Source: a virus. Taken from it: a stretch of 49,959 bases of DNA. The stretch spans positions 1-49,959 of the IMG/VR virus record IMGVR_UViG_3300050821_002558, one strand, 5' to 3'. The notes below the pieces were generated by a model. That model saw nothing but the letters and a program-made list of their open reading frames with translations, was not told the origin of the DNA and did no database searches. This document shows positions 1 to 49,959 of the stretch, piece by piece. Numbering within the stretch: the stretch's first letter is position 1; each line of letters opens with the position of its first letter. Made by a program: the position numbers and the translations under genes.

Positions 1-21
1 GCCTAGCGGAGGAGCTCGCCC
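1..21. repeat. Terminal direct repeat (circle junction), left copy
   Basis: These 21 bases are identical to 49939-49959. A reading frame that leaves the right edge continues without a stop into the left edge once one copy is removed. The simplest reading is an assembly overlap of a circular or circularly permuted phage genome of about 49,938 bp. The repeat is too short to be a typical packaged terminal redundancy. Confidence 0.9.
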
Positions 22-614
22 GGCAATGGGGGAACATCCTGTGCGGCGTCACCGAGATTGTGCGCCACGGTGGGCACTCGGAGTGCCTCGCCTATGCGTG
101 GGACCTTGAGACCAACTTCCGCGACGAGAAACGCTTCACCGTGCGGCACTGGCGCGACACCCGCCAAGGCGGCTACGCCGTCACCGAGGAGCGCGATATC
201 TACGAGATCGTCGCCAACATGGGCGCCCGCAGGAAGCGCGCGTGCATCCTCGCAGTCATCCCCGGCGACGTGACCGAGGCGGCGGTGAAACAGTGCACCG
301 TCACCCTCACCACGAAAGTGCAGTTGACGCCCGACAAGATCGCGAACCTGTTGGAAAAGTTCGGCAAGTTCACCATCACGAAGGAGCAAATCGAGAAGCG
401 GATCCAACGCCGCCTGGATGCGCTCACGCCGGCGCTGTATGTGGCCCTGGGCAAAATCTGGAACTCACTCACCGACGGCATGAGCCAGCCGGGGGACTGG
501 TTTGAAATGCCCGAAGGCGCGCCCACCGGACCGAAGACGGCCACCGACAACGTGCGCGGCAAGCTCTCGGCCAAGCGCGCCGAGGCTGCGCCGCCGAAAG
601 GAGAAGGCGCATGA
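3..614 (+). CDS. Putative recombination (single-strand annealing-type) protein, 3' part across the junction
   Basis: This is the C-terminal 203 codons of a protein of about 304 aa whose 5' part is 49638-49959; frames match exactly when one 21-bp repeat is dropped. Across the junction the text reads GPSIRLAEELARQWGNI, followed by a tryptophan/acidic block (AYAWDLETNF), DIYEIVANMGARRKRACIL and AVIPGDVTEAAV. I know this pattern from a conserved phage protein usually placed beside YqaJ-type exonucleases, as here (48763-49629). An annealing or recombination-mediator role is inferred from that pairing and is not demonstrated. It ends by ATGA overlap with the next gene. Confidence 0.65.
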   Translation, partial: LAEELARQWGNILCGVTEIVRHGGHSECLAYAWDLETNFRDEKRFTVRHWRDTRQGGYAVTEERDIYEIVANMGARRKRACILAVIPGDVTEAAVKQCTVTLTTKVQLTPDKIANLLEKFGKFTITKEQIEKRIQRRLDALTPALYVALGKIWNSLTDGMSQPGDWFEMPEGAPTGPKTATDNVRGKLSAKRAEAAPPKGEGA

Positions 615-937
615 AGGCCAGGGTCGCCATGTACGTTTGGCTTCAGTACCCGGACTGGGATGCGCAGCCGATGATCGAGCGCGACGTCGCACGCCCGGAA
701 CATGTGCGCATCACCGAATTTGTCGAGGTCGATTTTCCCGACTTGCCACCGGATAACCTCGTCGCGGAGAAGCTCACGACACTGCAAGCCGACCGCACGC
801 AAACGGTCGAGAGGTTCACGCGGCAACTCAAGCGCATCGACGAACAGATCGCCGAGCTTCAAGCCCTGCCAGGGCCGCAAAGCACCGGCGCCCCGAGTGA
901 CTCACAGTCTGACGGAGTAGAGGCCGCCGCACTGTAG
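611..937 (+). CDS. Hypothetical protein, coiled-coil C-terminus
   Basis: A 108-aa protein translationally coupled to the recombination gene by an ATGA overlap. Residues about 50-87 (VAEKLTTLQADRTQTVERFT onward) are rich in E, Q, L and R with heptad-like spacing, suggesting a coiled coil. The last 20 residues are Ser/Gly/Ala-rich. No family is recognised. Its position downstream of the exonuclease/annealing pair, and directly before a terminator, suggests it closes the recombination transcription unit. Confidence 0.75.
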   Translation: MKARVAMYVWLQYPDWDAQPMIERDVARPEHVRITEFVEVDFPDLPPDNLVAEKLTTLQADRTQTVERFTRQLKRIDEQIAELQALPGPQSTGAPSDSQSDGVEAAAL

Positions 938-944
938 GAGCACG

Positions 945-1004
945 CCCGCGTCGCTGCGGTGTTTAACATGGCAGTTGGCCGCAGCGGCGCGGGTTTCCTT
1001 GTTT
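945..1004 (+). terminator. Intrinsic terminator
   Basis: A 15-bp stem pairs CCCGCGTCGCTGCGG (945-959) with CCGCAGCGGCGCGGG (979-993); the only non-Watson-Crick pair is one T-G. The loop is 19 nt and the stem is followed directly by tttccttgttt (994-1004). It lies in the gap between the 611-937 gene and the exonuclease gene and is oriented rightward. Confidence 0.75.
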
Positions 1005-1023
1005 CAAGGGTAAGGGGAACCCC

Positions 1024-1722
1024 ATGCGCGCGATCATTCTCGACGTCGAGACAACGGGCATCGTAGAGCCGCAGGTGATCGAACTGGCCTACATGGGCCC
1101 GCTCGAGTTCGGCAACACGCCGCAACCGGTGCAGCGCCTACGCTTCAAGCCGAGCAAGCCGATCAGTACCGGCGCGCTCGCCACGCACCACATTATCGCG
1201 GAGGACCTCGTCAACGAACCGCCGTGGCCGGGCACCTGGCCGCTGCCGTTAGGCTCGGACTTCCTCATCGCTCACAACGTGGACTTCGACTGGCAGGCGA
1301 TCGGCTCGCCCCAGGTGCGGCGCATTTGCACGCTCACGCTCGCGCGTAACCTGTGGCCGGAAGTGGATTCGCACTCGCTCGCGGCGCTCATCTACCAGTT
1401 CTTCCCCCACCGCGAGGCGCGCGAGCTGCTGCGCAATGCGCACGACGCCGGCACCGACGTGGAACTGTGCACGCTGCTGCTGGTGCAACTCTTCGCGATG
1501 CTCCCGCCGATGAGTTCGTGGGAAGAGTTGTGGCAACACTCCGAGCGCGCGCGCGTCCCGACTCGCTTCACCTTCGGCAAGTACGGGCCCGCCGACGGCA
1601 AACCCGGCCGACTCATTACGGAGATCCGCCGCTCGGACCCCGGCTACGTCGAGTGGTGCCTCTACAAGTGCGACATGTGCCGCGATGAGTACTGGCAGCG
1701 GGCGCTGCGGGGGCAGGCGTGA
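1024..1722 (+). CDS. ExoX-like DEDDh 3'-5' exonuclease
   Basis: A 232-aa protein of the DnaQ-like DEDDh superfamily. The ExoI motif is at residues 7-11 (D7 and E9 in LDVETTG), ExoII around D88 in AHNVDFDW, and ExoIII as H140 and D145 in NAHDAGTDVEL, which gives the HxxxxD spacing of the DEDDh group. The C-terminal segment TFGKYG...DPGYVEWCLY (about 188-212) matches the accessory region of E. coli ExoX. It would degrade single-stranded DNA 3'-5' in recombination, repair or nucleotide recycling. The leader aagggtaaggggaacccc gives a good ribosome site. Confidence 0.9.
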   Translation: MRAIILDVETTGIVEPQVIELAYMGPLEFGNTPQPVQRLRFKPSKPISTGALATHHIIAEDLVNEPPWPGTWPLPLGSDFLIAHNVDFDWQAIGSPQVRRICTLTLARNLWPEVDSHSLAALIYQFFPHREARELLRNAHDAGTDVELCTLLLVQLFAMLPPMSSWEELWQHSERARVPTRFTFGKYGPADGKPGRLITEIRRSDPGYVEWCLYKCDMCRDEYWQRALRGQA

Positions 1723-1925
1723 ACCGCCCCCTCCCGTCCGCGCCGCCGTTGTGGAAGCTCGTCGCGCGGGCTATTGAGATAATCGACGATCACCACGCGA
1801 CGCTGGTCGAGTCCAACACGTCACTCGATGGCAAGATTCACGATATACGCGAGCGGCGCGAAGTGGCGAAGCTCGCCAAGTGGCTCGCGGATGCGCGGGC
1901 CGAACTCTTCAAACGGTCGCCGTGA
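1719..1925 (+). CDS. Small hypothetical protein
   Basis: 68 aa, GTG start overlapping the exonuclease stop (GTGA). It is helical and charged (IRERREVAKLAKWLADARAE) with no recognised domain. It ends by GTGA overlap with the cytosine methyltransferase gene, so it is probably co-translated with it. Confidence 0.7.
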   Translation: MNRPLPSAPPLWKLVARAIEIIDDHHATLVESNTSLDGKIHDIRERREVAKLAKWLADARAELFKRSP

Positions 1926-2917
1926 ATGCGCTCGACACCTTCAGCGGAATCGGCGGCTTCGCTCTCGGGCTCGAGCGGGCCGGAATCAACACCGTCGCCT
2001 TCTGCGAAAAGGACCGATTCTGCCGCGCCGTCCTCGCCCGACGCTGGCCCGGCGTTCCATGCTTTGACGACATTCGAGGACTCACCGCAGACGGATTGGC
2101 TCGGCTTGGACGAATCGATTTGCTCTCGGGCGGAGTTCCTTGCCAGCCGGCGAGCCTTGCGGGAAGCCGACGAGGAAGCGCCGACGAGCGCTGGCTATGG
2201 CCTGCGTTCTTTGACGTTGTACGAATATCTGGCGCCACGTGGGTCCTGGCGGAGAATCCTCTCGGACTCATTAGCCTTGAGCCTGACGGGCTGCACTGGG
2301 TCTGCGGGACATTTCGAGACCTCGGTTACGAGCCGTGGCCGCTCATCATCTCCGCTAACGACGTGGGTGCCCCACACCTGCGGCGGCGAGTCTGGATCAT
2401 TGCTGCCCACACCGAGCGCCTCGAGTTACGGCACCACGAACAACGGGCAGCGCGGGGACGGCACGACGTACCGAACAGCTGGCACCCCGAGTTTGGAAAC
2501 GATGGCGCGGCACAATCTGTGGCCGACACCGACAGCGGGGGACTCGAAGTCGAGCGGCTCGAGGAACACGCCCGAGTCGCAGGCACACCCAGGCACGAGC
2601 CTGACGGATGCGGTGAGAGGGGACGGCGGCACAGGACGGATCCGGGGCGAACAGAAGTTGTCCGCGCGGGCGAAGAACTGGTCGACGCCGATAGCGCGCG
2701 ACGCGGGGACGTACAAGCAAGCGGCCTACATGCCCGGACACACGGGCGGGGAACAACTCACGCGTCAGGTTGGTGGGACATTGAACCCGACGTGGGTCGA
2801 GTGGCTCATGGGGTTCCCGTTAGGGTGGACCGCCTTAGAGCCCTGGGCAATGCCTGCGTCCCGCAAATCGTCGAAGCGCTCGGGCGGGCGATCCTCGAAG
2901 CGAGCGAAGCGCCGTGA
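1922..2917 (+). CDS. dcm: DNA (cytosine-5) methyltransferase, Dcm family
   Basis: 331 aa from GTG 1922, chosen because GTGA overlaps the upstream stop; an ATG-like start at 1880 is inside the previous gene. Motif I is DTFSGIGGF (5-13), motif IV GGVPCQPAS with catalytic Cys at about 74, motif VI appears as AENPL (110-114), motif VIII as LRRRVWIIA (153-161), and motif X as DRLRALGNACVPQIVEALG near the end. The variable target-recognition region is about residues 165-285. The enzyme would methylate C5 of cytosine in phage DNA, probably against host restriction. The whole gene is overlapped in the +1 frame by 1926-2921. Confidence 0.93.
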   Translation: MNALDTFSGIGGFALGLERAGINTVAFCEKDRFCRAVLARRWPGVPCFDDIRGLTADGLARLGRIDLLSGGVPCQPASLAGSRRGSADERWLWPAFFDVVRISGATWVLAENPLGLISLEPDGLHWVCGTFRDLGYEPWPLIISANDVGAPHLRRRVWIIAAHTERLELRHHEQRAARGRHDVPNSWHPEFGNDGAAQSVADTDSGGLEVERLEEHARVAGTPRHEPDGCGERGRRHRTDPGRTEVVRAGEELVDADSARRGDVQASGLHARTHGRGTTHASGWWDIEPDVGRVAHGVPVRVDRLRALGNACVPQIVEALGRAILEASEAP

Positions 2918-2921
2918 GTGA
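1926..2921 (+). CDS. Overprinted protein coextensive with dcm (+1 frame), conserved WLMGFP-type family
   Basis: 331 aa, ATG 1926, four bases after the dcm start, ending four bases after the dcm stop. It is Ser/Thr/Pro-rich in the middle with two SLLPTPSAS / LWPTPTAGD blocks (about 160-200) and ends NPTWVEWLMGFPLGWTALEP (about 287-306). I recall this text as a phage protein family annotated near cytosine methyltransferases, sometimes as a separate gene. The C-terminal signature is the +1 reading of Dcm motif X, so the family may have arisen by overprinting. Long shadow frames are common in GC-rich DNA, so the case rests on the family match. Function unknown. Confidence 0.6.
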   Translation: MRSTPSAESAASLSGSSGPESTPSPSAKRTDSAAPSSPDAGPAFHALTTFEDSPQTDWLGLDESICSRAEFLASRRALREADEEAPTSAGYGLRSLTLYEYLAPRGSWRRILSDSLALSLTGCTGSAGHFETSVTSRGRSSSPLTTWVPHTCGGESGSLLPTPSASSYGTTNNGQRGDGTTYRTAGTPSLETMARHNLWPTPTAGDSKSSGSRNTPESQAHPGTSLTDAVRGDGGTGRIRGEQKLSARAKNWSTPIARDAGTYKQAAYMPGHTGGEQLTRQVGGTLNPTWVEWLMGFPLGWTALEPWAMPASRKSSKRSGGRSSKRAKRRE

Positions 2922-3036
2922 CACAGCGATGCCCGACTGTGCAAATGCCCAACTCCTGCACGATGCGGCGGTCGTGGCGATTACGCTGTTGGTGCTCGCC
3001 ATCATGCTCATCGCTTGGTGGGCGTCGCGGCCGTGA
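2914..3036 (+). CDS. Membrane microprotein, 40 aa
   Basis: GTG 2914 overlaps the dcm stop (GTGA) and the stop overlaps the GTG of the next methyltransferase (GTGA at 3033). A single transmembrane segment runs through VVAITLLVLAIMLIAWWA (about residues 20-37), with a short polar N-terminus. No family is recognised. The perfect overlaps at both ends are the main evidence that it is translated. Confidence 0.65.
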   Translation: MSDTAMPDCANAQLLHDAAVVAITLLVLAIMLIAWWASRP

Positions 3037-4223
3037 CCGACCTCCTCAACCGCACGCACCTGGGCGACTGCCGCGAGCTCATGCGCTCCTTCGCCGGCGA
3101 CGGGGTGCGGGTGCAGTGCATCGTCACGTCGCCGCCCTACTGGGGGCTGCGCAATTATGGGGTGCCGGGCCAGCTCGGGCTCGAGCGCACATGGCAGCGC
3201 CACGTCGCCATCATGCGCGGGGTGTTCCGCCTCGCGCGTGAACTCCTCACCGAGGACGGCACGCTGTGGCTCAACTACGGCGATTCCTACCACTCGCCGC
3301 GTTTGAACGGCGGAGTCGGCGTCAATTCAACGATCAACGGAAAGGAAGGCCAGGCCGCCTACCGCGACGCGCAGCGCGCGCAGCACTCGCCGAAGCAATT
3401 GGAAAACGCCGGCAGCCTTCAGGGGCTCGGCCCGAACCGGCGCCAGCGACAGCGCGGCATCAAGCCGAAGGACTTGATCGGGATGCCCTGGCGCGTCGCC
3501 TTCGCGCTTCAGGCGGACGGGTGGTACCTGCGCTCGGATATCGTGTGGCACAAGCCCAACCCGATGCCCGAGTCGGTCTACGATCGCCCGACGAAGGCGC
3601 ACGAGTACGTGTTCCTCCTGTCGCGCTCGGAGCGCTACTACTACGACGCGACCGCGATCGCCGAGCCCTCGAGCATTCACTCGCACCGGCGGGCGGACAT
3701 GCAAAGCAAGGGAGTGCGCACCGGGCGGCACTACCTCAGGGCGAAGCCGGGCGGCGTGAACGCGAAGATCCGCCAGCCCTTCGTGTCCGGGTGGGCACAA
3801 GGTCCGGGCTCACACCTGCCCGTCAATCACGGCCAGCGCAAGAAGAAACAAGACGCGGGGCAGCAGCTCGGCGGGGGCGACCGCATGACTGGCTTTAATG
3901 AGCGGTGGCGAACAAAGCAAAACGCGAGCTTCTCGGCGGCCGTCACCGATCTCGTCGAGACGCGCAACGCCCGCACCGTGTGGACGATTCCCACGCAGCC
4001 CTTCGCCGGCGCGCACTTCGCGACCTTCCCCGAGGAACTCGTGAAGCGCTGCATCCTGGCGGGCACGCGGCCAGGTGACACGGTGTTGGACCCCTTCATG
4101 GGATCGGGCACGGTCGGCAAGGTGGCGACCGACCTCGGGCGTAATTTCATCGGCTGCGAACTGTCGGCCGAGTACCTGAAGCTGCACGAACAGCGGCGCA
4201 CCACGACGGGACTGCCGCTATGA
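3033..4223 (+). CDS. DNA methyltransferase, N4-cytosine/N6-adenine beta class
   Basis: 396 aa from GTG 3033 (GTGA overlap; the upstream start at 3015 lies in the membrane gene). Motif IV is TSPPYWGLRNYG (about 33-44) and motif I, VLDPFMGSGTVGKVA, comes near the C-terminus, the beta-class order. SPPY is most often seen in m4C enzymes, but m6A is possible. NARTVWTIPTQPFAGAHFATFP matches the conserved region before motif I. It probably protects or marks phage DNA; no cognate endonuclease is adjacent. Confidence 0.92.
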   Translation: MTDLLNRTHLGDCRELMRSFAGDGVRVQCIVTSPPYWGLRNYGVPGQLGLERTWQRHVAIMRGVFRLARELLTEDGTLWLNYGDSYHSPRLNGGVGVNSTINGKEGQAAYRDAQRAQHSPKQLENAGSLQGLGPNRRQRQRGIKPKDLIGMPWRVAFALQADGWYLRSDIVWHKPNPMPESVYDRPTKAHEYVFLLSRSERYYYDATAIAEPSSIHSHRRADMQSKGVRTGRHYLRAKPGGVNAKIRQPFVSGWAQGPGSHLPVNHGQRKKKQDAGQQLGGGDRMTGFNERWRTKQNASFSAAVTDLVETRNARTVWTIPTQPFAGAHFATFPEELVKRCILAGTRPGDTVLDPFMGSGTVGKVATDLGRNFIGCELSAEYLKLHEQRRTTTGLPL

Positions 4224-4384
4224 CCGAGCCCGGCCGACTGTGCTTCTGCCTGCGCGCGGGGTGCGGTAAGTTCTTCCGCGCTCCGTCGCCGCCGAGCAAT
4301 TACTGCCCCGAGCACCGGCCGGCGCGCGTGGTGCCGGTCGAGGAGGGCGGGGCGGTGCGCTACGTCATGGAGCCGCGGCGGTGA
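4220..4384 (+). CDS. Small zinc-knuckle-like protein, 54 aa
   Basis: ATG 4220 overlaps the methyltransferase stop (ATGA). The N-terminal half has Cys8, Cys10, Cys15, then Cys29 and His32 (CFCLRAGCGKFFRAP...YCPEH), a plausible C-x4-C-x13-C-x2-H zinc site. No family is recognised. Confidence 0.65.
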   Translation: MTEPGRLCFCLRAGCGKFFRAPSPPSNYCPEHRPARVVPVEEGGAVRYVMEPRR

Positions 4385-4388
4385 GCCG

Positions 4389-4631
4389 GTGGGAATCCTA
4401 GTGAGCTTCGAGGACCTCGACGACACCAGCGAACGGCACGAGCGGCGCATCGTGCGCTGCCAGTCGTGCCGGGCGCGGATCATTTTCCTTACCACGGTGA
4501 ACGGCAAGAAGATGCCCGTCGACGCCGACACGGTAGAGGATGGCGACGAAGTGTACGAGCAAGGCCGCCACGTCTCGCACTTCACCACGTGCGACGATCC
4601 TAATCGGTTCAGCAAGGGGAGGGGCAAATGA
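4389..4631 (+). CDS. Conserved phage zinc-ribbon-like protein
   Basis: 80 aa from GTG 4389; GTG 4401 is an alternative that would remove four residues. It contains RCQSCRARIIFLTT, NGKKMPVDADTV and HVSHFTTC, a conserved phage pattern in which CxxC and a later His/Cys pair could bind zinc. The exact role is unknown. It ends with ATGA overlap to the next gene. Confidence 0.75.
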   Translation: MGILVSFEDLDDTSERHERRIVRCQSCRARIIFLTTVNGKKMPVDADTVEDGDEVYEQGRHVSHFTTCDDPNRFSKGRGK

Positions 4632-4846
4632 CGCGCATCCACGAGGTTTACCTGGGCGACGGCCTGTACAGTTTTCACGAGCCCGAGCGGGAAATGGTGT
4701 GGCTGCGCGCTCCTCGCATCCCGGTCGATCACGCCGTGGGGCTCGAGCCGCCGGTGGTTGATCGGTTCCTGGCGTACCTGTGCGAGCTCGGATACTCCGA
4801 GGCGCTCGAGCGCGCGCTGAGTGAGCACCGAGGGGGCGGCCGATGA
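4628..4846 (+). CDS. Hypothetical protein
   Basis: 72 aa, ATGA-coupled at both ends. The C-terminal half (VVDRFLAYLCELGYSEALER) looks helical. No domain is recognised. Confidence 0.7.
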   Translation: MTRIHEVYLGDGLYSFHEPEREMVWLRAPRIPVDHAVGLEPPVVDRFLAYLCELGYSEALERALSEHRGGGR

Positions 4847-5103
4847 GCGCGTGCAATTGTGGCCGCGAGCACGGATGGCATCATGCGACGTGCCCGGCGC
4901 TACGGACAGAAGAGTTGCCGCGGATTCAAGTCGGTGATCTCGTCAAGTACGTGCCCACGCACGCGCATGGCGACACTCACCACCGGGACTGCGAGATCGG
5001 CGTGGTGCGCCGGATCGGCCACGAGGGCACCGTGTTCGTGTTGTTCAACGGCTGCACGCCGCAGGGCTGCTACCCCGACAGCCTCGTGAGGTTAGCGCGA
5101 TGA
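4843..5103 (+). CDS. Hypothetical Cys/His-rich protein
   Basis: 86 aa, ATGA-coupled. The N-terminus CNCGREHGWHHATCPA (4-19) holds three Cys and several His and resembles a small zinc site. The rest (QVGDLVKYVPTH...GVVRRIG...VFVLFNG) looks like a short beta-barrel of the SH3/KOW sort that ends SLVRL. Nucleic-acid binding is possible but only inferred. Confidence 0.7.
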   Translation: MSACNCGREHGWHHATCPALRTEELPRIQVGDLVKYVPTHAHGDTHHRDCEIGVVRRIGHEGTVFVLFNGCTPQGCYPDSLVRLAR

Positions 5104-5336
5104 AGCTGCTGCCAATGACCGACCAAGAACTCGCCGCGCTCGGCGACAACATATACACCGACGCGCTCCTCATCACCGAGGCGCTCAAGCGCCACCCCGA
5201 CTGCGGCTACGGCGAGGTGCGCCCTGGCTTGGATATCCGTTTCCGGCGCACCCGCGTCGTGGTGCTGTGGCGAAACGAGGAGTGCGCGCTCGCTGGTGAT
5301 CCGCCGCGCCACGAAGTAGAGGGGTTTCCCGCATGA
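5100..5336 (+). CDS. Hypothetical protein
   Basis: 78 aa, ATGA-coupled to its neighbours. It has a helical N-terminal half (MTDQELAALGDNIYTDALLI) and a strand-rich C-terminal half. No family is recognised. Confidence 0.7.
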   Translation: MKLLPMTDQELAALGDNIYTDALLITEALKRHPDCGYGEVRPGLDIRFRRTRVVVLWRNEECALAGDPPRHEVEGFPA

Positions 5337-5542
5337 CACTCGACGAACTCAACACCGGCAACTTCTGCATGCTCACCGCCGGCATGTCTCCGCTGCGCCT
5401 CACGATGTTGAACCCGCCGACGCGCTCGACGTTGTGGACACCCGAGGAGGCGCTCGTCGCGGCCGCGTGGCTGGTGGCGATGGCGGAGCCGTTCTCCTCG
5501 GTGAAGTTCGCCGGCATCCTGCACAAGGTGCAAAGCACGTGA
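5333..5542 (+). CDS. Hypothetical protein
   Basis: 69 aa, ATGA-coupled to the preceding gene. Residues 37-52 (PEEALVAAAWLVAMAE) form a helix. The following 44 nt hold only a very short open frame and the ribosome site (gaggt) of the next gene. Confidence 0.65.
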   Translation: MTLDELNTGNFCMLTAGMSPLRLTMLNPPTRSTLWTPEEALVAAAWLVAMAEPFSSVKFAGILHKVQST

Positions 5543-5586
5543 TGACCGAGAAATTCACCGAGACCTTCGGCTAACGAGGTAAAACC

Positions 5587-5808
5587 ATGAAAACGCGAGA
5601 AGAGCATTTGGCTTGGTGCAAACAGCGCGCGCTTGAGTACATCGATCGCGGCCAGATCACTGAGGGACTTATTTCGATGATGAGAGATATGGGAAAGCAC
5701 CCCGAGACAGCCTCGCCGGCCTTGGATCAGATGACCGCCGGCCTAATGGTGATCGGCGCGCTGAGTACGTTGGAAGAAGCTCGCAAGCACATCAACGGCT
5801 ACCATTAG
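5587..5808 (+). CDS. Conserved phage protein, KTREEHLAWCKQRALEY family
   Basis: 73 aa with ribosome site cgaggt seven bases before ATG. The N-terminus KTREEHLAWCKQRALEYIDR and the later MMRDMGKHPET match a small helical protein that recurs in phages and prophages of proteobacteria. Its function is unknown to me. Confidence 0.8.
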   Translation: MKTREEHLAWCKQRALEYIDRGQITEGLISMMRDMGKHPETASPALDQMTAGLMVIGALSTLEEARKHINGYH

Positions 5809-5827
5809 CTGAAGTGAGATTGAACGG

Positions 5828-5932
5828 TTGACGCGCAAGCTGGCCGAGGTAAGCAACGCGCTGGAGGCCGAAATGGCGATTCAAGCGCCCGAACCGCCTT
5901 TGCCACCGGACGAGACGGACTCAGGCACATGA
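5828..5932 (+). CDS. Possible microprotein, 34 aa
   Basis: TTG start at 5828; its stop overlaps the next ATG (ATGA at 5929). The first 20 residues are helical and charged (LTRKLAEVSNALEAEMAIQA), then Pro-rich. The weak start codon makes it doubtful; the overlap and the helix favour it. Confidence 0.35.
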   Translation: MTRKLAEVSNALEAEMAIQAPEPPLPPDETDSGT

Positions 5933-6198
5933 CACCGGAACAGCACCGCGTCGAGCAGCTCGCGCGCATCTGCGCGATTGCACGCCGGCTCACGCGCGGG
6001 CACCACAGCGAAAAGTACGGCGATCACTACTACGCCATCGACTGCGATGCGTGTCATGTCGTGACGCTCGCGCGTCAGATTCTCAACATTGCGGGCACCA
6101 TCACATGCGAGCACCGCAACCGGATCAGCGGCACGACGGTCGGTGATCCGGTGATATGCCGCGACTGCGGGGAGATCCTATTACATGCTCGCGGTTGA
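5929..6198 (+). CDS. Hypothetical Cys/His-rich protein
   Basis: 89 aa. Two possible metal sites: DCDACHVVTLARQ (about 40-52) and ITCEHRNRISG...VICRDCGEILLH near the C-terminus, which is a zinc-ribbon-like CxxH...CxxC arrangement. No family is recognised. Confidence 0.7.
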   Translation: MTPEQHRVEQLARICAIARRLTRGHHSEKYGDHYYAIDCDACHVVTLARQILNIAGTITCEHRNRISGTTVGDPVICRDCGEILLHARG

Positions 6199-6225
6199 GA
6201 TCGACGAGCTGCGGAGACACGCACG

Positions 6226-6432
6226 ATGAGTAGCACGCACCGACACGGGCCGGGTGACGGCTGCCAGTTCTGCGGCGGCTTCCCGACGTCGCTGCACCAG
6301 CGCTGCCACCCGTCCGCGCCGCTGCGCGCCGTGGTGACTGCGCCGGGCGTGCTTGAGCTTCGGTGCTACGTGCCCGAGTGCGACCGCCTCGTGATCACCC
6401 TGGCAATCGAAACGTCGAAGCCGAAGCACTAA
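6226..6432 (+). CDS. Small Cys/His protein
   Basis: 68 aa. HRHGPGDGCQFCGG (5-18) followed by HQRC (24-27) suggests a zinc knuckle, and LRCYVPECDR is a second Cys pair. It precedes the ATPase gene by two bases. One of about five small Cys/His proteins in this arm. Confidence 0.7.
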   Translation: MSSTHRHGPGDGCQFCGGFPTSLHQRCHPSAPLRAVVTAPGVLELRCYVPECDRLVITLAIETSKPKH

Positions 6433-6434
6433 CC

Positions 6435-8081
6435 ATGTCCAAACTGCCGATCCCGCCCCAGGCGCTCGCCCAACACATCATCGCGTTGGGCAAAACCCGC
6501 TCGGGCAAAAGCTCGAAGATGCGCGTCATTGTCGAGCACCTCCTCGACCATGAGCGCCCCGTGTGCATCATTGATCCGAAGGGGGACTGGTGGGGGCTGA
6601 AGTCCTCCGCCGACGGCAAGCGCGCGGGCTACCCCATCGTTATCTTCGGCGGCGAGCACGGCGACGTGCCCTTGAACCCGCACGCTGGCGCCGCGGTCGC
6701 CGAGCTCATCGCGACCGGGAATCGCCCGGCGCTCATCGACCTGGGCGGCTGGATGGTCGGAGAACGCACCCGCTTTTTCATTGAGTTCGCGTCGAACTTC
6801 TTCAAATTGACGCGCGGCGCGCGGTTCCTCGTCATTGACGAGGTGCACAACTTCGCCCCCCAGGGCCGGATCATGGACCCCGACTCGGGCAAGATGCTGC
6901 ACTGGGCGAACCGGCTGGCGAGCGAAGGCTCGGGCAAGGGCATCACACTCATCGCCGCGAGCCAGCGGCCGCAGAAGGTGCACAAGGACTTCGTGACCTC
7001 CTGCGAGACCCTCATCGCGTGCCGCGTGGTGCACAAGCTCGACCGCGACGCGATCAAAGATTGGATCGACGGGTGCGCGGACCCGGCCACCGGCCGCCAG
7101 GTGCTCACGGAACTGGCCGGCATGGCGCGCGAGGAGGCGTGGGTGTGGTCGCCCGAGATCAACTTCGGGCCCGAGCGGATGCGCTGGCCGATGTTCACCA
7201 CCTACGACTCCTTCAAGCCCCAGGCGGCGGACGTGCGCAAGCTCAAGGGGTGGGCCGAGGTTGACCTCGAGGACGTGAGCGGCAAGCTCACCGCCGCGAT
7301 CAAGGAGGCCGAGGCGAACGACCCGAAGCTCCTGCGCGCGCAGATCGCGGAGCTGCAGCGCGAACTCGGGAAACGGCGCGGCAACGAACCGGCGCCGGAC
7401 CTGCGTAAGCCCTTGAAGGAAGCCGAGGCGCGCGGCTACGAACGCGGGGTCGAGGCCGGTGCGGCAGCGGTGCGCAGCGCCGTGGCGGCCGCGCTCGACT
7501 TGCGCCGCACGCTCAAGGTGGCGCCCCTGCAGCTCCCCGCCGCGCCGGTGGCGCCGAATGTCGCCAAGGGTGTCACTAGAGAGGCTCGCATTGCTGCGGT
7601 GCACTCGGGTAATGGCGCCGGCGAGAAGCTCACGAAGGCCGAGCGGTTGATCCTTACCGCCCTGGCGCAGTACCCGGACGGGCGCACGAAGGTGCAGGTG
7701 GCGGTCCTCACCCGCTACGCCCACGGCGGGGGCGGTTTCGCCAATGCTTTGAGCGCCTTACGCTCGCGGGGCTTCCTCGAAGGCGACGCCGGCCGGCTCA
7801 CCATCACCGCCCCAGGGCTCGACGCACTCGGGCCCTTCGAGCCGCTGCCGCGCGGGCGGGAACTCCTCGGGCACTGGGTCGGGCAGCTGTCCAAAGCCGA
7901 GCGGGCGGCGCTCGAGGCGCTCGTGGCGGCCTATCCGGGCTCGCTCACCAAGGAGGAGGTCGCCGCCCAGGCGGGGTACGAGGCCAGGGGTGGGGGGTTC
8001 GCGAATGCCCTCTCGCGCCTGCGCACGCTTGAACTCATCCGGGGCCGGGGCAGCCTTTCGGCAAGCGAGGACCTCTTTTAA
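6435..8081 (+). CDS. HerA/FtsK-like DNA-translocase ATPase with duplicated C-terminal winged-helix repeats
   Basis: 548 aa from ATG 6435; the longer frame from 6363 overlaps the previous gene. Walker A is GKTRSGKS (19-26), Walker B FLVIDEVHNF (131-140), and IDPKGDWWG and LIAASQRPQKVH match HerA/DUF87-type helicases. A coiled-coil segment (about 285-350) leads to two similar C-terminal units: KAERLILTALAQYPDG...HGGGGFANALSALRSRG and KAERAALEALVAAYPGS...ARGGGFANALSRLRTLE, probably winged-helix domains. It may move or remodel DNA in recombination or packaging. Last gene of the rightward arm. Confidence 0.85.
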   Translation: MSKLPIPPQALAQHIIALGKTRSGKSSKMRVIVEHLLDHERPVCIIDPKGDWWGLKSSADGKRAGYPIVIFGGEHGDVPLNPHAGAAVAELIATGNRPALIDLGGWMVGERTRFFIEFASNFFKLTRGARFLVIDEVHNFAPQGRIMDPDSGKMLHWANRLASEGSGKGITLIAASQRPQKVHKDFVTSCETLIACRVVHKLDRDAIKDWIDGCADPATGRQVLTELAGMAREEAWVWSPEINFGPERMRWPMFTTYDSFKPQAADVRKLKGWAEVDLEDVSGKLTAAIKEAEANDPKLLRAQIAELQRELGKRRGNEPAPDLRKPLKEAEARGYERGVEAGAAAVRSAVAAALDLRRTLKVAPLQLPAAPVAPNVAKGVTREARIAAVHSGNGAGEKLTKAERLILTALAQYPDGRTKVQVAVLTRYAHGGGGFANALSALRSRGFLEGDAGRLTITAPGLDALGPFEPLPRGRELLGHWVGQLSKAERAALEALVAAYPGSLTKEEVAAQAGYEARGGGFANALSRLRTLELIRGRGSLSASEDLF

Positions 8082-8166
8082 GCCCCGCAGAAGCCGCAGG
8101 AGCGGCGCGCCGTCACCCTGTCCGAGAGGCCGTCCCCTGCCGGGAGCGCCTGAAGGCGGCGAACCC
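8082..8166. terminator. Convergent end region with small hairpins
   Basis: Both arms end here. GCCGC-AGGA-GCGGC (8093-8106) and CGCC-TGAA-GGCG (8147-8158) are perfect short hairpins, and GGCGCGCC lies between them. Neither is followed by a clear T-run on either strand, so termination may be weak, bidirectional or Rho-dependent. Confidence 0.4.
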
Positions 8167-9429
8167 CTACGGGCTCGTGACGGAATACACGCCCATCGCC
8201 GAATTGCTGAACGTGAAGCCGGCAGTCGTCGTGGCGGCGGTGACATTGCCGCTGGCGTAGTTCCCCCAAATGCCAGAGCGCGGATCGCTCCACGTATTCA
8301 TGGCCGCGCTACCGGCGGTCGTGGGGTCGAAGTAGATGAGGATGTAGTAGTCGTGTGCGTTGTCGATGGCGACGGCAATCGTGTCGCTCACCTGAATGCC
8401 AGCGCCGAACGTCGGCGTGCCGGAGCTGGCCCACGTGATCGGCGTCGAGTCGATGTAGGTCGCGGAGTTGCGCAGCGTGCGGCGCATCACCGCCGCATTC
8501 ACTATAAGGCCGGCGACGCTTGCATCTAGCGAGAACTTGAAAGACGGCATCGCGTTGACGATGTGCGCGCCGAGCATCTGCACGCCGAGTGTGGTGGACG
8601 ACCATGATCCAAGGCTCGACGGCGCTCCGCCGGCACCGATGAAAGCCGGCGTGCCGGATGGCGGCGCGACGGCGCTCCACGTTGCCGCGCCGCTGCCGCC
8701 AGAAGTCAGAACTTGCCCGCTCGTGCCGGTGCTACCGTTGAGCGTCACCGCGCCGGTGTTGTTTATGCCGAGCGACTTCGCTTGTGCTTCTAGCGTGCTG
8801 TTTTGAACGAAGCCGCCGCCGTTCGTGATTACCAGTCCGTCGCCGTCATCGTTGCCGTTGGTGTCCGATGCGCCGATGTAGAAAATGCCGCTATGTTCGG
8901 CGAGCCGCAGTGCGCCCGCACCGGCCGCCGTGTCGTCGAACAACATCGTGATGCCGCCGAGTCCGCCGGGTGAAGCCACTCTCAAGAGCGGAAGCGTCTG
9001 CGCTCGGACCGTCGTCAGCGTTAGAAAGTTGTTCGTCGCCCCGTAAGTCCACGCGAAGTCGGCATCGCCGAGGAACGCGCCCGAGGCGTTGTACTGCACA
9101 TTCGTGTCCGCTCCGCCCGGCGAACCGCCGCCGCCGCCCGGCGCAGCGCACGCGCCGTCACCGCGCAAGAACGTCGCGGAGCTGCACGTGCCGGTGAATG
9201 CCGAAAGAATCTGCGCGGACGTGAGCGCGATGTGCGCTTCGATGTAGGTGTTGATCGCCGCCGGGGTTGTCTTACAAGTGGCAGGCGTCGCGCAGCCGAC
9301 CTGATCCATCGGGATCGGCTCGGTGCCCGTGAGCGCACCGCCGGCCGGTAGCGCGGTGATAGTCGAAGTCTGCGCGAATGCGGATGCCGCGCAACCGAGG
9401 AGCGCGAGAAGAAGGAGGATGCGCTTCAT
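8167..9429 (-). CDS. Tail-fibre-like protein with N-terminal signal peptide
   Basis: 420 aa. The start was set at ATG 9429 because MKRILLLLALLGCAASAFAQ is a textbook Sec signal peptide. The mature part is Gly/Ser/Thr-rich and beta-like; a TGTSGQVLTSGGSGAATW block (about 238-255) and PGGADTNVQYNASGAFLG are signatures seen in phage tail fibres and appendages. The C-terminal part (TLGVQMLGAHIV...MGVYSVTSP) is unfamiliar. It is the last gene of the late arm. A signal peptide on a fibre-type protein is odd: it would send the product to the periplasm. Confidence 0.8.
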   Translation of the reverse strand: MKRILLLLALLGCAASAFAQTSTITALPAGGALTGTEPIPMDQVGCATPATCKTTPAAINTYIEAHIALTSAQILSAFTGTCSSATFLRGDGACAAPGGGGGSPGGADTNVQYNASGAFLGDADFAWTYGATNNFLTLTTVRAQTLPLLRVASPGGLGGITMLFDDTAAGAGALRLAEHSGIFYIGASDTNGNDDGDGLVITNGGGFVQNSTLEAQAKSLGINNTGAVTLNGSTGTSGQVLTSGGSGAATWSAVAPPSGTPAFIGAGGAPSSLGSWSSTTLGVQMLGAHIVNAMPSFKFSLDASVAGLIVNAAVMRRTLRNSATYIDSTPITWASSGTPTFGAGIQVSDTIAVAIDNAHDYYILIYFDPTTAGSAAMNTWSDPRSGIWGNYASGNVTAATTTAGFTFSNSAMGVYSVTSP

Positions 9430-9433
9430 GGCC

Positions 9434-9592
9434 TTACCCCGTGATGAACTTGGCGCCGCCCTGCGTGACGAGATTCGCGCCGCCTTGGGTGACGATGTAA
9501 GAGGAACCGGGCGGCGGGCCCGAGCTCGTGACGCCAGGGGCGCCCATGAACCCGAACATCCCGCCGACGACAAGGAGCCACTCGGCGATCAT
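9434..9592 (-). CDS. Small hydrophobic/Gly-rich protein, 52 aa
   Basis: ATG 9592 overlaps the upstream stop (ATGA). A hydrophobic N-terminus (IAEWLLVVGGMFGFMG) is followed by a repeat, IVTQGGANLVTQGGAKFITG. It resembles short phage proteins that accompany fibre genes. Function unknown. Confidence 0.65.
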   Translation of the reverse strand: MIAEWLLVVGGMFGFMGAPGVTSSGPPPGSSYIVTQGGANLVTQGGAKFITG

Positions 9593-9942
9593 GAGTTGGC
9601 GATCACGGCCACCTTGAAGGCCTGGCCGCCTGGCACCGTGAAGTACTCAATCGCCCCCGAAGGTAGAAGCATGGTGCCTGTGGTGGCGGTCGGCGCGGTG
9701 CCGAACTCTATCGACGCGGACGCATCGCACGTGATGCGCACGAGGATCGTGTTCGGTTGAAAGGCAGCCGAGGCCGTCGAGCTGCCGCTGATAGCGACCG
9801 TCTGTTCGGCGAGCGGCTTTTGCATCGCCGCCTGATACATCGGCGGGGGGGCGGCGGTGAACTCGGTAACGAAACAGGTGTTGGCAGCGCTGGCACCGTG
9901 CGCGACGCACAGTAGCGCGATGAGACCGAAGAGGCGGCGCAT
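9589..9942 (-). CDS. Secreted small protein near the fibre genes
   Basis: 117 aa with signal peptide MRRLFGLIALLCVAHGASAA. The mature part (NTILVRITCDASASIEFG...GAIEYFTVPGGQAFKVAVI) is a compact beta-rich domain found in phage structural regions. It forms an ATGA overlap with the 52-aa gene downstream. It could be a fibre-associated or decorating protein. Confidence 0.75.
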   Translation of the reverse strand: MRRLFGLIALLCVAHGASAANTCFVTEFTAAPPPMYQAAMQKPLAEQTVAISGSSTASAAFQPNTILVRITCDASASIEFGTAPTATTGTMLLPSGAIEYFTVPGGQAFKVAVIANS

Positions 9943-9974
9943 AAGTTGGCTCCTAACCTTGGGCGGTGCTAATC

Positions 9975-10199
9975 CTACTCCCCGCGCAGTCGGCGCAGGA
10001 GCGCGCCGCGAATCTGCTGCACAATCGTCGTGCTCGCGGGGTGCTCGGCGACCGAGATCCGATCCTCGGCACGCGGCCGGTACGGCTCGAGGGGCGCCGG
10101 TGGCATCGCAGGAGCCTTCCCCACTGCCCGCGACGGCTCGGCCCGGCGCCCCTGGTACGTGAAAAAATCATCTACCACGACATGCCCGCGCGCTTTCAC
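9975..10199 (-). CDS. Hypothetical protein
   Basis: 74 aa; GTG 10199 overlaps the stop of the small membrane gene upstream (GTGA). Basic, Pro/Ala-rich centre and an amphipathic C-terminal helix (STTIVQQIRGALLRRLRGE). No domain is recognised. Confidence 0.6.
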   Translation of the reverse strand: MKARGHVVVDDFFTYQGRRAEPSRAVGKAPAMPPAPLEPYRPRAEDRISVAEHPASTTIVQQIRGALLRRLRGE

Positions 10200-10315
10200 G
10201 AGAGCTTCCCGACGACAAAGCCGATCACGAGTAGCGCCGCGGCAAGCAAAAGCCCCGCGACCGCCGAGCCCTCGAGCCTGAAGTGCTCGCGCTCATCCGG
10301 CCACGGACTCTTCAC
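10196..10315 (-). CDS. Small membrane protein, 39 aa
   Basis: GTG 10315 and the stop at 10196 both overlap their neighbours (GTGA). One transmembrane segment (AVAGLLLAAALLVIGFVVG, about 19-37) follows a charged N-terminus (SPWPDEREHFRLEG). It lies in a lysis-type neighbourhood with the possible holin at 10976-11242. Confidence 0.7.
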   Translation of the reverse strand: MKSPWPDEREHFRLEGSAVAGLLLAAALLVIGFVVGKLS

Positions 10316-10551
10316 CCGGTGCCGCCCGTTGCGGATGCCTTCAAAAAGTCCACGCCGGTGAAGTCCGGGTGCATCTCGGCGAGCGTCGTGTGCACCTGCG
10401 CCGTCTCGTCATCCGTCAACACGGTGCGACTCTGTGCGGTGGCCGTGGCGTGAATACTCTCGAAGCTCGCGCGTACTTTCATGACGTCCACGCCGACCGT
10501 ACCCAGGCCGACGAGCATCTGAATAAGCACCGCGAGCGCTGCGATCGGCAC
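10312..10551 (-). CDS. Hypothetical protein with N-terminal hydrophobic segment
   Basis: 79 aa. Residues 2-23 (PIAALAVLIQMLVGLGTVGV) are a likely membrane anchor; the rest is polar. It sits between two other small membrane genes. A lysis accessory role is possible but unsupported by motif. Confidence 0.65.
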   Translation of the reverse strand: MPIAALAVLIQMLVGLGTVGVDVMKVRASFESIHATATAQSRTVLTDDETAQVHTTLAEMHPDFTGVDFLKASATGGTG

Positions 10552-10557
10552 GGGCGT

Positions 10558-10962
10558 CTACCGTACCGCTCGACCGCCGAGGCCGACCGGCGGATGCGCC
10601 GGCGCCGCAGCAGTAGCGCGAACCGCAGGAGCGGCAGCGGGAGCCGCGGCAGCAGCCGCAGCCGGTGCCGCAGGAGTCGCCGGTGCAGCCGGGGCCGCCG
10701 CCGCAGCAGAAGGAGCCGCGAGCGCTGCGGTTGTCGCTTTCGCAATGAACGCCTCAACGTCGCCGATCTCATCGCCGAGAATGCCCGGCATGGTGATCGA
10801 CAACTCGAGAAGCCCGGACGTGGCGGCGCCCAGGAAGGCGGCCTTGGTCGGGGTCTGCGCGACGGTGTTCACGATGTTCGCCAGGATCGGCAGCCCGACT
10901 GCCTTCTCATCTTTGGCGAGGACGTCCCACATTGAGGACAGCAGTGCAGTGATCTCAGACAT
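10558..10962 (-). CDS. Phage protein with Ala/Pro-rich tail
   Basis: 134 aa. The helical N-terminal 80 residues (MSEITALLSSMWDVLAKDEK, ILANIVNTVAQTPTKAAFLG) are followed by a low-complexity Ala/Pro tract and GLGGRAVR. The type occurs in several phages close to the holin or endolysin. The role is unknown. Confidence 0.7.
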   Translation of the reverse strand: MSEITALLSSMWDVLAKDEKAVGLPILANIVNTVAQTPTKAAFLGAATSGLLELSITMPGILGDEIGDVEAFIAKATTAALAAPSAAAAAPAAPATPAAPAAAAAAAPAAAPAVRATAAAPAHPPVGLGGRAVR

Positions 10963-10975
10963 GAGCGGCGCTCCT

Positions 10976-11242
10976 TTACTGGGCGTTGATGAAAGCGGCG
11001 GCGGACTTCGTACCGGTGAGCTGCGGCGCAGCCTTCTGCGTCACGCGCGCGTGCATCGCGATGCCCGCTCCGATCAACGTGGCGATCTGCAGGCCGTCAT
11101 TCACCACGGCCGAGACCTCCCCGCTGGTGACGTACTTTTCAAGGTGCAGCGCGGCGATGACGTGCGTAACAACGGCGATGACGATGCCGACGACAATGCG
11201 CGACTCCCACCAGGGCATCGCACTCGGTACTGACTCATCCAT
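10976..11242 (-). CDS. Putative holin-like membrane protein
   Basis: 88 aa. WWESRIVVGIVIAVVTHVIAAL (11-32) and LQIATLIGAGIAMHARV (50-66) are two hydrophobic segments, separated by a polar stretch (EKYVTSGEVSAVVNDG) and followed by a basic/polar tail. This layout is seen in class II-like phage holins. An endolysin (11687-12148) lies just upstream. Upstream of the start, 11256-11279 forms an 8-bp hairpin (CTCTCTCG / CGAGAGGG). Confidence 0.6.
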   Translation of the reverse strand: MDESVPSAMPWWESRIVVGIVIAVVTHVIAALHLEKYVTSGEVSAVVNDGLQIATLIGAGIAMHARVTQKAAPQLTGTKSAAAFINAQ

Positions 11243-11322
11243 AGGGGAGCGGCCTCTCTCTCGTGACTGTGCGAGAGGGTAGGCGCATGGCGATAGCGGT
11301 CGCGGCGTGCCGTCACAGTTCC

Positions 11323-11685
11323 CTACTTGTGGTGCGCCCGCTTGGCATCTTCGGCAGCCTGCTGGTTGCGCAAATAGTCCCAGTCGATCGTGTCCTGATT
11401 GCGCTCGACTCGTGAGATGCGGTTCTCGTGGTCCTTAAGTTCCTCGGTAACGGCGCCGAGCATGGCGCTATCGGGGACGATCCTCGTGATATGGACGACT
11501 TCGTGCTCGAGCACCACGACGCGCGTTTTAAGCGAAACGATGTAGCCGCCGAACGCCATGCACATGCCGGCAATGGTGAGCACCGAAGCCAGCGAGAAAT
11601 TGCGCTGCAGCCAGAACCACGCCGGCTTGGTGCGCTTGAGCGCTTGCAGCCCGATGATCGTTGTGGCGCTGTCTTGCTCATCCAC
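11323..11685 (-). CDS. Membrane-anchored coiled-coil protein, possible spanin-type lysis protein
   Basis: 120 aa from GTG 11685, one base after the endolysin stop. A single transmembrane segment (FSLASVLTIAGMCMAFGGYIVS, about 29-50) is followed by a periplasm-type coiled coil (RVVVLEHEVVHI...AVTEELKDHENRISRVERNQ). The topology resembles inner-membrane spanins, but no paired lipoprotein gene is seen, so a spanin role is only a guess. Confidence 0.6.
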   Translation of the reverse strand: MDEQDSATTIIGLQALKRTKPAWFWLQRNFSLASVLTIAGMCMAFGGYIVSLKTRVVVLEHEVVHITRIVPDSAMLGAVTEELKDHENRISRVERNQDTIDWDYLRNQQAAEDAKRAHHK

Positions 11686-11686
11686 G

Positions 11687-12148
11687 TTAGGGCGTCGCCC
11701 CTTCCGGCAGGTAGGTCCAGTGCCCGGCGTAGCCGCTGGCGATGAGGACCTGGCGGCGCGGCTCCTGGCCGTCGGCCGCGATGGCAATGTGGATCCACGC
11801 CTGACACTCGAAGATGAGTTGATCGAAGGGCAGCGCATCCGAGCGCAGCGCGTCGAAGGCCTCGTGCACCGACATGCCGATCGGCAGGAGGTCGGCCGCG
11901 CGGCCGACAAGGTGCGCACTGCCAGGGGCCCCGCCGACCGCACCGTTCACCGCCGGCGAGCGAAAGCCGCTGTCCACATGCACCGGCACGCCCAGGATGA
12001 GCCGCGCGGGCTCGAGCAGTGTCTCGCACAGGCGCGCCAGGTTTGCGAGGTCAGAGGTGTGGGGCGCGTTGTCGAGGCCTCGGCGGGCCGCCACCTGCGA
12101 GTAAGTGAGCTCCTCGAGCGTGAAGTGCGGGCTAAGCTGTGTCGTCAT
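11687..12148 (-). CDS. Endolysin, peptidase M15 (D,D-carboxypeptidase) family
   Basis: 153 aa from ATG 12148. The M15 zinc site is intact: SAHLVGRAADL gives His79 and Asp86 (SxHxxGxAxD) and WIHIAI gives the third ligand His120. It would cut peptidoglycan stem peptides to lyse the host. The start overlaps the end of the upstream gene by 17 nt. There is no signal peptide, so release depends on a holin. Confidence 0.92.
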   Translation of the reverse strand: MTTQLSPHFTLEELTYSQVAARRGLDNAPHTSDLANLARLCETLLEPARLILGVPVHVDSGFRSPAVNGAVGGAPGSAHLVGRAADLLPIGMSVHEAFDALRSDALPFDQLIFECQAWIHIAIAADGQEPRRQVLIASGYAGHWTYLPEGATP

Positions 12149-12401
12149 CGGGCGGGTGTTCCTGTTCAGGATCGTTGCGCTTGCTAGTCTGCGCGTGCTC
12201 GAGCGCCTCCTCGAGTTCCTTGGCCGCTGCGTGCACCTGATCGGCGTGCACGCGCTCCTCGCCGCCTCGCACGCTGTCGCCTTCGCGCACGTCCTCGCGT
12301 GCATCGTCGTGAATGTCCATGCCGTGATAGCGCAGCGCTTTGATCGCGGCCGCAGCCGTTGAGTAACGCAGGCGCAGCCACAGTTTTACCTCGTCAATCA
12401 C
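12132..12401 (-). CDS. Hypothetical charged coiled-coil protein
   Basis: 89 aa from GTG 12401, abutting the fibre gene stop. A hydrophobic N-terminus (VKLWLRLRYSTAAAAIKALR) leads to a highly charged helical region (DDAREDVREGDSVRGGEE onward, HAAAKELEEALEHAQ). It lies in the lysis block before the endolysin. Its function is unknown. Confidence 0.7.
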   Translation of the reverse strand: MIDEVKLWLRLRYSTAAAAIKALRYHGMDIHDDAREDVREGDSVRGGEERVHADQVHAAAKELEEALEHAQTSKRNDPEQEHPPDDDTA

Positions 12402-13484
12402 CTACTTGCCTTCCGCCCGCCATTGAATTGTCATCGCCGTACCGACGAGTGCGGACGTGTCGAGCACGACGCCGGCCGTGGTGCCGATGCCGGCCCCGGC
12501 GTTATATCCGCTCTTCGAGACACTGCACACGACGTTGTAGCACGCCGTTATGAAGGGGGTCGGGAACACCACTGTCACCGACGACGGTCCGCCGGTGTAC
12601 GACACCCGGCCCCATTGCGTGATCGAGCCGTCGGGGTTCTTCCGGTAGCCGTTCGTCGCCAGGACCGAACCGCGGTTGACGAAGGCGGTCGTCGCAAGCA
12701 GCGCGCTTGAGTTGCCGAGCGCCGGCGTCGGTGCTTCCGGCGAGCCGGTGAACACCGGGGAATTGATCGGCGCGTAAGCGGCGCCGATTGAGTAGGCGAT
12801 GTAGAGGTTCGTGCGGTCCGCACAGTAGACGCCGGTCGGCCCGGAAGCGCCGGATTGCGGAATGACCGCGCTCGCCCCGCTGTCAGCGGTTTGGATCGTG
12901 ACCGTGTGCGCGCCGGTCGTTTCGTTGGAGATCAACCATTGCTGCGTGACCGCATCGACGATGATGAGCGCGTTGGAGGTGAGCGCGCCTTGTATCCGCA
13001 AGATCGGCGCAGCGCTCTGCACGAGCGAAAGCGTCGTCGTGCCGCCGGTGGTGTTGATGATGGTGGCGCCATACGAAATACCGGGCACCCACCCGCTCTT
13101 GAGTCCAACCGTGTCCGGGTCGGACGTGTTGGCATTGACGGTGTTGAGCCACAAGCCGTTACCGGATGCCATGCCGAGCACGGCGCCGAGCGCGTAGCCG
13201 CCGAAGATTCCCGAAAGATCCGCGCTGAAGCCATACGGCTGCCCCATCTGCAGCGCGACCGTGTGCTGCGTGATGCTGTACAAGATGCCGTTGAAGTCCT
13301 GGCCGAAGGGCGGCAGGCCGCCCGAGCCGACCGGTTCCATGGTGTCGGCGGGGAAGCCGTTGTTCCAGCTCGCCAGGTTCGCAGGGGACCCCGGCGGGGT
13401 CTGCGGTATCGGGTAGTTGATATTGCCGCCCGATGCGCCGACGGCGAACGCAGCGGGAATGGTGACAGGAGTTGGTGCGGGCAT
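12402..13484 (-). CDS. Tail fibre protein with gp53-like C-terminal domain
   Basis: 360 aa. The N-terminus (PFGQDFNGILYSITQHTVAL, about 58-78) is the conserved attachment region found in many phage tail-fibre proteins. A central beta-rich shaft (TTGAHTVTIQTADSGA onward) carries an SPVFTGSPEAPTP linker (about 243-255). The end, NPDGSITQWGRVSYTGG...FPTPFITACYNVVCS, is the receptor-binding tip of gp53-like fibres. It binds the host surface. Host range depends on this gene. Confidence 0.88.
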   Translation of the reverse strand: MPAPTPVTIPAAFAVGASGGNINYPIPQTPPGSPANLASWNNGFPADTMEPVGSGGLPPFGQDFNGILYSITQHTVALQMGQPYGFSADLSGIFGGYALGAVLGMASGNGLWLNTVNANTSDPDTVGLKSGWVPGISYGATIINTTGGTTTLSLVQSAAPILRIQGALTSNALIIVDAVTQQWLISNETTGAHTVTIQTADSGASAVIPQSGASGPTGVYCADRTNLYIAYSIGAAYAPINSPVFTGSPEAPTPALGNSSALLATTAFVNRGSVLATNGYRKNPDGSITQWGRVSYTGGPSSVTVVFPTPFITACYNVVCSVSKSGYNAGAGIGTTAGVVLDTSALVGTAMTIQWRAEGK

Positions 13485-13494
13485 GTTGGTTTAC

Positions 13495-15366
13495 CTATGG
13501 CTGTTGCACGCTGAAGGACACGCCAGCCGGGTGCGGGAGCACGCCCGAGTAAGCGAGGATGGCGAACTGGATCGGAGTGAGCACGAAGTCGAAGACGTAC
13601 TTCATCTGCATCCCGCCGAGGTCCTCCGTGTAGCACACCCCGTCGCCTGGGAACAGATTCGACACGAGCGCATTCAACGCCGGCGCGGTGGTGGTGCAGA
13701 TATTCGCGAGCGCCTTCGTTAACAGCAGCGTGCGATAGGCGGCATCGTTTAGCGTGTAGCTGCCGGTATCCGTGGCGCCGGCGTAGAACGGTGCGCCGGC
13801 GGCCGGGTTGCTGGTGCTGCCGAAGGGCACCCAGTCGGGCGGCATGTCGGAGTTGTCGAAGCCGAAGTAATCCTGCGTGCCGGGGATCGGCACGATGCGC
13901 GAGACGCCCAGGATGATGCCCCAAATATCCAGCCCGAAGCCGAACGCATGGTCGATATCCCACACGTCGTAGTAGAACTGGTTGAGGTTCGCCGTCGGGT
14001 CGAAGTACTGGCCGAAGTTTTCCACCAGCGCAATCAGCGTCGGGGAGTTCGCGTACTGCGAAATGACCGTGGCATCGATGTCGAACGGCGGCACGATGTT
14101 CGGCCCGGCGAAGGGCGGAGCGGGACCTGTGGACACCGCCAGGTTGATCGCCGTGCCAGGGGTGGCAATGCTGCCCGGCGCCGGGGACTGCGCGATGATG
14201 TTGCCGGCCGGAATGGTCGGATTCGACTGGTAGCTGATAACGCCGACCGTGAAGCCGTCGGTGAGTATCTGCACCGTCGCAATCGGCACCGTCTCGCCGG
14301 TGATCGCCGGCACGGTCGGCGGGGCAAGGCCGGCGGACGTGCTGACGCTGCCGAGTCCGCCGACGATGATGTAAGAATTATTGGTCGCATCGTAAGCCGC
14401 GAGTGCCAATGTCTCCGCGTGACCGCCATCGTTTTGCGGGAAGTTCGTCGCGTCAATGTCCCACGAGACGCCATCGGTCGAATCGGCTATGTTGACGGTC
14501 GTACCGAAGGCGAGGCCGTTGACGCCGGTGAGAAATATGTCGTTCAGCGCCCACACGCCGCCGGCATATGCATTCGATGTTACGGTGAGCGGATCGACTA
14601 TCGCGGCGGTGAGCAATCCGGCGAGGGTTGCCGACACACGGATTCCGGCGCTCGGACTGCCGGCGCTGCCGTGAAAGGGGACGGCGTAACCGACGCCCGG
14701 CAGATAACACAGATTGCTGTAATCGCCGACGGCGGTGCCGCACGCGCTGGTCGCCGCCGTGTCAGCTACGGTCCACACCGGCCCGGCGCTCTGGATGAAG
14801 CCGCTCGGCGCGGTGTATAGCGTGTAGTTGAGGCTAGGCGAATCCGTTGCGAGGGCGACGAACTGCGTGCCGTCCCAGATAAGGCAGCCGTAGTTCGCAG
14901 GGTTATTCCAGCCGCTAGGGGTCGCGCCGTTATTCCACGTGCCGCTCGGGTTGCCGACGTTCCACTCTAGAATCGCGCTAGTGACGCCGAGGAAAATTGA
15001 GGTTCCCGCTCCATCGGTCGCGCCCGAAGATGACTGCACGCTGATCGTGCCGGTGCTCGTGCGCGCCCATGTGATGCCGTCGTCGGTCGAGTACCAAACG
15101 CCAAGCCCCGGATAAGCGGTGCAGATCCATGTCGTCCCGCTGACCCACAGCAGCGAAATGTAGCCTGCGGAAAAGATGCCCGACGAGGCCGGCGTGTTCC
15201 ACGTGTTGCCGCCATCGGTCGAGCGGAAAAAGTAATAATCGCCGGTGCCCGTATCAACACTAGCGACGAGCGTCGTGCCGCTCGGGGATACGGCGATACT
15301 CTCAAACGTGTTGCCGGGGATGCCGCCCGGTTCTAGCTGCGTCTGATAGGTGAATGCGAGGCTCAT
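13495..15366 (-). CDS. Tail protein: sialidase-like BNR repeats + PASTA domain + DUF2612
   Basis: 623 aa in three parts. Residues 1-350 hold beta-propeller-type repeats with Asp-box motifs (STDGGNTW, STDDGITW, STDGVSW). Residues about 355-425 look like a PASTA domain (VPAITGETVPIATVQILTDG, NIIAQSPAPGSIATPGTAIN). The C-terminal 200 residues (FYYDVWDIDHAFGFGLDIWG, NDAAYRTLLLTKALANI) match DUF2612 phage tail proteins that join baseplate and fibre. The order suggests a baseplate anchor with a fused carbohydrate- or peptidoglycan-binding module. Confidence 0.82.
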   Translation of the reverse strand: MSLAFTYQTQLEPGGIPGNTFESIAVSPSGTTLVASVDTGTGDYYFFRSTDGGNTWNTPASSGIFSAGYISLLWVSGTTWICTAYPGLGVWYSTDDGITWARTSTGTISVQSSSGATDGAGTSIFLGVTSAILEWNVGNPSGTWNNGATPSGWNNPANYGCLIWDGTQFVALATDSPSLNYTLYTAPSGFIQSAGPVWTVADTAATSACGTAVGDYSNLCYLPGVGYAVPFHGSAGSPSAGIRVSATLAGLLTAAIVDPLTVTSNAYAGGVWALNDIFLTGVNGLAFGTTVNIADSTDGVSWDIDATNFPQNDGGHAETLALAAYDATNNSYIIVGGLGSVSTSAGLAPPTVPAITGETVPIATVQILTDGFTVGVISYQSNPTIPAGNIIAQSPAPGSIATPGTAINLAVSTGPAPPFAGPNIVPPFDIDATVISQYANSPTLIALVENFGQYFDPTANLNQFYYDVWDIDHAFGFGLDIWGIILGVSRIVPIPGTQDYFGFDNSDMPPDWVPFGSTSNPAAGAPFYAGATDTGSYTLNDAAYRTLLLTKALANICTTTAPALNALVSNLFPGDGVCYTEDLGGMQMKYVFDFVLTPIQFAILAYSGVLPHPAGVSFSVQQP

Positions 15367-15370
15367 GGCG

Positions 15371-16831
15371 TTAGATCAAATTCACGACTACGGCGTCGAG
15401 GACCGGGGCTTGGTCGATGCCGATCTGCGCGGAGTTACCGGTCACCGTTCCGGTGATTGCCTCGGGCGTGGCCTGCGTGTTGGCTGCGGCGTTGCTCATC
15501 GTGTAGGTGCCGATCTGGCCCGGCGTGCCGGTGAGTTGCTCGACAATGTAAGTGCCGGTCGGGATGTAGCTGTCCGCATCCGTGATCGGCGTGCCAGGGG
15601 TAAGCGCGCCGCTGGTGTGCGTGGTGATCGTGAGTACCTTGCTGCCGCTGACGACGGTGCCGAGCCCGGCAAAGGCGGTGCCCAGGTAGATCGAGAGCAC
15701 CTGCACCGGCACGCCCGGACCTTCGCAGGTGGCAACCGGGCCGACAAAATCCGAGGAAAGCAAAAGCGAGCCGATGCGGATGCGCTGCCCGTTCGCGTTC
15801 GTGCCGTTGAACTGCGCGGTGACGGCCGCCTGCACGTCGGGGATGATGCTCGAGGGCAGCGCGGAGGAGTTCACGATGTTGACTGTGACCGTGAACGCCG
15901 CCGGGTTAGTCGTGCAATCGTTGAAGGTGATCGAGTAGGAGGGCTGCGGGAAGGCGTAGTTTTCATCCACCACGGTCTCGGTGGTGTTGCCGTTCATATC
16001 GCAGCCGAGGTCCTTCTTCGTCCAAATCGCGTTGGCGATATCCTGCGGCACTCCGCCGATCACCCCGACGTAGACCGAGTGCGGCACGAGCTCGTAAAGC
16101 GTCGAGCCGACATAGATCGCCGCGTTCGTGGTGTTCTCGTACACATACGCATCGGTGACGCCCTCGAGGTCGATCACCGCGCCATAGATCGCATCCGCCG
16201 AGCCGTGCGCATTCGCCGCGACCGATTGCTCGCGCCGGTACTCGAGCGCTTGGCTTGACTCGACGTAACTGCCGGGCACGCCGTCGGCGGGGTTACTGAT
16301 CGAATCCCACCCCGGCACGGCTTGGTAGATGGTCGAGAGCGTGGTCGCCGGGCACGGCACGGGCCCGAGCACGACGTTCGCGAAGGGGAGCGTGATCGAG
16401 CCGCCGCTCGGGATCGTGCCGCCCGACACGCAGTAGTACTGATTGCCGGCCGCGTCCTGTGCCTGGGGCTGCGTCGGGCTGCCGGTGGGGATGACGGTGC
16501 CGGCAAGGCCCAGGCACGTGCAACTCACCACGGTCGCGGTGCCGAGGTTGCGATTCAAAAAGTAAATGCGCGCGATGGCGTCCTGCATGAAGCCCGAGTT
16601 GAGGTCGGGATTCACCCCGTTCACGAAGAGGGTGAAGAGCGCGTAGCAGTTGGAGATCGCCGCGGCGATTGAGGTCGCGAGTTGCCCCTGCGGGGTGTTG
16701 AGCGCGGGGTTCAAGTTGCCACCGAAGGCGGCGTTGAAGTCCGCCTGCACGCCAGCGAGCACGGCCGCTTCGGTCGGCACTACGAGCCCGGTCGGGGTCC
16801 ACAGAATTTGCGGGACGTTCGTTGTGCCCAT
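15371..16831 (-). CDS. Baseplate wedge protein J-like
   Basis: 486 aa, similar in pattern to the baseplate J/gp47 family: an N-terminal LNTPQGQLATSIAAAISNCY helix (about 44-63), a DAIARIYFLNRN region, GVTDAYVYENTT, and VYVGVIGG. It forms the outer wedge of the baseplate. Residues about 395-460 contain an inserted beta-rich module (PTGTYIVEQLTGTPGQIGTY) that recurs in other virion proteins here. Its start overlaps the stop of the gp25-like gene (TAATG). Confidence 0.9.
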   Translation of the reverse strand: MGTTNVPQILWTPTGLVVPTEAAVLAGVQADFNAAFGGNLNPALNTPQGQLATSIAAAISNCYALFTLFVNGVNPDLNSGFMQDAIARIYFLNRNLGTATVVSCTCLGLAGTVIPTGSPTQPQAQDAAGNQYYCVSGGTIPSGGSITLPFANVVLGPVPCPATTLSTIYQAVPGWDSISNPADGVPGSYVESSQALEYRREQSVAANAHGSADAIYGAVIDLEGVTDAYVYENTTNAAIYVGSTLYELVPHSVYVGVIGGVPQDIANAIWTKKDLGCDMNGNTTETVVDENYAFPQPSYSITFNDCTTNPAAFTVTVNIVNSSALPSSIIPDVQAAVTAQFNGTNANGQRIRIGSLLLSSDFVGPVATCEGPGVPVQVLSIYLGTAFAGLGTVVSGSKVLTITTHTSGALTPGTPITDADSYIPTGTYIVEQLTGTPGQIGTYTMSNAAANTQATPEAITGTVTGNSAQIGIDQAPVLDAVVVNLI

Positions 16832-17220
16832 TAGATCGCCACCTCGAGCGTCGTGCCGTCATCGGTTTGGAACTGCACCTGACCGGACGCCACGCGATTG
16901 ATAAAGGAGGAAACAACGCACACCGCCGTCGCCACGGTCGGCACGGTGAGCGCGGCGGCTGCGATCCTGCCTTGCATGACGTTGAGCGGCGGCGTGCCGC
17001 CCAGGATCGCGCCGGCTTCATTCGTCGGAGGATTCGCGCCCAAGTACTGCACGCCCAAGGTGTCGTCGTAGTACACCTCGTCGTAGAAGGTACGGCACGC
17101 GCTCGCCACGTCCTGCACGATGGCGTAGGGCGGGGCGGCCATGGCGATATTGCCCGAGGCGTCCGCTACGAGGTCCCACGCCGCGACGTCGAGGTAGAGG
17201 GTTGAGAACGGCGCACTCAT
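16831..17220 (-). CDS. Baseplate wedge protein, gp25/W-like
   Basis: 129 aa from ATG 17220. LYLDVAAWDLVADASGNIAM near the start and DVASACRTFYDEVYYD (about 37-52), followed by GRIAAAALTVPTVA, match the W/gp25-like lysozyme-fold wedge proteins that initiate sheath assembly. Placed between the spike and baseplate J genes, as in other contractile-tail phages. Confidence 0.85.
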   Translation of the reverse strand: MSAPFSTLYLDVAAWDLVADASGNIAMAAPPYAIVQDVASACRTFYDEVYYDDTLGVQYLGANPPTNEAGAILGGTPPLNVMQGRIAAAALTVPTVATAVCVVSSFINRVASGQVQFQTDDGTTLEVAI

Positions 17221-17867
17221 TCTGGGGGCCCTGTGTTGCTGCCGCCAGATTGCACGCCCGGATGGTAGTGCGTCTCCCACAAGATGCCGTCGAGCTCAAT
17301 CCCGGCGGCGGAGATTTTAAGCACCGTCCCGCCCCCGGTGAGCGTGATGGTGGGGGCGTTCACGTTCACCGCCACCGGGCTCGTGCAGTTGATCGTCCCG
17401 TCCTCCTCCCACTGGAGGTAACTCGTGGGCGTGCCGTTCAAGGTGCCGCCCATGTAGAGGCCGTCGGCGAAGTTGTACTTGCGATTCGAGGGCGGCGGCC
17501 CGTGCGCCTTGCTTGCGATCACGGCGGAAATGTCGCGCGAGGCGAAACAGCACACCCCGAGGTCCCCCTCTGCCGGGTCCAAAATCACCGCGTTCGCCCC
17601 GCCCTGCCAGCGCACGTAAGGGCGCCCGAAGATGGTGACGTGCGGCACCGCATTGCCCGCCCCGTCGATTTGATCCACCAGCGGGAGCACGTCCACGGTC
17701 CCCACCGGCCCTAGCCCTCCGCCGTGCACCGCCTGCACTTCAACCACGAGCGTGGTCTGCATCCGCGCGAGCGCCTGCGCGATCATGAATTGCAACGCCT
17801 GGGTGTGCGTGGCGGCCGAGGTCGGCGCGGTGAGCGGGGTTGCCAGGGCTGAAGGGCCCGCGCTCAT
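17217..17867 (-). CDS. Baseplate spike / membrane-puncturing protein (gp138/gpV-like)
   Basis: 216 aa from ATG 17867 (ATGA overlap). An OB-like N-terminal domain (QTTLVVEVQAVH...VTIFGRPYVRWQ...GDLGVCCFASRDISAV) is followed by a repetitive beta-region (INCTSPVAVNVNAPTITLTG). It ends HYHPGVQSGGSNTGPP, with an HxH motif typical of spike tips that bind a metal. It would sit below the hub and pierce the outer membrane. Confidence 0.85.
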   Translation of the reverse strand: MSAGPSALATPLTAPTSAATHTQALQFMIAQALARMQTTLVVEVQAVHGGGLGPVGTVDVLPLVDQIDGAGNAVPHVTIFGRPYVRWQGGANAVILDPAEGDLGVCCFASRDISAVIASKAHGPPPSNRKYNFADGLYMGGTLNGTPTSYLQWEEDGTINCTSPVAVNVNAPTITLTGGGTVLKISAAGIELDGILWETHYHPGVQSGGSNTGPPE

Positions 17868-18769
17868 GAGATCACCGTCGGGCTTCTCATGCACTGAAGG
17901 TGCGAGAACCAACGCCCGCCAGGTTTCACCGCGTCGAGCTCGTGCGTGAAGTTATAAACGAACCACAGGCCGTTGGCTCCCGGCGTCTCGGAGTTCCTAA
18001 TCTCAATCGGGCTGCCCAGCTCGAAGGCCGGCTGGAAGAGTGCGTCGAACTCTATCCCGAACCGGTTGAGCGTCACGTAGGCGGACAGCCCCGAGGTCGG
18101 GGAAAGCACGACCGCGCTTTGATTCTTGCGCGGTTGATTCCTCGGGCAAATGATGAGCGTGCTTTTCGGGTCGAAGTAGTAGTCGAAGCGGGCGGCCTCG
18201 GCGAGCTGGCGGAATTGATCCATGAGCGTGCCGGGAAAGTACGGCGTGTTGAGCGTGCCCGTCACGCCGTTGTTTTCAAACGGGAAGCCCATCTGCCCGG
18301 CCAGCTGCGCGGCGAGCGTCACGACGTTGACGGCGCCGGCGAAGCTCGAGGGCGGCGCGGCGAGATACTGCCGGCCCTGCGCGGTGTTCGCGTTCACCGA
18401 GAGGCACACGTCCGGCACGCCGCGATAGTCGGGCTGCGCCTCGTACATTTGCCCCTCGAAGATTTGCAGGAAACCGCCCCCCTCGGCTTGCGCCTCGAGG
18501 ATGAGGAGCGCGGCCGCGTTGATCGTTTGCACGTTGCCGGCGTAGCCGAAGAGCACGGTCACGGCGTTCATGTCCACCTGGCGCATTCCCCACACCTGAA
18601 GGTCGCAGGTGTTGGTGTAATTGCCCGCGCCGGCGAGCTTGGCGGACATGCGAAAGCCAATCGGCGTGCCCGGCTGCGGGAGCACGAGCGTGTTGGAGTT
18701 CGTACCGGGGAAGGTGCCCTGCGGCAGGATGAGCGAGGCACGCAGCGCGCGGGTGACGAAACTACTCAT
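17864..18769 (-). CDS. Baseplate hub protein (gp27/gpD-like)
   Basis: 301 aa. The conserved phage pattern includes GFRMSAKLAGAGNYTNTCDL, AQMYEAQPDYRGVPDV-type text and QLAGQMGFPFENNGVTGTL, with a final WFVYNFTHELD. It forms the trimer that connects tail tube and spike. ATGA overlaps join it to the plug gene upstream and the spike gene downstream. Confidence 0.8.
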   Translation of the reverse strand: MSSFVTRALRASLILPQGTFPGTNSNTLVLPQPGTPIGFRMSAKLAGAGNYTNTCDLQVWGMRQVDMNAVTVLFGYAGNVQTINAAALLILEAQAEGGGFLQIFEGQMYEAQPDYRGVPDVCLSVNANTAQGRQYLAAPPSSFAGAVNVVTLAAQLAGQMGFPFENNGVTGTLNTPYFPGTLMDQFRQLAEAARFDYYFDPKSTLIICPRNQPRKNQSAVVLSPTSGLSAYVTLNRFGIEFDALFQPAFELGSPIEIRNSETPGANGLWFVYNFTHELDAVKPGGRWFSHLQCMRSPTVIS

Positions 18770-19143
18770 CCGCCCACCAGTCCGGCCCCTTGCAGGTCGG
18801 CCTGTGAGAGGTAGAGCAATTGCCAGCGGGTACCGAGGCCTGCGAACTGCGGATCCGCGACCGGCACCGTCGGGCTCGCCTGCGTGTCAAGAAACAGGAA
18901 GTCCCCCTCGAAGCCCAGGTAGTGCGCCCCCGAGAGCATGAACGGCGCCGCGTTACCGGGCAGCGCCGCGTAGCCGCGGCAGGTGCGGGCGCTGAAGATC
19001 ACCTCCCCGTTCGCCGTCAGGTCCATGTAGAGCGCGGCCGCTGCGCCCACGCCGAGCTGGTACAGGTTCACCGACACGGCCTGGCCGTCGAGCGCGGCGC
19101 CGAAATTCTGTGACGGCACGGCTGCCAGGGGCAAGGTCTGCAT
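18766..19143 (-). CDS. Baseplate plug protein (cyanophage Pam3 gp18-like)
   Basis: 125 aa. QNFGAALDGQAVSVNLYQLG, then a short domain ending DFLFLDTQASPTVPV...FAGLGTRWQLLYLS, is the conserved pattern of the baseplate plug family (DUF6983-type). It stabilises the hub of contractile tails. It lies between the hub and a second baseplate gene with one-base or four-base overlaps. Confidence 0.82.
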   Translation of the reverse strand: MQTLPLAAVPSQNFGAALDGQAVSVNLYQLGVGAAAALYMDLTANGEVIFSARTCRGYAALPGNAAPFMLSGAHYLGFEGDFLFLDTQASPTVPVADPQFAGLGTRWQLLYLSQADLQGAGLVGG

Positions 19144-19790
19144 CAGTAGAACGCCGGGGAGGTCGCCGCGAGCGCGGTCTGCCCGTCCTGTGCTACCTGT
19201 GAGCTCGGCAGCTGCGGCTGCACGTTGCCGACGTTGCTCGTCGGTTTCGCGGCCGGGCTTTGCGCGTTCGGCAGTTGCACGCCGGTGGTGGTGTATTGCG
19301 CCTGCGTCTGGATGATCTGCTGGCAGTAGACGTCGACCTCGGTGAGGAAGTACGCGCCCTTGGCTCCCCGGCGCGTGACCTCGGAGCGGTCGAAGTTCAC
19401 GCTCGGGTACGTCGCTTCAGCCGTCACCACGGTGTACAGCGCAATCGAGGCGACGAGCGCGTCAATGCTCGCCAGGAAGTTCACCCGATCCGAGAGCGTG
19501 CCGCCCTTCGACAGGCGCAGCGTAATCTCGAAGGGTTCGATCACCTTGTTATAACTGGCGAAGCTGCCGTCCTGCACCGGGTAGCGCGCGAGGTCGTACT
19601 GCTGGCGCTTGGTGAACTCGAGCACGGAATCGGGGAAGAGCACCTGATCCCCGTTTTGATCGAACACGCCCCACGCCGGCGGCACGAGCGAGGCGCGCCA
19701 CAGGAGCGAGGAGATAGCCTCGGAGGCCAGTAGGATCAACGGCGGCACCGCGACCGAGGGCGGCAGGGGAGGTATGCCGGGGAAGGGCAT
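19143..19790 (-). CDS. Baseplate/tail protein (Pam3 gp17-like)
   Basis: 215 aa. Residues 44-75 (DQNGDQVLFPDSVLEFTKRQ, YDLARYPVQDGSFASYNKV) match a conserved phage baseplate protein that in Pam3-like phages lies between the tape measure and the plug. The C-terminal 60 residues are Pro/Gln/Thr-rich and likely disordered. Confidence 0.78.
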   Translation of the reverse strand: MPFPGIPPLPPSVAVPPLILLASEAISSLLWRASLVPPAWGVFDQNGDQVLFPDSVLEFTKRQQYDLARYPVQDGSFASYNKVIEPFEITLRLSKGGTLSDRVNFLASIDALVASIALYTVVTAEATYPSVNFDRSEVTRRGAKGAYFLTEVDVYCQQIIQTQAQYTTTGVQLPNAQSPAAKPTSNVGNVQPQLPSSQVAQDGQTALAATSPAFY

Positions 19791-19796
19791 CGGGGC

Positions 19797-21146
19797 TTAA
19801 CTCAAGCCGGGGTCGGCGTTCGCCACCAGGAGCTTGCGCTGCAGCGCCCCGCCGATGCTGCCCGCGATGCCGTTCGCATCCGTCGCGCGGGTGTTGACGG
19901 TGATCTCGTCAATATGCACCTGCGTGCCGCCTCGGGTGTTCATGGCGGTCGGCATGCCGGCTGCGGCGCTTTGCTCGGCAGCGGAGGCCGGGCGCGGAGC
20001 GGTCGGGGTGGGCGGCGCCAGGGGCGGACGGCCCGGCACGCCGGTGGCCGGCTTTTTGCCGTAGTCCGAGCCTGGGCCGAACTTGTCGAGCACCAACTCG
20101 CTAAGTTGGTCGAGCCAGCCCTCGTGCCCTTCGGTGCCGCTCTTGAGCGTGGCAACCCAGGCGCCAAGCCCCGCGCCCAGTAGCACCGGCAGGGAGGTGA
20201 GCGTGCCCACCAGCGCGCCTCCCACCCCTAGCAGTGCGCTCAATCCCAGGATCGCCGCGACGAGCGTGCCAATGGGCCCGAGCGCGTGCGCCAGATCGAC
20301 GACCAAGCCTTCGAGAGACTTGACCCAGGCGGGCGGGTTCTTGAAGAAGGCGATCACCGCATCTATCGCGTGCACGATCTTCGGCAGGAGGTCAACGGCG
20401 AGCTGCCGCAACCACTGCACTGCCGCCTCGAGGATCGGCTTCATGCGGTCGAGGATCACCGAGGACTGCGCGGCGGTGGTCTCCTGTAGGCGGGTGATAT
20501 CGCGGTCGAGTTGCACCTGCCCGGCGATGGTTTTATCGGTGAGCGCCTTTTGATCCTGGGTGGCCTGGCCGAAGGCCTTCTCAAAGCCGGCGCTGCCCTG
20601 GGCGACGGCGGAGGCAATGCCGCCGGTGAAGCCCATCGCCTGCGCCAGTTGCGTGGCCTCCCCTTGAGTTGCGCCCTGTGCGCGTTGCTTGTCGATCACC
20701 TTCGCGGCATCACGCGCGACGTCGCGGAAGTTGCGTGCGTGGCCTGCGGCGTCGAGGTACGCGACCCCGAAGCGCTGAAGCATCATGAGCGACTCGGAGA
20801 TCTGGCCGCGGTAGCGCAGGCTGAAGACCGCGCTCTGCAAGCCCTGCACGGAGTCGGCCGCGTCCTGCATCTGCCCGCCGAAGAGTTCGGACACCTCGCC
20901 TAAGCGCTTGAGCTCGGTGCCGGCCACCCCGAGGTTGCGCGAGGTGAAGCCGATCTCGGCCAGCTGCGCGTGCAAGTCCTTGAAGTACCCGACGACGTCC
21001 TCGAGCCCGCGCACGGCCAGGAACATCCCCGCGAGGCGCCGGGTGAAGCTGGCGAGTTGCTCGGTGCTGCCCTTGACGCCTTCGGCGAAGCCCTTCGAGT
21101 CAAGCCCGAGGGTGACAACCAAACTGTCGATCACGCTACCGGCCAC
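19797..21146 (-). CDS. Tail tape measure protein
   Basis: 449 aa from GTG 21146, chosen because the protein then begins VAGSVIDSLVVTLGLDSKGF, the normal start of this family. It is mostly helical, with GIASAVAQGSAGFEKAFGQA and a hydrophobic region of possible membrane segments (LVAAILGLSALLGVGGALVG, about 290-325). The C-terminus is disordered and Pro-rich and then ends in a conserved segment (TQVHIDEITVNT). It sets tail length; at 449 aa the tail would be short. It overlaps the chaperone gene by 11 nt. Confidence 0.88.
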   Translation of the reverse strand: MAGSVIDSLVVTLGLDSKGFAEGVKGSTEQLASFTRRLAGMFLAVRGLEDVVGYFKDLHAQLAEIGFTSRNLGVAGTELKRLGEVSELFGGQMQDAADSVQGLQSAVFSLRYRGQISESLMMLQRFGVAYLDAAGHARNFRDVARDAAKVIDKQRAQGATQGEATQLAQAMGFTGGIASAVAQGSAGFEKAFGQATQDQKALTDKTIAGQVQLDRDITRLQETTAAQSSVILDRMKPILEAAVQWLRQLAVDLLPKIVHAIDAVIAFFKNPPAWVKSLEGLVVDLAHALGPIGTLVAAILGLSALLGVGGALVGTLTSLPVLLGAGLGAWVATLKSGTEGHEGWLDQLSELVLDKFGPGSDYGKKPATGVPGRPPLAPPTPTAPRPASAAEQSAAAGMPTAMNTRGGTQVHIDEITVNTRATDANGIAGSIGGALQRKLLVANADPGLS

Positions 21147-21815
21147 GGGCTTTCTCCTCGAGCTTGCGGCGGTTGTAGGCGTCAACCATCACAATCTCGA
21201 GCAAGTCGTAGAGATCCTCCGTGCCGAGCACGGAGTCGAGGTCGGAATAGCTGGCGAGCTGCGCGGAGACTACTGCCCCGACCGCGGCCGGGACATTCGC
21301 GTAGGTGTAGAGCCCGTCGGCGTCCCCGGAGAAGATGACGCCGTAGTCGATGCTTTTTCGCGAGAAAAAAAATCCGTGTGCAGGTTGAGCACCTCGAAGC
21401 GCAGGAACGCGATGGTCTTTATCTCTTCGATCTGACAGGCCGCGCCTTGGTTGATCGGCTGCGGCGGATGGTTCGGCGCGTGTTGGTAGCGCACGCAATC
21501 CCACCACGCATCCAGTGACGGATCGGTGAGCGCGCGCGCCATGGCAAGCCCGAGCGCCACCTGTTCGGGCGTCATGGCATCGTTGCTGTTCCCGACTCCT
21601 TGAGCCTCGGCAAGCATCAAAGCGAGCGCGCCCATGCCGCCCCCGCCGTTCAAAGCCTGCGGATTCACCGCGACGGCTTCTGCGTTGTGCGTAATCAAGT
21701 GCATGAGCTGCATCGCCCATTTCTCGCCGAGCGTCGCGGGCATTTCCGTCAAGATGAACGTCTTGCCCTTGTCGCGGCCTTCCTCCTCTATCGTTATCGT
21801 TTTCGTGTGTCTCAT
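21136..21815 (-). CDS. Tail assembly chaperone, frameshifted long form (G-T type)
   Basis: A fusion of about 226 aa made by a -1 ribosomal frameshift at the T8 run (21365-21372). The N-terminal part is the short form to about residue 151; the extension GFFFSRKSIDYGVIFSGDAD onward to EIVMVDAYNRRKLEEKARGR comes from the -1 frame. Both frames look protein-coding only on their own side of the run. The product acts with the tape measure gene next door. Alternatively a homopolymer error joins two parts of one gene. Confidence 0.72.
21270..21815 (-). CDS. Tail assembly chaperone, short form (G type)
   Basis: 181 aa, ATG 21815. MRHTKTITIEEEGRDKGKTF, EMPATLGEKWAMQLMHLI and AMARALTDPSLDAWWDCV match phage tail-assembly chaperones placed just before the tape measure. 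After the T-run at about residue 152 the zero frame gives a non-conserved Ser/Thr/Pro tail that stops at 21270. It is expected to be more abundant than the frameshifted form. Confidence 0.72.
   Translation of the reverse strand: MRHTKTITIEEEGRDKGKTFILTEMPATLGEKWAMQLMHLITHNAEAVAVNPQALNGGGGMGALALMLAEAQGVGNSNDAMTPEQVALGLAMARALTDPSLDAWWDCVRYQHAPNHPPQPINQGAACQIEEIKTIAFLRFEVLNLHTDFFSREKASTTASSSPGTPTGSTPTRMSRPRSGQ
21365..21372 (-). other. Slippery site for -1 programmed frameshift
   Basis: On the coding strand the run is GA-T-TTT-TTT-T-C. It contains U_UUU_UUU in the zero frame, an allowed X_XXY_YYZ heptamer. After slipping one base back, decoding is TTT TTT TTC and continues open for 76 codons to 21136. 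No strong downstream pseudoknot is obvious to me. Confidence 0.65.
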
Positions 21816-21835
21816 TCATGTCGTCCGTCGTCGGT

Positions 21836-22270
21836 TCACACCGGCGCTACCGATACCGACTCGAATGTTATCTCGTAAGTTTGCGGCTGTAGAACCTTTT
21901 TCCCCGCCGGCGCCGGCATGTCCCCGGTGAGGAATCCCTTCAAGAAGGTGGCGACCTTGCCGACGCTCGGCATGACGAGGGTGAAGTTCGCCGGGTACGC
22001 CTCCTTCACCGCGTCCATGGCCTGCCGCCATTGATCGAAAAAGATGCTCGACGGCGAGTCGGCCTGCAGGACGAACTTTTGCTTCACCGGGTACGGCGTG
22101 TAGCCGCCGGACAAGTTGCCGTCGACACCCATGAGCGCTTCGCACGGCGCGACGTTCTCGGTGTCGAAGGCGTCATCGGTGGCGAAGCCCTCGATAGGGA
22201 TCGGCACCGGGAAGATGCCCGGCACCGACATGGTGAGCGCCGCGTTCGCGCTGGTGATGGTTTTTGGCAT
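21836..22270 (-). CDS. Tail tube protein
   Basis: 144 aa directly downstream of the sheath gene. SVPGIFPVPIPIEGFATDDA near the start and a C-terminal strand ending TYEITFESVSVAPV fit the small tube proteins of DUF3383-sheath myoviruses. It polymerises as the inner tail tube. The assignment rests mainly on position and size, with moderate sequence support. Confidence 0.78.
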   Translation of the reverse strand: MPKTITSANAALTMSVPGIFPVPIPIEGFATDDAFDTENVAPCEALMGVDGNLSGGYTPYPVKQKFVLQADSPSSIFFDQWRQAMDAVKEAYPANFTLVMPSVGKVATFLKGFLTGDMPAPAGKKVLQPQTYEITFESVSVAPV

Positions 22271-22276
22271 GTTGCG

Positions 22277-23794
22277 TTACTCGATGTCGATTGAGGCCAT
22301 GACGATCTGCTGTACCGCGCCGCCGTCGGTGTACCAGAAGGTGACGTTCGGCGAAGTGCGCGCACCGCGCGCCGAGGGGCCAGGGTCGGTCACCTGAAGG
22401 TACCAGCCCTGCGAGGAAAGTATCGGCGCGATAGTAAGGCCGGCGGCCGTGTTCACCGCCACTTGCTGCGCGCCCGACAGCACCACACCTGGCACCCAGG
22501 CACCGAAGGCGCCCATCGCCTGAATGTCGCCCGAGAGGGCCTCGCGGATCATGTTGTATCCGGCGGGCGTGTACGGCACGTCGGGCACCTGCGAGAGGAG
22601 CTCGGCGAAGTCATTCTGGAAGCGCGCGTTCCAATAAATCTGATTGATGTACGGGTCGATCCACTCCCACGTGCCGGTCATCTGCCCCGGTTGGAACCAG
22701 TTGAACGTCGCGGTGCGAGTGGCAACCGCCGCGTAGCAGTTGTAGCCGTTGCCTTTCAGATTCAGGTACGTCGTCAGGTTCGTCACGTCCGGCGTGACGC
22801 TCGGGCTCGAGCGATACGCGGCAGTCGTGCGCCCGCCAGGTTGATCCCAGTTGATGCTCGCAATAAAGCCGGCGATGAAGGCGGCCTCCTGCGCGCCCTG
22901 GGCCGGACTCCAAATCGGTATCGTGCCGTTGAGCGCTTCGACCTGGGCGGCGTAGCAGGCCGAGTCGTTGAGTTCCTCGGAAGGGGTTGGGTCGGAGTCG
23001 TAGGCGATGTAGGCGTAGCCGGGGTTTTGCGACACCCACGTCGAGAACTCGACCTTGATCGGCCCACCGGCAGCGCCCGCGTCCGGGTCGAGCACGCTGA
23101 AGAAGGTCGCCCAGTCCTGCGACTGATTGGTCAGCGTCGTCATTAGCGCGCCGGGCACTGCGGCGGCTGCGCCCTGTGACAGCTGCGCGCCGGTGGCGGA
23201 GGTGAGGAGGAGCCCGGTGGTAAAGGCGTCGGTCGTCGGGAAGGCAAGCGTGCTGCTGCCGCCGGTGGTGCTGGAGGTGATGACGAAGGCGTTTAGCTGC
23301 GCGTCATAGGTGACGGTCGCGGTCGTCGAAGGCGTGCCGCCCTGAAGTCCCGTCTGAATGAGCGCCGCGGCGGCGGAGAAGCTCCCGACGCCGGTGAGGT
23401 TGATCGCGGCCGAGACGTGGCTCACTCCGTCGATCACCACGGTGATCGTGCCGGCCAGGGCGCCGAGTTCCGCGAGCGTCACGCCGGTGAGCGGTGCCCC
23501 GCGCAGGTAGGCCGCGACAGGGGCGGTGTTGTATTGCGCGAAGTACAGCACCGAGGGGAGCGAGGTCGCCCCGTTGTACCCGGCGAAGTAGATGCCCGCG
23601 AGCTGGTATTCGAGCGAGTCGAGGCCGAACCATGCGCCCACCGACGCCGCGTTGCCGAACTGCGCCAGGGTGCCGACCGGGATCGACGGGTCATCGGTCA
23701 GGATGACCGAGTTCATTGCCAGATTGGCGGCACCCGCAGCGAGCACGCTCGGGATGACGTTGACGAAAGTTGCGGCCGGGATTGAGGGTTGCAT
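22277..23794 (-). CDS. Tail sheath protein, DUF3383 family
   Basis: 505 aa. The N-terminal half (SVGAWFGLDSLEYQLAGIYF, PSVLYFAQYNTAPVAAYLRG) is the signature of DUF3383 sheath proteins. ETVIDGVSHVSAAINLTGV-like text (about 114-134) marks the inserted domain and the C-terminus (WIDPYINQIYWNARFQNDFA) is conserved. It builds the contractile outer tail; its presence makes this a myovirus. Confidence 0.9.
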   Translation of the reverse strand: MQPSIPAATFVNVIPSVLAAGAANLAMNSVILTDDPSIPVGTLAQFGNAASVGAWFGLDSLEYQLAGIYFAGYNGATSLPSVLYFAQYNTAPVAAYLRGAPLTGVTLAELGALAGTITVVIDGVSHVSAAINLTGVGSFSAAAALIQTGLQGGTPSTTATVTYDAQLNAFVITSSTTGGSSTLAFPTTDAFTTGLLLTSATGAQLSQGAAAAVPGALMTTLTNQSQDWATFFSVLDPDAGAAGGPIKVEFSTWVSQNPGYAYIAYDSDPTPSEELNDSACYAAQVEALNGTIPIWSPAQGAQEAAFIAGFIASINWDQPGGRTTAAYRSSPSVTPDVTNLTTYLNLKGNGYNCYAAVATRTATFNWFQPGQMTGTWEWIDPYINQIYWNARFQNDFAELLSQVPDVPYTPAGYNMIREALSGDIQAMGAFGAWVPGVVLSGAQQVAVNTAAGLTIAPILSSQGWYLQVTDPGPSARGARTSPNVTFWYTDGGAVQQIVMASIDIE

Positions 23795-23803
23795 GCGGTG
23801 TCC

Positions 23804-24352
23804 TTAAGGCGGGCCGGGAACTGGCACGTCGATCATGGTGAGGCCGAGCACGTCGGCGAACTGCTGCGGGATCGTGGTCACCGGGTTGTACTGGAAGTGC
23901 GCGTCGAGTGACCAGCGCTCCTCGTATTGGTCCTCGCCGTCGGTGAGCGGAATCATGCGCGCCTCATCGGCGTACAGCGGCGAGAGCGTGGGGGCGAGCG
24001 CGGCGCACCCGTACTCATCGCGCAGCGTCGTCGACAGCAGCGTCGCCCAGTCCTCACCGCCGATGGTGTAGGCGCCGGCCGGGCTGTAGCAGTCGATCTG
24101 CACGACGAGTTCGACGCCTTCTTCGAGGTCCTGCGTGCCCCCGTCGGAGGGGTCCACGAGGTAGTGCACGTTGGTGCGCAGCCGCTTGCGAAACAGCGCC
24201 TGCACGTTGACGAAGCCATTCTCGGGCATCGCCGCGCGGTTGATCGTGCCCTGCACCACTTGGGTGGCCGGCAGTCCGGTCACGAGCATGATGAACGGCA
24301 CCAGCGCGGCGTACGCTTGCTGCAAGCTCGGGGCGACGGGGAAGGCGCTCAC
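23804..24352 (-). CDS. Neck/tail terminator-type protein
   Basis: 182 aa from GTG 24352, chosen for the GTGA overlap with the upstream gene; a longer start at 24391 is possible. LFRKRLRTNVHYLVDPSDGG and VELVVQIDCYSP...GGEDWATLLSTTLRDEYGC match a conserved phage protein located just before the sheath gene. The position suggests a tail terminator or tail-completion role. Confidence 0.72.
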   Translation of the reverse strand: MSAFPVAPSLQQAYAALVPFIMLVTGLPATQVVQGTINRAAMPENGFVNVQALFRKRLRTNVHYLVDPSDGGTQDLEEGVELVVQIDCYSPAGAYTIGGEDWATLLSTTLRDEYGCAALAPTLSPLYADEARMIPLTDGEDQYEERWSLDAHFQYNPVTTIPQQFADVLGLTMIDVPVPGPP

Positions 24353-24528
24353 GTCGAGGCCTTGAGTTGCCGGTAGCGGTGGCGCGCGCACTGCGGGTTA
24401 AGCGCGCGGATCACGGCGACCTTCTTAGCGCCGGGGTGCTCCTGGCGCCGCTCGCCGTAGTGCGTGTACTTGAGCGGCATCGCCTCGCGAGCTGCGCGAC
24501 GTAATGCCCTGGCGCGCTTGCCGTTCAT
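24349..24528 (-). CDS. Small basic phage protein, 59 aa
   Basis: ATG 24528 overlaps the upstream stop (ATGA). The N-terminus MNGKRARALRRAAREAMPLK is very basic and resembles short phage proteins that lie between head-tail connector genes. Possibly binds nucleic acid or acidic virion parts; not known. Confidence 0.72.
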   Translation of the reverse strand: MNGKRARALRRAAREAMPLKYTHYGERRQEHPGAKKVAVIRALNPQCARHRYRQLKAST

Positions 24529-25184
24529 GAGGGGCGGTCCGTCTGAAGCGTCACGTAGAGCTTCGTCCAGCCGCTTCGGCCGCGCGTGTCGGTGACGAGC
24601 ACGGTGTCGGCGGTCTGATTGGTGGCGGCAGGATTGGACAGCGTGTAGGTGCCGACGCCCCCGGTGCCGGTGCCGAGCGCGCTGATCTCGGTGTTGATCG
24701 GCAGCGCGCCGGCTTCGTCCGCGATCACGTCGCCGAGATTCAAAAAGCCGAGATTCACCGCTGTCACGTCGAGGGTGTTGCCGGTGAGGTTCGCGACCCC
24801 TGTGAAGGTGTTGAGCGCGTTCTGCCCCACGTTCCATGTCTCGGCCACGTACACAATCAGCCAGTCATCGACGGGCTGGCCGACGAACTGCGGAAACTGC
24901 AAGCGGTCCCCGCCCTGCGCGTTCACGCGCACGATCGCCTTCGGGTCCGAGTACAGGAACACCGTGCGGATGGTGCCTTGAATGTTGAGGTAGTCGATAT
25001 GGCGCAAGTCCCGACCCCACGGCGGCTGCACCTGTATCAGCACCGGCACCGACTCGGCGTAGGACGGAATCTGCCGGCCGCCGCTGTCCACCGTGTAGCC
25101 GGTCGAGCCGAGGTACGCGGCCGGGATATCTTGGTTCACCGTGCGGATCGCGCCGCGCACCGTGCCGTGAAGGTTGAGACTCAT
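24525..25184 (-). CDS. Neck/connector protein with inserted GTYTLS module
   Basis: 219 aa from ATG 25184. The N-terminus (MSLNLHGTVRGAIRTVNQDI) and the phrase PPWGRDLRHIDYLNIQGTIR are conserved in a phage head-tail protein. Residues about 140-195 contain TEISALGTGTGGVGTYTLSN, a repeat of the beta module also present in baseplate J and the cement protein. The final GRSGWTKLYVTLQTD belongs to the core fold. Confidence 0.75.
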   Translation of the reverse strand: MSLNLHGTVRGAIRTVNQDIPAAYLGSTGYTVDSGGRQIPSYAESVPVLIQVQPPWGRDLRHIDYLNIQGTIRTVFLYSDPKAIVRVNAQGGDRLQFPQFVGQPVDDWLIVYVAETWNVGQNALNTFTGVANLTGNTLDVTAVNLGFLNLGDVIADEAGALPINTEISALGTGTGGVGTYTLSNPAATNQTADTVLVTDTRGRSGWTKLYVTLQTDRPS

Positions 25185-25648
25185 CAGGTGATGACCCGCA
25201 CAAGGTAGGTACTCGCGGTCGGTGTCCCGCTCACCAGCGCGCACACGCTCACCGTGACGGTGTTCGCTGCCGTCACCTGGGCAAGGACGGCGAAGCCTGC
25301 CCCAGGATAACCGGAGGTCGAAGCCGCTGCGACGGGCACCATGGTGACGGCAGCGCCCGCAATCGTGGCGGTGCCGGTGGCACACGCCCCCGCAGCGAGA
25401 GAGCCCCCGCCAATTGAGCCGGTGGTGCCGGCAAGTACCGGGTTCGCCAGGTTTGCGCCGGCCAGTACCGGCGTCGTGCCGGGCGCGCCGGGGCTCGTGA
25501 TCGTGAGCACGCCGCCGTTCAAGGAGCCGTGCAGCGTACCGGTGACGGTGCCGCCGCTGACCTGTGGCGGGTTCTGCGCCACGAGCGCGAGCGGAATGAG
25601 GACGATAAGGCACGCCAGCAAACCGACGCGCCACGTAATGTTTTTCAC
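25184..25648 (-). CDS. Secreted beta-rich virion-type protein
   Basis: 154 aa with a clear signal sequence (MKNITWRVGLLACLIVLIPL then ALVAQ). The C-terminal half (GTATIAGAAVTMVPVAAAST, ANTVTVSVCALVSGTPTAST) matches a small beta domain seen in phage fibres and appendages that ends STYLVRVI. It sits inside the neck gene cluster. A Sec signal on such a product is unusual. The stop overlaps the next start (TGATG). Confidence 0.75.
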   Translation of the reverse strand: MKNITWRVGLLACLIVLIPLALVAQNPPQVSGGTVTGTLHGSLNGGVLTITSPGAPGTTPVLAGANLANPVLAGTTGSIGGGSLAAGACATGTATIAGAAVTMVPVAAASTSGYPGAGFAVLAQVTAANTVTVSVCALVSGTPTASTYLVRVIT

Positions 25649-26109
25649 CCTAACACCTCGAAGTCTGTTGCGCTCTGCATGGTGCCTTTGTCGACGAGCC
25701 CCTTATCGAAGCCCTTGCGGGCGATGGTCGACGGCGCGTTGTCCGCCGGCCAGGAGGCGATCGCGTAGGTGAGCGCGTCCTTAATCGTGTCGCCCATTAC
25801 CGCGAACGCGCGGGCGCTGTTGAACTGCGCGGCCTTCAGGTACTTGCCGAGGTCCTCGCCCCACGCTCCGAGCTCGCGCGCAATCATCTGCCGGAAGAAC
25901 GGGCGGGCCCGCGCGATGCTCGTGCCGAACTCATTCCAGAACGCCACCGTCGCCACGTAGAGCACGCCCTGCCCCTTCTGCGCCGGGTACGTGGCGTTCT
26001 CGAGGAAGCCGACGCGCACGCCGCTCGCGCTGTCGATCGCTTCCTCCATAGCAGCGAGATACGCCTTCATCTGCGCGCCGCCCTTCACCTTGAGATTTAC
26101 TGCGGCCAT
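25645..26109 (-). CDS. Head-tail connector/neck protein, HK97 gp10-like
   Basis: 154 aa from ATG 26109. RVGFLENATYP...VAFWNEFGTSIARARPFF (about 46-80) is the hallmark of phage neck proteins of the gp10/morphogenesis type, ending with ADNAPSTIARKGFDKGLVDK. The start overlaps the upstream gene by 13 nt. Confidence 0.85.
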   Translation of the reverse strand: MAAVNLKVKGGAQMKAYLAAMEEAIDSASGVRVGFLENATYPAQKGQGVLYVATVAFWNEFGTSIARARPFFRQMIARELGAWGEDLGKYLKAAQFNSARAFAVMGDTIKDALTYAIASWPADNAPSTIARKGFDKGLVDKGTMQSATDFEVLG

Positions 26110-26567
26110 GCGTCCCACGCGCTGAAGTGGCTGGCGGCATTTGCCGCCGGGTAGTACTTCGCCGCCCGGAACTGCGCGGTGCTCTTCCAGTACAGCGCGC
26201 CCCATTGCGTCTGCGCGTAGAAGGCCGCCGCCTCGTCCTTGGTCACGAAGTCCGTCTGCACGCTCACCGCTCCTTCGGTAGCCCCCGACACGCGCCCCAC
26301 GACGCCCTGGGGCATCTCACCGTTCACCCCGTTCAAGAGCGCCGTAATGTGAGCCGTGAGGAGGTAGAGCAACCCCTGCCGCGTGGGCGCGTCCTGCACC
26401 ACGGAGCAACAGGTGTTTTGCAGTTGCAGGCAGGCCAGGCCGAAGTTGACTTGCAGCGCAGCGGTCGGCACCAGCGAGAAGGCCGGGTAGGACGCCAGGA
26501 ACTCCGTGGCGTCGAATACGACGATGCCCGGCGTGACCGGGACGGATGCGCAGGCGACGACGGTCAC
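26097..26567 (-). CDS. Head completion/connector protein, DUF4054-like
   Basis: 156 aa. FLASYPAFSLVPTAALQVNF at about 23-42, then QGLLYLLTAHITALL and a C-terminal FYAQTQWGALYWKSTAQFRA, is the pattern of DUF4054 proteins. These are adaptors that dock on the portal. It is followed by the gp10-like gene, the usual order. Confidence 0.85.
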   Translation of the reverse strand: MTVVACASVPVTPGIVVFDATEFLASYPAFSLVPTAALQVNFGLACLQLQNTCCSVVQDAPTRQGLLYLLTAHITALLNGVNGEMPQGVVGRVSGATEGAVSVQTDFVTKDEAAAFYAQTQWGALYWKSTAQFRAAKYYPAANAASHFSAWDAWPQ

Positions 26568-26582
26568 GCGCGGGACCTCGCG

Positions 26583-27077
26583 CTAGATGCCGGCGGCAGC
26601 CGCGGCGGCTTCGGCGGCGGACTGTTCGTTTTGCCGCGCGATCGCCAGTGTGCCGGGGTCAGTCTCAACGCGCGTGGACGGCTGCGCGCCCTTGGGGATC
26701 CGTGACTCCTTCGAGAGGTCCGGGTTCAACGGCTCGAGCCCCGTCGCGACGCCCTGGCGCTCCTTGGATATGCCCTTGAGTTCGCTCTCATTCTTCGCGA
26801 CGAACACGAGGCCGTTCTTCACGAAGTCCATGTCCCTGTTCCGCGCGTACCACGCATTCCAGAAGGCCGCCTCGACGCGGGTGGTGGCGTAGAGGTGCTG
26901 CGCCTGGGCCATGCGCCGATCCGTGCGCAGCGTGTTGGAGCCCTTGAGCGTGACACGCGGCCCGGTGGGGCGCGGCTGCAGGGTTTGCTCTTTGACGTCC
27001 TTGGACGGCTCGGTGATGAGCTCAAGAATGATCCCGTTCGGGATCTTGCAGCCGATGAGCACGAAGTTTTCCGCCAT
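26583..27077 (-). CDS. Hypothetical structural-region protein
   Basis: 164 aa from ATG 27077. AENFVLIGCKIPNGIILELI opens the protein and RVTLKGSNTLRTDRRMAQAQ (about 41-60) follows; this conserved text is common in phage head modules with DUF2184 capsids. It ends in an Ala-rich tail. Function unknown, possibly a head accessory protein. Confidence 0.75.
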   Translation of the reverse strand: MAENFVLIGCKIPNGIILELITEPSKDVKEQTLQPRPTGPRVTLKGSNTLRTDRRMAQAQHLYATTRVEAAFWNAWYARNRDMDFVKNGLVFVAKNESELKGISKERQGVATGLEPLNPDLSKESRIPKGAQPSTRVETDPGTLAIARQNEQSAAEAAAAAAGI

Positions 27078-27091
27078 GACTCTCTCCGGTG

Positions 27092-27616
27092 TTAGTTGAG
27101 GGGCTGCACGAAGCTCGAGATGCGAAGCCGGGCCCCGCAGCCGACGCCAGTCTGCATGAGCGTCCACGGCGTTGCCACAAAGCCGCCGAGGTCGGCGTCA
27201 TACGGCAGCCCCGTCGCAGGGTCAGTCCACACGCGGTTGCCCGCCTGGCCGCCGAGCGGAAAGCGCGTGAAGAAGTCACCGGCGACTGCGACGACGCACC
27301 CGAGGCCCTGGCGCAGCACGAGCTCGGGGCCGGACAGCGGGCCCCATTGCGCGAACACCCGCTGGAAGTTCCACAGGTTGAACACGGGGAGCACGAAGCC
27401 GAGCGCGAAGCCCTCGCTCTGCACATTCGAGACTTCGAGGAGGACGGGGTCCACCCATCCGAAGATTCCCAACACGACGCCGGACGGTCCGGCCGCGATG
27501 CCGCCCTTGCCGGCGGGGTAACACGCGAAGGGCTGCCGGCCGTAGCCTATGGCTTGCGGCCATTCAAACGGGGTGCCGGCTCCTTGCAGCCTCCCCGGAT
27601 TGAGCCCTGGGCGCAC
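27092..27616 (-). CDS. Hypothetical head-module protein
   Basis: 174 aa from GTG 27616. Gly- and aromatic-rich with no recognised domain: GVVLGIFGWVDPVLLEVSNV and GFALGFVLPVFNLWNFQRVF. Near-absence of charged residues in the middle suggests a structural protein. Neighbours are capsid and connector genes. Confidence 0.7.
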   Translation of the reverse strand: MRPGLNPGRLQGAGTPFEWPQAIGYGRQPFACYPAGKGGIAAGPSGVVLGIFGWVDPVLLEVSNVQSEGFALGFVLPVFNLWNFQRVFAQWGPLSGPELVLRQGLGCVVAVAGDFFTRFPLGGQAGNRVWTDPATGLPYDADLGGFVATPWTLMQTGVGCGARLRISSFVQPLN

Positions 27617-27643
27617 CGGCGAGCATCTCCTTACGTCCTGAAG

Positions 27644-27916
27644 TTACCCGCCTCTAAAGCCGCTGCGGCCGCGCGTGGTGGGGGCTGGCGCGCCGTTGGT
27701 CTCGGCGTCGGCCTCGGCGGCGTCGGCTTTGACTTCTGCCTTCGGCTTGGGCGCCGGATCGGGAACTTCGCCCGCAGCCTTCGCGGTGGCTTCCATTTCG
27801 GTCGTTTGCTCGGGCGTGAACTTCGAGGGCTGCGGGGTGATCGGCGTGCCCGGCGCGGCGTTGCCGTACATGTCCGTGTTGCCCGAGCGGTTGCCGATAT
27901 GTCGGTGCTTACCCAT
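27644..27916 (-). CDS. Small low-complexity head-module protein
   Basis: 90 aa. MGKHRHIGNRSGNTDMYGN is followed by a Lys/Ala/Glu/Pro-rich stretch and a Gly/Arg end (TTRGRSGFRGG). It looks disordered. It lies directly downstream of the capsid gene, where small decoration or assembly factors occur, but no role can be assigned. Confidence 0.65.
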   Translation of the reverse strand: MGKHRHIGNRSGNTDMYGNAAPGTPITPQPSKFTPEQTTEMEATAKAAGEVPDPAPKPKAEVKADAAEADAETNGAPAPTTRGRSGFRGG

Positions 27917-27940
27917 GCGGAGATTCTCCTGCGGCCAGGT

Positions 27941-29077
27941 TCACCCGACCATTGAGGCGATGAGGAACGGCCGGTAGATCATGGTCCCAAAGCCGCCCGA
28001 TGAGCGCTTCTGGCGCCAGGACGAGGTGTCCACCACCATGTTGTGCGCCATGAGCTTCGACGAGAAGGAGGCCTCGAGGGTGCGCTGGCCTTCGAGGCTC
28101 TCGCAAATCAATTGCACCAGCTGCCCGGCGGCGGAGTAGGGCGGCCCGTACTGCACCGCGGTCTCGATGCGGATGTTGGGGAAGTTTTGCTTCAGCAACT
28201 CGAGCACCGAGTTGGTGTTGTAGAGCGTCACCTCCTTGAGCGCGACGGAGTTCGTCGGGGAGAGCGCGAGCACCATCGGGGAGTCGGTCTGCACCACACC
28301 GCCCGACTGCACCTGCAATTGGATAAACAGGCGCACGATATCTTGGTAGATCGTGTTGGCCGTGGCGCTCGAGTTCGTCAGCCACGAGTACAGCGGCGTG
28401 AGCGCAGGAGGCAGCGCCGGGTCATTCAAGAGCCCGTAGTTCTCGAGGTTCGCCACCCCGTAGAAGTACATGAAATTAAGCGCCTTCATGAGCGCGAGCG
28501 CGTTCGCTTGCTGCTGTTGGCTCACCCAGTCGAGCTTCGCCAGGCCCATGCGGCCGACTTCGCGCTGCCCGTACTGAAGGAAGCACTGGAAGAGGAAGTT
28601 CTGCCGCTGCGGGAAGTTGACGTTGACGTTCGACGAGCCGCTGTTGGAGTAGTCGCCGTAGGCGGACGTCTCCCCGACTGCCTCGGCGGTGAGGAACATC
28701 GCCGTCTCGGTGAGCCAGTCGCCTTTCATGGCCTCACCCGCAATCTGTGCCGCCATCATCGGCGACACGAGAATCGGGATCACCTTCGGGTCGAGCCAGT
28801 TCGCCAGGAAGAACGGGATGCCCGCGTTGCTCACGGTGACGAGCTCGGACTGCACGTCCATTGCCATCGTCGCGTCGAGGAAGCGCGGACGGCCGGCGCT
28901 CATTTCCACGAACCGCATGTCCGCGGCAAGCTGCGAATCGCGCCCAGGGAGTGCGAACGTCTGCCCTCGGCCCAGGCGGCCGTCGAAGGCGACACCCTCT
29001 TCCATGGCGAGCCGCCGCAGAATCTCGGGAGTGAGGCCAGCCTTTACGGCTTGAGTGAGGCGCTTGCTGTCGTACAT
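27941..29077 (-). CDS. Major capsid protein, DUF2184 family
   Basis: 378 aa. MDVQSELVTVSNAGIPFFLA, LDWVSQQQQANALALMKALN and FYGVANLENYGLLNDPALP match the DUF2184 HK97-fold capsid proteins. The C-terminus (TSSWRQKRSSGGFGTMIYRP) is also conserved. The N-terminal 55 residues may be processed by the DUF2213 protein encoded upstream. Confidence 0.9.
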   Translation of the reverse strand: MYDSKRLTQAVKAGLTPEILRRLAMEEGVAFDGRLGRGQTFALPGRDSQLAADMRFVEMSAGRPRFLDATMAMDVQSELVTVSNAGIPFFLANWLDPKVIPILVSPMMAAQIAGEAMKGDWLTETAMFLTAEAVGETSAYGDYSNSGSSNVNVNFPQRQNFLFQCFLQYGQREVGRMGLAKLDWVSQQQQANALALMKALNFMYFYGVANLENYGLLNDPALPPALTPLYSWLTNSSATANTIYQDIVRLFIQLQVQSGGVVQTDSPMVLALSPTNSVALKEVTLYNTNSVLELLKQNFPNIRIETAVQYGPPYSAAGQLVQLICESLEGQRTLEASFSSKLMAHNMVVDTSSWRQKRSSGGFGTMIYRPFLIASMVG

Positions 29078-29124
29078 CTGCTACTCCAAAGGCTGCGGTG
29101 AGGGGCTCCCGTCGGCTCCTACTG

Positions 29125-30114
29125 TCAGGAAGTGGTCCAACTCGAGATGCGGCCGAGCTTGCCCTGCGTGCCGACGAAGGTGTTGGTCGAGGTCACGACG
29201 TTCCCCACGTTGGTCGTCAGGTACGTGCCATCCCCGCCGGTGGTGCCGGTGAGTTGCTCGAGGATCTGCACGTTCGCCGATCCTGGCAGGCCGCCGCCGC
29301 CGGTGGCGGAAATGAACTGCCCAGGCACGAGCACGCCCGAGCCGACCGCGGTCACGGTCAGGACTCCGAACGGGGTGCCAGCGGCCGGCAGTGCAAGCGA
29401 GCCGGTGAAGTCGCAGTCCGCCGCGACGACGCTCGCGACGTAGAACTGCGACTCCTGCACGCCGTAGTAGCTGGCAGCGACGGCCGTCACTACCGAGAAC
29501 GGGGTGCCGTCGGGGTTCGCGAGCTGGTACGTGCCCGTGCCGCCGGTGCCCGTGCCGAGCGAGGCGATGTAGGAACCTGGCGGCACTCCAACGGCCGAGA
29601 TTGGCTGGCCGACCGCGAGCGGCGTGCCGCTGATGGTGTTCACCGTCATCAGGCCGCCGACGGCGACGCTGATTGAGGTGATCGCGCCGGTGACGCTTTG
29701 CCCGGTGACGTTGCCCGACAGGGCGCCGGTCACGGGGTCGAAGTAGACCTTCTGCCCAGGCGTCGCGGGGGCGTTGAAGATGCCCCAAAAGTCGCCCTGG
29801 GCGAAGAGCGTCGCCATGTCCCCGCCGGGGATCTGCATCGTGGCGATGCCGAGGAACTGCGTGATGATGCCCTGGCCTTCGCGGTGCACGAAGCCGGGGA
29901 AGCTGTTCGGCTGGTAGTACGTGCTCGCGACTTTCGTCGCCGGGTTCGCCCACGCGCCGACGCCGACCGTGACGCCTTCGGGGGAGGCCACGTAGCCGAA
30001 GGCGCCGCCCAGGATGCTGGCGCGGATGTTGGCGCCTGCGAAGTCGCCGGCAGCAGCCGGGGGGAGTTCGTTGTTCACGAATGATTGGAAGCCGGTGCCG
30101 GTGCCAGGGGTCAT
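29125..30114 (-). CDS. Structural cement / decoration protein with inserted beta modules
   Basis: 329 aa. The N-terminal 120 residues (ASILGGAFGYVASPEGVTVG, HREGQGIITQFLGIATMQIP) match capsid cement proteins (gp24-like) that sit before DUF2184 capsids. The rest contains at least two copies of a GTYTLS-type module: PPGSYIASLGTGTGGTGTYQ and ANVQILEQLTGTTGGDGTYL. These copies lengthen the protein well beyond a minimal cement protein and would be exposed on the capsid surface. Confidence 0.8.
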   Translation of the reverse strand: MTPGTGTGFQSFVNNELPPAAAGDFAGANIRASILGGAFGYVASPEGVTVGVGAWANPATKVASTYYQPNSFPGFVHREGQGIITQFLGIATMQIPGGDMATLFAQGDFWGIFNAPATPGQKVYFDPVTGALSGNVTGQSVTGAITSISVAVGGLMTVNTISGTPLAVGQPISAVGVPPGSYIASLGTGTGGTGTYQLANPDGTPFSVVTAVAASYYGVQESQFYVASVVAADCDFTGSLALPAAGTPFGVLTVTAVGSGVLVPGQFISATGGGGLPGSANVQILEQLTGTTGGDGTYLTTNVGNVVTSTNTFVGTQGKLGRISSWTTS

Positions 30115-30157
30115 ACGGGACTCTCCTACAGGGTGAACGTCAGCGGACGGCTTGCCT

Positions 30158-31534
30158 TTAAGCGGCCTTCGTGCGGAACAGCGCGTCGATACTCACGAGC
30201 TCCTCCTGCGAGGAGTCCATGGCGAGCGTCGGAGGCGCGCCGGCGGTCGCTTTGCGGGTCTCGACTACCATGCGCACCAGTTCGGGCAACGCGGTAGCGT
30301 GCACGCCGTCGGTCTTTACCCCGGCGTGCTTCAACGCGAACTTGTAGACCTCCTCGGCGGAGTCCATGGCGACTGACACGACGCCCACGAGTGGGCGCAC
30401 TGCCTCGCGCGCCTCGGCAAGCTCGCGGAAAGATTTGCGCAGTTCGGTGGTGTTGGAGTCGAGCGCGGCGCGCACGGCCGCGTTCATCTCGTCCTTGGTC
30501 ACGCCGTCTTTGGCGCCGGGGTCGAAGTCCTTGCGGTGATCCACTTCTGCATCCTCGCCGGTCAGGTGGGCGGTTGCGTCCTTGGCTTCCTCGGGGTCCT
30601 TGTCCTTGCCCTTGGCGTCCTTGGCCTTGGCATCGCGCGCGGCTTTGTCGGCGGCCTTCTTGTCGCGCGCCTTCTTGTCCTTGGCCTTGCGATCGCGCGC
30701 GCGCTCGTACGCTTTTTCCTTGTCCTTGTCGTCGAGCTCGGCGTCTTCACCGTGCTCGGCTTTCTTCTCGGCGAGCGCCTCGTCCTCGGCGGCCTTCTTC
30801 TCGGCTTCATCCAGCGAGATGACCGACTCGGCCGGTGTCTCACCGAGGGCGGCGTCGAGAGCAATGGCGATCTTGCGCCGCTCCTCGACGGGGATCGACT
30901 TCACGAACGGGGCGAGCACCTTGGCGGCGACGGCGGCTGCGTTTTTCATGCGCGAGAACTCCGGCGGATTTTCGTCAGCAACGTGGACGTCGGGCCCGAC
31001 TCGGCCCTCGGAAACAATGGCGAGGTGATTGCCGCGGATGTTGACCATGCGGCCGTCATACTGAAGCCCACCCCAGGCGCCCGGCTCCATGAGCGCCTCG
31101 TACCGATACGCGGCTGACAGCTCGCGCTGTTCGCCGGTGTTGATGAGGTCGATCGCTTCCTGCGTGAGCACCATCAGCGGGCGCGTCACGAGGTACGGAT
31201 CTTCCCACGTCGTGCGCCCGACCGTGCCCACCCACAATTCCTTGCGCGGCAAGTCCGCGTCGATCGCGACGTGGCGGATGAGTAGCGGCTTGCCGTCGAA
31301 GGTCGACGCGCCCTTTTCCAGTTCCTTCGGGTCGCGAAACAGCCGGTAGGTGCGCTCGGGCTCGAGCCCTAAGCCCTGCCAGTTCGGGATCTCGCGCCCC
31401 AAGTACGGGCAGACGTTGGCTTTGGAGATCCGGCACTCTTCGACGCGCATGTGCCCGTCGGCATCGATGCTGCGAAGAGAGCGGTCGAGTGCGAGAGGGT
31501 CTCGCCTGCGCGCACGTCGACCGGGGACTAACAC
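30158..31534 (-). CDS. DUF2213 capsid maturation protein: protease-like N-terminus and charged scaffold C-terminus
   Basis: About 458 aa from GTG 31534 (a TTG at 31552 and ATG near 31451 are alternatives). The DUF2213 region is about 20-190: ISKANVCPYLGREIPNW, ELSAAYRYEALMEPG, MVNIRGNHLAIVSEGRVGPD. A run of about 90 residues rich in K, D, E and A (KDKEKAYERARDRKAKDKKA) follows, then a helical end. The type sits between portal and capsid genes and probably joins prohead protease and scaffold in one chain. Confidence 0.82.
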   Translation of the reverse strand: MLVPGRRARRRDPLALDRSLRSIDADGHMRVEECRISKANVCPYLGREIPNWQGLGLEPERTYRLFRDPKELEKGASTFDGKPLLIRHVAIDADLPRKELWVGTVGRTTWEDPYLVTRPLMVLTQEAIDLINTGEQRELSAAYRYEALMEPGAWGGLQYDGRMVNIRGNHLAIVSEGRVGPDVHVADENPPEFSRMKNAAAVAAKVLAPFVKSIPVEERRKIAIALDAALGETPAESVISLDEAEKKAAEDEALAEKKAEHGEDAELDDKDKEKAYERARDRKAKDKKARDKKAADKAARDAKAKDAKGKDKDPEEAKDATAHLTGEDAEVDHRKDFDPGAKDGVTKDEMNAAVRAALDSNTTELRKSFRELAEAREAVRPLVGVVSVAMDSAEEVYKFALKHAGVKTDGVHATALPELVRMVVETRKATAGAPPTLAMDSSQEELVSIDALFRTKAA

Positions 31535-31618
31535 AACGGGGTGGCGGCTCAATCACGCATTCCGAGTCCAAAGGTTGAACAGCAAAGGGGGGGAAGACTG
31601 TTCGGCTCGGAGGAAAGC

Positions 31619-31679
31619 AAAAAACTGTGCGAGGATCAAATACTTTCGAGACTTTCACACGCGGGGGTTGATCCTCGCA
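31619..31679 (-). terminator. Hairpin with T-run (leftward)
   Basis: TGCGAGGATCAA (31628-31639) is perfectly complementary to TTGATCCTCGCA (31668-31679), a 12-bp inverted repeat around a 28-nt loop. On the minus strand the stem is followed by CAG and six T (31624-31619). It would terminate or attenuate leftward transcription between the Mu F-like gene and the DUF2213 gene. The long loop is atypical. Confidence 0.5.
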
Positions 31680-31730
31680 GCGGATTTTGATATCTGCCTT
31701 ATCCTTTTTGGCCCCCGCGTTCTTCGGTTC

Positions 31731-31758
31731 TTGCGATTCAGGCGCGCGTCGCTAGAAT
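31731..31758 (+). promoter_or_regulatory. Promoter-like element pointing right, antisense to the late arm
   Basis: TTGCGA (31731-31736), 16-nt spacer, TAGAAT (31753-31758): a fair sigma-70 match. It points at the 31786-31842 hairpin. No gene follows on that strand, so if active it would make a short RNA antisense to the late transcript. Confidence 0.35.
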
Positions 31759-31785
31759 GCGCGGCGGCGCTCCACCCGAGCACCA

Positions 31786-31842
31786 CGGCAACCCCGGTGC
31801 GGTCAAGTCGCCTCCCCGTGACCGCTGCACCGGGGTTTGCCG
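31786..31842. ncRNA. Long stable hairpin, possible small RNA or processing structure
   Basis: Left arm CGGCAACCCCGGTGCGGTCA (31786-31805) pairs with 31819-31842 (TGACC, bulge GCT, GCACCGGGGTT, bulged T, TGCCG). That gives about 20 bp with two small bulges and a 13-nt loop. It starts 7 bp outside the stop of the Mu F-like gene on the left strand. No T-run follows in either direction, so it is not a clean terminator. Confidence 0.4.
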
Positions 31843-31849
31843 GCCCGCT

Positions 31850-32803
31850 TCACCTCTTCAGGCTTGCGGGAATGATCGCGCGGGACGTGCATCTGCAATT
31901 CGGGAGTTCCCCCGGCTGCACGTAGCTCTGCACGGCGCTGTCGTACATCCCCTTCGCGACCTCGAAGCGCTTGCCCGCCATGCGAACGTGCGTCGGGCGC
32001 GGCACCTTGCCGGCGTTGGAATGGACCCAGGTTGCCTCACGGATCCCCAACTCGGCGCGGCGCGCTTGTTCCATGACGGCTTTCGCCTTCGCCACTTGAT
32101 CGCGTGCGATGAAGGCTGCGCGCCGGTACGTGAGGCCGTACTTCTTGCGGATCGTGTCCGAGAGCGCGCCCATGGTGCCGCCCGTCATCACGTTGGTCCA
32201 CACCGAGGACTGCACGTCCTTCAGGAATTGCTGCGGGATTGAGCGAATGAGATTGACGTTCTCGGCGATCACCGCGCGGTACGCGGAGACCTGGCGCGCG
32301 GTGGGGCGGAACTTCACGGTGAAGCCCGCCTCCTTCAGGCGTCGGCGGAACGCCGCGTCCGTGTAGCGCTGCGACCTCGAGGCGAAGGAGGCGGCGATCT
32401 CCTTCGACATGTCGTCGAAGCGCTTCTGCCACACGCGGCCCCACACGCGCAGCGCCTTGCGCAACGTCACGATGGGGTCATCGTCGAGCGCCATGCGTGA
32501 GAGGGCCGGGCGGTAGTGCTTGCGCAGCTGGCGCAGCGCATCGGCTGCCATGCGCCGGGTGAGTTCCTGCAGCGCCTCGCGATACCAGCCGGCGACGCCG
32601 GCGTTGGGTTGAATGTGCTGCAACTCAACCGCGCCGTCGCCCATGACGCGCGCCCGTGGGGGCGGGGGCCCAGGTTCGGGTGGCGGCTCGGGCGGGGCCC
32701 GCTCGACGAGCTTCAGAGTGCCAGTACGTGTGACCATTCGCGCGGCCGCCATTCCCAGTCCTGGGTGTTGGCGTGCCAGATCCAACACCCGCCACGCCAG
32801 CAA
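31850..32803 (-). CDS. Head morphogenesis protein, Mu F / SPP1 gp7-like
   Basis: 317 aa; ATG 32752 is an alternative start. Helical middle, then the conserved C-terminus: RRAAFIARDQVAKAKAVMEQ, then ATWVHSNAGKVPRPTHVRMA and LPNCRCTSRAII with its CRC pair. The family binds the portal and helps prohead assembly. It follows the portal gene with three small membrane or unknown genes between, an unusual insertion. Confidence 0.88.
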   Translation of the reverse strand: MLAWRVLDLARQHPGLGMAAARMVTRTGTLKLVERAPPEPPPEPGPPPPRARVMGDGAVELQHIQPNAGVAGWYREALQELTRRMAADALRQLRKHYRPALSRMALDDDPIVTLRKALRVWGRVWQKRFDDMSKEIAASFASRSQRYTDAAFRRRLKEAGFTVKFRPTARQVSAYRAVIAENVNLIRSIPQQFLKDVQSSVWTNVMTGGTMGALSDTIRKKYGLTYRRAAFIARDQVAKAKAVMEQARRAELGIREATWVHSNAGKVPRPTHVRMAGKRFEVAKGMYDSAVQSYVQPGELPNCRCTSRAIIPASLKR

Positions 32804-32824
32804 ATGACGGCCGAGGTGATCACG

Positions 32825-33019
32825 CTATGTGCGCTGTATCGGATGCAGCCACGCGCCGAAGTTGCCGCTGATCATGAATGACAGCACCACGAAGAACCAT
32901 GCCCACGAAAACCAATTCCACGCGCGGCGCGGAGCGGAAGGCAGGGTCCAGCTAAGCCCGGAGATCGCGAAGCACACGAGCGCCAGGATTTGACACACGA
33001 AGATAGCGTTGTTCTGCAT
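32825..33019 (-). CDS. Small membrane protein, 64 aa
   Basis: ATG 33019. Two transmembrane segments: FVCQILALVCFAISGLSW (7-24) and WFSWAWFFVVLSFMISGNF (about 38-56). It is encoded next to another membrane gene between portal and head genes. The role is unknown; immunity, superinfection exclusion or envelope effects are possible. Confidence 0.75.
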   Translation of the reverse strand: MQNNAIFVCQILALVCFAISGLSWTLPSAPRRAWNWFSWAWFFVVLSFMISGNFGAWLHPIQRT

Positions 33020-33020
33020 G

Positions 33021-33194
33021 TCAGATTCTCCCGAGCAATACCAACACGAGCACGATGACGAGCACCACGCCGAGGATGCCGAGGCCACCGTTGCCGAAGC
33101 CGTACCCGTAGGGAATCGGCGCGCCCCACCGGTGACTGAAGCCGCCGAGCAAGAAGATAACCAACACGATGAGCAGAAGTGTACCGAGTGACAT
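33021..33194 (-). CDS. DUF3309-like membrane protein, 57 aa
   Basis: ATG 33194 with a strong ribosome site (aaaggagg) seven bases upstream. Two hydrophobic segments (LGTLLLIVLVIFLLGG and LGILGVVLVIVLVLVLLG) flank an aromatic, Gly-rich loop (HRWGAPIPYGYGFGNGG). This is the DUF3309 pattern common in bacteria. Probably an acquired gene; the strong ribosome site suggests high expression. Confidence 0.8.
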   Translation of the reverse strand: MSLGTLLLIVLVIFLLGGFSHRWGAPIPYGYGFGNGGLGILGVVLVIVLVLVLLGRI

Positions 33195-33231
33195 TTGCGT
33201 GTCCTCCTTTATCCGGGGCTCAACTGTTCGA

Positions 33232-33384
33232 TTATTTGGCCCGCAACGCCACGAGCGCCGCGGTGCGCACGTTGGAACTGCCCGTGCGACTCCATTGCCC
33301 GCCAGGTCGGTTGAGCCGCTCAATCACCGAGGCGTCGGGGTTCGTGCGGTACTGGCCGCCGAGCCACTCGAAGTAGGTCCACAT
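33232..33384 (-). CDS. Small hypothetical protein, 50 aa
   Basis: ATG 33384 to TAA 33232. It reads WTYFEWLGGQYRTNPDASVI at the start and ends SNVRTAALVALRAK. It fills the gap between the portal stop and the DUF3309 gene. The composition looks protein-like, but I do not recognise it and its ribosome site (gaggg) is distant. Confidence 0.5.
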   Translation of the reverse strand: MWTYFEWLGGQYRTNPDASVIERLNRPGGQWSRTGSSNVRTAALVALRAK

Positions 33385-33402
33385 ATTGGAGTTGCCCTCG
33401 TG

Positions 33403-35025
33403 TTAGGCCGCCGCCGGCTCCTCGCGCTCGCGCCGTGGCGCACCTGGCCGCGCTGCGCCTTCGTCCTCGTCGCTCGGGTCGTCGATCTCGTCGCCATCCT
33501 CGGGCGGCGTCGGCAATGCCGAGCCCGAGAGGTTGTCGTATCCAGACTCGGGGTCTGCGGCGATGCGGGCGCGCACCTCCTCGGGAGAGATCGCGCCCAT
33601 GTCCACATACGCCACGTCCATTTCGGACTGGGTTTTCTTCACGCGCGCGGCCGCCTCGCCGACGAGTTCCTTGAGCGCCACGAAGTCGAAAACGATATCG
33701 CTGTCGATTTTGCCGTAGCGGTTCAATTGGATCACGTCGAGGACCTTCTTCACGTTGTCGGTGAAGACGGCCTCTTGCTGCGAATGATTCCAGTCGTGGA
33801 AGACCTCGATCTCCCCTTCGCTCGAGGCGTTCAAGCCCGCCGGCGTGATACCGGTCATCACCACGAGCGGCAGGTGGGTGGGGGCTGCCATGTGCTCCTG
33901 CGCCTGGGATTGAAGCTCGGACAATCCCGAGAGCGGGACGGCGAGCTGTTGGAGCATTTCCCGTTCCTTGTCGGTGAGGAAGAGCCCCTGGTTATCGCGG
34001 CACTGCGTGAAGAACCGCGCGCGCTTGTCGAGTTCGTTGGTGGGCCCGCCGCCGAGTATCTCGCCCATGTCGGTTTGCAGGAAGATGACCGAGAAGTTGG
34101 CGATGAGCCGGTTCACGCTGTCCACGGTTTTCAGCCACCGCGCGACGTAGGCGTCGATCAATTGCGAGAGCGAGATACCGCCGAAGTTGTACGCCGGTTT
34201 GATGATATCGGGGACCTCGCGCGACACGAAGCGCAGCATCCGTGACTGGTGCGTCTTCCTACCTAACACCATCCAACTCTCGGGCTTGTAGAAGTTCGGG
34301 TGCGTCGGGTCGGTCGAGTTCCACGTCAGGGGCGTCGTCCAAATCGGCTCAATGTTCGCAAAGCCCCGCAGCGAGCCCTTCGGAATCGTTTTCTCGTCGA
34401 TCGCAAGGGGCAGCGCGTGGTCATCCCCGGTCGGGCCCTTGAAGTCCATGAACACGTGGCCTAGCCCGTAGAAGCCGTCGTGCTCCATGGCCTTGCGGAA
34501 GATCGCCTGCAGTTTGAAGGTCTCGAAGTCCTCGGTGATCTCCTCAATGATTTTGGTTTTGTCGCCCTCGCCTTTGCTCTTGAACGTGATCCACTTGCGC
34601 GTCATTTCCTTGGCGACTGTCTCGACGGGCTGGCGGTACTCGGTGCGCTGCGCGAGCTCGGCCAGATACGGGTAGCCGGGGAAGTACAGCCCGAAGGCGT
34701 TCAAGCCTGCGACGCTGTTCAGCCCTAAGAACTGCCCGAACGGGTAGCCGCCAGCGTCATCCATCGCCATGCGCGCCTTGACGGCGAGGCGCACGTCCTC
34801 GAGCACCTGGCGGCCCTTCGCGTCCATTGCCAGGGCCGGGTCCTCGACGAGTTTGAGCACCGCCGGCAGGAGCTTCGGCATCGCGAGCGTGTGGCGGTAC
34901 GGATCGGGCGGCGCGTTGCCGAGTGAGGCGCCGTCCTGAATTTCAAGCCCTGGCGCGCCTGCCGGCACAGGAGCGGGGCCGGTAACACCGAGCCAGGAGC
35001 GCAGGCGGTTGCGTAGCCATTTCAT
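33403..35025 (-). CDS. Portal protein, DUF1073 family
   Basis: 540 aa. ELAQRTEYRQPVETVAKEMT, AIFRKAMEHDGFYGLGHVFM, VARWLKTVDSVNRLIANFSV and MTGITPAGLNASSEGEIEVF are the typical blocks of DUF1073 portals. Some databases carry a misleading anti-CBASS label for this family; the packaging context here supports portal. The C-terminal 40 residues are acidic, then basic. The start overlaps the upstream stop (ATGA). Confidence 0.92.
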   Translation of the reverse strand: MKWLRNRLRSWLGVTGPAPVPAGAPGLEIQDGASLGNAPPDPYRHTLAMPKLLPAVLKLVEDPALAMDAKGRQVLEDVRLAVKARMAMDDAGGYPFGQFLGLNSVAGLNAFGLYFPGYPYLAELAQRTEYRQPVETVAKEMTRKWITFKSKGEGDKTKIIEEITEDFETFKLQAIFRKAMEHDGFYGLGHVFMDFKGPTGDDHALPLAIDEKTIPKGSLRGFANIEPIWTTPLTWNSTDPTHPNFYKPESWMVLGRKTHQSRMLRFVSREVPDIIKPAYNFGGISLSQLIDAYVARWLKTVDSVNRLIANFSVIFLQTDMGEILGGGPTNELDKRARFFTQCRDNQGLFLTDKEREMLQQLAVPLSGLSELQSQAQEHMAAPTHLPLVVMTGITPAGLNASSEGEIEVFHDWNHSQQEAVFTDNVKKVLDVIQLNRYGKIDSDIVFDFVALKELVGEAAARVKKTQSEMDVAYVDMGAISPEEVRARIAADPESGYDNLSGSALPTPPEDGDEIDDPSDEDEGAARPGAPRREREEPAAA

Positions 35026-35234
35026 GGTTTGACCGCCTCTTGTTCGTCGACCCGTGCTTCGGCCCTGGCGATGAACTTCTCGGCGAACTCGAAGGAGGCG
35101 TCGAGAATCTGTTCAGCGCTGGCAGTCCCACCCATGCCGCCGATGAGCATCGCGAGCGCCGTGGCGGCCGCGCCGATCACGACGGTGGCCTCGCGCTCCA
35201 TGTCGTTTCGGAACGGCAGCGGGTGACGGCTCAC
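35022..35234 (-). CDS. Small hydrophobic-helix protein, 70 aa
   Basis: GTG 35234 or ATG 35201. A hydrophobic, Gly-rich stretch (VVIGAAATALAMLIGGMGGT) precedes an amphipathic helix (FEFAEKFIARAEARVDEQEA). The stop overlaps the portal start. It resembles small proteins found between terminase and portal; function unknown. Confidence 0.65.
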   Translation of the reverse strand: MSRHPLPFRNDMEREATVVIGAAATALAMLIGGMGGTASAEQILDASFEFAEKFIARAEARVDEQEAVKP

Positions 35235-35284
35235 CTGCGCCGCCCTACGTGGCTCAAGTCCTTGGCAGGTGGCTTCATTGGCGT

Positions 35285-36904
35285 TCAACTCCCTACGGTC
35301 GGGGTGAGGTTGCGCTCGTCGATTCGCATCGGTCGGCGGGCGGGAGCGTAAACCATCATGACCGCATCCCCCAAGTTTGGTGAGGCCGTGCCGTCGGGTT
35401 GCTTGTCCACGAGGAGCTTGCCGGCCTGATTCTGCGAGTACGTCGGCTGCGAGATTTGAATCAACAGGCGCGCCTTCTCGGCCATGGCGGAGCTTATCGA
35501 AATGAGCATCTCGCGCTCGTAGGGCTGCCCGTTCACGGCGCGGAAGGTGTTTTGAAACAGCATCCGCAGCCACCACCACGCCTGCGCCTTGAAGTTCAAG
35601 AAAAAGTCCTTGTTTTTCCGCCCTGGCACCATCTCGCGCTCGGGGTCGAGGACCTCGCCCGAGCCCCGGAAGGGCTTCACGACAATCACGCGGTGGTTGC
35701 CCTGGGCCGCGCGTGCTTCGTTGACCTTGCGGGCATCGCCGCGCACGCCCGCGCCGACGCCATCCCCGTCGTACCGCAGCGCGTGGCAATTGTGCAGGTC
35801 GCACATGAGGAAGGCGCGCTCCACGGTGGCGTAGATATCGGACTCCTTGCCCGTCCACTCCTCGACGTGCTCGAGGAGGATGCCGTGGCGGATCGCCCCG
35901 GCGTTCTTGTCGATGCCTTGGTCGGCGACGTCGAGGGAGGCCAGGCGCTCGCCGGTGATCGCCGGGAAGTCCTTGATTTTCAGGTGCGCATCCACGACGG
36001 CGTTCGCCCACACGGCCGGGATGAGGATGCCCTCAAGGGATGCGGAGTAGTTGATGTCGAGCTCCTGGGCGGTGACGACGGGGCCCCAGGTGTCGAGGAA
36101 CTTGTCGTAATCGGCTTGGCTCATGCGCGGGTTGTGTCGCCAGTGGAAGGTGAACTTGCGCGTGCCCTTCTTGTGCATCCGCTCGGCGAAACTGTTATCC
36201 ATGCCGCGCACGCTCGACACGTCCTGGCGGCAGTCGGTCGTTTTCGACAGCGCCATGTCCGCGATTTGATCGTGCTCGAGGTGCGCCGCTTCGTCCACGA
36301 AGTAGATCGACGTGCGATTGCCGCGGCCGATGTTGTCGCCTATCTCGCCAATGATCACCCCTCCTGTTTCGGGAAACAGCAGCCGCCGGTCGAAGCTGCA
36401 CGTGTCCACGACGTGGCCGCCCCGGAACTCCTCGGGCAGCCACTCGAGATAGTTGCGGCCCTTCTCGAAGAGTGACCCCATGTCGCCGCGCCAGTCCACC
36501 TTCTCGCGCTTGAAGGAGCCCCACCCGATCGCCACGTCATCGTAGACCGAGGCAATGCAGATCGACGTCCCCACAATCAGCCAGGACACCCCGACGTCGC
36601 GGCTTTTCTCGGTGCCCCCGTACTCGCCGTCGCGCCAGTTCTCGACGGTGAACTCGATCCACTCGCGCTGGCGCTTGTCGAGCACAAAGGGCATCACCAC
36701 GGGCAGCCCCTTGCGCACGTTGCGCGGGTCCACGGTGACGCCCCAGTCGTTCACCATGTCGGCAATGTGCGAGCGGTAGTAGCGCTTGAGCTTGCGCACT
36801 TCGGCCGGGTGGCCGCGCAGGTACTTGAGGCGCCTGGCGCGCTCGCGCGTAATCCCGTCGTAGAACTCCCGGTCGAAGACGGCGGGAGCGAGAACCGCGT
36901 TCAC
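35285..36904 (-). CDS. terL: Terminase large subunit
   Basis: 539 aa. A deviant Walker A, KSRDVGVSW (100-108), Walker B IYFVDEAAHLE (200-210), and motif III near KTTDCRQ. The nuclease has Asp325 in LASLDVADQGIDKNAG, a second acidic site in LRYDGDGVGAG and a third in NLGDAVMM. It drives DNA into the prohead and cuts the concatemer. It follows the small subunit with a four-base overlap. Confidence 0.93.
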   Translation of the reverse strand: MNAVLAPAVFDREFYDGITRERARRLKYLRGHPAEVRKLKRYYRSHIADMVNDWGVTVDPRNVRKGLPVVMPFVLDKRQREWIEFTVENWRDGEYGGTEKSRDVGVSWLIVGTSICIASVYDDVAIGWGSFKREKVDWRGDMGSLFEKGRNYLEWLPEEFRGGHVVDTCSFDRRLLFPETGGVIIGEIGDNIGRGNRTSIYFVDEAAHLEHDQIADMALSKTTDCRQDVSSVRGMDNSFAERMHKKGTRKFTFHWRHNPRMSQADYDKFLDTWGPVVTAQELDINYSASLEGILIPAVWANAVVDAHLKIKDFPAITGERLASLDVADQGIDKNAGAIRHGILLEHVEEWTGKESDIYATVERAFLMCDLHNCHALRYDGDGVGAGVRGDARKVNEARAAQGNHRVIVVKPFRGSGEVLDPEREMVPGRKNKDFFLNFKAQAWWWLRMLFQNTFRAVNGQPYEREMLISISSAMAEKARLLIQISQPTYSQNQAGKLLVDKQPDGTASPNLGDAVMMVYAPARRPMRIDERNLTPTVGS

Positions 36905-37314
36905 TCCGCCCCGCTCACCATCGCGTGGTAAGCCCTCATGGCGTCATCGTCGGTGATCGCAGCGCTTGCGACTGCGTGCGCGATCGGCTTGCCGTCGAGG
37001 CCGCCGTGCTCGTGGCGGTAGCGCTCCTGCCACTCGCGGCCGCCTTGGGTTTTCATCCAGAAGATTTGCGCGGTGACGTTGCCCTTCATGCCGTTCTTGT
37101 AGAGCGCGCCGGCCATGTTCATGGTCGCCATGGTTTTGCCGAACTTGAGCTCGTCGCGATACTCGCGCAGGAGTTGCCGCGTACCGGTGCCGATCACCTT
37201 GGCAATGTCGTGGTGCGGCTTGCCCAGGATCGCGAGGAGCTGCACGCGAAGCCGCGACTCCTCGGTCGGCTGGTGCGGCGGGCGCCCCTCGGGTCTGCCG
37301 GTGCGTTTCCTCAT
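36901..37314 (-). CDS. terS: Terminase small subunit
   Basis: 137 aa from ATG 37314 (ATGA overlap upstream). A basic N-terminus (RKRTGRPEGRPPHQPTEESR) precedes a helix-turn-helix-like segment (VQLLAILGKPHHDIAKVIGT) and helices with KTMATMNMAGALYKNGMKGN and IFWMKTQGGREWQERY. The pattern is typical of small terminases that recognise pac/cos DNA. It sits directly before terL. Confidence 0.88.
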   Translation of the reverse strand: MRKRTGRPEGRPPHQPTEESRLRVQLLAILGKPHHDIAKVIGTGTRQLLREYRDELKFGKTMATMNMAGALYKNGMKGNVTAQIFWMKTQGGREWQERYRHEHGGLDGKPIAHAVASAAITDDDAMRAYHAMVSGAE

Positions 37315-38546
37315 GCGCGCTCGGCCTTGACGTCCGCGAACGGGCGGTTCTCGAGCGTGGCCGCTTCCCCGGTGAAGCGCTGGTAGCGCTCGCAAATGAT
37401 GTCGACGTTGCGCGGTTCCATTTCCATGAGCGAACAGACGCGGTGCTCTTGCTGCGCGGCAATCAGGGTTGAGCCCGAGCCGGCGAAGAGGTCGATGACG
37501 AGTTGCCCCTCCTCGCTCGAGTTATTAATCAGCCACGCCAGGAGCGCCACGGGCTTCGCCGCGTTGTGCTCGCGCTCGGCGCCGGCGACGCGGTTCGTGC
37601 GGAAAATGTTCGGCTTGTGCACCGGGCGCTGCCCGCGCTTATTGCCCGACGTCATCGCCTTTTGCCTGGGGAGCTTGGCGAAGAAGGCCACGAACTCGTG
37701 CGTGTTGGCGTAGGAGTTCCCGAGGCCGGCGGAGCCCTTGTCCCACACGACGCAGTTCTTCGGCGCCAGCTGCGCGGACTTGAGCCCATGCCACAAGGTG
37801 GCGTAGCTGCGCCAGTCGCAGTGCACGTAGATATGCCCGAACTCGAGCGTGTTGTCCGCGAGCACACGCCCCAACTTCTCGAAGAAGGGCCGCACCATTT
37901 TGTCGTCGGCGATATCGGTGGCGATGCCGGTGCTCGAGCCGTAAATCGCATACGGCGGATCGGTGAGCACGAGGTTTGCCTTGTGATTGCCCAGGAGCCG
38001 CGCGACGTCCTCGGGCTCGAAGGTGTCACCGCACAGGACCCGATGAGGACCTAAGCACCACAAATCCCCAGTGCGCGCCACGGGGTGCTTCGGGCTTTCG
38101 GGTATGTCATCCGCACCAGCTCGCCCGGTCGGTGTTAGGTTCAGGAGCCGCCGCAGTTCCTTGTCCGAGAACCCGATCACCTCGAGCGTGAAGCCGTCCT
38201 CCTTGAGCGCGGAGAGTTCAAACGTCAGGAGGTCATCGTCCCACGCGGCGTTCAACGCGAGTTGGTTATCCGCCATAACCAGCGCGCGCTTCTGTTGTTC
38301 GGTGAGCCCCTGCAGTTCAATCGCGGGCCCTTCCGTGAAGCCTTCCAACATCGCCGCCTCGCGTCGCCCGTGGCCTGCGATGAGGTTCAAGTCCGAGTCC
38401 ACCAGTAGCGGGTTAGTGAAGCCGAACTCGCGGATGCTCGCGCGCAACTGTTGGATTTGCTCGGGCGAGTGGACGCGCGCGTTCTTCTCCCAGGGCTTCA
38501 GCGCCGCCAGCGGGACCTTTTTGTAAGCGTGTCGCAGTTCGCTCAT
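37311..38546 (-). CDS. ParB-like nuclease domain fused to DNA methyltransferase
   Basis: 411 aa from ATG 38546. Residues 10-75 form a ParB/sulfiredoxin-like domain (LIAGHGRREAAMLEG at 55-69). The methyltransferase follows: motif IV TDPPYAIYG (195-203) and motif I DLFAGSGSTLIAAQQ (about 364-378), beta order, N6-adenine by the DPPY. Such fusions modify phage DNA and may bind specific sites near the packaging genes. Confidence 0.92.
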   Translation of the reverse strand: MSELRHAYKKVPLAALKPWEKNARVHSPEQIQQLRASIREFGFTNPLLVDSDLNLIAGHGRREAAMLEGFTEGPAIELQGLTEQQKRALVMADNQLALNAAWDDDLLTFELSALKEDGFTLEVIGFSDKELRRLLNLTPTGRAGADDIPESPKHPVARTGDLWCLGPHRVLCGDTFEPEDVARLLGNHKANLVLTDPPYAIYGSSTGIATDIADDKMVRPFFEKLGRVLADNTLEFGHIYVHCDWRSYATLWHGLKSAQLAPKNCVVWDKGSAGLGNSYANTHEFVAFFAKLPRQKAMTSGNKRGQRPVHKPNIFRTNRVAGAEREHNAAKPVALLAWLINNSSEEGQLVIDLFAGSGSTLIAAQQEHRVCSLMEMEPRNVDIICERYQRFTGEAATLENRPFADVKAERA

Positions 38547-38722
38547 TTGCGCCACCGGCGCTTCACGCGGTCGCCAGGTTCGCCGGCGCCGAACCGACAC
38601 GGCGGCGCGTGCCCGTGCTCGCGCTGGCAGCGGAACAGCAAGCACTTGCCCTTTCGGCCAATCATGAACTGCACCGTCACCGGGCAGGCGCCAGGCAGCG
38701 GCGGGCGCGTGCGGCGGGACAC
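38543..38722 (-). CDS. Small Cys/His protein, 59 aa
   Basis: GTG 38722. CPVTVQFMIGRKGKCLLFRC and QREHGHAPPC provide Cys and His ligands for a possible zinc site; the ends are basic. The stop overlaps the ParB/methyltransferase start (ATGA). Confidence 0.6.
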   Translation of the reverse strand: MSRRTRPPLPGACPVTVQFMIGRKGKCLLFRCQREHGHAPPCRFGAGEPGDRVKRRWRK

Positions 38723-38726
38723 GCGC

Positions 38727-38951
38727 TCATCGCCGCCGTATCTCGTGGGACAGGCCGAGGCGGTGCGCCTGGCCGTAGAGTTGGTAGAGGTCAACGCCGA
38801 GCTCGGTCGCGAGTGCGCGCAGGCTCCCGTCTTCGCGGGCGCGCGCGTAATTGGCGCGCAGGAGGTCCTTCATTTCCGGTGTCCACGTGCCCTTGTGCTC
38901 GTGCGTCGGTTCGTGCGCTGGCGAGATCGGCGCCACGTGCGTGCTGGTCAT
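38727..38951 (-). CDS. SANT/Myb-like HTH DNA-binding protein
   Basis: 74 aa, ATG 38951 overlapping the upstream stop. TWTPEMKDLLRANYARARED and SLRALATELGVDLYQLYGQA form a helix-turn-helix of the GcrA/SANT sort, ending HRLGLSHEIRRR. Probably a DNA-binding regulator or accessory factor. Confidence 0.75.
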   Translation of the reverse strand: MTSTHVAPISPAHEPTHEHKGTWTPEMKDLLRANYARAREDGSLRALATELGVDLYQLYGQAHRLGLSHEIRRR

Positions 38952-39184
38952 GGTTCGGCCCCCAGGTGCTGCGCCACCCATCTTAGCGCCCGCAGGCTGT
39001 AGCCTATTGTGAACCCTGACACGAATGCCGAGGCCGTCAGGATGCCGATCACGAGGAAGTACAGCCACGCGCGACTGCGCTCGGGCAGCGCCGGCTCGGG
39101 TTCCTCGACGAGGTACGGCACCGGCGGATCGGCGCGCTTCGGCCACTTCGGACGCGGGGTTTGCAGGTTGAAGTCCTGCCTCAC
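38948..39184 (-). CDS. Membrane-anchored hypothetical protein
   Basis: 78 aa. A Pro-rich cytoplasmic-type N-terminus is followed by one transmembrane segment (AWLYFLVIGILTASAFVSGF, 39-58) and an amphipathic end. ATGA overlaps on both sides. Confidence 0.7.
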   Translation of the reverse strand: MRQDFNLQTPRPKWPKRADPPVPYLVEEPEPALPERSRAWLYFLVIGILTASAFVSGFTIGYSLRALRWVAQHLGAEP

Positions 39185-39417
39185 CTGTCCTCCTCGTCGG
39201 ACTGGGGCGCGGGTTCGGGTTCGTAGTTCAACTCGATGAGGCAGCCGGCCGGGATCATGGCAATGAGGCGCTCGTGTCCGCTGTCGTGCTTCGGCAGACT
39301 CGTGTCGCGAAGGTCCACCCAGGCGAAGGTTTCTCGCCGTGAGAGCACGAGCCCCTTGCCGGTGTAGACGCGCTGCGTACCGTTCGGCCAGGTAACGGTG
39401 ATGTTGGCGAGCTTCAC
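39181..39417 (-). CDS. Hypothetical protein
   Basis: 78 aa from GTG 39417 (GTGA overlap). Mostly beta: NITVTWPNGTQRVYTGKGLV and GCLIELNYEPEPAPQSDEED, with an acidic tail. No family recognised. Confidence 0.7.
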   Translation of the reverse strand: MKLANITVTWPNGTQRVYTGKGLVLSRRETFAWVDLRDTSLPKHDSGHERLIAMIPAGCLIELNYEPEPAPQSDEEDR

Positions 39418-39866
39418 GCGGGTTGCCTCCACCCTCGAGCGGCGAGCACGCGCAGGGTCATCTCGATTGCGCGCTTGGGCTTCACGTACTTCTGCGGGAA
39501 GCGCAGCACGGTCCACCCTAGGAGCGCGGCGGTGTTGTATTTGTCCATGTCCTCGATGATCCCCTTGATACTGCCGTGACGGCCCGCGACTACCATGAGC
39601 CCGGACGGCAGGCGCCGCGGCACGAGGCCTTCGATCTCGACCGCGAGCATGTGCGCGCGGAAACAGAAGTCGAAGCGCCAGTGCCGCCCGTGCGTGGCCT
39701 TCGCGAAGAGGTGCTGCCGCTCGACCGTGGGCAGACAGTACGCCCGGCACTGGGCGGCGAACAAATCCTCGGGCCCGTCCTCCTTGCCAGGGCCGGCGGT
39801 CGGCTCCCCGAGCTCGTGCTCGTCCCACTCGGTGAGCTTCAGTTCCCGCTGACGTCGGGCCCTCAT
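39414..39866 (-). CDS. Putative PD-(D/E)XK-type endonuclease
   Basis: 150 aa from ATG 39866 (ATGA overlap). RFDFCFRAHMLAVEIEG supplies an acidic core (Asp and Glu before and in the strand), and GRHGSIKGIIEDMDKYNTAA with LGWTVLRFPQKYV resembles the Vsr/DUF559-like fold. It may act as a mismatch, branched-DNA or resolvase-type nuclease. The exact family is uncertain. Confidence 0.65.
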   Translation of the reverse strand: MRARRQRELKLTEWDEHELGEPTAGPGKEDGPEDLFAAQCRAYCLPTVERQHLFAKATHGRHWRFDFCFRAHMLAVEIEGLVPRRLPSGLMVVAGRHGSIKGIIEDMDKYNTAALLGWTVLRFPQKYVKPKRAIEMTLRVLAARGWRQPA

Positions 39867-40615
39867 GTGAAGCACATACCGCTGCCGCACTGGTCGAGCA
39901 AATCACCCTGCGCCTCGCCGAGTTCGGCGCTGTCGAGCGGTTTGCAGGAGCGATGCAGGAACAGCGCCGGGTCGATTTTGCGCACGTCGCGCTCGAGCGC
40001 TACCGCTGCCTCGAAGTCCTGGGGATCGGTGCGTTTCAAGTGCAGCCACTCGGCGTCGCTACGGTATGGGCACATCCAGCACGAAGAGCGCGGAGGCTGC
40101 GGCCAGCCCATGCGCAACACGAGCGCCACGCAATCGGTGCGCGTCAGGCGCCGGTCGATCAACGGGTACGTGTGATTCCATTTCGCTTGCGGATCGTGCG
40201 AGCGCGCCCGGTAGTATTCGTCGATAGAAAACCCGATCCAGATTGTGCCGCCTGTGAGGCCGAGGCTGCGGTAGTAGCGCTCCACGGGTCGGCTCTTCCA
40301 CTCATTCGAGCAATATTTGCGCGTCTGCCCAGGGCTGCCCGCCTGTGAAGTAAACATCGGCATGAGCGCCGTCGTACCTTCTGCGCCGCCGAACAAATCA
40401 ACGGTCGCCCACGCATGGGGCAAGCGCTCGAGCTTCACGCCGGCGCGCGCGAGCGCCGGTCGCATCGTGCCCTCGTGGTAGCGCCAGGTTTCCGAGGCCT
40501 CGCGCCCAGTGTCGGCAATGACCGCCGCATCCGGCACCGGAAGGTCGCCGCGGCAGATTAGCGCGGCAATGGCTGCGCTTTGTACCCCGCCACCACAGGA
40601 CCACACGACGCTCAT
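39863..40615 (-). CDS. PAPS-reductase-like / N-type ATP pyrophosphatase protein
   Basis: 250 aa from ATG 40615. The PP-loop is SCGGGVQSAAI (about 6-16), an SGGxxS-type ATP site. KYCSNEWKSRPVERYYR and SCWMCPYRSDAEWLHLKRTD are typical of the phage PAPS-reductase-like group, with C-x2-C pairs that may bind metal or sulfur. Related enzymes activate substrates by adenylation, including DndC of DNA phosphorothioation. A nucleotide- or DNA-modifying role is inferred only. Confidence 0.78.
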   Translation of the reverse strand: MSVVWSCGGGVQSAAIAALICRGDLPVPDAAVIADTGREASETWRYHEGTMRPALARAGVKLERLPHAWATVDLFGGAEGTTALMPMFTSQAGSPGQTRKYCSNEWKSRPVERYYRSLGLTGGTIWIGFSIDEYYRARSHDPQAKWNHTYPLIDRRLTRTDCVALVLRMGWPQPPRSSCWMCPYRSDAEWLHLKRTDPQDFEAAVALERDVRKIDPALFLHRSCKPLDSAELGEAQGDLLDQCGSGMCFT

Positions 40616-40812
40616 CGCTCGGCCTTCTCGGTGACGAGCTTGGCCTGTTCGTGCGGCAAGAACCCGACGTCGAGCCACCAGCGCCCGTCTTGATCCCACC
40701 GGATTTGCCCGAGGAGCATCCCAGGAGCACCGAGCGCGGCGGTAGCCTGCACCCGGTCGTAGTACGGGCGCAGTTGCCGCACCTGTTTCTCGGTGAGAAT
40801 CACGCGGCTCAT
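40612..40812 (-). CDS. Hypothetical protein
   Basis: 66 aa from ATG 40812, overlapping both neighbours by ATGA. VILTEKQVRQLRPYYDRVQA is helical and WDQDGRWWLDVGFLPHEQAK follows. No domain recognised. Confidence 0.7.
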   Translation of the reverse strand: MSRVILTEKQVRQLRPYYDRVQATAALGAPGMLLGQIRWDQDGRWWLDVGFLPHEQAKLVTEKAER

Positions 40813-41090
40813 TTGCGTGCGTGCCGCTTCCTGTGTTTCGCCCGCCTGTGCGGCGGATGGTTGCGGACGTACTTCTGCGCAGCCTTGATCCATGCGGGCG
40901 ATACGCTAAGCGCGTCAGTGATCCGCGCAGAGACCGTATCGGGCACCTTGCCTTCAAGAAAAGCGAGGTAGTGCTGCGCACGCTCGATGACTTCCTCCGG
41001 TGTTGATTGCGCATAGGTTGCGCCCTCCGGTCGCGCCTCGGCCGCCCACGCGAGCCGCAGGGCTTCGAGCCGCAGTGCTTCAATGTCCAT
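40809..41090 (-). CDS. Hypothetical protein with basic C-terminus
   Basis: 93 aa. Helical N-terminus (MDIEALRLEALRLAWAAEAR), centre STPEEVIERAQHYLAFLEGK, and a His/Arg/Lys-rich end (HPPHRRAKHRKRHARK) that could bind nucleic acid. Confidence 0.7.
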   Translation of the reverse strand: MDIEALRLEALRLAWAAEARPEGATYAQSTPEEVIERAQHYLAFLEGKVPDTVSARITDALSVSPAWIKAAQKYVRNHPPHRRAKHRKRHARK

Positions 41091-41100
41091 AGATCACCGC

Positions 41101-41757
41101 CTAGTGCGCCAGCGTAGATTCTGGCGGCGGCTGCGCCGGGGTGGTGTTGGGGTCATCAGCGCCGTGTTGCCCCATCGGAAGCTCGGGCTGCCTGTCGCGC
41201 TTGGCCTTCACCCGCCCGTCGACGAGCGTGATTTTCACCTCGCGGTGCTGGTGCTCCTGCAGCATCAGGTTCTTCTTGCCGATATCCGGGCGCAGCGACA
41301 AGGCGAAGCGCATTTCCGTGAGGCCGCCGACTTGGGGCTTGAGCGTGATGCGGCTGATCTCGCACGCCGCGCGCTTTGACTCCTCGCCGTCATCCTCGTC
41401 GCCGTCGTCATCCTCATCCCCTGGGCCATCTTCGGCCAGGAACTCGAGGTCGCGATCGCCTGACACGCGGATCGTGAGCGCGTCGGCCTCGAAGCTTTGC
41501 GACAGCGCGAAGTCTTCACCCTGCCACCAGTCCATCGGCTGCGCTGCACCTTTCACCGTGGTATCGAACCACGATGCATGGCACGAGTTGTCGCGCATGA
41601 AGCGGTTGAGCTCCGCCTTCGTGAGCATGAGCCCGGACACGGGAATGGTGAAGGCGGTGACGTACTCCTTGCCGTGCTTCTCGAGGTTGTTCGAGATTTT
41701 ACCGAGGCGGCAAATCTTCGCGTCGAGTTGCAATATTTTCTCGTGTTTCTTCGCCAT
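41101..41757 (-). CDS. Conserved phage protein of unknown function
   Basis: 218 aa from ATG 41757 with a good leader. ILQLDAKICRLGKISNNLEK, FTIPVSGLMLTKAELNRFMR and SWFDT precede an Asp/Glu run (EDGPGDEDDDGDEDDGEE, about 133-150) and a C-terminal half with ISRITLKPQVGGLTEMRFAL. Its position in the replication/recombination block suggests a DNA-metabolism role, but there is no motif to prove it. Confidence 0.75.
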   Translation of the reverse strand: MAKKHEKILQLDAKICRLGKISNNLEKHGKEYVTAFTIPVSGLMLTKAELNRFMRDNSCHASWFDTTVKGAAQPMDWWQGEDFALSQSFEADALTIRVSGDRDLEFLAEDGPGDEDDDGDEDDGEESKRAACEISRITLKPQVGGLTEMRFALSLRPDIGKKNLMLQEHQHREVKITLVDGRVKAKRDRQPELPMGQHGADDPNTTPAQPPPESTLAH

Positions 41758-41791
41758 GTTGGTTTGCTCCTGGGTGGTGGTGTTGGTGATG

Positions 41792-42052
41792 TTAGAGCGG
41801 CTCGCCGTACAACCGAGCGAAGGCGGCCGAGTAGGTGAAGCACTTGCCGTCCTTGCGTCCGACGATGACCTCCTGAAGGTCGCGCATGGTGATCGCCTGG
41901 CGCAGCACTCGCTTGCGGTCGGCGGCGTTGGTGACACCGCTGAAGAGTTGCTCGACGAGCGGGCCGTGCCGTGAGAGGCGCCGGGCGAGCCACAGTTCCC
42001 CGTCGAACTGCACGAACTCCGCGCGCGCTTTTTTAGGCGTGTCGGAACTCAT
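41792..42052 (-). CDS. Hypothetical protein
   Basis: 86 aa from ATG 42052 (ATGA overlap). ARAEFVQFDGELWLARRLSR and LRQAITMRDLQEVIVGRKDG are mixed alpha/beta. No family recognised. Confidence 0.7.
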   Translation of the reverse strand: MSSDTPKKARAEFVQFDGELWLARRLSRHGPLVEQLFSGVTNAADRKRVLRQAITMRDLQEVIVGRKDGKCFTYSAAFARLYGEPL

Positions 42053-42540
42053 GCGACCGCCACAGATTGCGCACGCCCGATGTAGTCGCGCCACACGGAC
42101 TGCTGCAAATCGACGGGCACCTCGCCGCCGTTGTTTTGCGCGAGATCCCGCATTTCAGTCGCCCACGCCTTCTTCGCCTCGACGAACGCGGCGTGGTTCG
42201 TGATGCGGCGCCGGTTCACCACGAGCCGCACGAGGTGCGCCAGGAGGTGCCGGTTCGCGGCAATGTCCCACATATCGCCTTCCCACGGCGGTTGTGTTGG
42301 TGTCGCGGCCTGCGGCAGCTGCGCGCGCAGTTCGCGGCGGATGCTCCACAGTTCGCGCACGGTCGGCATCTTGTCGGGGCCGTCTTCGCTGAGTGCGTAA
42401 TCGACGAGCCGGTCCCACATGAGCGGGCTCAACTTGCGAAAGGCGCGCCCGTAAGCCTCGCGGCGCTCTTCGGTACACGGCACGTTGAAGCCTGCGCACA
42501 ACTGCGCGAGTGCCTTGTCGAACTCGTCGGGTTCTAACAT
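42049..42540 (-). CDS. Replication-associated protein, possible helicase loader
   Basis: 163 aa. EPDEFDKALAQLCAGFNVPC, then RLVDYALSEDGPDKMPTVRE and LWSIRRELRAQL. It follows the initiator gene at three bases, the position of a P-like loader, and PTVREL-type text occurs in small phage replication proteins. No Walker motif, so if it is a loader it is of the ATPase-free kind. The assignment is mostly by position. Confidence 0.6.
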   Translation of the reverse strand: MLEPDEFDKALAQLCAGFNVPCTEERREAYGRAFRKLSPLMWDRLVDYALSEDGPDKMPTVRELWSIRRELRAQLPQAATPTQPPWEGDMWDIAANRHLLAHLVRLVVNRRRITNHAAFVEAKKAWATEMRDLAQNNGGEVPVDLQQSVWRDYIGRAQSVAVA

Positions 42541-42543
42541 CGG

Positions 42544-43188
42544 TCAGTGTCCTCCCCGGCGCGGTGGGGAGCCGCCGCCGTATCCGGGTTCCCCTGGCAG
42601 TGCGAAGACGTCGATCCCCTTAGCTTTGGCTTCGGCTTCCCGTTCTTCGCGGGTCTTTCGTTGTGCAACCCGCCCCCCCCTTCCGGCGGACGGAGCACCG
42701 ACCTTGGTGCGAAGTCCGGTGTGTGGGGATTCAGTGAATGGGGATTCAGGATTCAGAGAAGAGGGATTCAGAGGCGAAACGGGGGCGCACCTTGGTTGTG
42801 CTTCGCTTTCGACCATGGTCGCAAGTGCTTCCGACCTTGGTAGGCCGCCGTTTGAGCTAAGTCCCGGAATTGATGAGGGTGTCTCGTTTGAGTGCGGGCG
42901 CTGGTGCTTGAGGAACTCATTTATCTGTATGTAGGACTTTCCTGACAACTGGTAGCGGACGATGAACCCGTGCTCGTGCAGCCAGCCCAGGAAGGCGTCG
43001 ACCTTCGTTTCCGTCACGGCGCGCCGATAGGGGAAAAGCTCGGCGCAGATTCGCAGCGGCCGATCCTCGAGCCGTCCTTCCCGGTCGGCGATGCCCCACA
43101 GGCCGGCAAAAAGGATCGAGATGAGCGGGTCCACCGAGCCGAGCAACTCGTTTTTGAAGAACCCAGGCTTGAGGTTGCGCGCCCGCAT
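42544..43188 (-). CDS. Replication initiator (O-like), winged-helix N-terminus
   Basis: 214 aa. The N-terminal 110 residues (NLKPGFFKNELLGSVDPLIS, LFAGLWGIADREGRLEDRPL, KSYIQINEFLKHQ) form the winged-helix domain of phage replication initiators. A linker rich in Ser, Asn, Pro and Glu (SPLNPSSLNPESPFTESPH) is encoded over the iteron cluster at 42727-42771. The C-terminus is basic and charged. It would bind the origin inside its own gene and recruit a loader. Confidence 0.82.
   Translation of the reverse strand: MRARNLKPGFFKNELLGSVDPLISILFAGLWGIADREGRLEDRPLRICAELFPYRRAVTETKVDAFLGWLHEHGFIVRYQLSGKSYIQINEFLKHQRPHSNETPSSIPGLSSNGGLPRSEALATMVESEAQPRCAPVSPLNPSSLNPESPFTESPHTGLRTKVGAPSAGRGGRVAQRKTREEREAEAKAKGIDVFALPGEPGYGGGSPPRRGGH
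42695..42840. other. Putative replication origin: iterons and palindromes in the initiator gene
   Basis: Four GGATTCAG iterons at 42727, 42742, 42749 and 42764 (spacing 15, 7, 15). They are flanked by CGACCTTGG at 42699 and 42832, a CGACCATGGTCG palindrome at 42810-42821, and the inverted repeat GCACC/GGTGC at 42695-42710. This is the arrangement of lambda-like origins, placed in the linker-coding part of the initiator gene. Confidence 0.6.
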
Positions 43189-43191
43189 TCG

Positions 43192-43671
43192 CTAGCTGCG
43201 CCGTTTACGATTCCATGCACCGAGAAGATCCATGTGTGATTGAAAAGCGTCGCGACCCCTGGCGAGCATCGGCATGACTTGCTCGTCGATCTCATCGGGC
43301 GTCGTGTCCTCGCGCTTCACGTAGCCGGGTTCTTCAAACTCGGCGCGTTTGATTACGTACCGCTCGCTCAACTCACGCGCGAAGGCGTCGATGGTTTCCT
43401 CGGACGACTTCTGGTCCGGTAGATCGTGCCGTTCGCGCAGGCAACCGCGCGCCATTTGTGCGATACCCTCGAGCGCTGCGAACTGCACAACGGCGACGGT
43501 GCGGTGACTCGGGTCGAGTTTCTTAAACACCCGCCGCGCGACGTCCTTCGCTACGATGACGACGGCGTTCTCCTCGTCGAGTTGCTCAATCACCGCGCGG
43601 CACAGGTTGCGGATCATTTCCCCAGGGTTCGGCCGCTCGGGAAGTCTGCGCCCGGTCGTAGTCTGAGTCAT
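43192..43671 (-). CDS. Hypothetical protein
   Basis: 159 aa; ATG 43671 overlaps the upstream stop (ATGA). Helical throughout: EENAVVIVAKDVARRVFKKL, VQFAALEGIAQMARGCLRER and ETIDAFARELSERYVIKRAE. No domain recognised. It lies in the replication block. Confidence 0.72.
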   Translation of the reverse strand: MTQTTTGRRLPERPNPGEMIRNLCRAVIEQLDEENAVVIVAKDVARRVFKKLDPSHRTVAVVQFAALEGIAQMARGCLRERHDLPDQKSSEETIDAFARELSERYVIKRAEFEEPGYVKREDTTPDEIDEQVMPMLARGRDAFQSHMDLLGAWNRKRRS

Positions 43672-44327
43672 AGCAATCCCCTTAGTTTTTTCAGGAGTGG
43701 GAACAGTTTGTCGATATGTGCACGCATTTCGGCGCGCATGTCCTCATCGCAGCCGTTGGCGATTACCTCGGGCGTGGCGTTCTCGTCAATCTGCGCAACT
43801 AAATCGGCCAGGCGCGAGCACACCCATAACGACGTGCGGGAAAAGGGCAGCCGCGTCGGAGTCAATCGGTGTACGTTCGGCGTTGGTGCCGCTGCCGCAA
43901 GCGCTCCCGCTGTTGTGGGAATCCCGCCCTCTTCGGCCGTGCGTGTTAGGTAGTTTTCGACTTGCTTAGGAGCTCGGGCGAGTTGCTGCCAGCGCGAGGA
44001 CTGCGTTTCGCTCACGCCGAGTTCGTCGAGGGTTTTTATTGGCGCTTGCACGCTGCGAGGGCCAATACGCCCGCGCCCGTTAAGTTGAGAACGCGCGCCT
44101 TTTGCCTTCTGCGCCACCTTGAGGAGTTCGCCGGCTTTGAGTTCGGCGCGGATGCGAATGTCGGCCGCGCGCCGCTCGGCGTCGATGTTGCGGGCTTGCT
44201 TGGCGTAGGCTTCGAGCGCCTGCGCCTTGTCGCGGATCCCCTTTACCTCGTCCACGGCGTGCGCCGCCATGATCGCCCGCTGCATGGCGTCGTACTTGAC
44301 GAGCCCGGTGCGCTCAATGGTCGTCAC
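43668..44327 (-). CDS. Conserved helical phage protein, RAGELL-type family
   Basis: 219 aa from GTG 44327 (GTGA overlap). ALEAYAKQARNIDAERRAAD and IRIRAELKAGELLKVAQKAKG, then TLDELGVSETQSSRWQQLAR, which looks like an HTH segment. The pattern is common in prophage regions near replication genes and resembles ParB-type partition or regulatory helical proteins. Function unknown. Confidence 0.75.
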   Translation of the reverse strand: MTTIERTGLVKYDAMQRAIMAAHAVDEVKGIRDKAQALEAYAKQARNIDAERRAADIRIRAELKAGELLKVAQKAKGARSQLNGRGRIGPRSVQAPIKTLDELGVSETQSSRWQQLARAPKQVENYLTRTAEEGGIPTTAGALAAAAPTPNVHRLTPTRLPFSRTSLWVCSRLADLVAQIDENATPEVIANGCDEDMRAEMRAHIDKLFPLLKKLRGLL

Positions 44328-44524
44328 CGATGCCGCCCGCCGAGCTTGCAGCGAGTGCGATCAGCGGCGAACACCTCCGCCCACCACACGCACGAAGCAC
44401 ACACCGGCTCCTCGAAGTCGGCGGCGAAGGGCTGGCGACAACTCAGGCAGCGTCGAACGTGGGTCGCGGTGTTAGGTGCGGGGCCGGCAGGTTCAAGCCT
44501 TCGCGTACCTGCGGCAGATCGCAT
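44324..44524 (-). CDS. Small zinc-ribbon-like protein, 66 aa
   Basis: ATG 44524. RRCLSCRQPFAADFEEPVCA with VCASCVWW gives a CxxC...CxxC site. The stop overlaps the next start (GTGA). The 114 bases between it and the regulator hold only the inverted repeat GCGCAGC/GCTGCGC (44603-44630). Confidence 0.65.
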   Translation of the reverse strand: MRSAAGTRRLEPAGPAPNTATHVRRCLSCRQPFAADFEEPVCASCVWWAEVFAADRTRCKLGGRHR

Positions 44525-44638
44525 CTTCGGTTTCCCCGCACCGTCGTTTCGCCCCGTGCGCTCCCGTTCAGGAATGCCGCGCGGGGGATGTTGGAAGATT
44601 CAGCGCAGCGGGTTCCCCTTCGTGCTGCGCCCGTAAAT

Positions 44639-44905
44639 TCAGGCCGCAGCCGATTCGTGCTTTGCCGGTGGCGAGGTCGGCCCCTCCGTGTTAGGAGGTC
44701 CGCCGCCCTTCGCCTCGCGATACAACACGAGGAAGTCGTGAAGGCGCTGCACCACGTTGACGCCGGGGTCATCGTAGGCGCGCACGCGGAAGCGCTTGAG
44801 CCACTCGTACCCCAGGCCGGTGCGCTTTGAAATTTCGCGCAAGGTGAGGTCCGACTCGCCCAGTAGGCGATAGGTGCGGTCGAGTAGGCGTTCGCTTCGT
44901 GGCAT
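44639..44905 (-). CDS. HTH transcriptional regulator, first leftward gene
   Basis: 88 aa from ATG 44905; GTG 44944 is a longer possibility. SERLLDRTYRLLGESDLTLR, EISKRTGLGYEWLKRFRVRA is a helix-turn-helix with the recognition helix in the second part. It lies at the divergence point of the two arms and is the only repressor- or Cro-like candidate in the genome. A promoter 10 bases upstream would make its mRNA almost leaderless. Confidence 0.72.
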   Translation of the reverse strand: MPRSERLLDRTYRLLGESDLTLREISKRTGLGYEWLKRFRVRAYDDPGVNVVQRLHDFLVLYREAKGGGPPNTEGPTSPPAKHESAAA

Positions 44906-44915
44906 GAGGGGACCG

Positions 44916-44944
44916 ATTGTGGTGTAGCACGGTGCACCCGTCAA
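44916..44944 (-). promoter_or_regulatory. Leftward promoter of the regulator and late arm
   Basis: On the minus strand: TTGACG (44944-44939), 17-nt spacer, CACAAT (44921-44916). The -35 box is a strong match and the -10 box a weak one. The predicted RNA start (about 44908) is only a few bases from ATG 44905. The spacer contains GGTGCACC (44931-44938), a perfect palindrome. Confidence 0.5.
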
Positions 44945-45024
44945 CGCCTGGGAAGCCCGAAGTGTTAAATAGGCCCGAAAACCGGGGGCTTGCGATGCCT
45001 CCCCCTTGCATTCTTTGCGGGATT

Positions 45025-45038
45025 GTGACTGGGGTCAC
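45025..45038. promoter_or_regulatory. Inverted repeat in the divergent control region
   Basis: GTGAC-TGGG-GTCAC is a 5-bp inverted repeat around 4 bases, 21 bases upstream of the rightward -35 box. It could be an operator half of the switch. Only its symmetry and place support it. Confidence 0.3.
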
Positions 45039-45058
45039 GCTACCGGGCTTCGGTGTAC

Positions 45059-45087
45059 TTGCGTACCCCATGGGGTGAGTGTATCGT
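45059..45087 (+). promoter_or_regulatory. Rightward promoter with embedded palindromic operator
   Basis: TTGCGT (45059-45064), 17-nt spacer, TATCGT (45082-45087). The spacer holds ACCCCATGGGGT (45065-45076), a perfect 12-bp palindrome placed to block RNA polymerase if bound. The first rightward gene begins at 45129. Confidence 0.55.
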
Positions 45088-45128
45088 CCTACCCATCGAA
45101 GCGAAAACACGAACCCGGAGCCTCTACC

Positions 45129-45308
45129 ATGAAACGCCGCCCCCTCTCCTCTCTCCTCTCGGTGTGGAACCGCGCCACGAACCCGGCGGCGCTGCGCACC
45201 GATCACGAAGCGCGCCGCGCCCGTACCCTCGCGCGGATCGCCGACCGTCAGATGGTGCGCGACTTTCGCGAGGGGCTCAGCGGCAAGCGCTTCGCGGTGC
45301 GCTCATGA
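45129..45308 (+). CDS. Small basic protein, first rightward gene, 59 aa
   Basis: ATG 45129 with ribosome site cggag. Very basic: SVWNRATNPAALRTDHEARR and ARIADRQMVRDFREGLSGKR. It is the first product of the rightward promoter. No family recognised. Confidence 0.65.
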   Translation: MKRRPLSSLLSVWNRATNPAALRTDHEARRARTLARIADRQMVRDFREGLSGKRFAVRS

Positions 45309-45479
45309 ACACCAACACCCCGACCGAAGCGCGCGCCCCGCGCGCCGCCGCTCACCGCGCCTACTGGGCGACGTGCACGGGATTGCGAAATGCGGACGCG
45401 CGAGTTGGAGCGCGAAGGCCTCACGACGTCGGACGCGCAAGGCGTGGCCGAAGCCGAGCACAAGGCGGCGCAGTCATGA
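45305..45479 (+). pseudogene. Small gene split by a possible +1 frameshift
   Basis: ATG 45305 overlaps the upstream stop and reads ...AHRAYWATCTGLRNADA, but the conserved ending ELEREGLTTSDAQGVAEAEH is in the next frame (45390-45479, with its own ATG at 45390). Joining them needs skipping one base near 45405, giving one 57-aa protein. GLTTSDAQG text is familiar from small phage proteins. It is a disrupted gene, two separate microproteins, or a sequencing error. Confidence 0.45.
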
Positions 45480-45553
45480 TGCCGCAGCGCCCGCACCTGC
45501 GACGCTACCGCAAGGCGCACACGAACCCCGCCCAACTTCCCCTGCCCCTTTAA
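45476..45553 (+). CDS. Microprotein, 25 aa
   Basis: ATG 45476 overlaps the stop of the previous frame (ATGA). It reads MMPQRPHLRRYRKAHTNPAQ and ends LPLPL. The strongly basic, Pro-rich ending resembles tiny phage proteins I have seen in early regions. Weakly supported by length alone. Confidence 0.45.
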   Translation: MMPQRPHLRRYRKAHTNPAQLPLPL

Positions 45554-45574
45554 CTGTTTCGGAGAACTGCCACC

Positions 45575-45751
45575 ATGATCGACGTTACCTTTGAACTCGC
45601 CGCCGTCGTCGGCTGTTTCTACGACTACGCCTTCCGGCTGCTGCCGGTGCAGGCTCCCGCGCCGCGCCCGATCCCGCGCAGCGAGGACATGATCCGCGCC
45701 GCACTGCGCGCCTTCAACGATAGCGGCACATTCGCCACGGTGCACGCATGA
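45575..45751 (+). CDS. Small protein, 58 aa
   Basis: ATG 45575, leader cggagaactgccacc. IDVTFELAAVVGCFYDYAFR opens with a helix and MIRAALRAFNDSGTFATVHA ends the chain. The stop overlaps the next ATG. No family recognised. Confidence 0.65.
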   Translation: MIDVTFELAAVVGCFYDYAFRLLPVQAPAPRPIPRSEDMIRAALRAFNDSGTFATVHA

Positions 45752-46335
45752 GCGCCGCCCACGCTTACGATCCGAAGTGCCTGTGCCTGAATTGTCAGCC
45801 CCACATGACGCTTGAACAGTTCCGCGCCACCGGGCGCGACGTTGAGGACCTTCGCGCCGTGTTGGAATTGGCCGAGCAATTCGACGGCCCCTCACCGGGC
45901 CGCGTATACGCAGGCGGCGGCTACATTGAGCGCTTCGGCGCGGCGTGGTGCTGCACCATTGCGAATGACTCGCGCAGCGGCGGACTCGCCAACATGGAGG
46001 CCTTCCTTTACGAATGGGCGGTCGATGAGTGCGATCTGCGCGTAATCCTAAGCGCCCGGCTGACGCCCAAAGCGCTCGCGCGGGAGTTCTCGCGCGTGCT
46101 GCGCTCGTGGCTGTCGCCTGCGCAGATGCGCGCCGTGCGAGAGCGGAACAAAACGCAGAAGTACGCCAAGTGCTGCGCCTCGCATGACTTCTGCGACGCC
46201 AACATGGCGATGCTTGAGGCCTGCGCCAAGCTCACCGGCAAGCCCGAGACGGACCACGACTTCGCCGACGAGGATTTGTGCGCCATCGTGAACAGCGCAT
46301 GGGCGCTCGCGCGGGCGGGGGAGTTCCGCGCATGA
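45748..46335 (+). CDS. Hypothetical protein
   Basis: 195 aa, ATGA-coupled. The N-terminal CLCLNCQPHM (about 11-20) and later YAKCCASHDFCDAN give paired Cys/His that may bind metal. The central part (EWAVDECDLRVILSARLTPK) is helical. No family recognised. Confidence 0.75.
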   Translation: MSAAHAYDPKCLCLNCQPHMTLEQFRATGRDVEDLRAVLELAEQFDGPSPGRVYAGGGYIERFGAAWCCTIANDSRSGGLANMEAFLYEWAVDECDLRVILSARLTPKALAREFSRVLRSWLSPAQMRAVRERNKTQKYAKCCASHDFCDANMAMLEACAKLTGKPETDHDFADEDLCAIVNSAWALARAGEFRA

Positions 46336-46688
46336 ACGCCCGCGCCGTGCTTCTCGCGCTGTGCTTTGTGGGCGCCGCTGCTGCCGCTCACGCCGACGAC
46401 GATGTTTTCGTGTTGCAAATGTGGCAGTCACCGAGCGGTCTCGGCCTTGCCCGCACGGTCGGGCCGATGAGCGCCGCAACGTGCGAGGCGGGCATCGTCA
46501 AGGAGCCGCAGACGTTCACTGATACGCCCCCGGATATGTCGCCCATGATCCGCGAGTGCACCTCGCGCGCGCAGGTGCAGATGGTCGTCGGCGGTTTTCA
46601 TTGCGCCCCCTTCAAGAATGTCGCGGCGAAAGTTAAGGGGCACCCCGAAGCGCGGTTGTGGCTCTACTCGTGTTGGATGCGCTCATGA
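46332..46688 (+). CDS. Secreted small protein
   Basis: 118 aa with signal peptide NARAVLLALCFVGAAAAAHA followed by DDD. The mature part has four or more Cys (TCEAGIV, IRECTSRAQ, GFHCAPF, YSCWMRS), enough for two disulfides. It could act in the periplasm of the infected cell, for example on superinfecting phage. Coupled by ATGA to both neighbours. Confidence 0.75.
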   Translation: MNARAVLLALCFVGAAAAAHADDDVFVLQMWQSPSGLGLARTVGPMSAATCEAGIVKEPQTFTDTPPDMSPMIRECTSRAQVQMVVGGFHCAPFKNVAAKVKGHPEARLWLYSCWMRS

Positions 46689-46906
46689 GCGCCGTCACCG
46701 TCCGCCCGTTGCTGCCGCCCGCGTACGACAACGCGCGGATCGCGCACTTCCCCTCATGGTTCTTCGACAACCGCCGCGCGCTGATCGAGTGGTGGTGGCG
46801 GTGCGACCTCGCGCTGCGCCTTCAAGGCTCCGATCCAGGCGATGCCAATTTCGACGCCTTCTGCCAATGCCAACACGAGCGCGAAGCCGGCAGGGTGTTC
46901 GCATGA
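46685..46906 (+). CDS. Hypothetical protein
   Basis: 73 aa from ATG 46685 (ATGA overlap). Trp-rich (FPSWFFDNRRALIEWWWRCD) with a C-terminal CQCQHEREAGR. No family recognised. Confidence 0.65.
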   Translation: MSAVTVRPLLPPAYDNARIAHFPSWFFDNRRALIEWWWRCDLALRLQGSDPGDANFDAFCQCQHEREAGRVFA

Positions 46907-47298
46907 ACGGCACGATGGCGTGGCATGCGTCCGGGGCATTCGTGCGAGATCACAACGGCGTGATCGTCGCAAGAGTCAATAGGTACACAGCGAACGCCGT
47001 GGATAACGCGCGGCTCATTGCAGCCGCGCCGGAGCTGCTCGACGCACTGCGCTCTATGGTCGAAGCGGTCGCGCCGTCTTCTCCGGATCAATTCCCCGGA
47101 CACTCGGCGGCGTATCTTCAGCTAGTCGCCCTGCCGCGCGCTCGCACCGCCATCGCCAAAGCGGTGCAGTCAATGAGCACCGGCACCGGCGACGGCTGGC
47201 CTGGGGTGTCGAAGCACGAAGGACGGCAGGACTTGAGCCGCCATCGCGGCTACTGGGCAACTTGGGAAGATGAGGAGGTCCACACGGGTGAGACTTGA
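46903..47298 (+). CDS. Phage protein with NARLIAAAPELL motif
   Basis: 131 aa from ATG 46903 (ATGA overlap). DNARLIAAAPELLDALRSMV (about 33-52) is a very common signature in phage and prophage early proteins, often at the end of unrelated domains. The remainder is unfamiliar. Confidence 0.75.
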   Translation: MNGTMAWHASGAFVRDHNGVIVARVNRYTANAVDNARLIAAAPELLDALRSMVEAVAPSSPDQFPGHSAAYLQLVALPRARTAIAKAVQSMSTGTGDGWPGVSKHEGRQDLSRHRGYWATWEDEEVHTGET

Positions 47299-47461
47299 AC
47301 AGATGACCGACGAGGCGATCGCGCACGAGCTCAAGCGCCAACGCGAGATCCTCGAGAAGTACCCGCCGGAAACGCAGGTGTGGCTCGCCGCGAGCCGCAT
47401 CGTGCATCACCTGGCGGGCGAGCAAAAGCGCCGGGCCCAGGCGGCGCAGTCGCAAGGTTGA
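47288..47461 (+). CDS. Small helical protein, 57 aa
   Basis: GTG 47288 preceded by gaggtcc; ATG 47270 is a longer alternative. LEQMTDEAIAHELKRQREIL and LAASRIVHHLAGEQKRRAQA are amphipathic helices. After it, 47462-47529 holds a possible 14-codon leader frame (47489-47533) only. Confidence 0.65.
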   Translation: MRLEQMTDEAIAHELKRQREILEKYPPETQVWLAASRIVHHLAGEQKRRAQAAQSQG

Positions 47462-47529
47462 GCAAAAAGCAAAGGCATAACACCAACGATGAAGGACACA
47501 ACGGGAGCAAATGACAATGGAGAACCAAC

Positions 47530-47751
47530 ATGAAAACCGAAGGGCTGTTAGTGCTCGGGATGCTGCTACTGGCAGCGCACGGGTATGTCGTGCGTCGAGC
47601 GTCTGGTTTGGGCTACCTCGAGACACTGCGGGCGGCGACGCCGCGGCAGCTCGGCCGGCTGCGCAGCCCGTGGTGGGCGAGCGTGCTGCTCGTGTTCGGG
47701 GTGGTGCTCGGCTTGTGGGGTTGCTTGCGCTTGTATGGCTTTGTCCGATAG
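47530..47751 (+). CDS. Two-span membrane protein, 73 aa
   Basis: ATG 47530. MKTEGLLVLGMLLLAAHGYV and WWASVLLVFGVVLGLWGCLR are membrane segments separated by a basic loop. Its last 37 bases overlap the start of the next gene in another frame. Confidence 0.7.
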   Translation: MKTEGLLVLGMLLLAAHGYVVRRASGLGYLETLRAATPRQLGRLRSPWWASVLLVFGVVLGLWGCLRLYGFVR

Positions 47752-48485
47752 CGCACGCGTCCCTGCCGGCGGTGAAGTGGGCGATGCACGAGCTCGGGAC
47801 AACACCGGCAACGGTCGGGCCGCTTTTCCAGACTCAGCTCGTCAAGAACCTCAGCGACACCCGTGCTCCTGAACGGCTGGCGCTGTTGAACGCGGCCGAG
47901 TGGGAAATGCTCGCCAGGAACTACAGCGGGGATTTGTCCCCGGTCCTGACCGAGTACGCGCCGGCCTATCTCACGGCGTACCGGACGGCGAAAGCTCATC
48001 AGCTGTTGCCGCCCTCGACGACGATCTTCAACACGCTGTACGAAATCTATCTGGACTTCCTGACCAATCCGGCCATGAGTCTGACTTCGCGGCAGGCGTG
48101 GACGATTGCGGCGCGTTACTTTGTGGGCGAAGCCAGTCTCGCTTACTACTTCGGCACGACGTTTGGGGACGAACTGGCGACCCTGATCCAGACGTACGAC
48201 CCGGAGTTGTGGGCGGCCATCGGGGTCGATGCGGCGGAGGTTTATAACATGTACGCAACCGGAGCGAATCTAGCTTTGCAGTCTCTCGCGACAATCGCTC
48301 CGTATCTCAACGGCACGCCCGGCTTTTCGCTCAGCACCGGCTACGGTCCCTACGGCGAAGAGGGCACGTGGATCGTCCTGAATGACGGCGGGGATACGAC
48401 GGCGGTGGTGGGAAATGGAATGCCCATGTCATTCGACACCGGCTCACCGGCCTACTACGGCGGAGGCAAGAAGCACAAGAACTGA
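47715..48485 (+). CDS. Secreted protein of unknown function
   Basis: 256 aa from GTG 47715, giving the signal peptide VGLLALVWLCPIAHAS; the open frame continues upstream to 47511 but that part is the shadow of the membrane gene. The mature protein is helical and aromatic-rich (SLPAVKWAMHELGTTPATVG, STTIFNTLYEIYLDFLTNPA, YFVGEASLAYYFGTTFGDEL) with a Gly/Tyr-rich end and KKHKN. I do not recognise it. It is the largest unknown of the rightward arm. Confidence 0.7.
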   Translation: MGLLALVWLCPIAHASLPAVKWAMHELGTTPATVGPLFQTQLVKNLSDTRAPERLALLNAAEWEMLARNYSGDLSPVLTEYAPAYLTAYRTAKAHQLLPPSTTIFNTLYEIYLDFLTNPAMSLTSRQAWTIAARYFVGEASLAYYFGTTFGDELATLIQTYDPELWAAIGVDAAEVYNMYATGANLALQSLATIAPYLNGTPGFSLSTGYGPYGEEGTWIVLNDGGDTTAVVGNGMPMSFDTGSPAYYGGGKKHKN

Positions 48486-48492
48486 AATATGG

Positions 48493-48570
48493 GCGGCGCA
48501 GTGCCACGTCGAAGGCTAGTTGCGGCCTGTCGTGAGCAATCACGCAAACGCAGAAAGGGTACTGCGCCGC
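48493..48570 (+). ncRNA. Putative structured RNA with three-way junction
   Basis: P1: GCGGCGCAGT (48493-48502) pairs perfectly with ACTGCGCCGC (48561-48570). Inside, P2: AGGC (48513-48516) with GCCT (48525-48528); P3: CGTGA-GCAA-TCACG (48531-48544), with a GNRA loop. The 3' arm is followed by TCACCCTGTAGGAG, the ribosome site of the next gene, and AGGGT (48556-48560) can pair instead with ACCCT (48573-48577). A cis-acting leader element is inferred. A 30-codon frame (48489-48581) crosses it. Confidence 0.45.
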
Positions 48571-48592
48571 TCACCCTGTAGGAGAAGCACCC

Positions 48593-48742
48593 ATGAGACT
48601 GTTCGACCGATTGCTCGCATGGAGCGCACGCCGCCGGCATCTGAAGCACTGCCGCCGGCTGCAAAAAAAGCGGGTCTTTATTGGCAAAATGCCCCCCGAT
48701 CCGAGGTGCGTTGTGCGTAATATGCCCGAGCCGAACAAATAG
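48593..48742 (+). CDS. Small basic protein, 49 aa
   Basis: ATG 48593 with ribosome site taggag ten bases upstream. MRLFDRLLAWSARRRHLKHC and RRLQKKRVFIGKMPPDPRCV are basic and helical. It is preceded by the structured leader and followed by the exonuclease gene. Function unknown. Confidence 0.6.
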   Translation: MRLFDRLLAWSARRRHLKHCRRLQKKRVFIGKMPPDPRCVVRNMPEPNK

Positions 48743-48762
48743 AAAACGAAAGGGGAAAAGCG

Positions 48763-49629
48763 ATGAGCCTCAATCCCGAACAACTCGGCCGACGCTCGCT
48801 TTCCATTGGCTCGAGCGACTCGGCGGCTGCGATTGGCTTGAACCCGTACTGCACCGCGGTCGAACTGTGGCAGGAGAAACGCGGCGAGGTCCCGCCCTTC
48901 GAGGGCAACGCGCCGACGAAGTGGGGGAAGATTCTCGAAGCCCCCGTGCGCCAGGAGTACGCCGAGCAAACCGGGCGCGTGGTACGCCTGCCGCCCGAGA
49001 CCTTGGTGCACCCGAAGCACTCGTGGATCACATGTCACCCGGACGGCGTGACCGATGACGGCCGACTGTACGAGGGCAAGACCGCGCGCTACCCGGACGG
49101 GTGGGGCGAGAGCGGCACCGACCAAGTGCCCGAGCAATACATCGTCCAAGTGCAGCACGCGATGATGGTCACCCTCCTGCCGGTCGCGGACCTGGCCGTG
49201 CTCATCGGCGGCCAGGACTTCCGGCTGTACACAATCCCGGCCGACGAGGGGCTGCAAGCTGCCATCCTCGAAGCCGAGGCGGAGTTTTGGGCCCACGTGC
49301 GCAACGGCACGCGGCCGCGCCTCGACCTGAAGGCGCCAGGGGCAATCGAGGTGCTCAAGAAGCTCTACCCCGGCACCAACGGGCAGACGGTCACGGCCAC
49401 GCCGGAAATTGAGAAGCACCGGAAAGTCCTCGAGACAGCGAAGAAGCACGCGAAGGAATCCGAGCAACTCGCCGCCCAAGCGAAGGCGGCGCTGCTTGAC
49501 TTTATGGGGTCGGCGTCCGTGTTGAAATTCGCCGACGGCCAGGGCTTCCGTCGTGCACTCGTGAGCCGCAAAGGCTATGTTGTCGAGCCCACCTCTTACA
49601 TTGACGCGCGATTCATCGCGAAAGGATGA
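48763..49629 (+). CDS. YqaJ-type viral recombinase / exonuclease
   Basis: 288 aa; ribosome site aaagggg. SIGSSDSAAAIGLNPYCTAV (14-33) is the YqaJ N-terminal signature. The nuclease core has Asp94 in CHPDGVTDDG and Glu104/Lys106 in LYEGKTA, then QVQHAMMVTLLPVADLAVLI. The C-terminal half contains a coiled coil (KHRKVLETAKKHAKESEQLA). It trims DNA ends to leave single strands for the annealing partner encoded next. Confidence 0.92.
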   Translation: MSLNPEQLGRRSLSIGSSDSAAAIGLNPYCTAVELWQEKRGEVPPFEGNAPTKWGKILEAPVRQEYAEQTGRVVRLPPETLVHPKHSWITCHPDGVTDDGRLYEGKTARYPDGWGESGTDQVPEQYIVQVQHAMMVTLLPVADLAVLIGGQDFRLYTIPADEGLQAAILEAEAEFWAHVRNGTRPRLDLKAPGAIEVLKKLYPGTNGQTVTATPEIEKHRKVLETAKKHAKESEQLAAQAKAALLDFMGSASVLKFADGQGFRRALVSRKGYVVEPTSYIDARFIAKG

Positions 49630-49637
49630 GAACTGCC

Positions 49638-49959
49638 ATGAACACCGAGACCCGAGAAGTAACAGCGCCACCGGAGGACAAAGCCCCACCGGAGCGCGAG
49701 CGCAACCCCTTCGACAACGGGCCCATTGTCGCAGCGCCCACCGGGGCCGCAGCTGCGGCGCTGGTGCAGCGCGAGGTCGCGGAGGTGCAATCCGCGATGG
49801 TGATCGCCAAGCGCTTCCCGCGCGATCCGCGCGTGGCGGTCGATCGCGTCCTCATGGCCTGCACGCGCGAGACCCTGGCGGACGCTGCGATGTATGAGTA
49901 CGCGCGCGGGGGCACCACGGTGACGGGCCCGAGCATCCGCCTAGCGGAGGAGCTCGCCC
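49638..49959 (+). CDS. Putative recombination (annealing-type) protein, 5' part across the junction
   Basis: ATG 49638, eight bases after the exonuclease stop, with NTETREVTAPPEDKAPPERE as a disordered start. From about residue 50, VQSAMVIAKRFPRDPRVAVD and TLADAAMYEYARGGTTVTGP precede GPSIRLAEELA, which continues at position 3 of the window. The gene totals about 304 codons. Confidence 0.65.
   Translation, partial: MNTETREVTAPPEDKAPPERERNPFDNGPIVAAPTGAAAAALVQREVAEVQSAMVIAKRFPRDPRVAVDRVLMACTRETLADAAMYEYARGGTTVTGPSIRLAEELA
49939..49959. repeat. Terminal direct repeat (circle junction), right copy
   Basis: Identical to 1-21. See the left copy. It lies within the coding frame of the junction-spanning gene. 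Confidence 0.9.

Follow-up and report, generated by a model that had tools for sequence, protein, structure and literature searches.

Sequence comparison indicates that the gap between the minor head gene and the head maturation protease gene of this phage contains a real, conserved and single-copy regulatory element. Tentatively, and with slightly less than even confidence, we read it as a clade-specific promoter and leader that would start a separate protease-capsid transcript with a 5' hairpin. On the minus strand, its core would be a promoter-like unit made up of TTGATC (31639-31634), 17 nt and a TG-extended TTTCCT (31616-31611), and the transcript would begin at about 31603, open with the 5' hairpin and reach the protease start after about 69 nt. 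The capsid proteins, which are abundant, could then be produced without relying on the transcript for terminase, portal and minor head. Immediately upstream sits an inverted copy of the recognition sequence, facing outward, and the two copies form an inverted repeat (H1); they probably co-vary because both are recognised by one protein, either the host RNA polymerase or a phage factor that assists it, and in read-through mRNA they would also form a hairpin. What we infer in this proposal is the promoter activity, the start site, the function of the 5' hairpin and the identity of the factor.

The window, i.e. the whole stretch of DNA that was analysed, is a 49,959-base virus record. The phage has a tail sheath and all of its late genes run leftward, in the order small and large terminase, portal (PF06381), a small moron-like gene, Mu F-like minor head, DUF2213 protease, cement protein, major capsid protein and tail genes. 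A ParB-like nuclease fused to a DNA methyltransferase (37311-38645, minus strand) adjoins the terminase genes, and a phosphoadenosine phosphosulfate reductase-like gene lies at 39863-41083 (minus strand). An earlier note on this DNA had placed an empty gap at 31553-31849 within an otherwise packed late arm. The gap is real with the listed TTG start at 31552, but proteases of the relatives begin MLELSGR.. or MLQISGR.., matching GTG 31534 and not the TTG. The GTG is thus more likely to be the start of the window protease, and with the start moved there the gap becomes 31535-31849 (315 nt). Nor is the arm wholly packed, small moron-like gene(s) also lying between portal and minor head. The gap is an A+T-rich trough, with about 50% G+C versus 65% in the flanks. 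Most window late genes show no clear Shine-Dalgarno sequence, and none was seen in the protease leader. The features of the junction are listed in the table.

Table. Features of the minor head/protease junction (positions in the window).
Feature	Position	Strand	Remark
DUF2213/head maturation protease gene	30158-31534	-	start re-assigned to GTG 31534
Intergenic leader, minor head gene to protease gene	31535-31849	-	sense is the minus strand
Predicted 5' hairpin GAACAG-(C-rich loop)-CTGTTC	31577-31603	-	from folding of the leader; about 7 nt after the -10-like hexamer
TTTCCT, -10-like hexamer of the sense unit	31611-31616	-	17 nt downstream of TTGATC; preceded by TG (TGC-TTTCCT)
H1 downstream arm TTGATCCTCGCA	31628-31639	-	
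TTGATC, -35-like box of the sense unit	31634-31639	-	inside the H1 downstream arm
H1 upstream arm TGCGAGGATCAA	31668-31679	-	pairs with 31628-31639
Outward (antisense) unit copy TTGATC-17-TATCTG	31668-31696	+	
Promoter-like TTGCGA-16-TAGAAT	31731-31758	+	ranks first among sigma70-type sites of the + strand; L013 has a different -35
H_B, small hairpin adjoining H_A	31764-31786	-	better paired on the sense strand
H_A, long G+C-rich hairpin	31786-31842		only in the window and its nearest relative, L013
Mu F-like minor head/head morphogenesis gene	31850-32803	-	

The key part of the gap is H1, not the long hairpin or the rightward promoter, the latter two being shared only with L013. H1 is the 12-bp hairpin with a leftward T-run of the earlier note: the inverted repeat is perfect, has a 28-nt loop and is followed by CAG-TTTTTT on the minus strand; the fold of 31628-31679 has a z-score of -3.2. 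Relatives were contigs encoding related minor head and protease proteins. Conservation of structure among them had been set beforehand as the test, and the 12-bp element is indeed kept, at the same junction, in six other phages (L013, L014, L015, L017, L018 and L021) with protease identity down to 53%. Deposited phages include no near DNA relatives of the window, and deposited phages and plasmids contain only distant proteases, below 60% identity. The position of the element, its conservation, its fixed spacings and its covariation are matters of direct observation. In a hand alignment of 13 pairs from the seven phages, for which arms were picked for complementarity and slid controls came out far lower, 6 of the 13 pairs have changed on both sides and 93% of cells are paired, values reached by 0 of 500 shuffles on four of five measures and by 2 of 500 on the fifth. 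On the sense strand, the non-Watson-Crick pairable cells comprise five G-U and zero A-C, although three of the five lie in one column and are not independent, and this bias leans towards RNA. Single hairpins also fold better than shuffles in the window, L015, L018 and L021.

The strong arm covariation and the G-U-only wobble count against the promoter reading, since they fit an RNA hairpin at least as well, and an RNA hairpin in the late mRNA is its main rival. H1 would then be a site of attenuation, or of processing by an endonuclease (RNase III-type), splitting the upstream message from a stabler protease-capsid message, a possibility that we consider real but on the unlikely side. It draws further support from other lineages, in which ordinary intrinsic terminators occur at the same junction (19 of 79 gaps versus 1.2 in shuffles). 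Against it, three phages (L061, L004 and L016) keep the downstream arm at this junction with no partner arm within 80 nt, there are blocks at fixed offset outside the arms, and the arm-to-arm spacer varies (14, 26, 28, 28, 50, 50 and 50 nt), making with the non-conserved T-run a poor intrinsic terminator. The T-run after H1 is missing in L015, L017, L018 and L021 and kept only in the nearest relative, L013, so that the attenuator finds no support in the form described and an ordinary terminator is unlikely here. An intrinsic terminator at H1 was rejected on the T-run, the 28-nt loop and the CAG between stem and T-run; a scan for intrinsic terminators found none on the minus strand at the gap, and a search of the window against Rfam 15 gave 0 matches above gathering score.

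The arms are also more conserved than pairing needs, with invariant AGG, C and A columns. This would be expected if they were the half-sites of a DNA operator bound by a phage or host regulator, acting as a dimer or by looping to control the capsid promoter, and half-sites of one protein would likewise change together, as the arms do. We nevertheless regard an operator as improbable: the 14- to 50-nt arm spacing does not follow whole helical turns, a single arm is enough in three phages, and neither the window nor the longer relative records contain a second full copy elsewhere. The partnerless arms, fixed outer blocks and variable spacer together indicate that conservation acts on a unit of one arm with its outer block, present as two inverted copies, rather than on the arm pair. 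The outer arm, too, carries a promoter-like block at fixed spacing, in this case pointing rightward, to judge from the aligned sequences: at the same offset as the TATCTG of the window, relatives have TATTAG, TAGAAG, TAAAAG or TATTTA, and beyond the outward unit a CTTTT (31704-31708) is conserved; six phages share TA and CTTTT columns at fixed offset. With an inter-arm spacer of 14 to 50 nt and this fixed-offset outward block, two back-to-back promoter-like units fit better than a single hairpin. As a separate observation, L016, which lacks the inverted arm, has a second, direct TTGATCCCCACTC copy in its leader (record G009:8089-8101).

The core of the promoter and leader reading is the sense unit. 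Ten phages share the arm on the protease side, TTGATCCTCGCAC, together with a block at a constant distance downstream of it (TTGATC-17-TTTSCT, often TG-extended); these sequences are few and not independent, the motif having been found post hoc. The unit occupies the same junction in the window, L013, L014, L015, L017, L018, L021, L061 and L004, with a weaker copy in L016, and its -10-like hexamer reads TTTGCT, TTTTCT, TCTGCT or TTCTAT in relatives. It stays adjoining the protease in L014, L017 and L061 despite genes inserted upstream, and in L004 one gene comes after it. With TTGATC as the anchor, the number of columns outside the core that lay above the 99% null was 14 on the sense side and 13 on the outward side (1 expected each), the sense-side columns T..TG.TTT..T being at fixed offset in nine phages. 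The geometry is that of TTGATC, 17 nt, a TG-extended second hexamer, a G+C-rich stretch, a purine and then, in several members, a C-rich-loop hairpin some 7 nt past the hexamer; hairpins similar to the one predicted in the window are predicted in L013, L014, L015 and L021.

TTGATC, or a close form of it, is present in nearly all members and matches the -35 consensus TTGACA at 4 of 6 positions. As for the -10 hexamer, the spacer of 17 and the final T are present, an A at position 2 is absent in nearly all members, and canonical -10 hexamers are confined to relatives whose site is a different one. With a plain E. coli sigma70 matrix, to whose training the clade sequences had not contributed, the sense unit scored highest upstream of the protease in 8 of 16 clade loci (window, L013, L014, L015, L016, L018, L021 and L061). 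Where the unit is lacking, the same matrix found better canonical sites in its place in L019 (TTGACA-18-TATAGG), L022 (TTGACG-17-TATGCT) and L064. Combined promoter scores gave P = 6e-11 versus other windows of the same loci and P = 0.004 versus composition-keeping shuffles, the latter being modest support, and single-locus scores versus shuffles were mostly not significant (P = 0.15 for the window).

The sense unit thus resembles sigma70 TG-extended -10 promoters in its TTGA at -35, its 17-nt spacer and the TG one base before the second hexamer, as well as in the G+C-rich stretch and the purine at the expected start. It differs from them in that TTTSCT has no A at the second position, which sigma70 needs, and in that the first hexamer lies within a longer conserved 13-mer, suggesting an extra factor. 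Two other assignments were rejected: a sigma54 promoter (GG-N10-GC), because direct reading of the aligned sequences gives CG-N11-GC in the window and no GC there in L015; and an IHF site (WATCAA-N4-TTR), whose core by eye loosely fits some members and leaves the conserved GTGCGAGG unexplained. Gene 10 of T7 is a phage capsid gene with its own promoter and a processed or hairpin-led leader. The leader predicted here is similar in having an extra transcript start just before the capsid module and a 5' hairpin, and differs in that the element precedes the protease and not the capsid gene itself. A scan of about 30 window proteins noted no phage RNA polymerase, and the literature yielded no transcript map for a phage with this head cassette. 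We also entertain, as an improbable and more speculative extension, that capsid production in this uncultured phage clade is controlled by a twin back-to-back element for a non-standard RNA polymerase, which the phage would have modified or supplied with a factor of its own; base pairing would keep the copies matched, and one sequence would be both DNA promoter and RNA hairpin. In bacterial bidirectional promoters, both directions share one symmetric -10 element and the start sites are 10-23 bp apart (Warman et al., PMC12825309; PMC10268837). Like these, the gap element is a short stretch with promoter-like sequence both ways; unlike them, it has two separate -35-like boxes that stand back to back at a distance of 14-50 nt, each with a different -10-like block and these blocks far apart, and it lies inside an operon between co-oriented genes.

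The earlier note had instead proposed a short antisense RNA, which on this model would be made from the rightward promoter-like site through the long hairpin, the 12-bp hairpin and T-run attenuating late transcription. TTGCGA-16-TAGAAT is present as claimed; it is the sole consensus promoter match within 30000-34000 (0.5 expected), and no other sigma70-type site on the + strand scores as high anywhere in the window. The long hairpin is also real, although its 20 bp are broken by bulges. Its fold is very good on either strand (z = -3.65 sense and -5.0 antisense versus shuffles when the small hairpin next to it is included), and in L013, the nearest relative (protease 98% identical), the distal stem is replaced with a matching, compensating change on the opposite side. 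Yet of the two things that an antisense RNA calls for, a conserved + strand promoter and a defined 3' end, neither was found: L013 keeps TAGAAT with TTGCTT replacing TTGCGA, promoter and long hairpin are missing in the other relatives, and no T-run follows the long hairpin on either strand. In shorter-gap relatives both are absent and the 12-bp element is still there. Some antisense unit may nevertheless exist, as the outer H1 arm has its own rightward promoter-like block. The antisense and attenuator model, very unlikely as an account of the junction, is at most a local addition in the window phage and its nearest relative.

What does stand from the earlier note is the view of the gap as a regulatory junction, with the minor head gene on one side and the protease and capsid genes on the other, and other lineages bear on it. 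In 105 loci the minor head-to-protease distance ranges from 29 to 1916 nt, which marks the junction as a hotspot for moron insertion in a broad group of phages. The gap could on that account consist mostly of moron-insertion remains whose structures are now functionless; we hold this to be highly improbable, as the core element covaries and keeps its fixed spacing across divergent phages. The sense-strand intrinsic terminators of other lineages with the same gene pair, several of which are homologous copies of one sequence and so represent fewer lineages than the counts, are found just upstream of the protease in 7 of 99 cases, just downstream in 2 of 99, and about 1 kb upstream of the minor head stop in 2 of 91. 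Examples (AGGTCGC..GGCGGCCTTTTTT and others) lie 64-69 nt upstream of the conserved protease region in L008, L231, L192, L212, L220, L206, L071 and L285. These terminators make the boundary between portal/minor head and protease/capsid seem a place where transcription is reset, by different means. The general question is how hundreds of capsid subunits but few portals come from one operon; here a single-copy element is conserved exactly at the boundary and relatives have canonical promoters or terminators there, which offers a natural comparison on a defined 130-bp piece.

The exact composite sense pattern of the element occurs in 3 stretches in all IMG/VR, two from clade members and one unrelated, and a wide scan with GAGGATCAA..TTGATCCTY returned 79 stretches, chance matches except for two clade members. 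When prophages were searched for in the order to which two related MAGs belong, no additional clade members came up. Two related MAG-borne phages (L067 and L068) have TTGAYYCGCTAACGCTAACG in common at the same junction upstream of the protease, perhaps their version of the element. Lastly, the window encodes a small predicted membrane protein (..LSFMISGNFGAWLHPIQ..; 32825-33088, minus strand) between portal and minor head, and L014 has, upstream of its position 3001, a look-alike (..LSLMISAIQLHPIAR) between minor head and protease; by eye, this moron seems to have shifted by one gene between the two phages.
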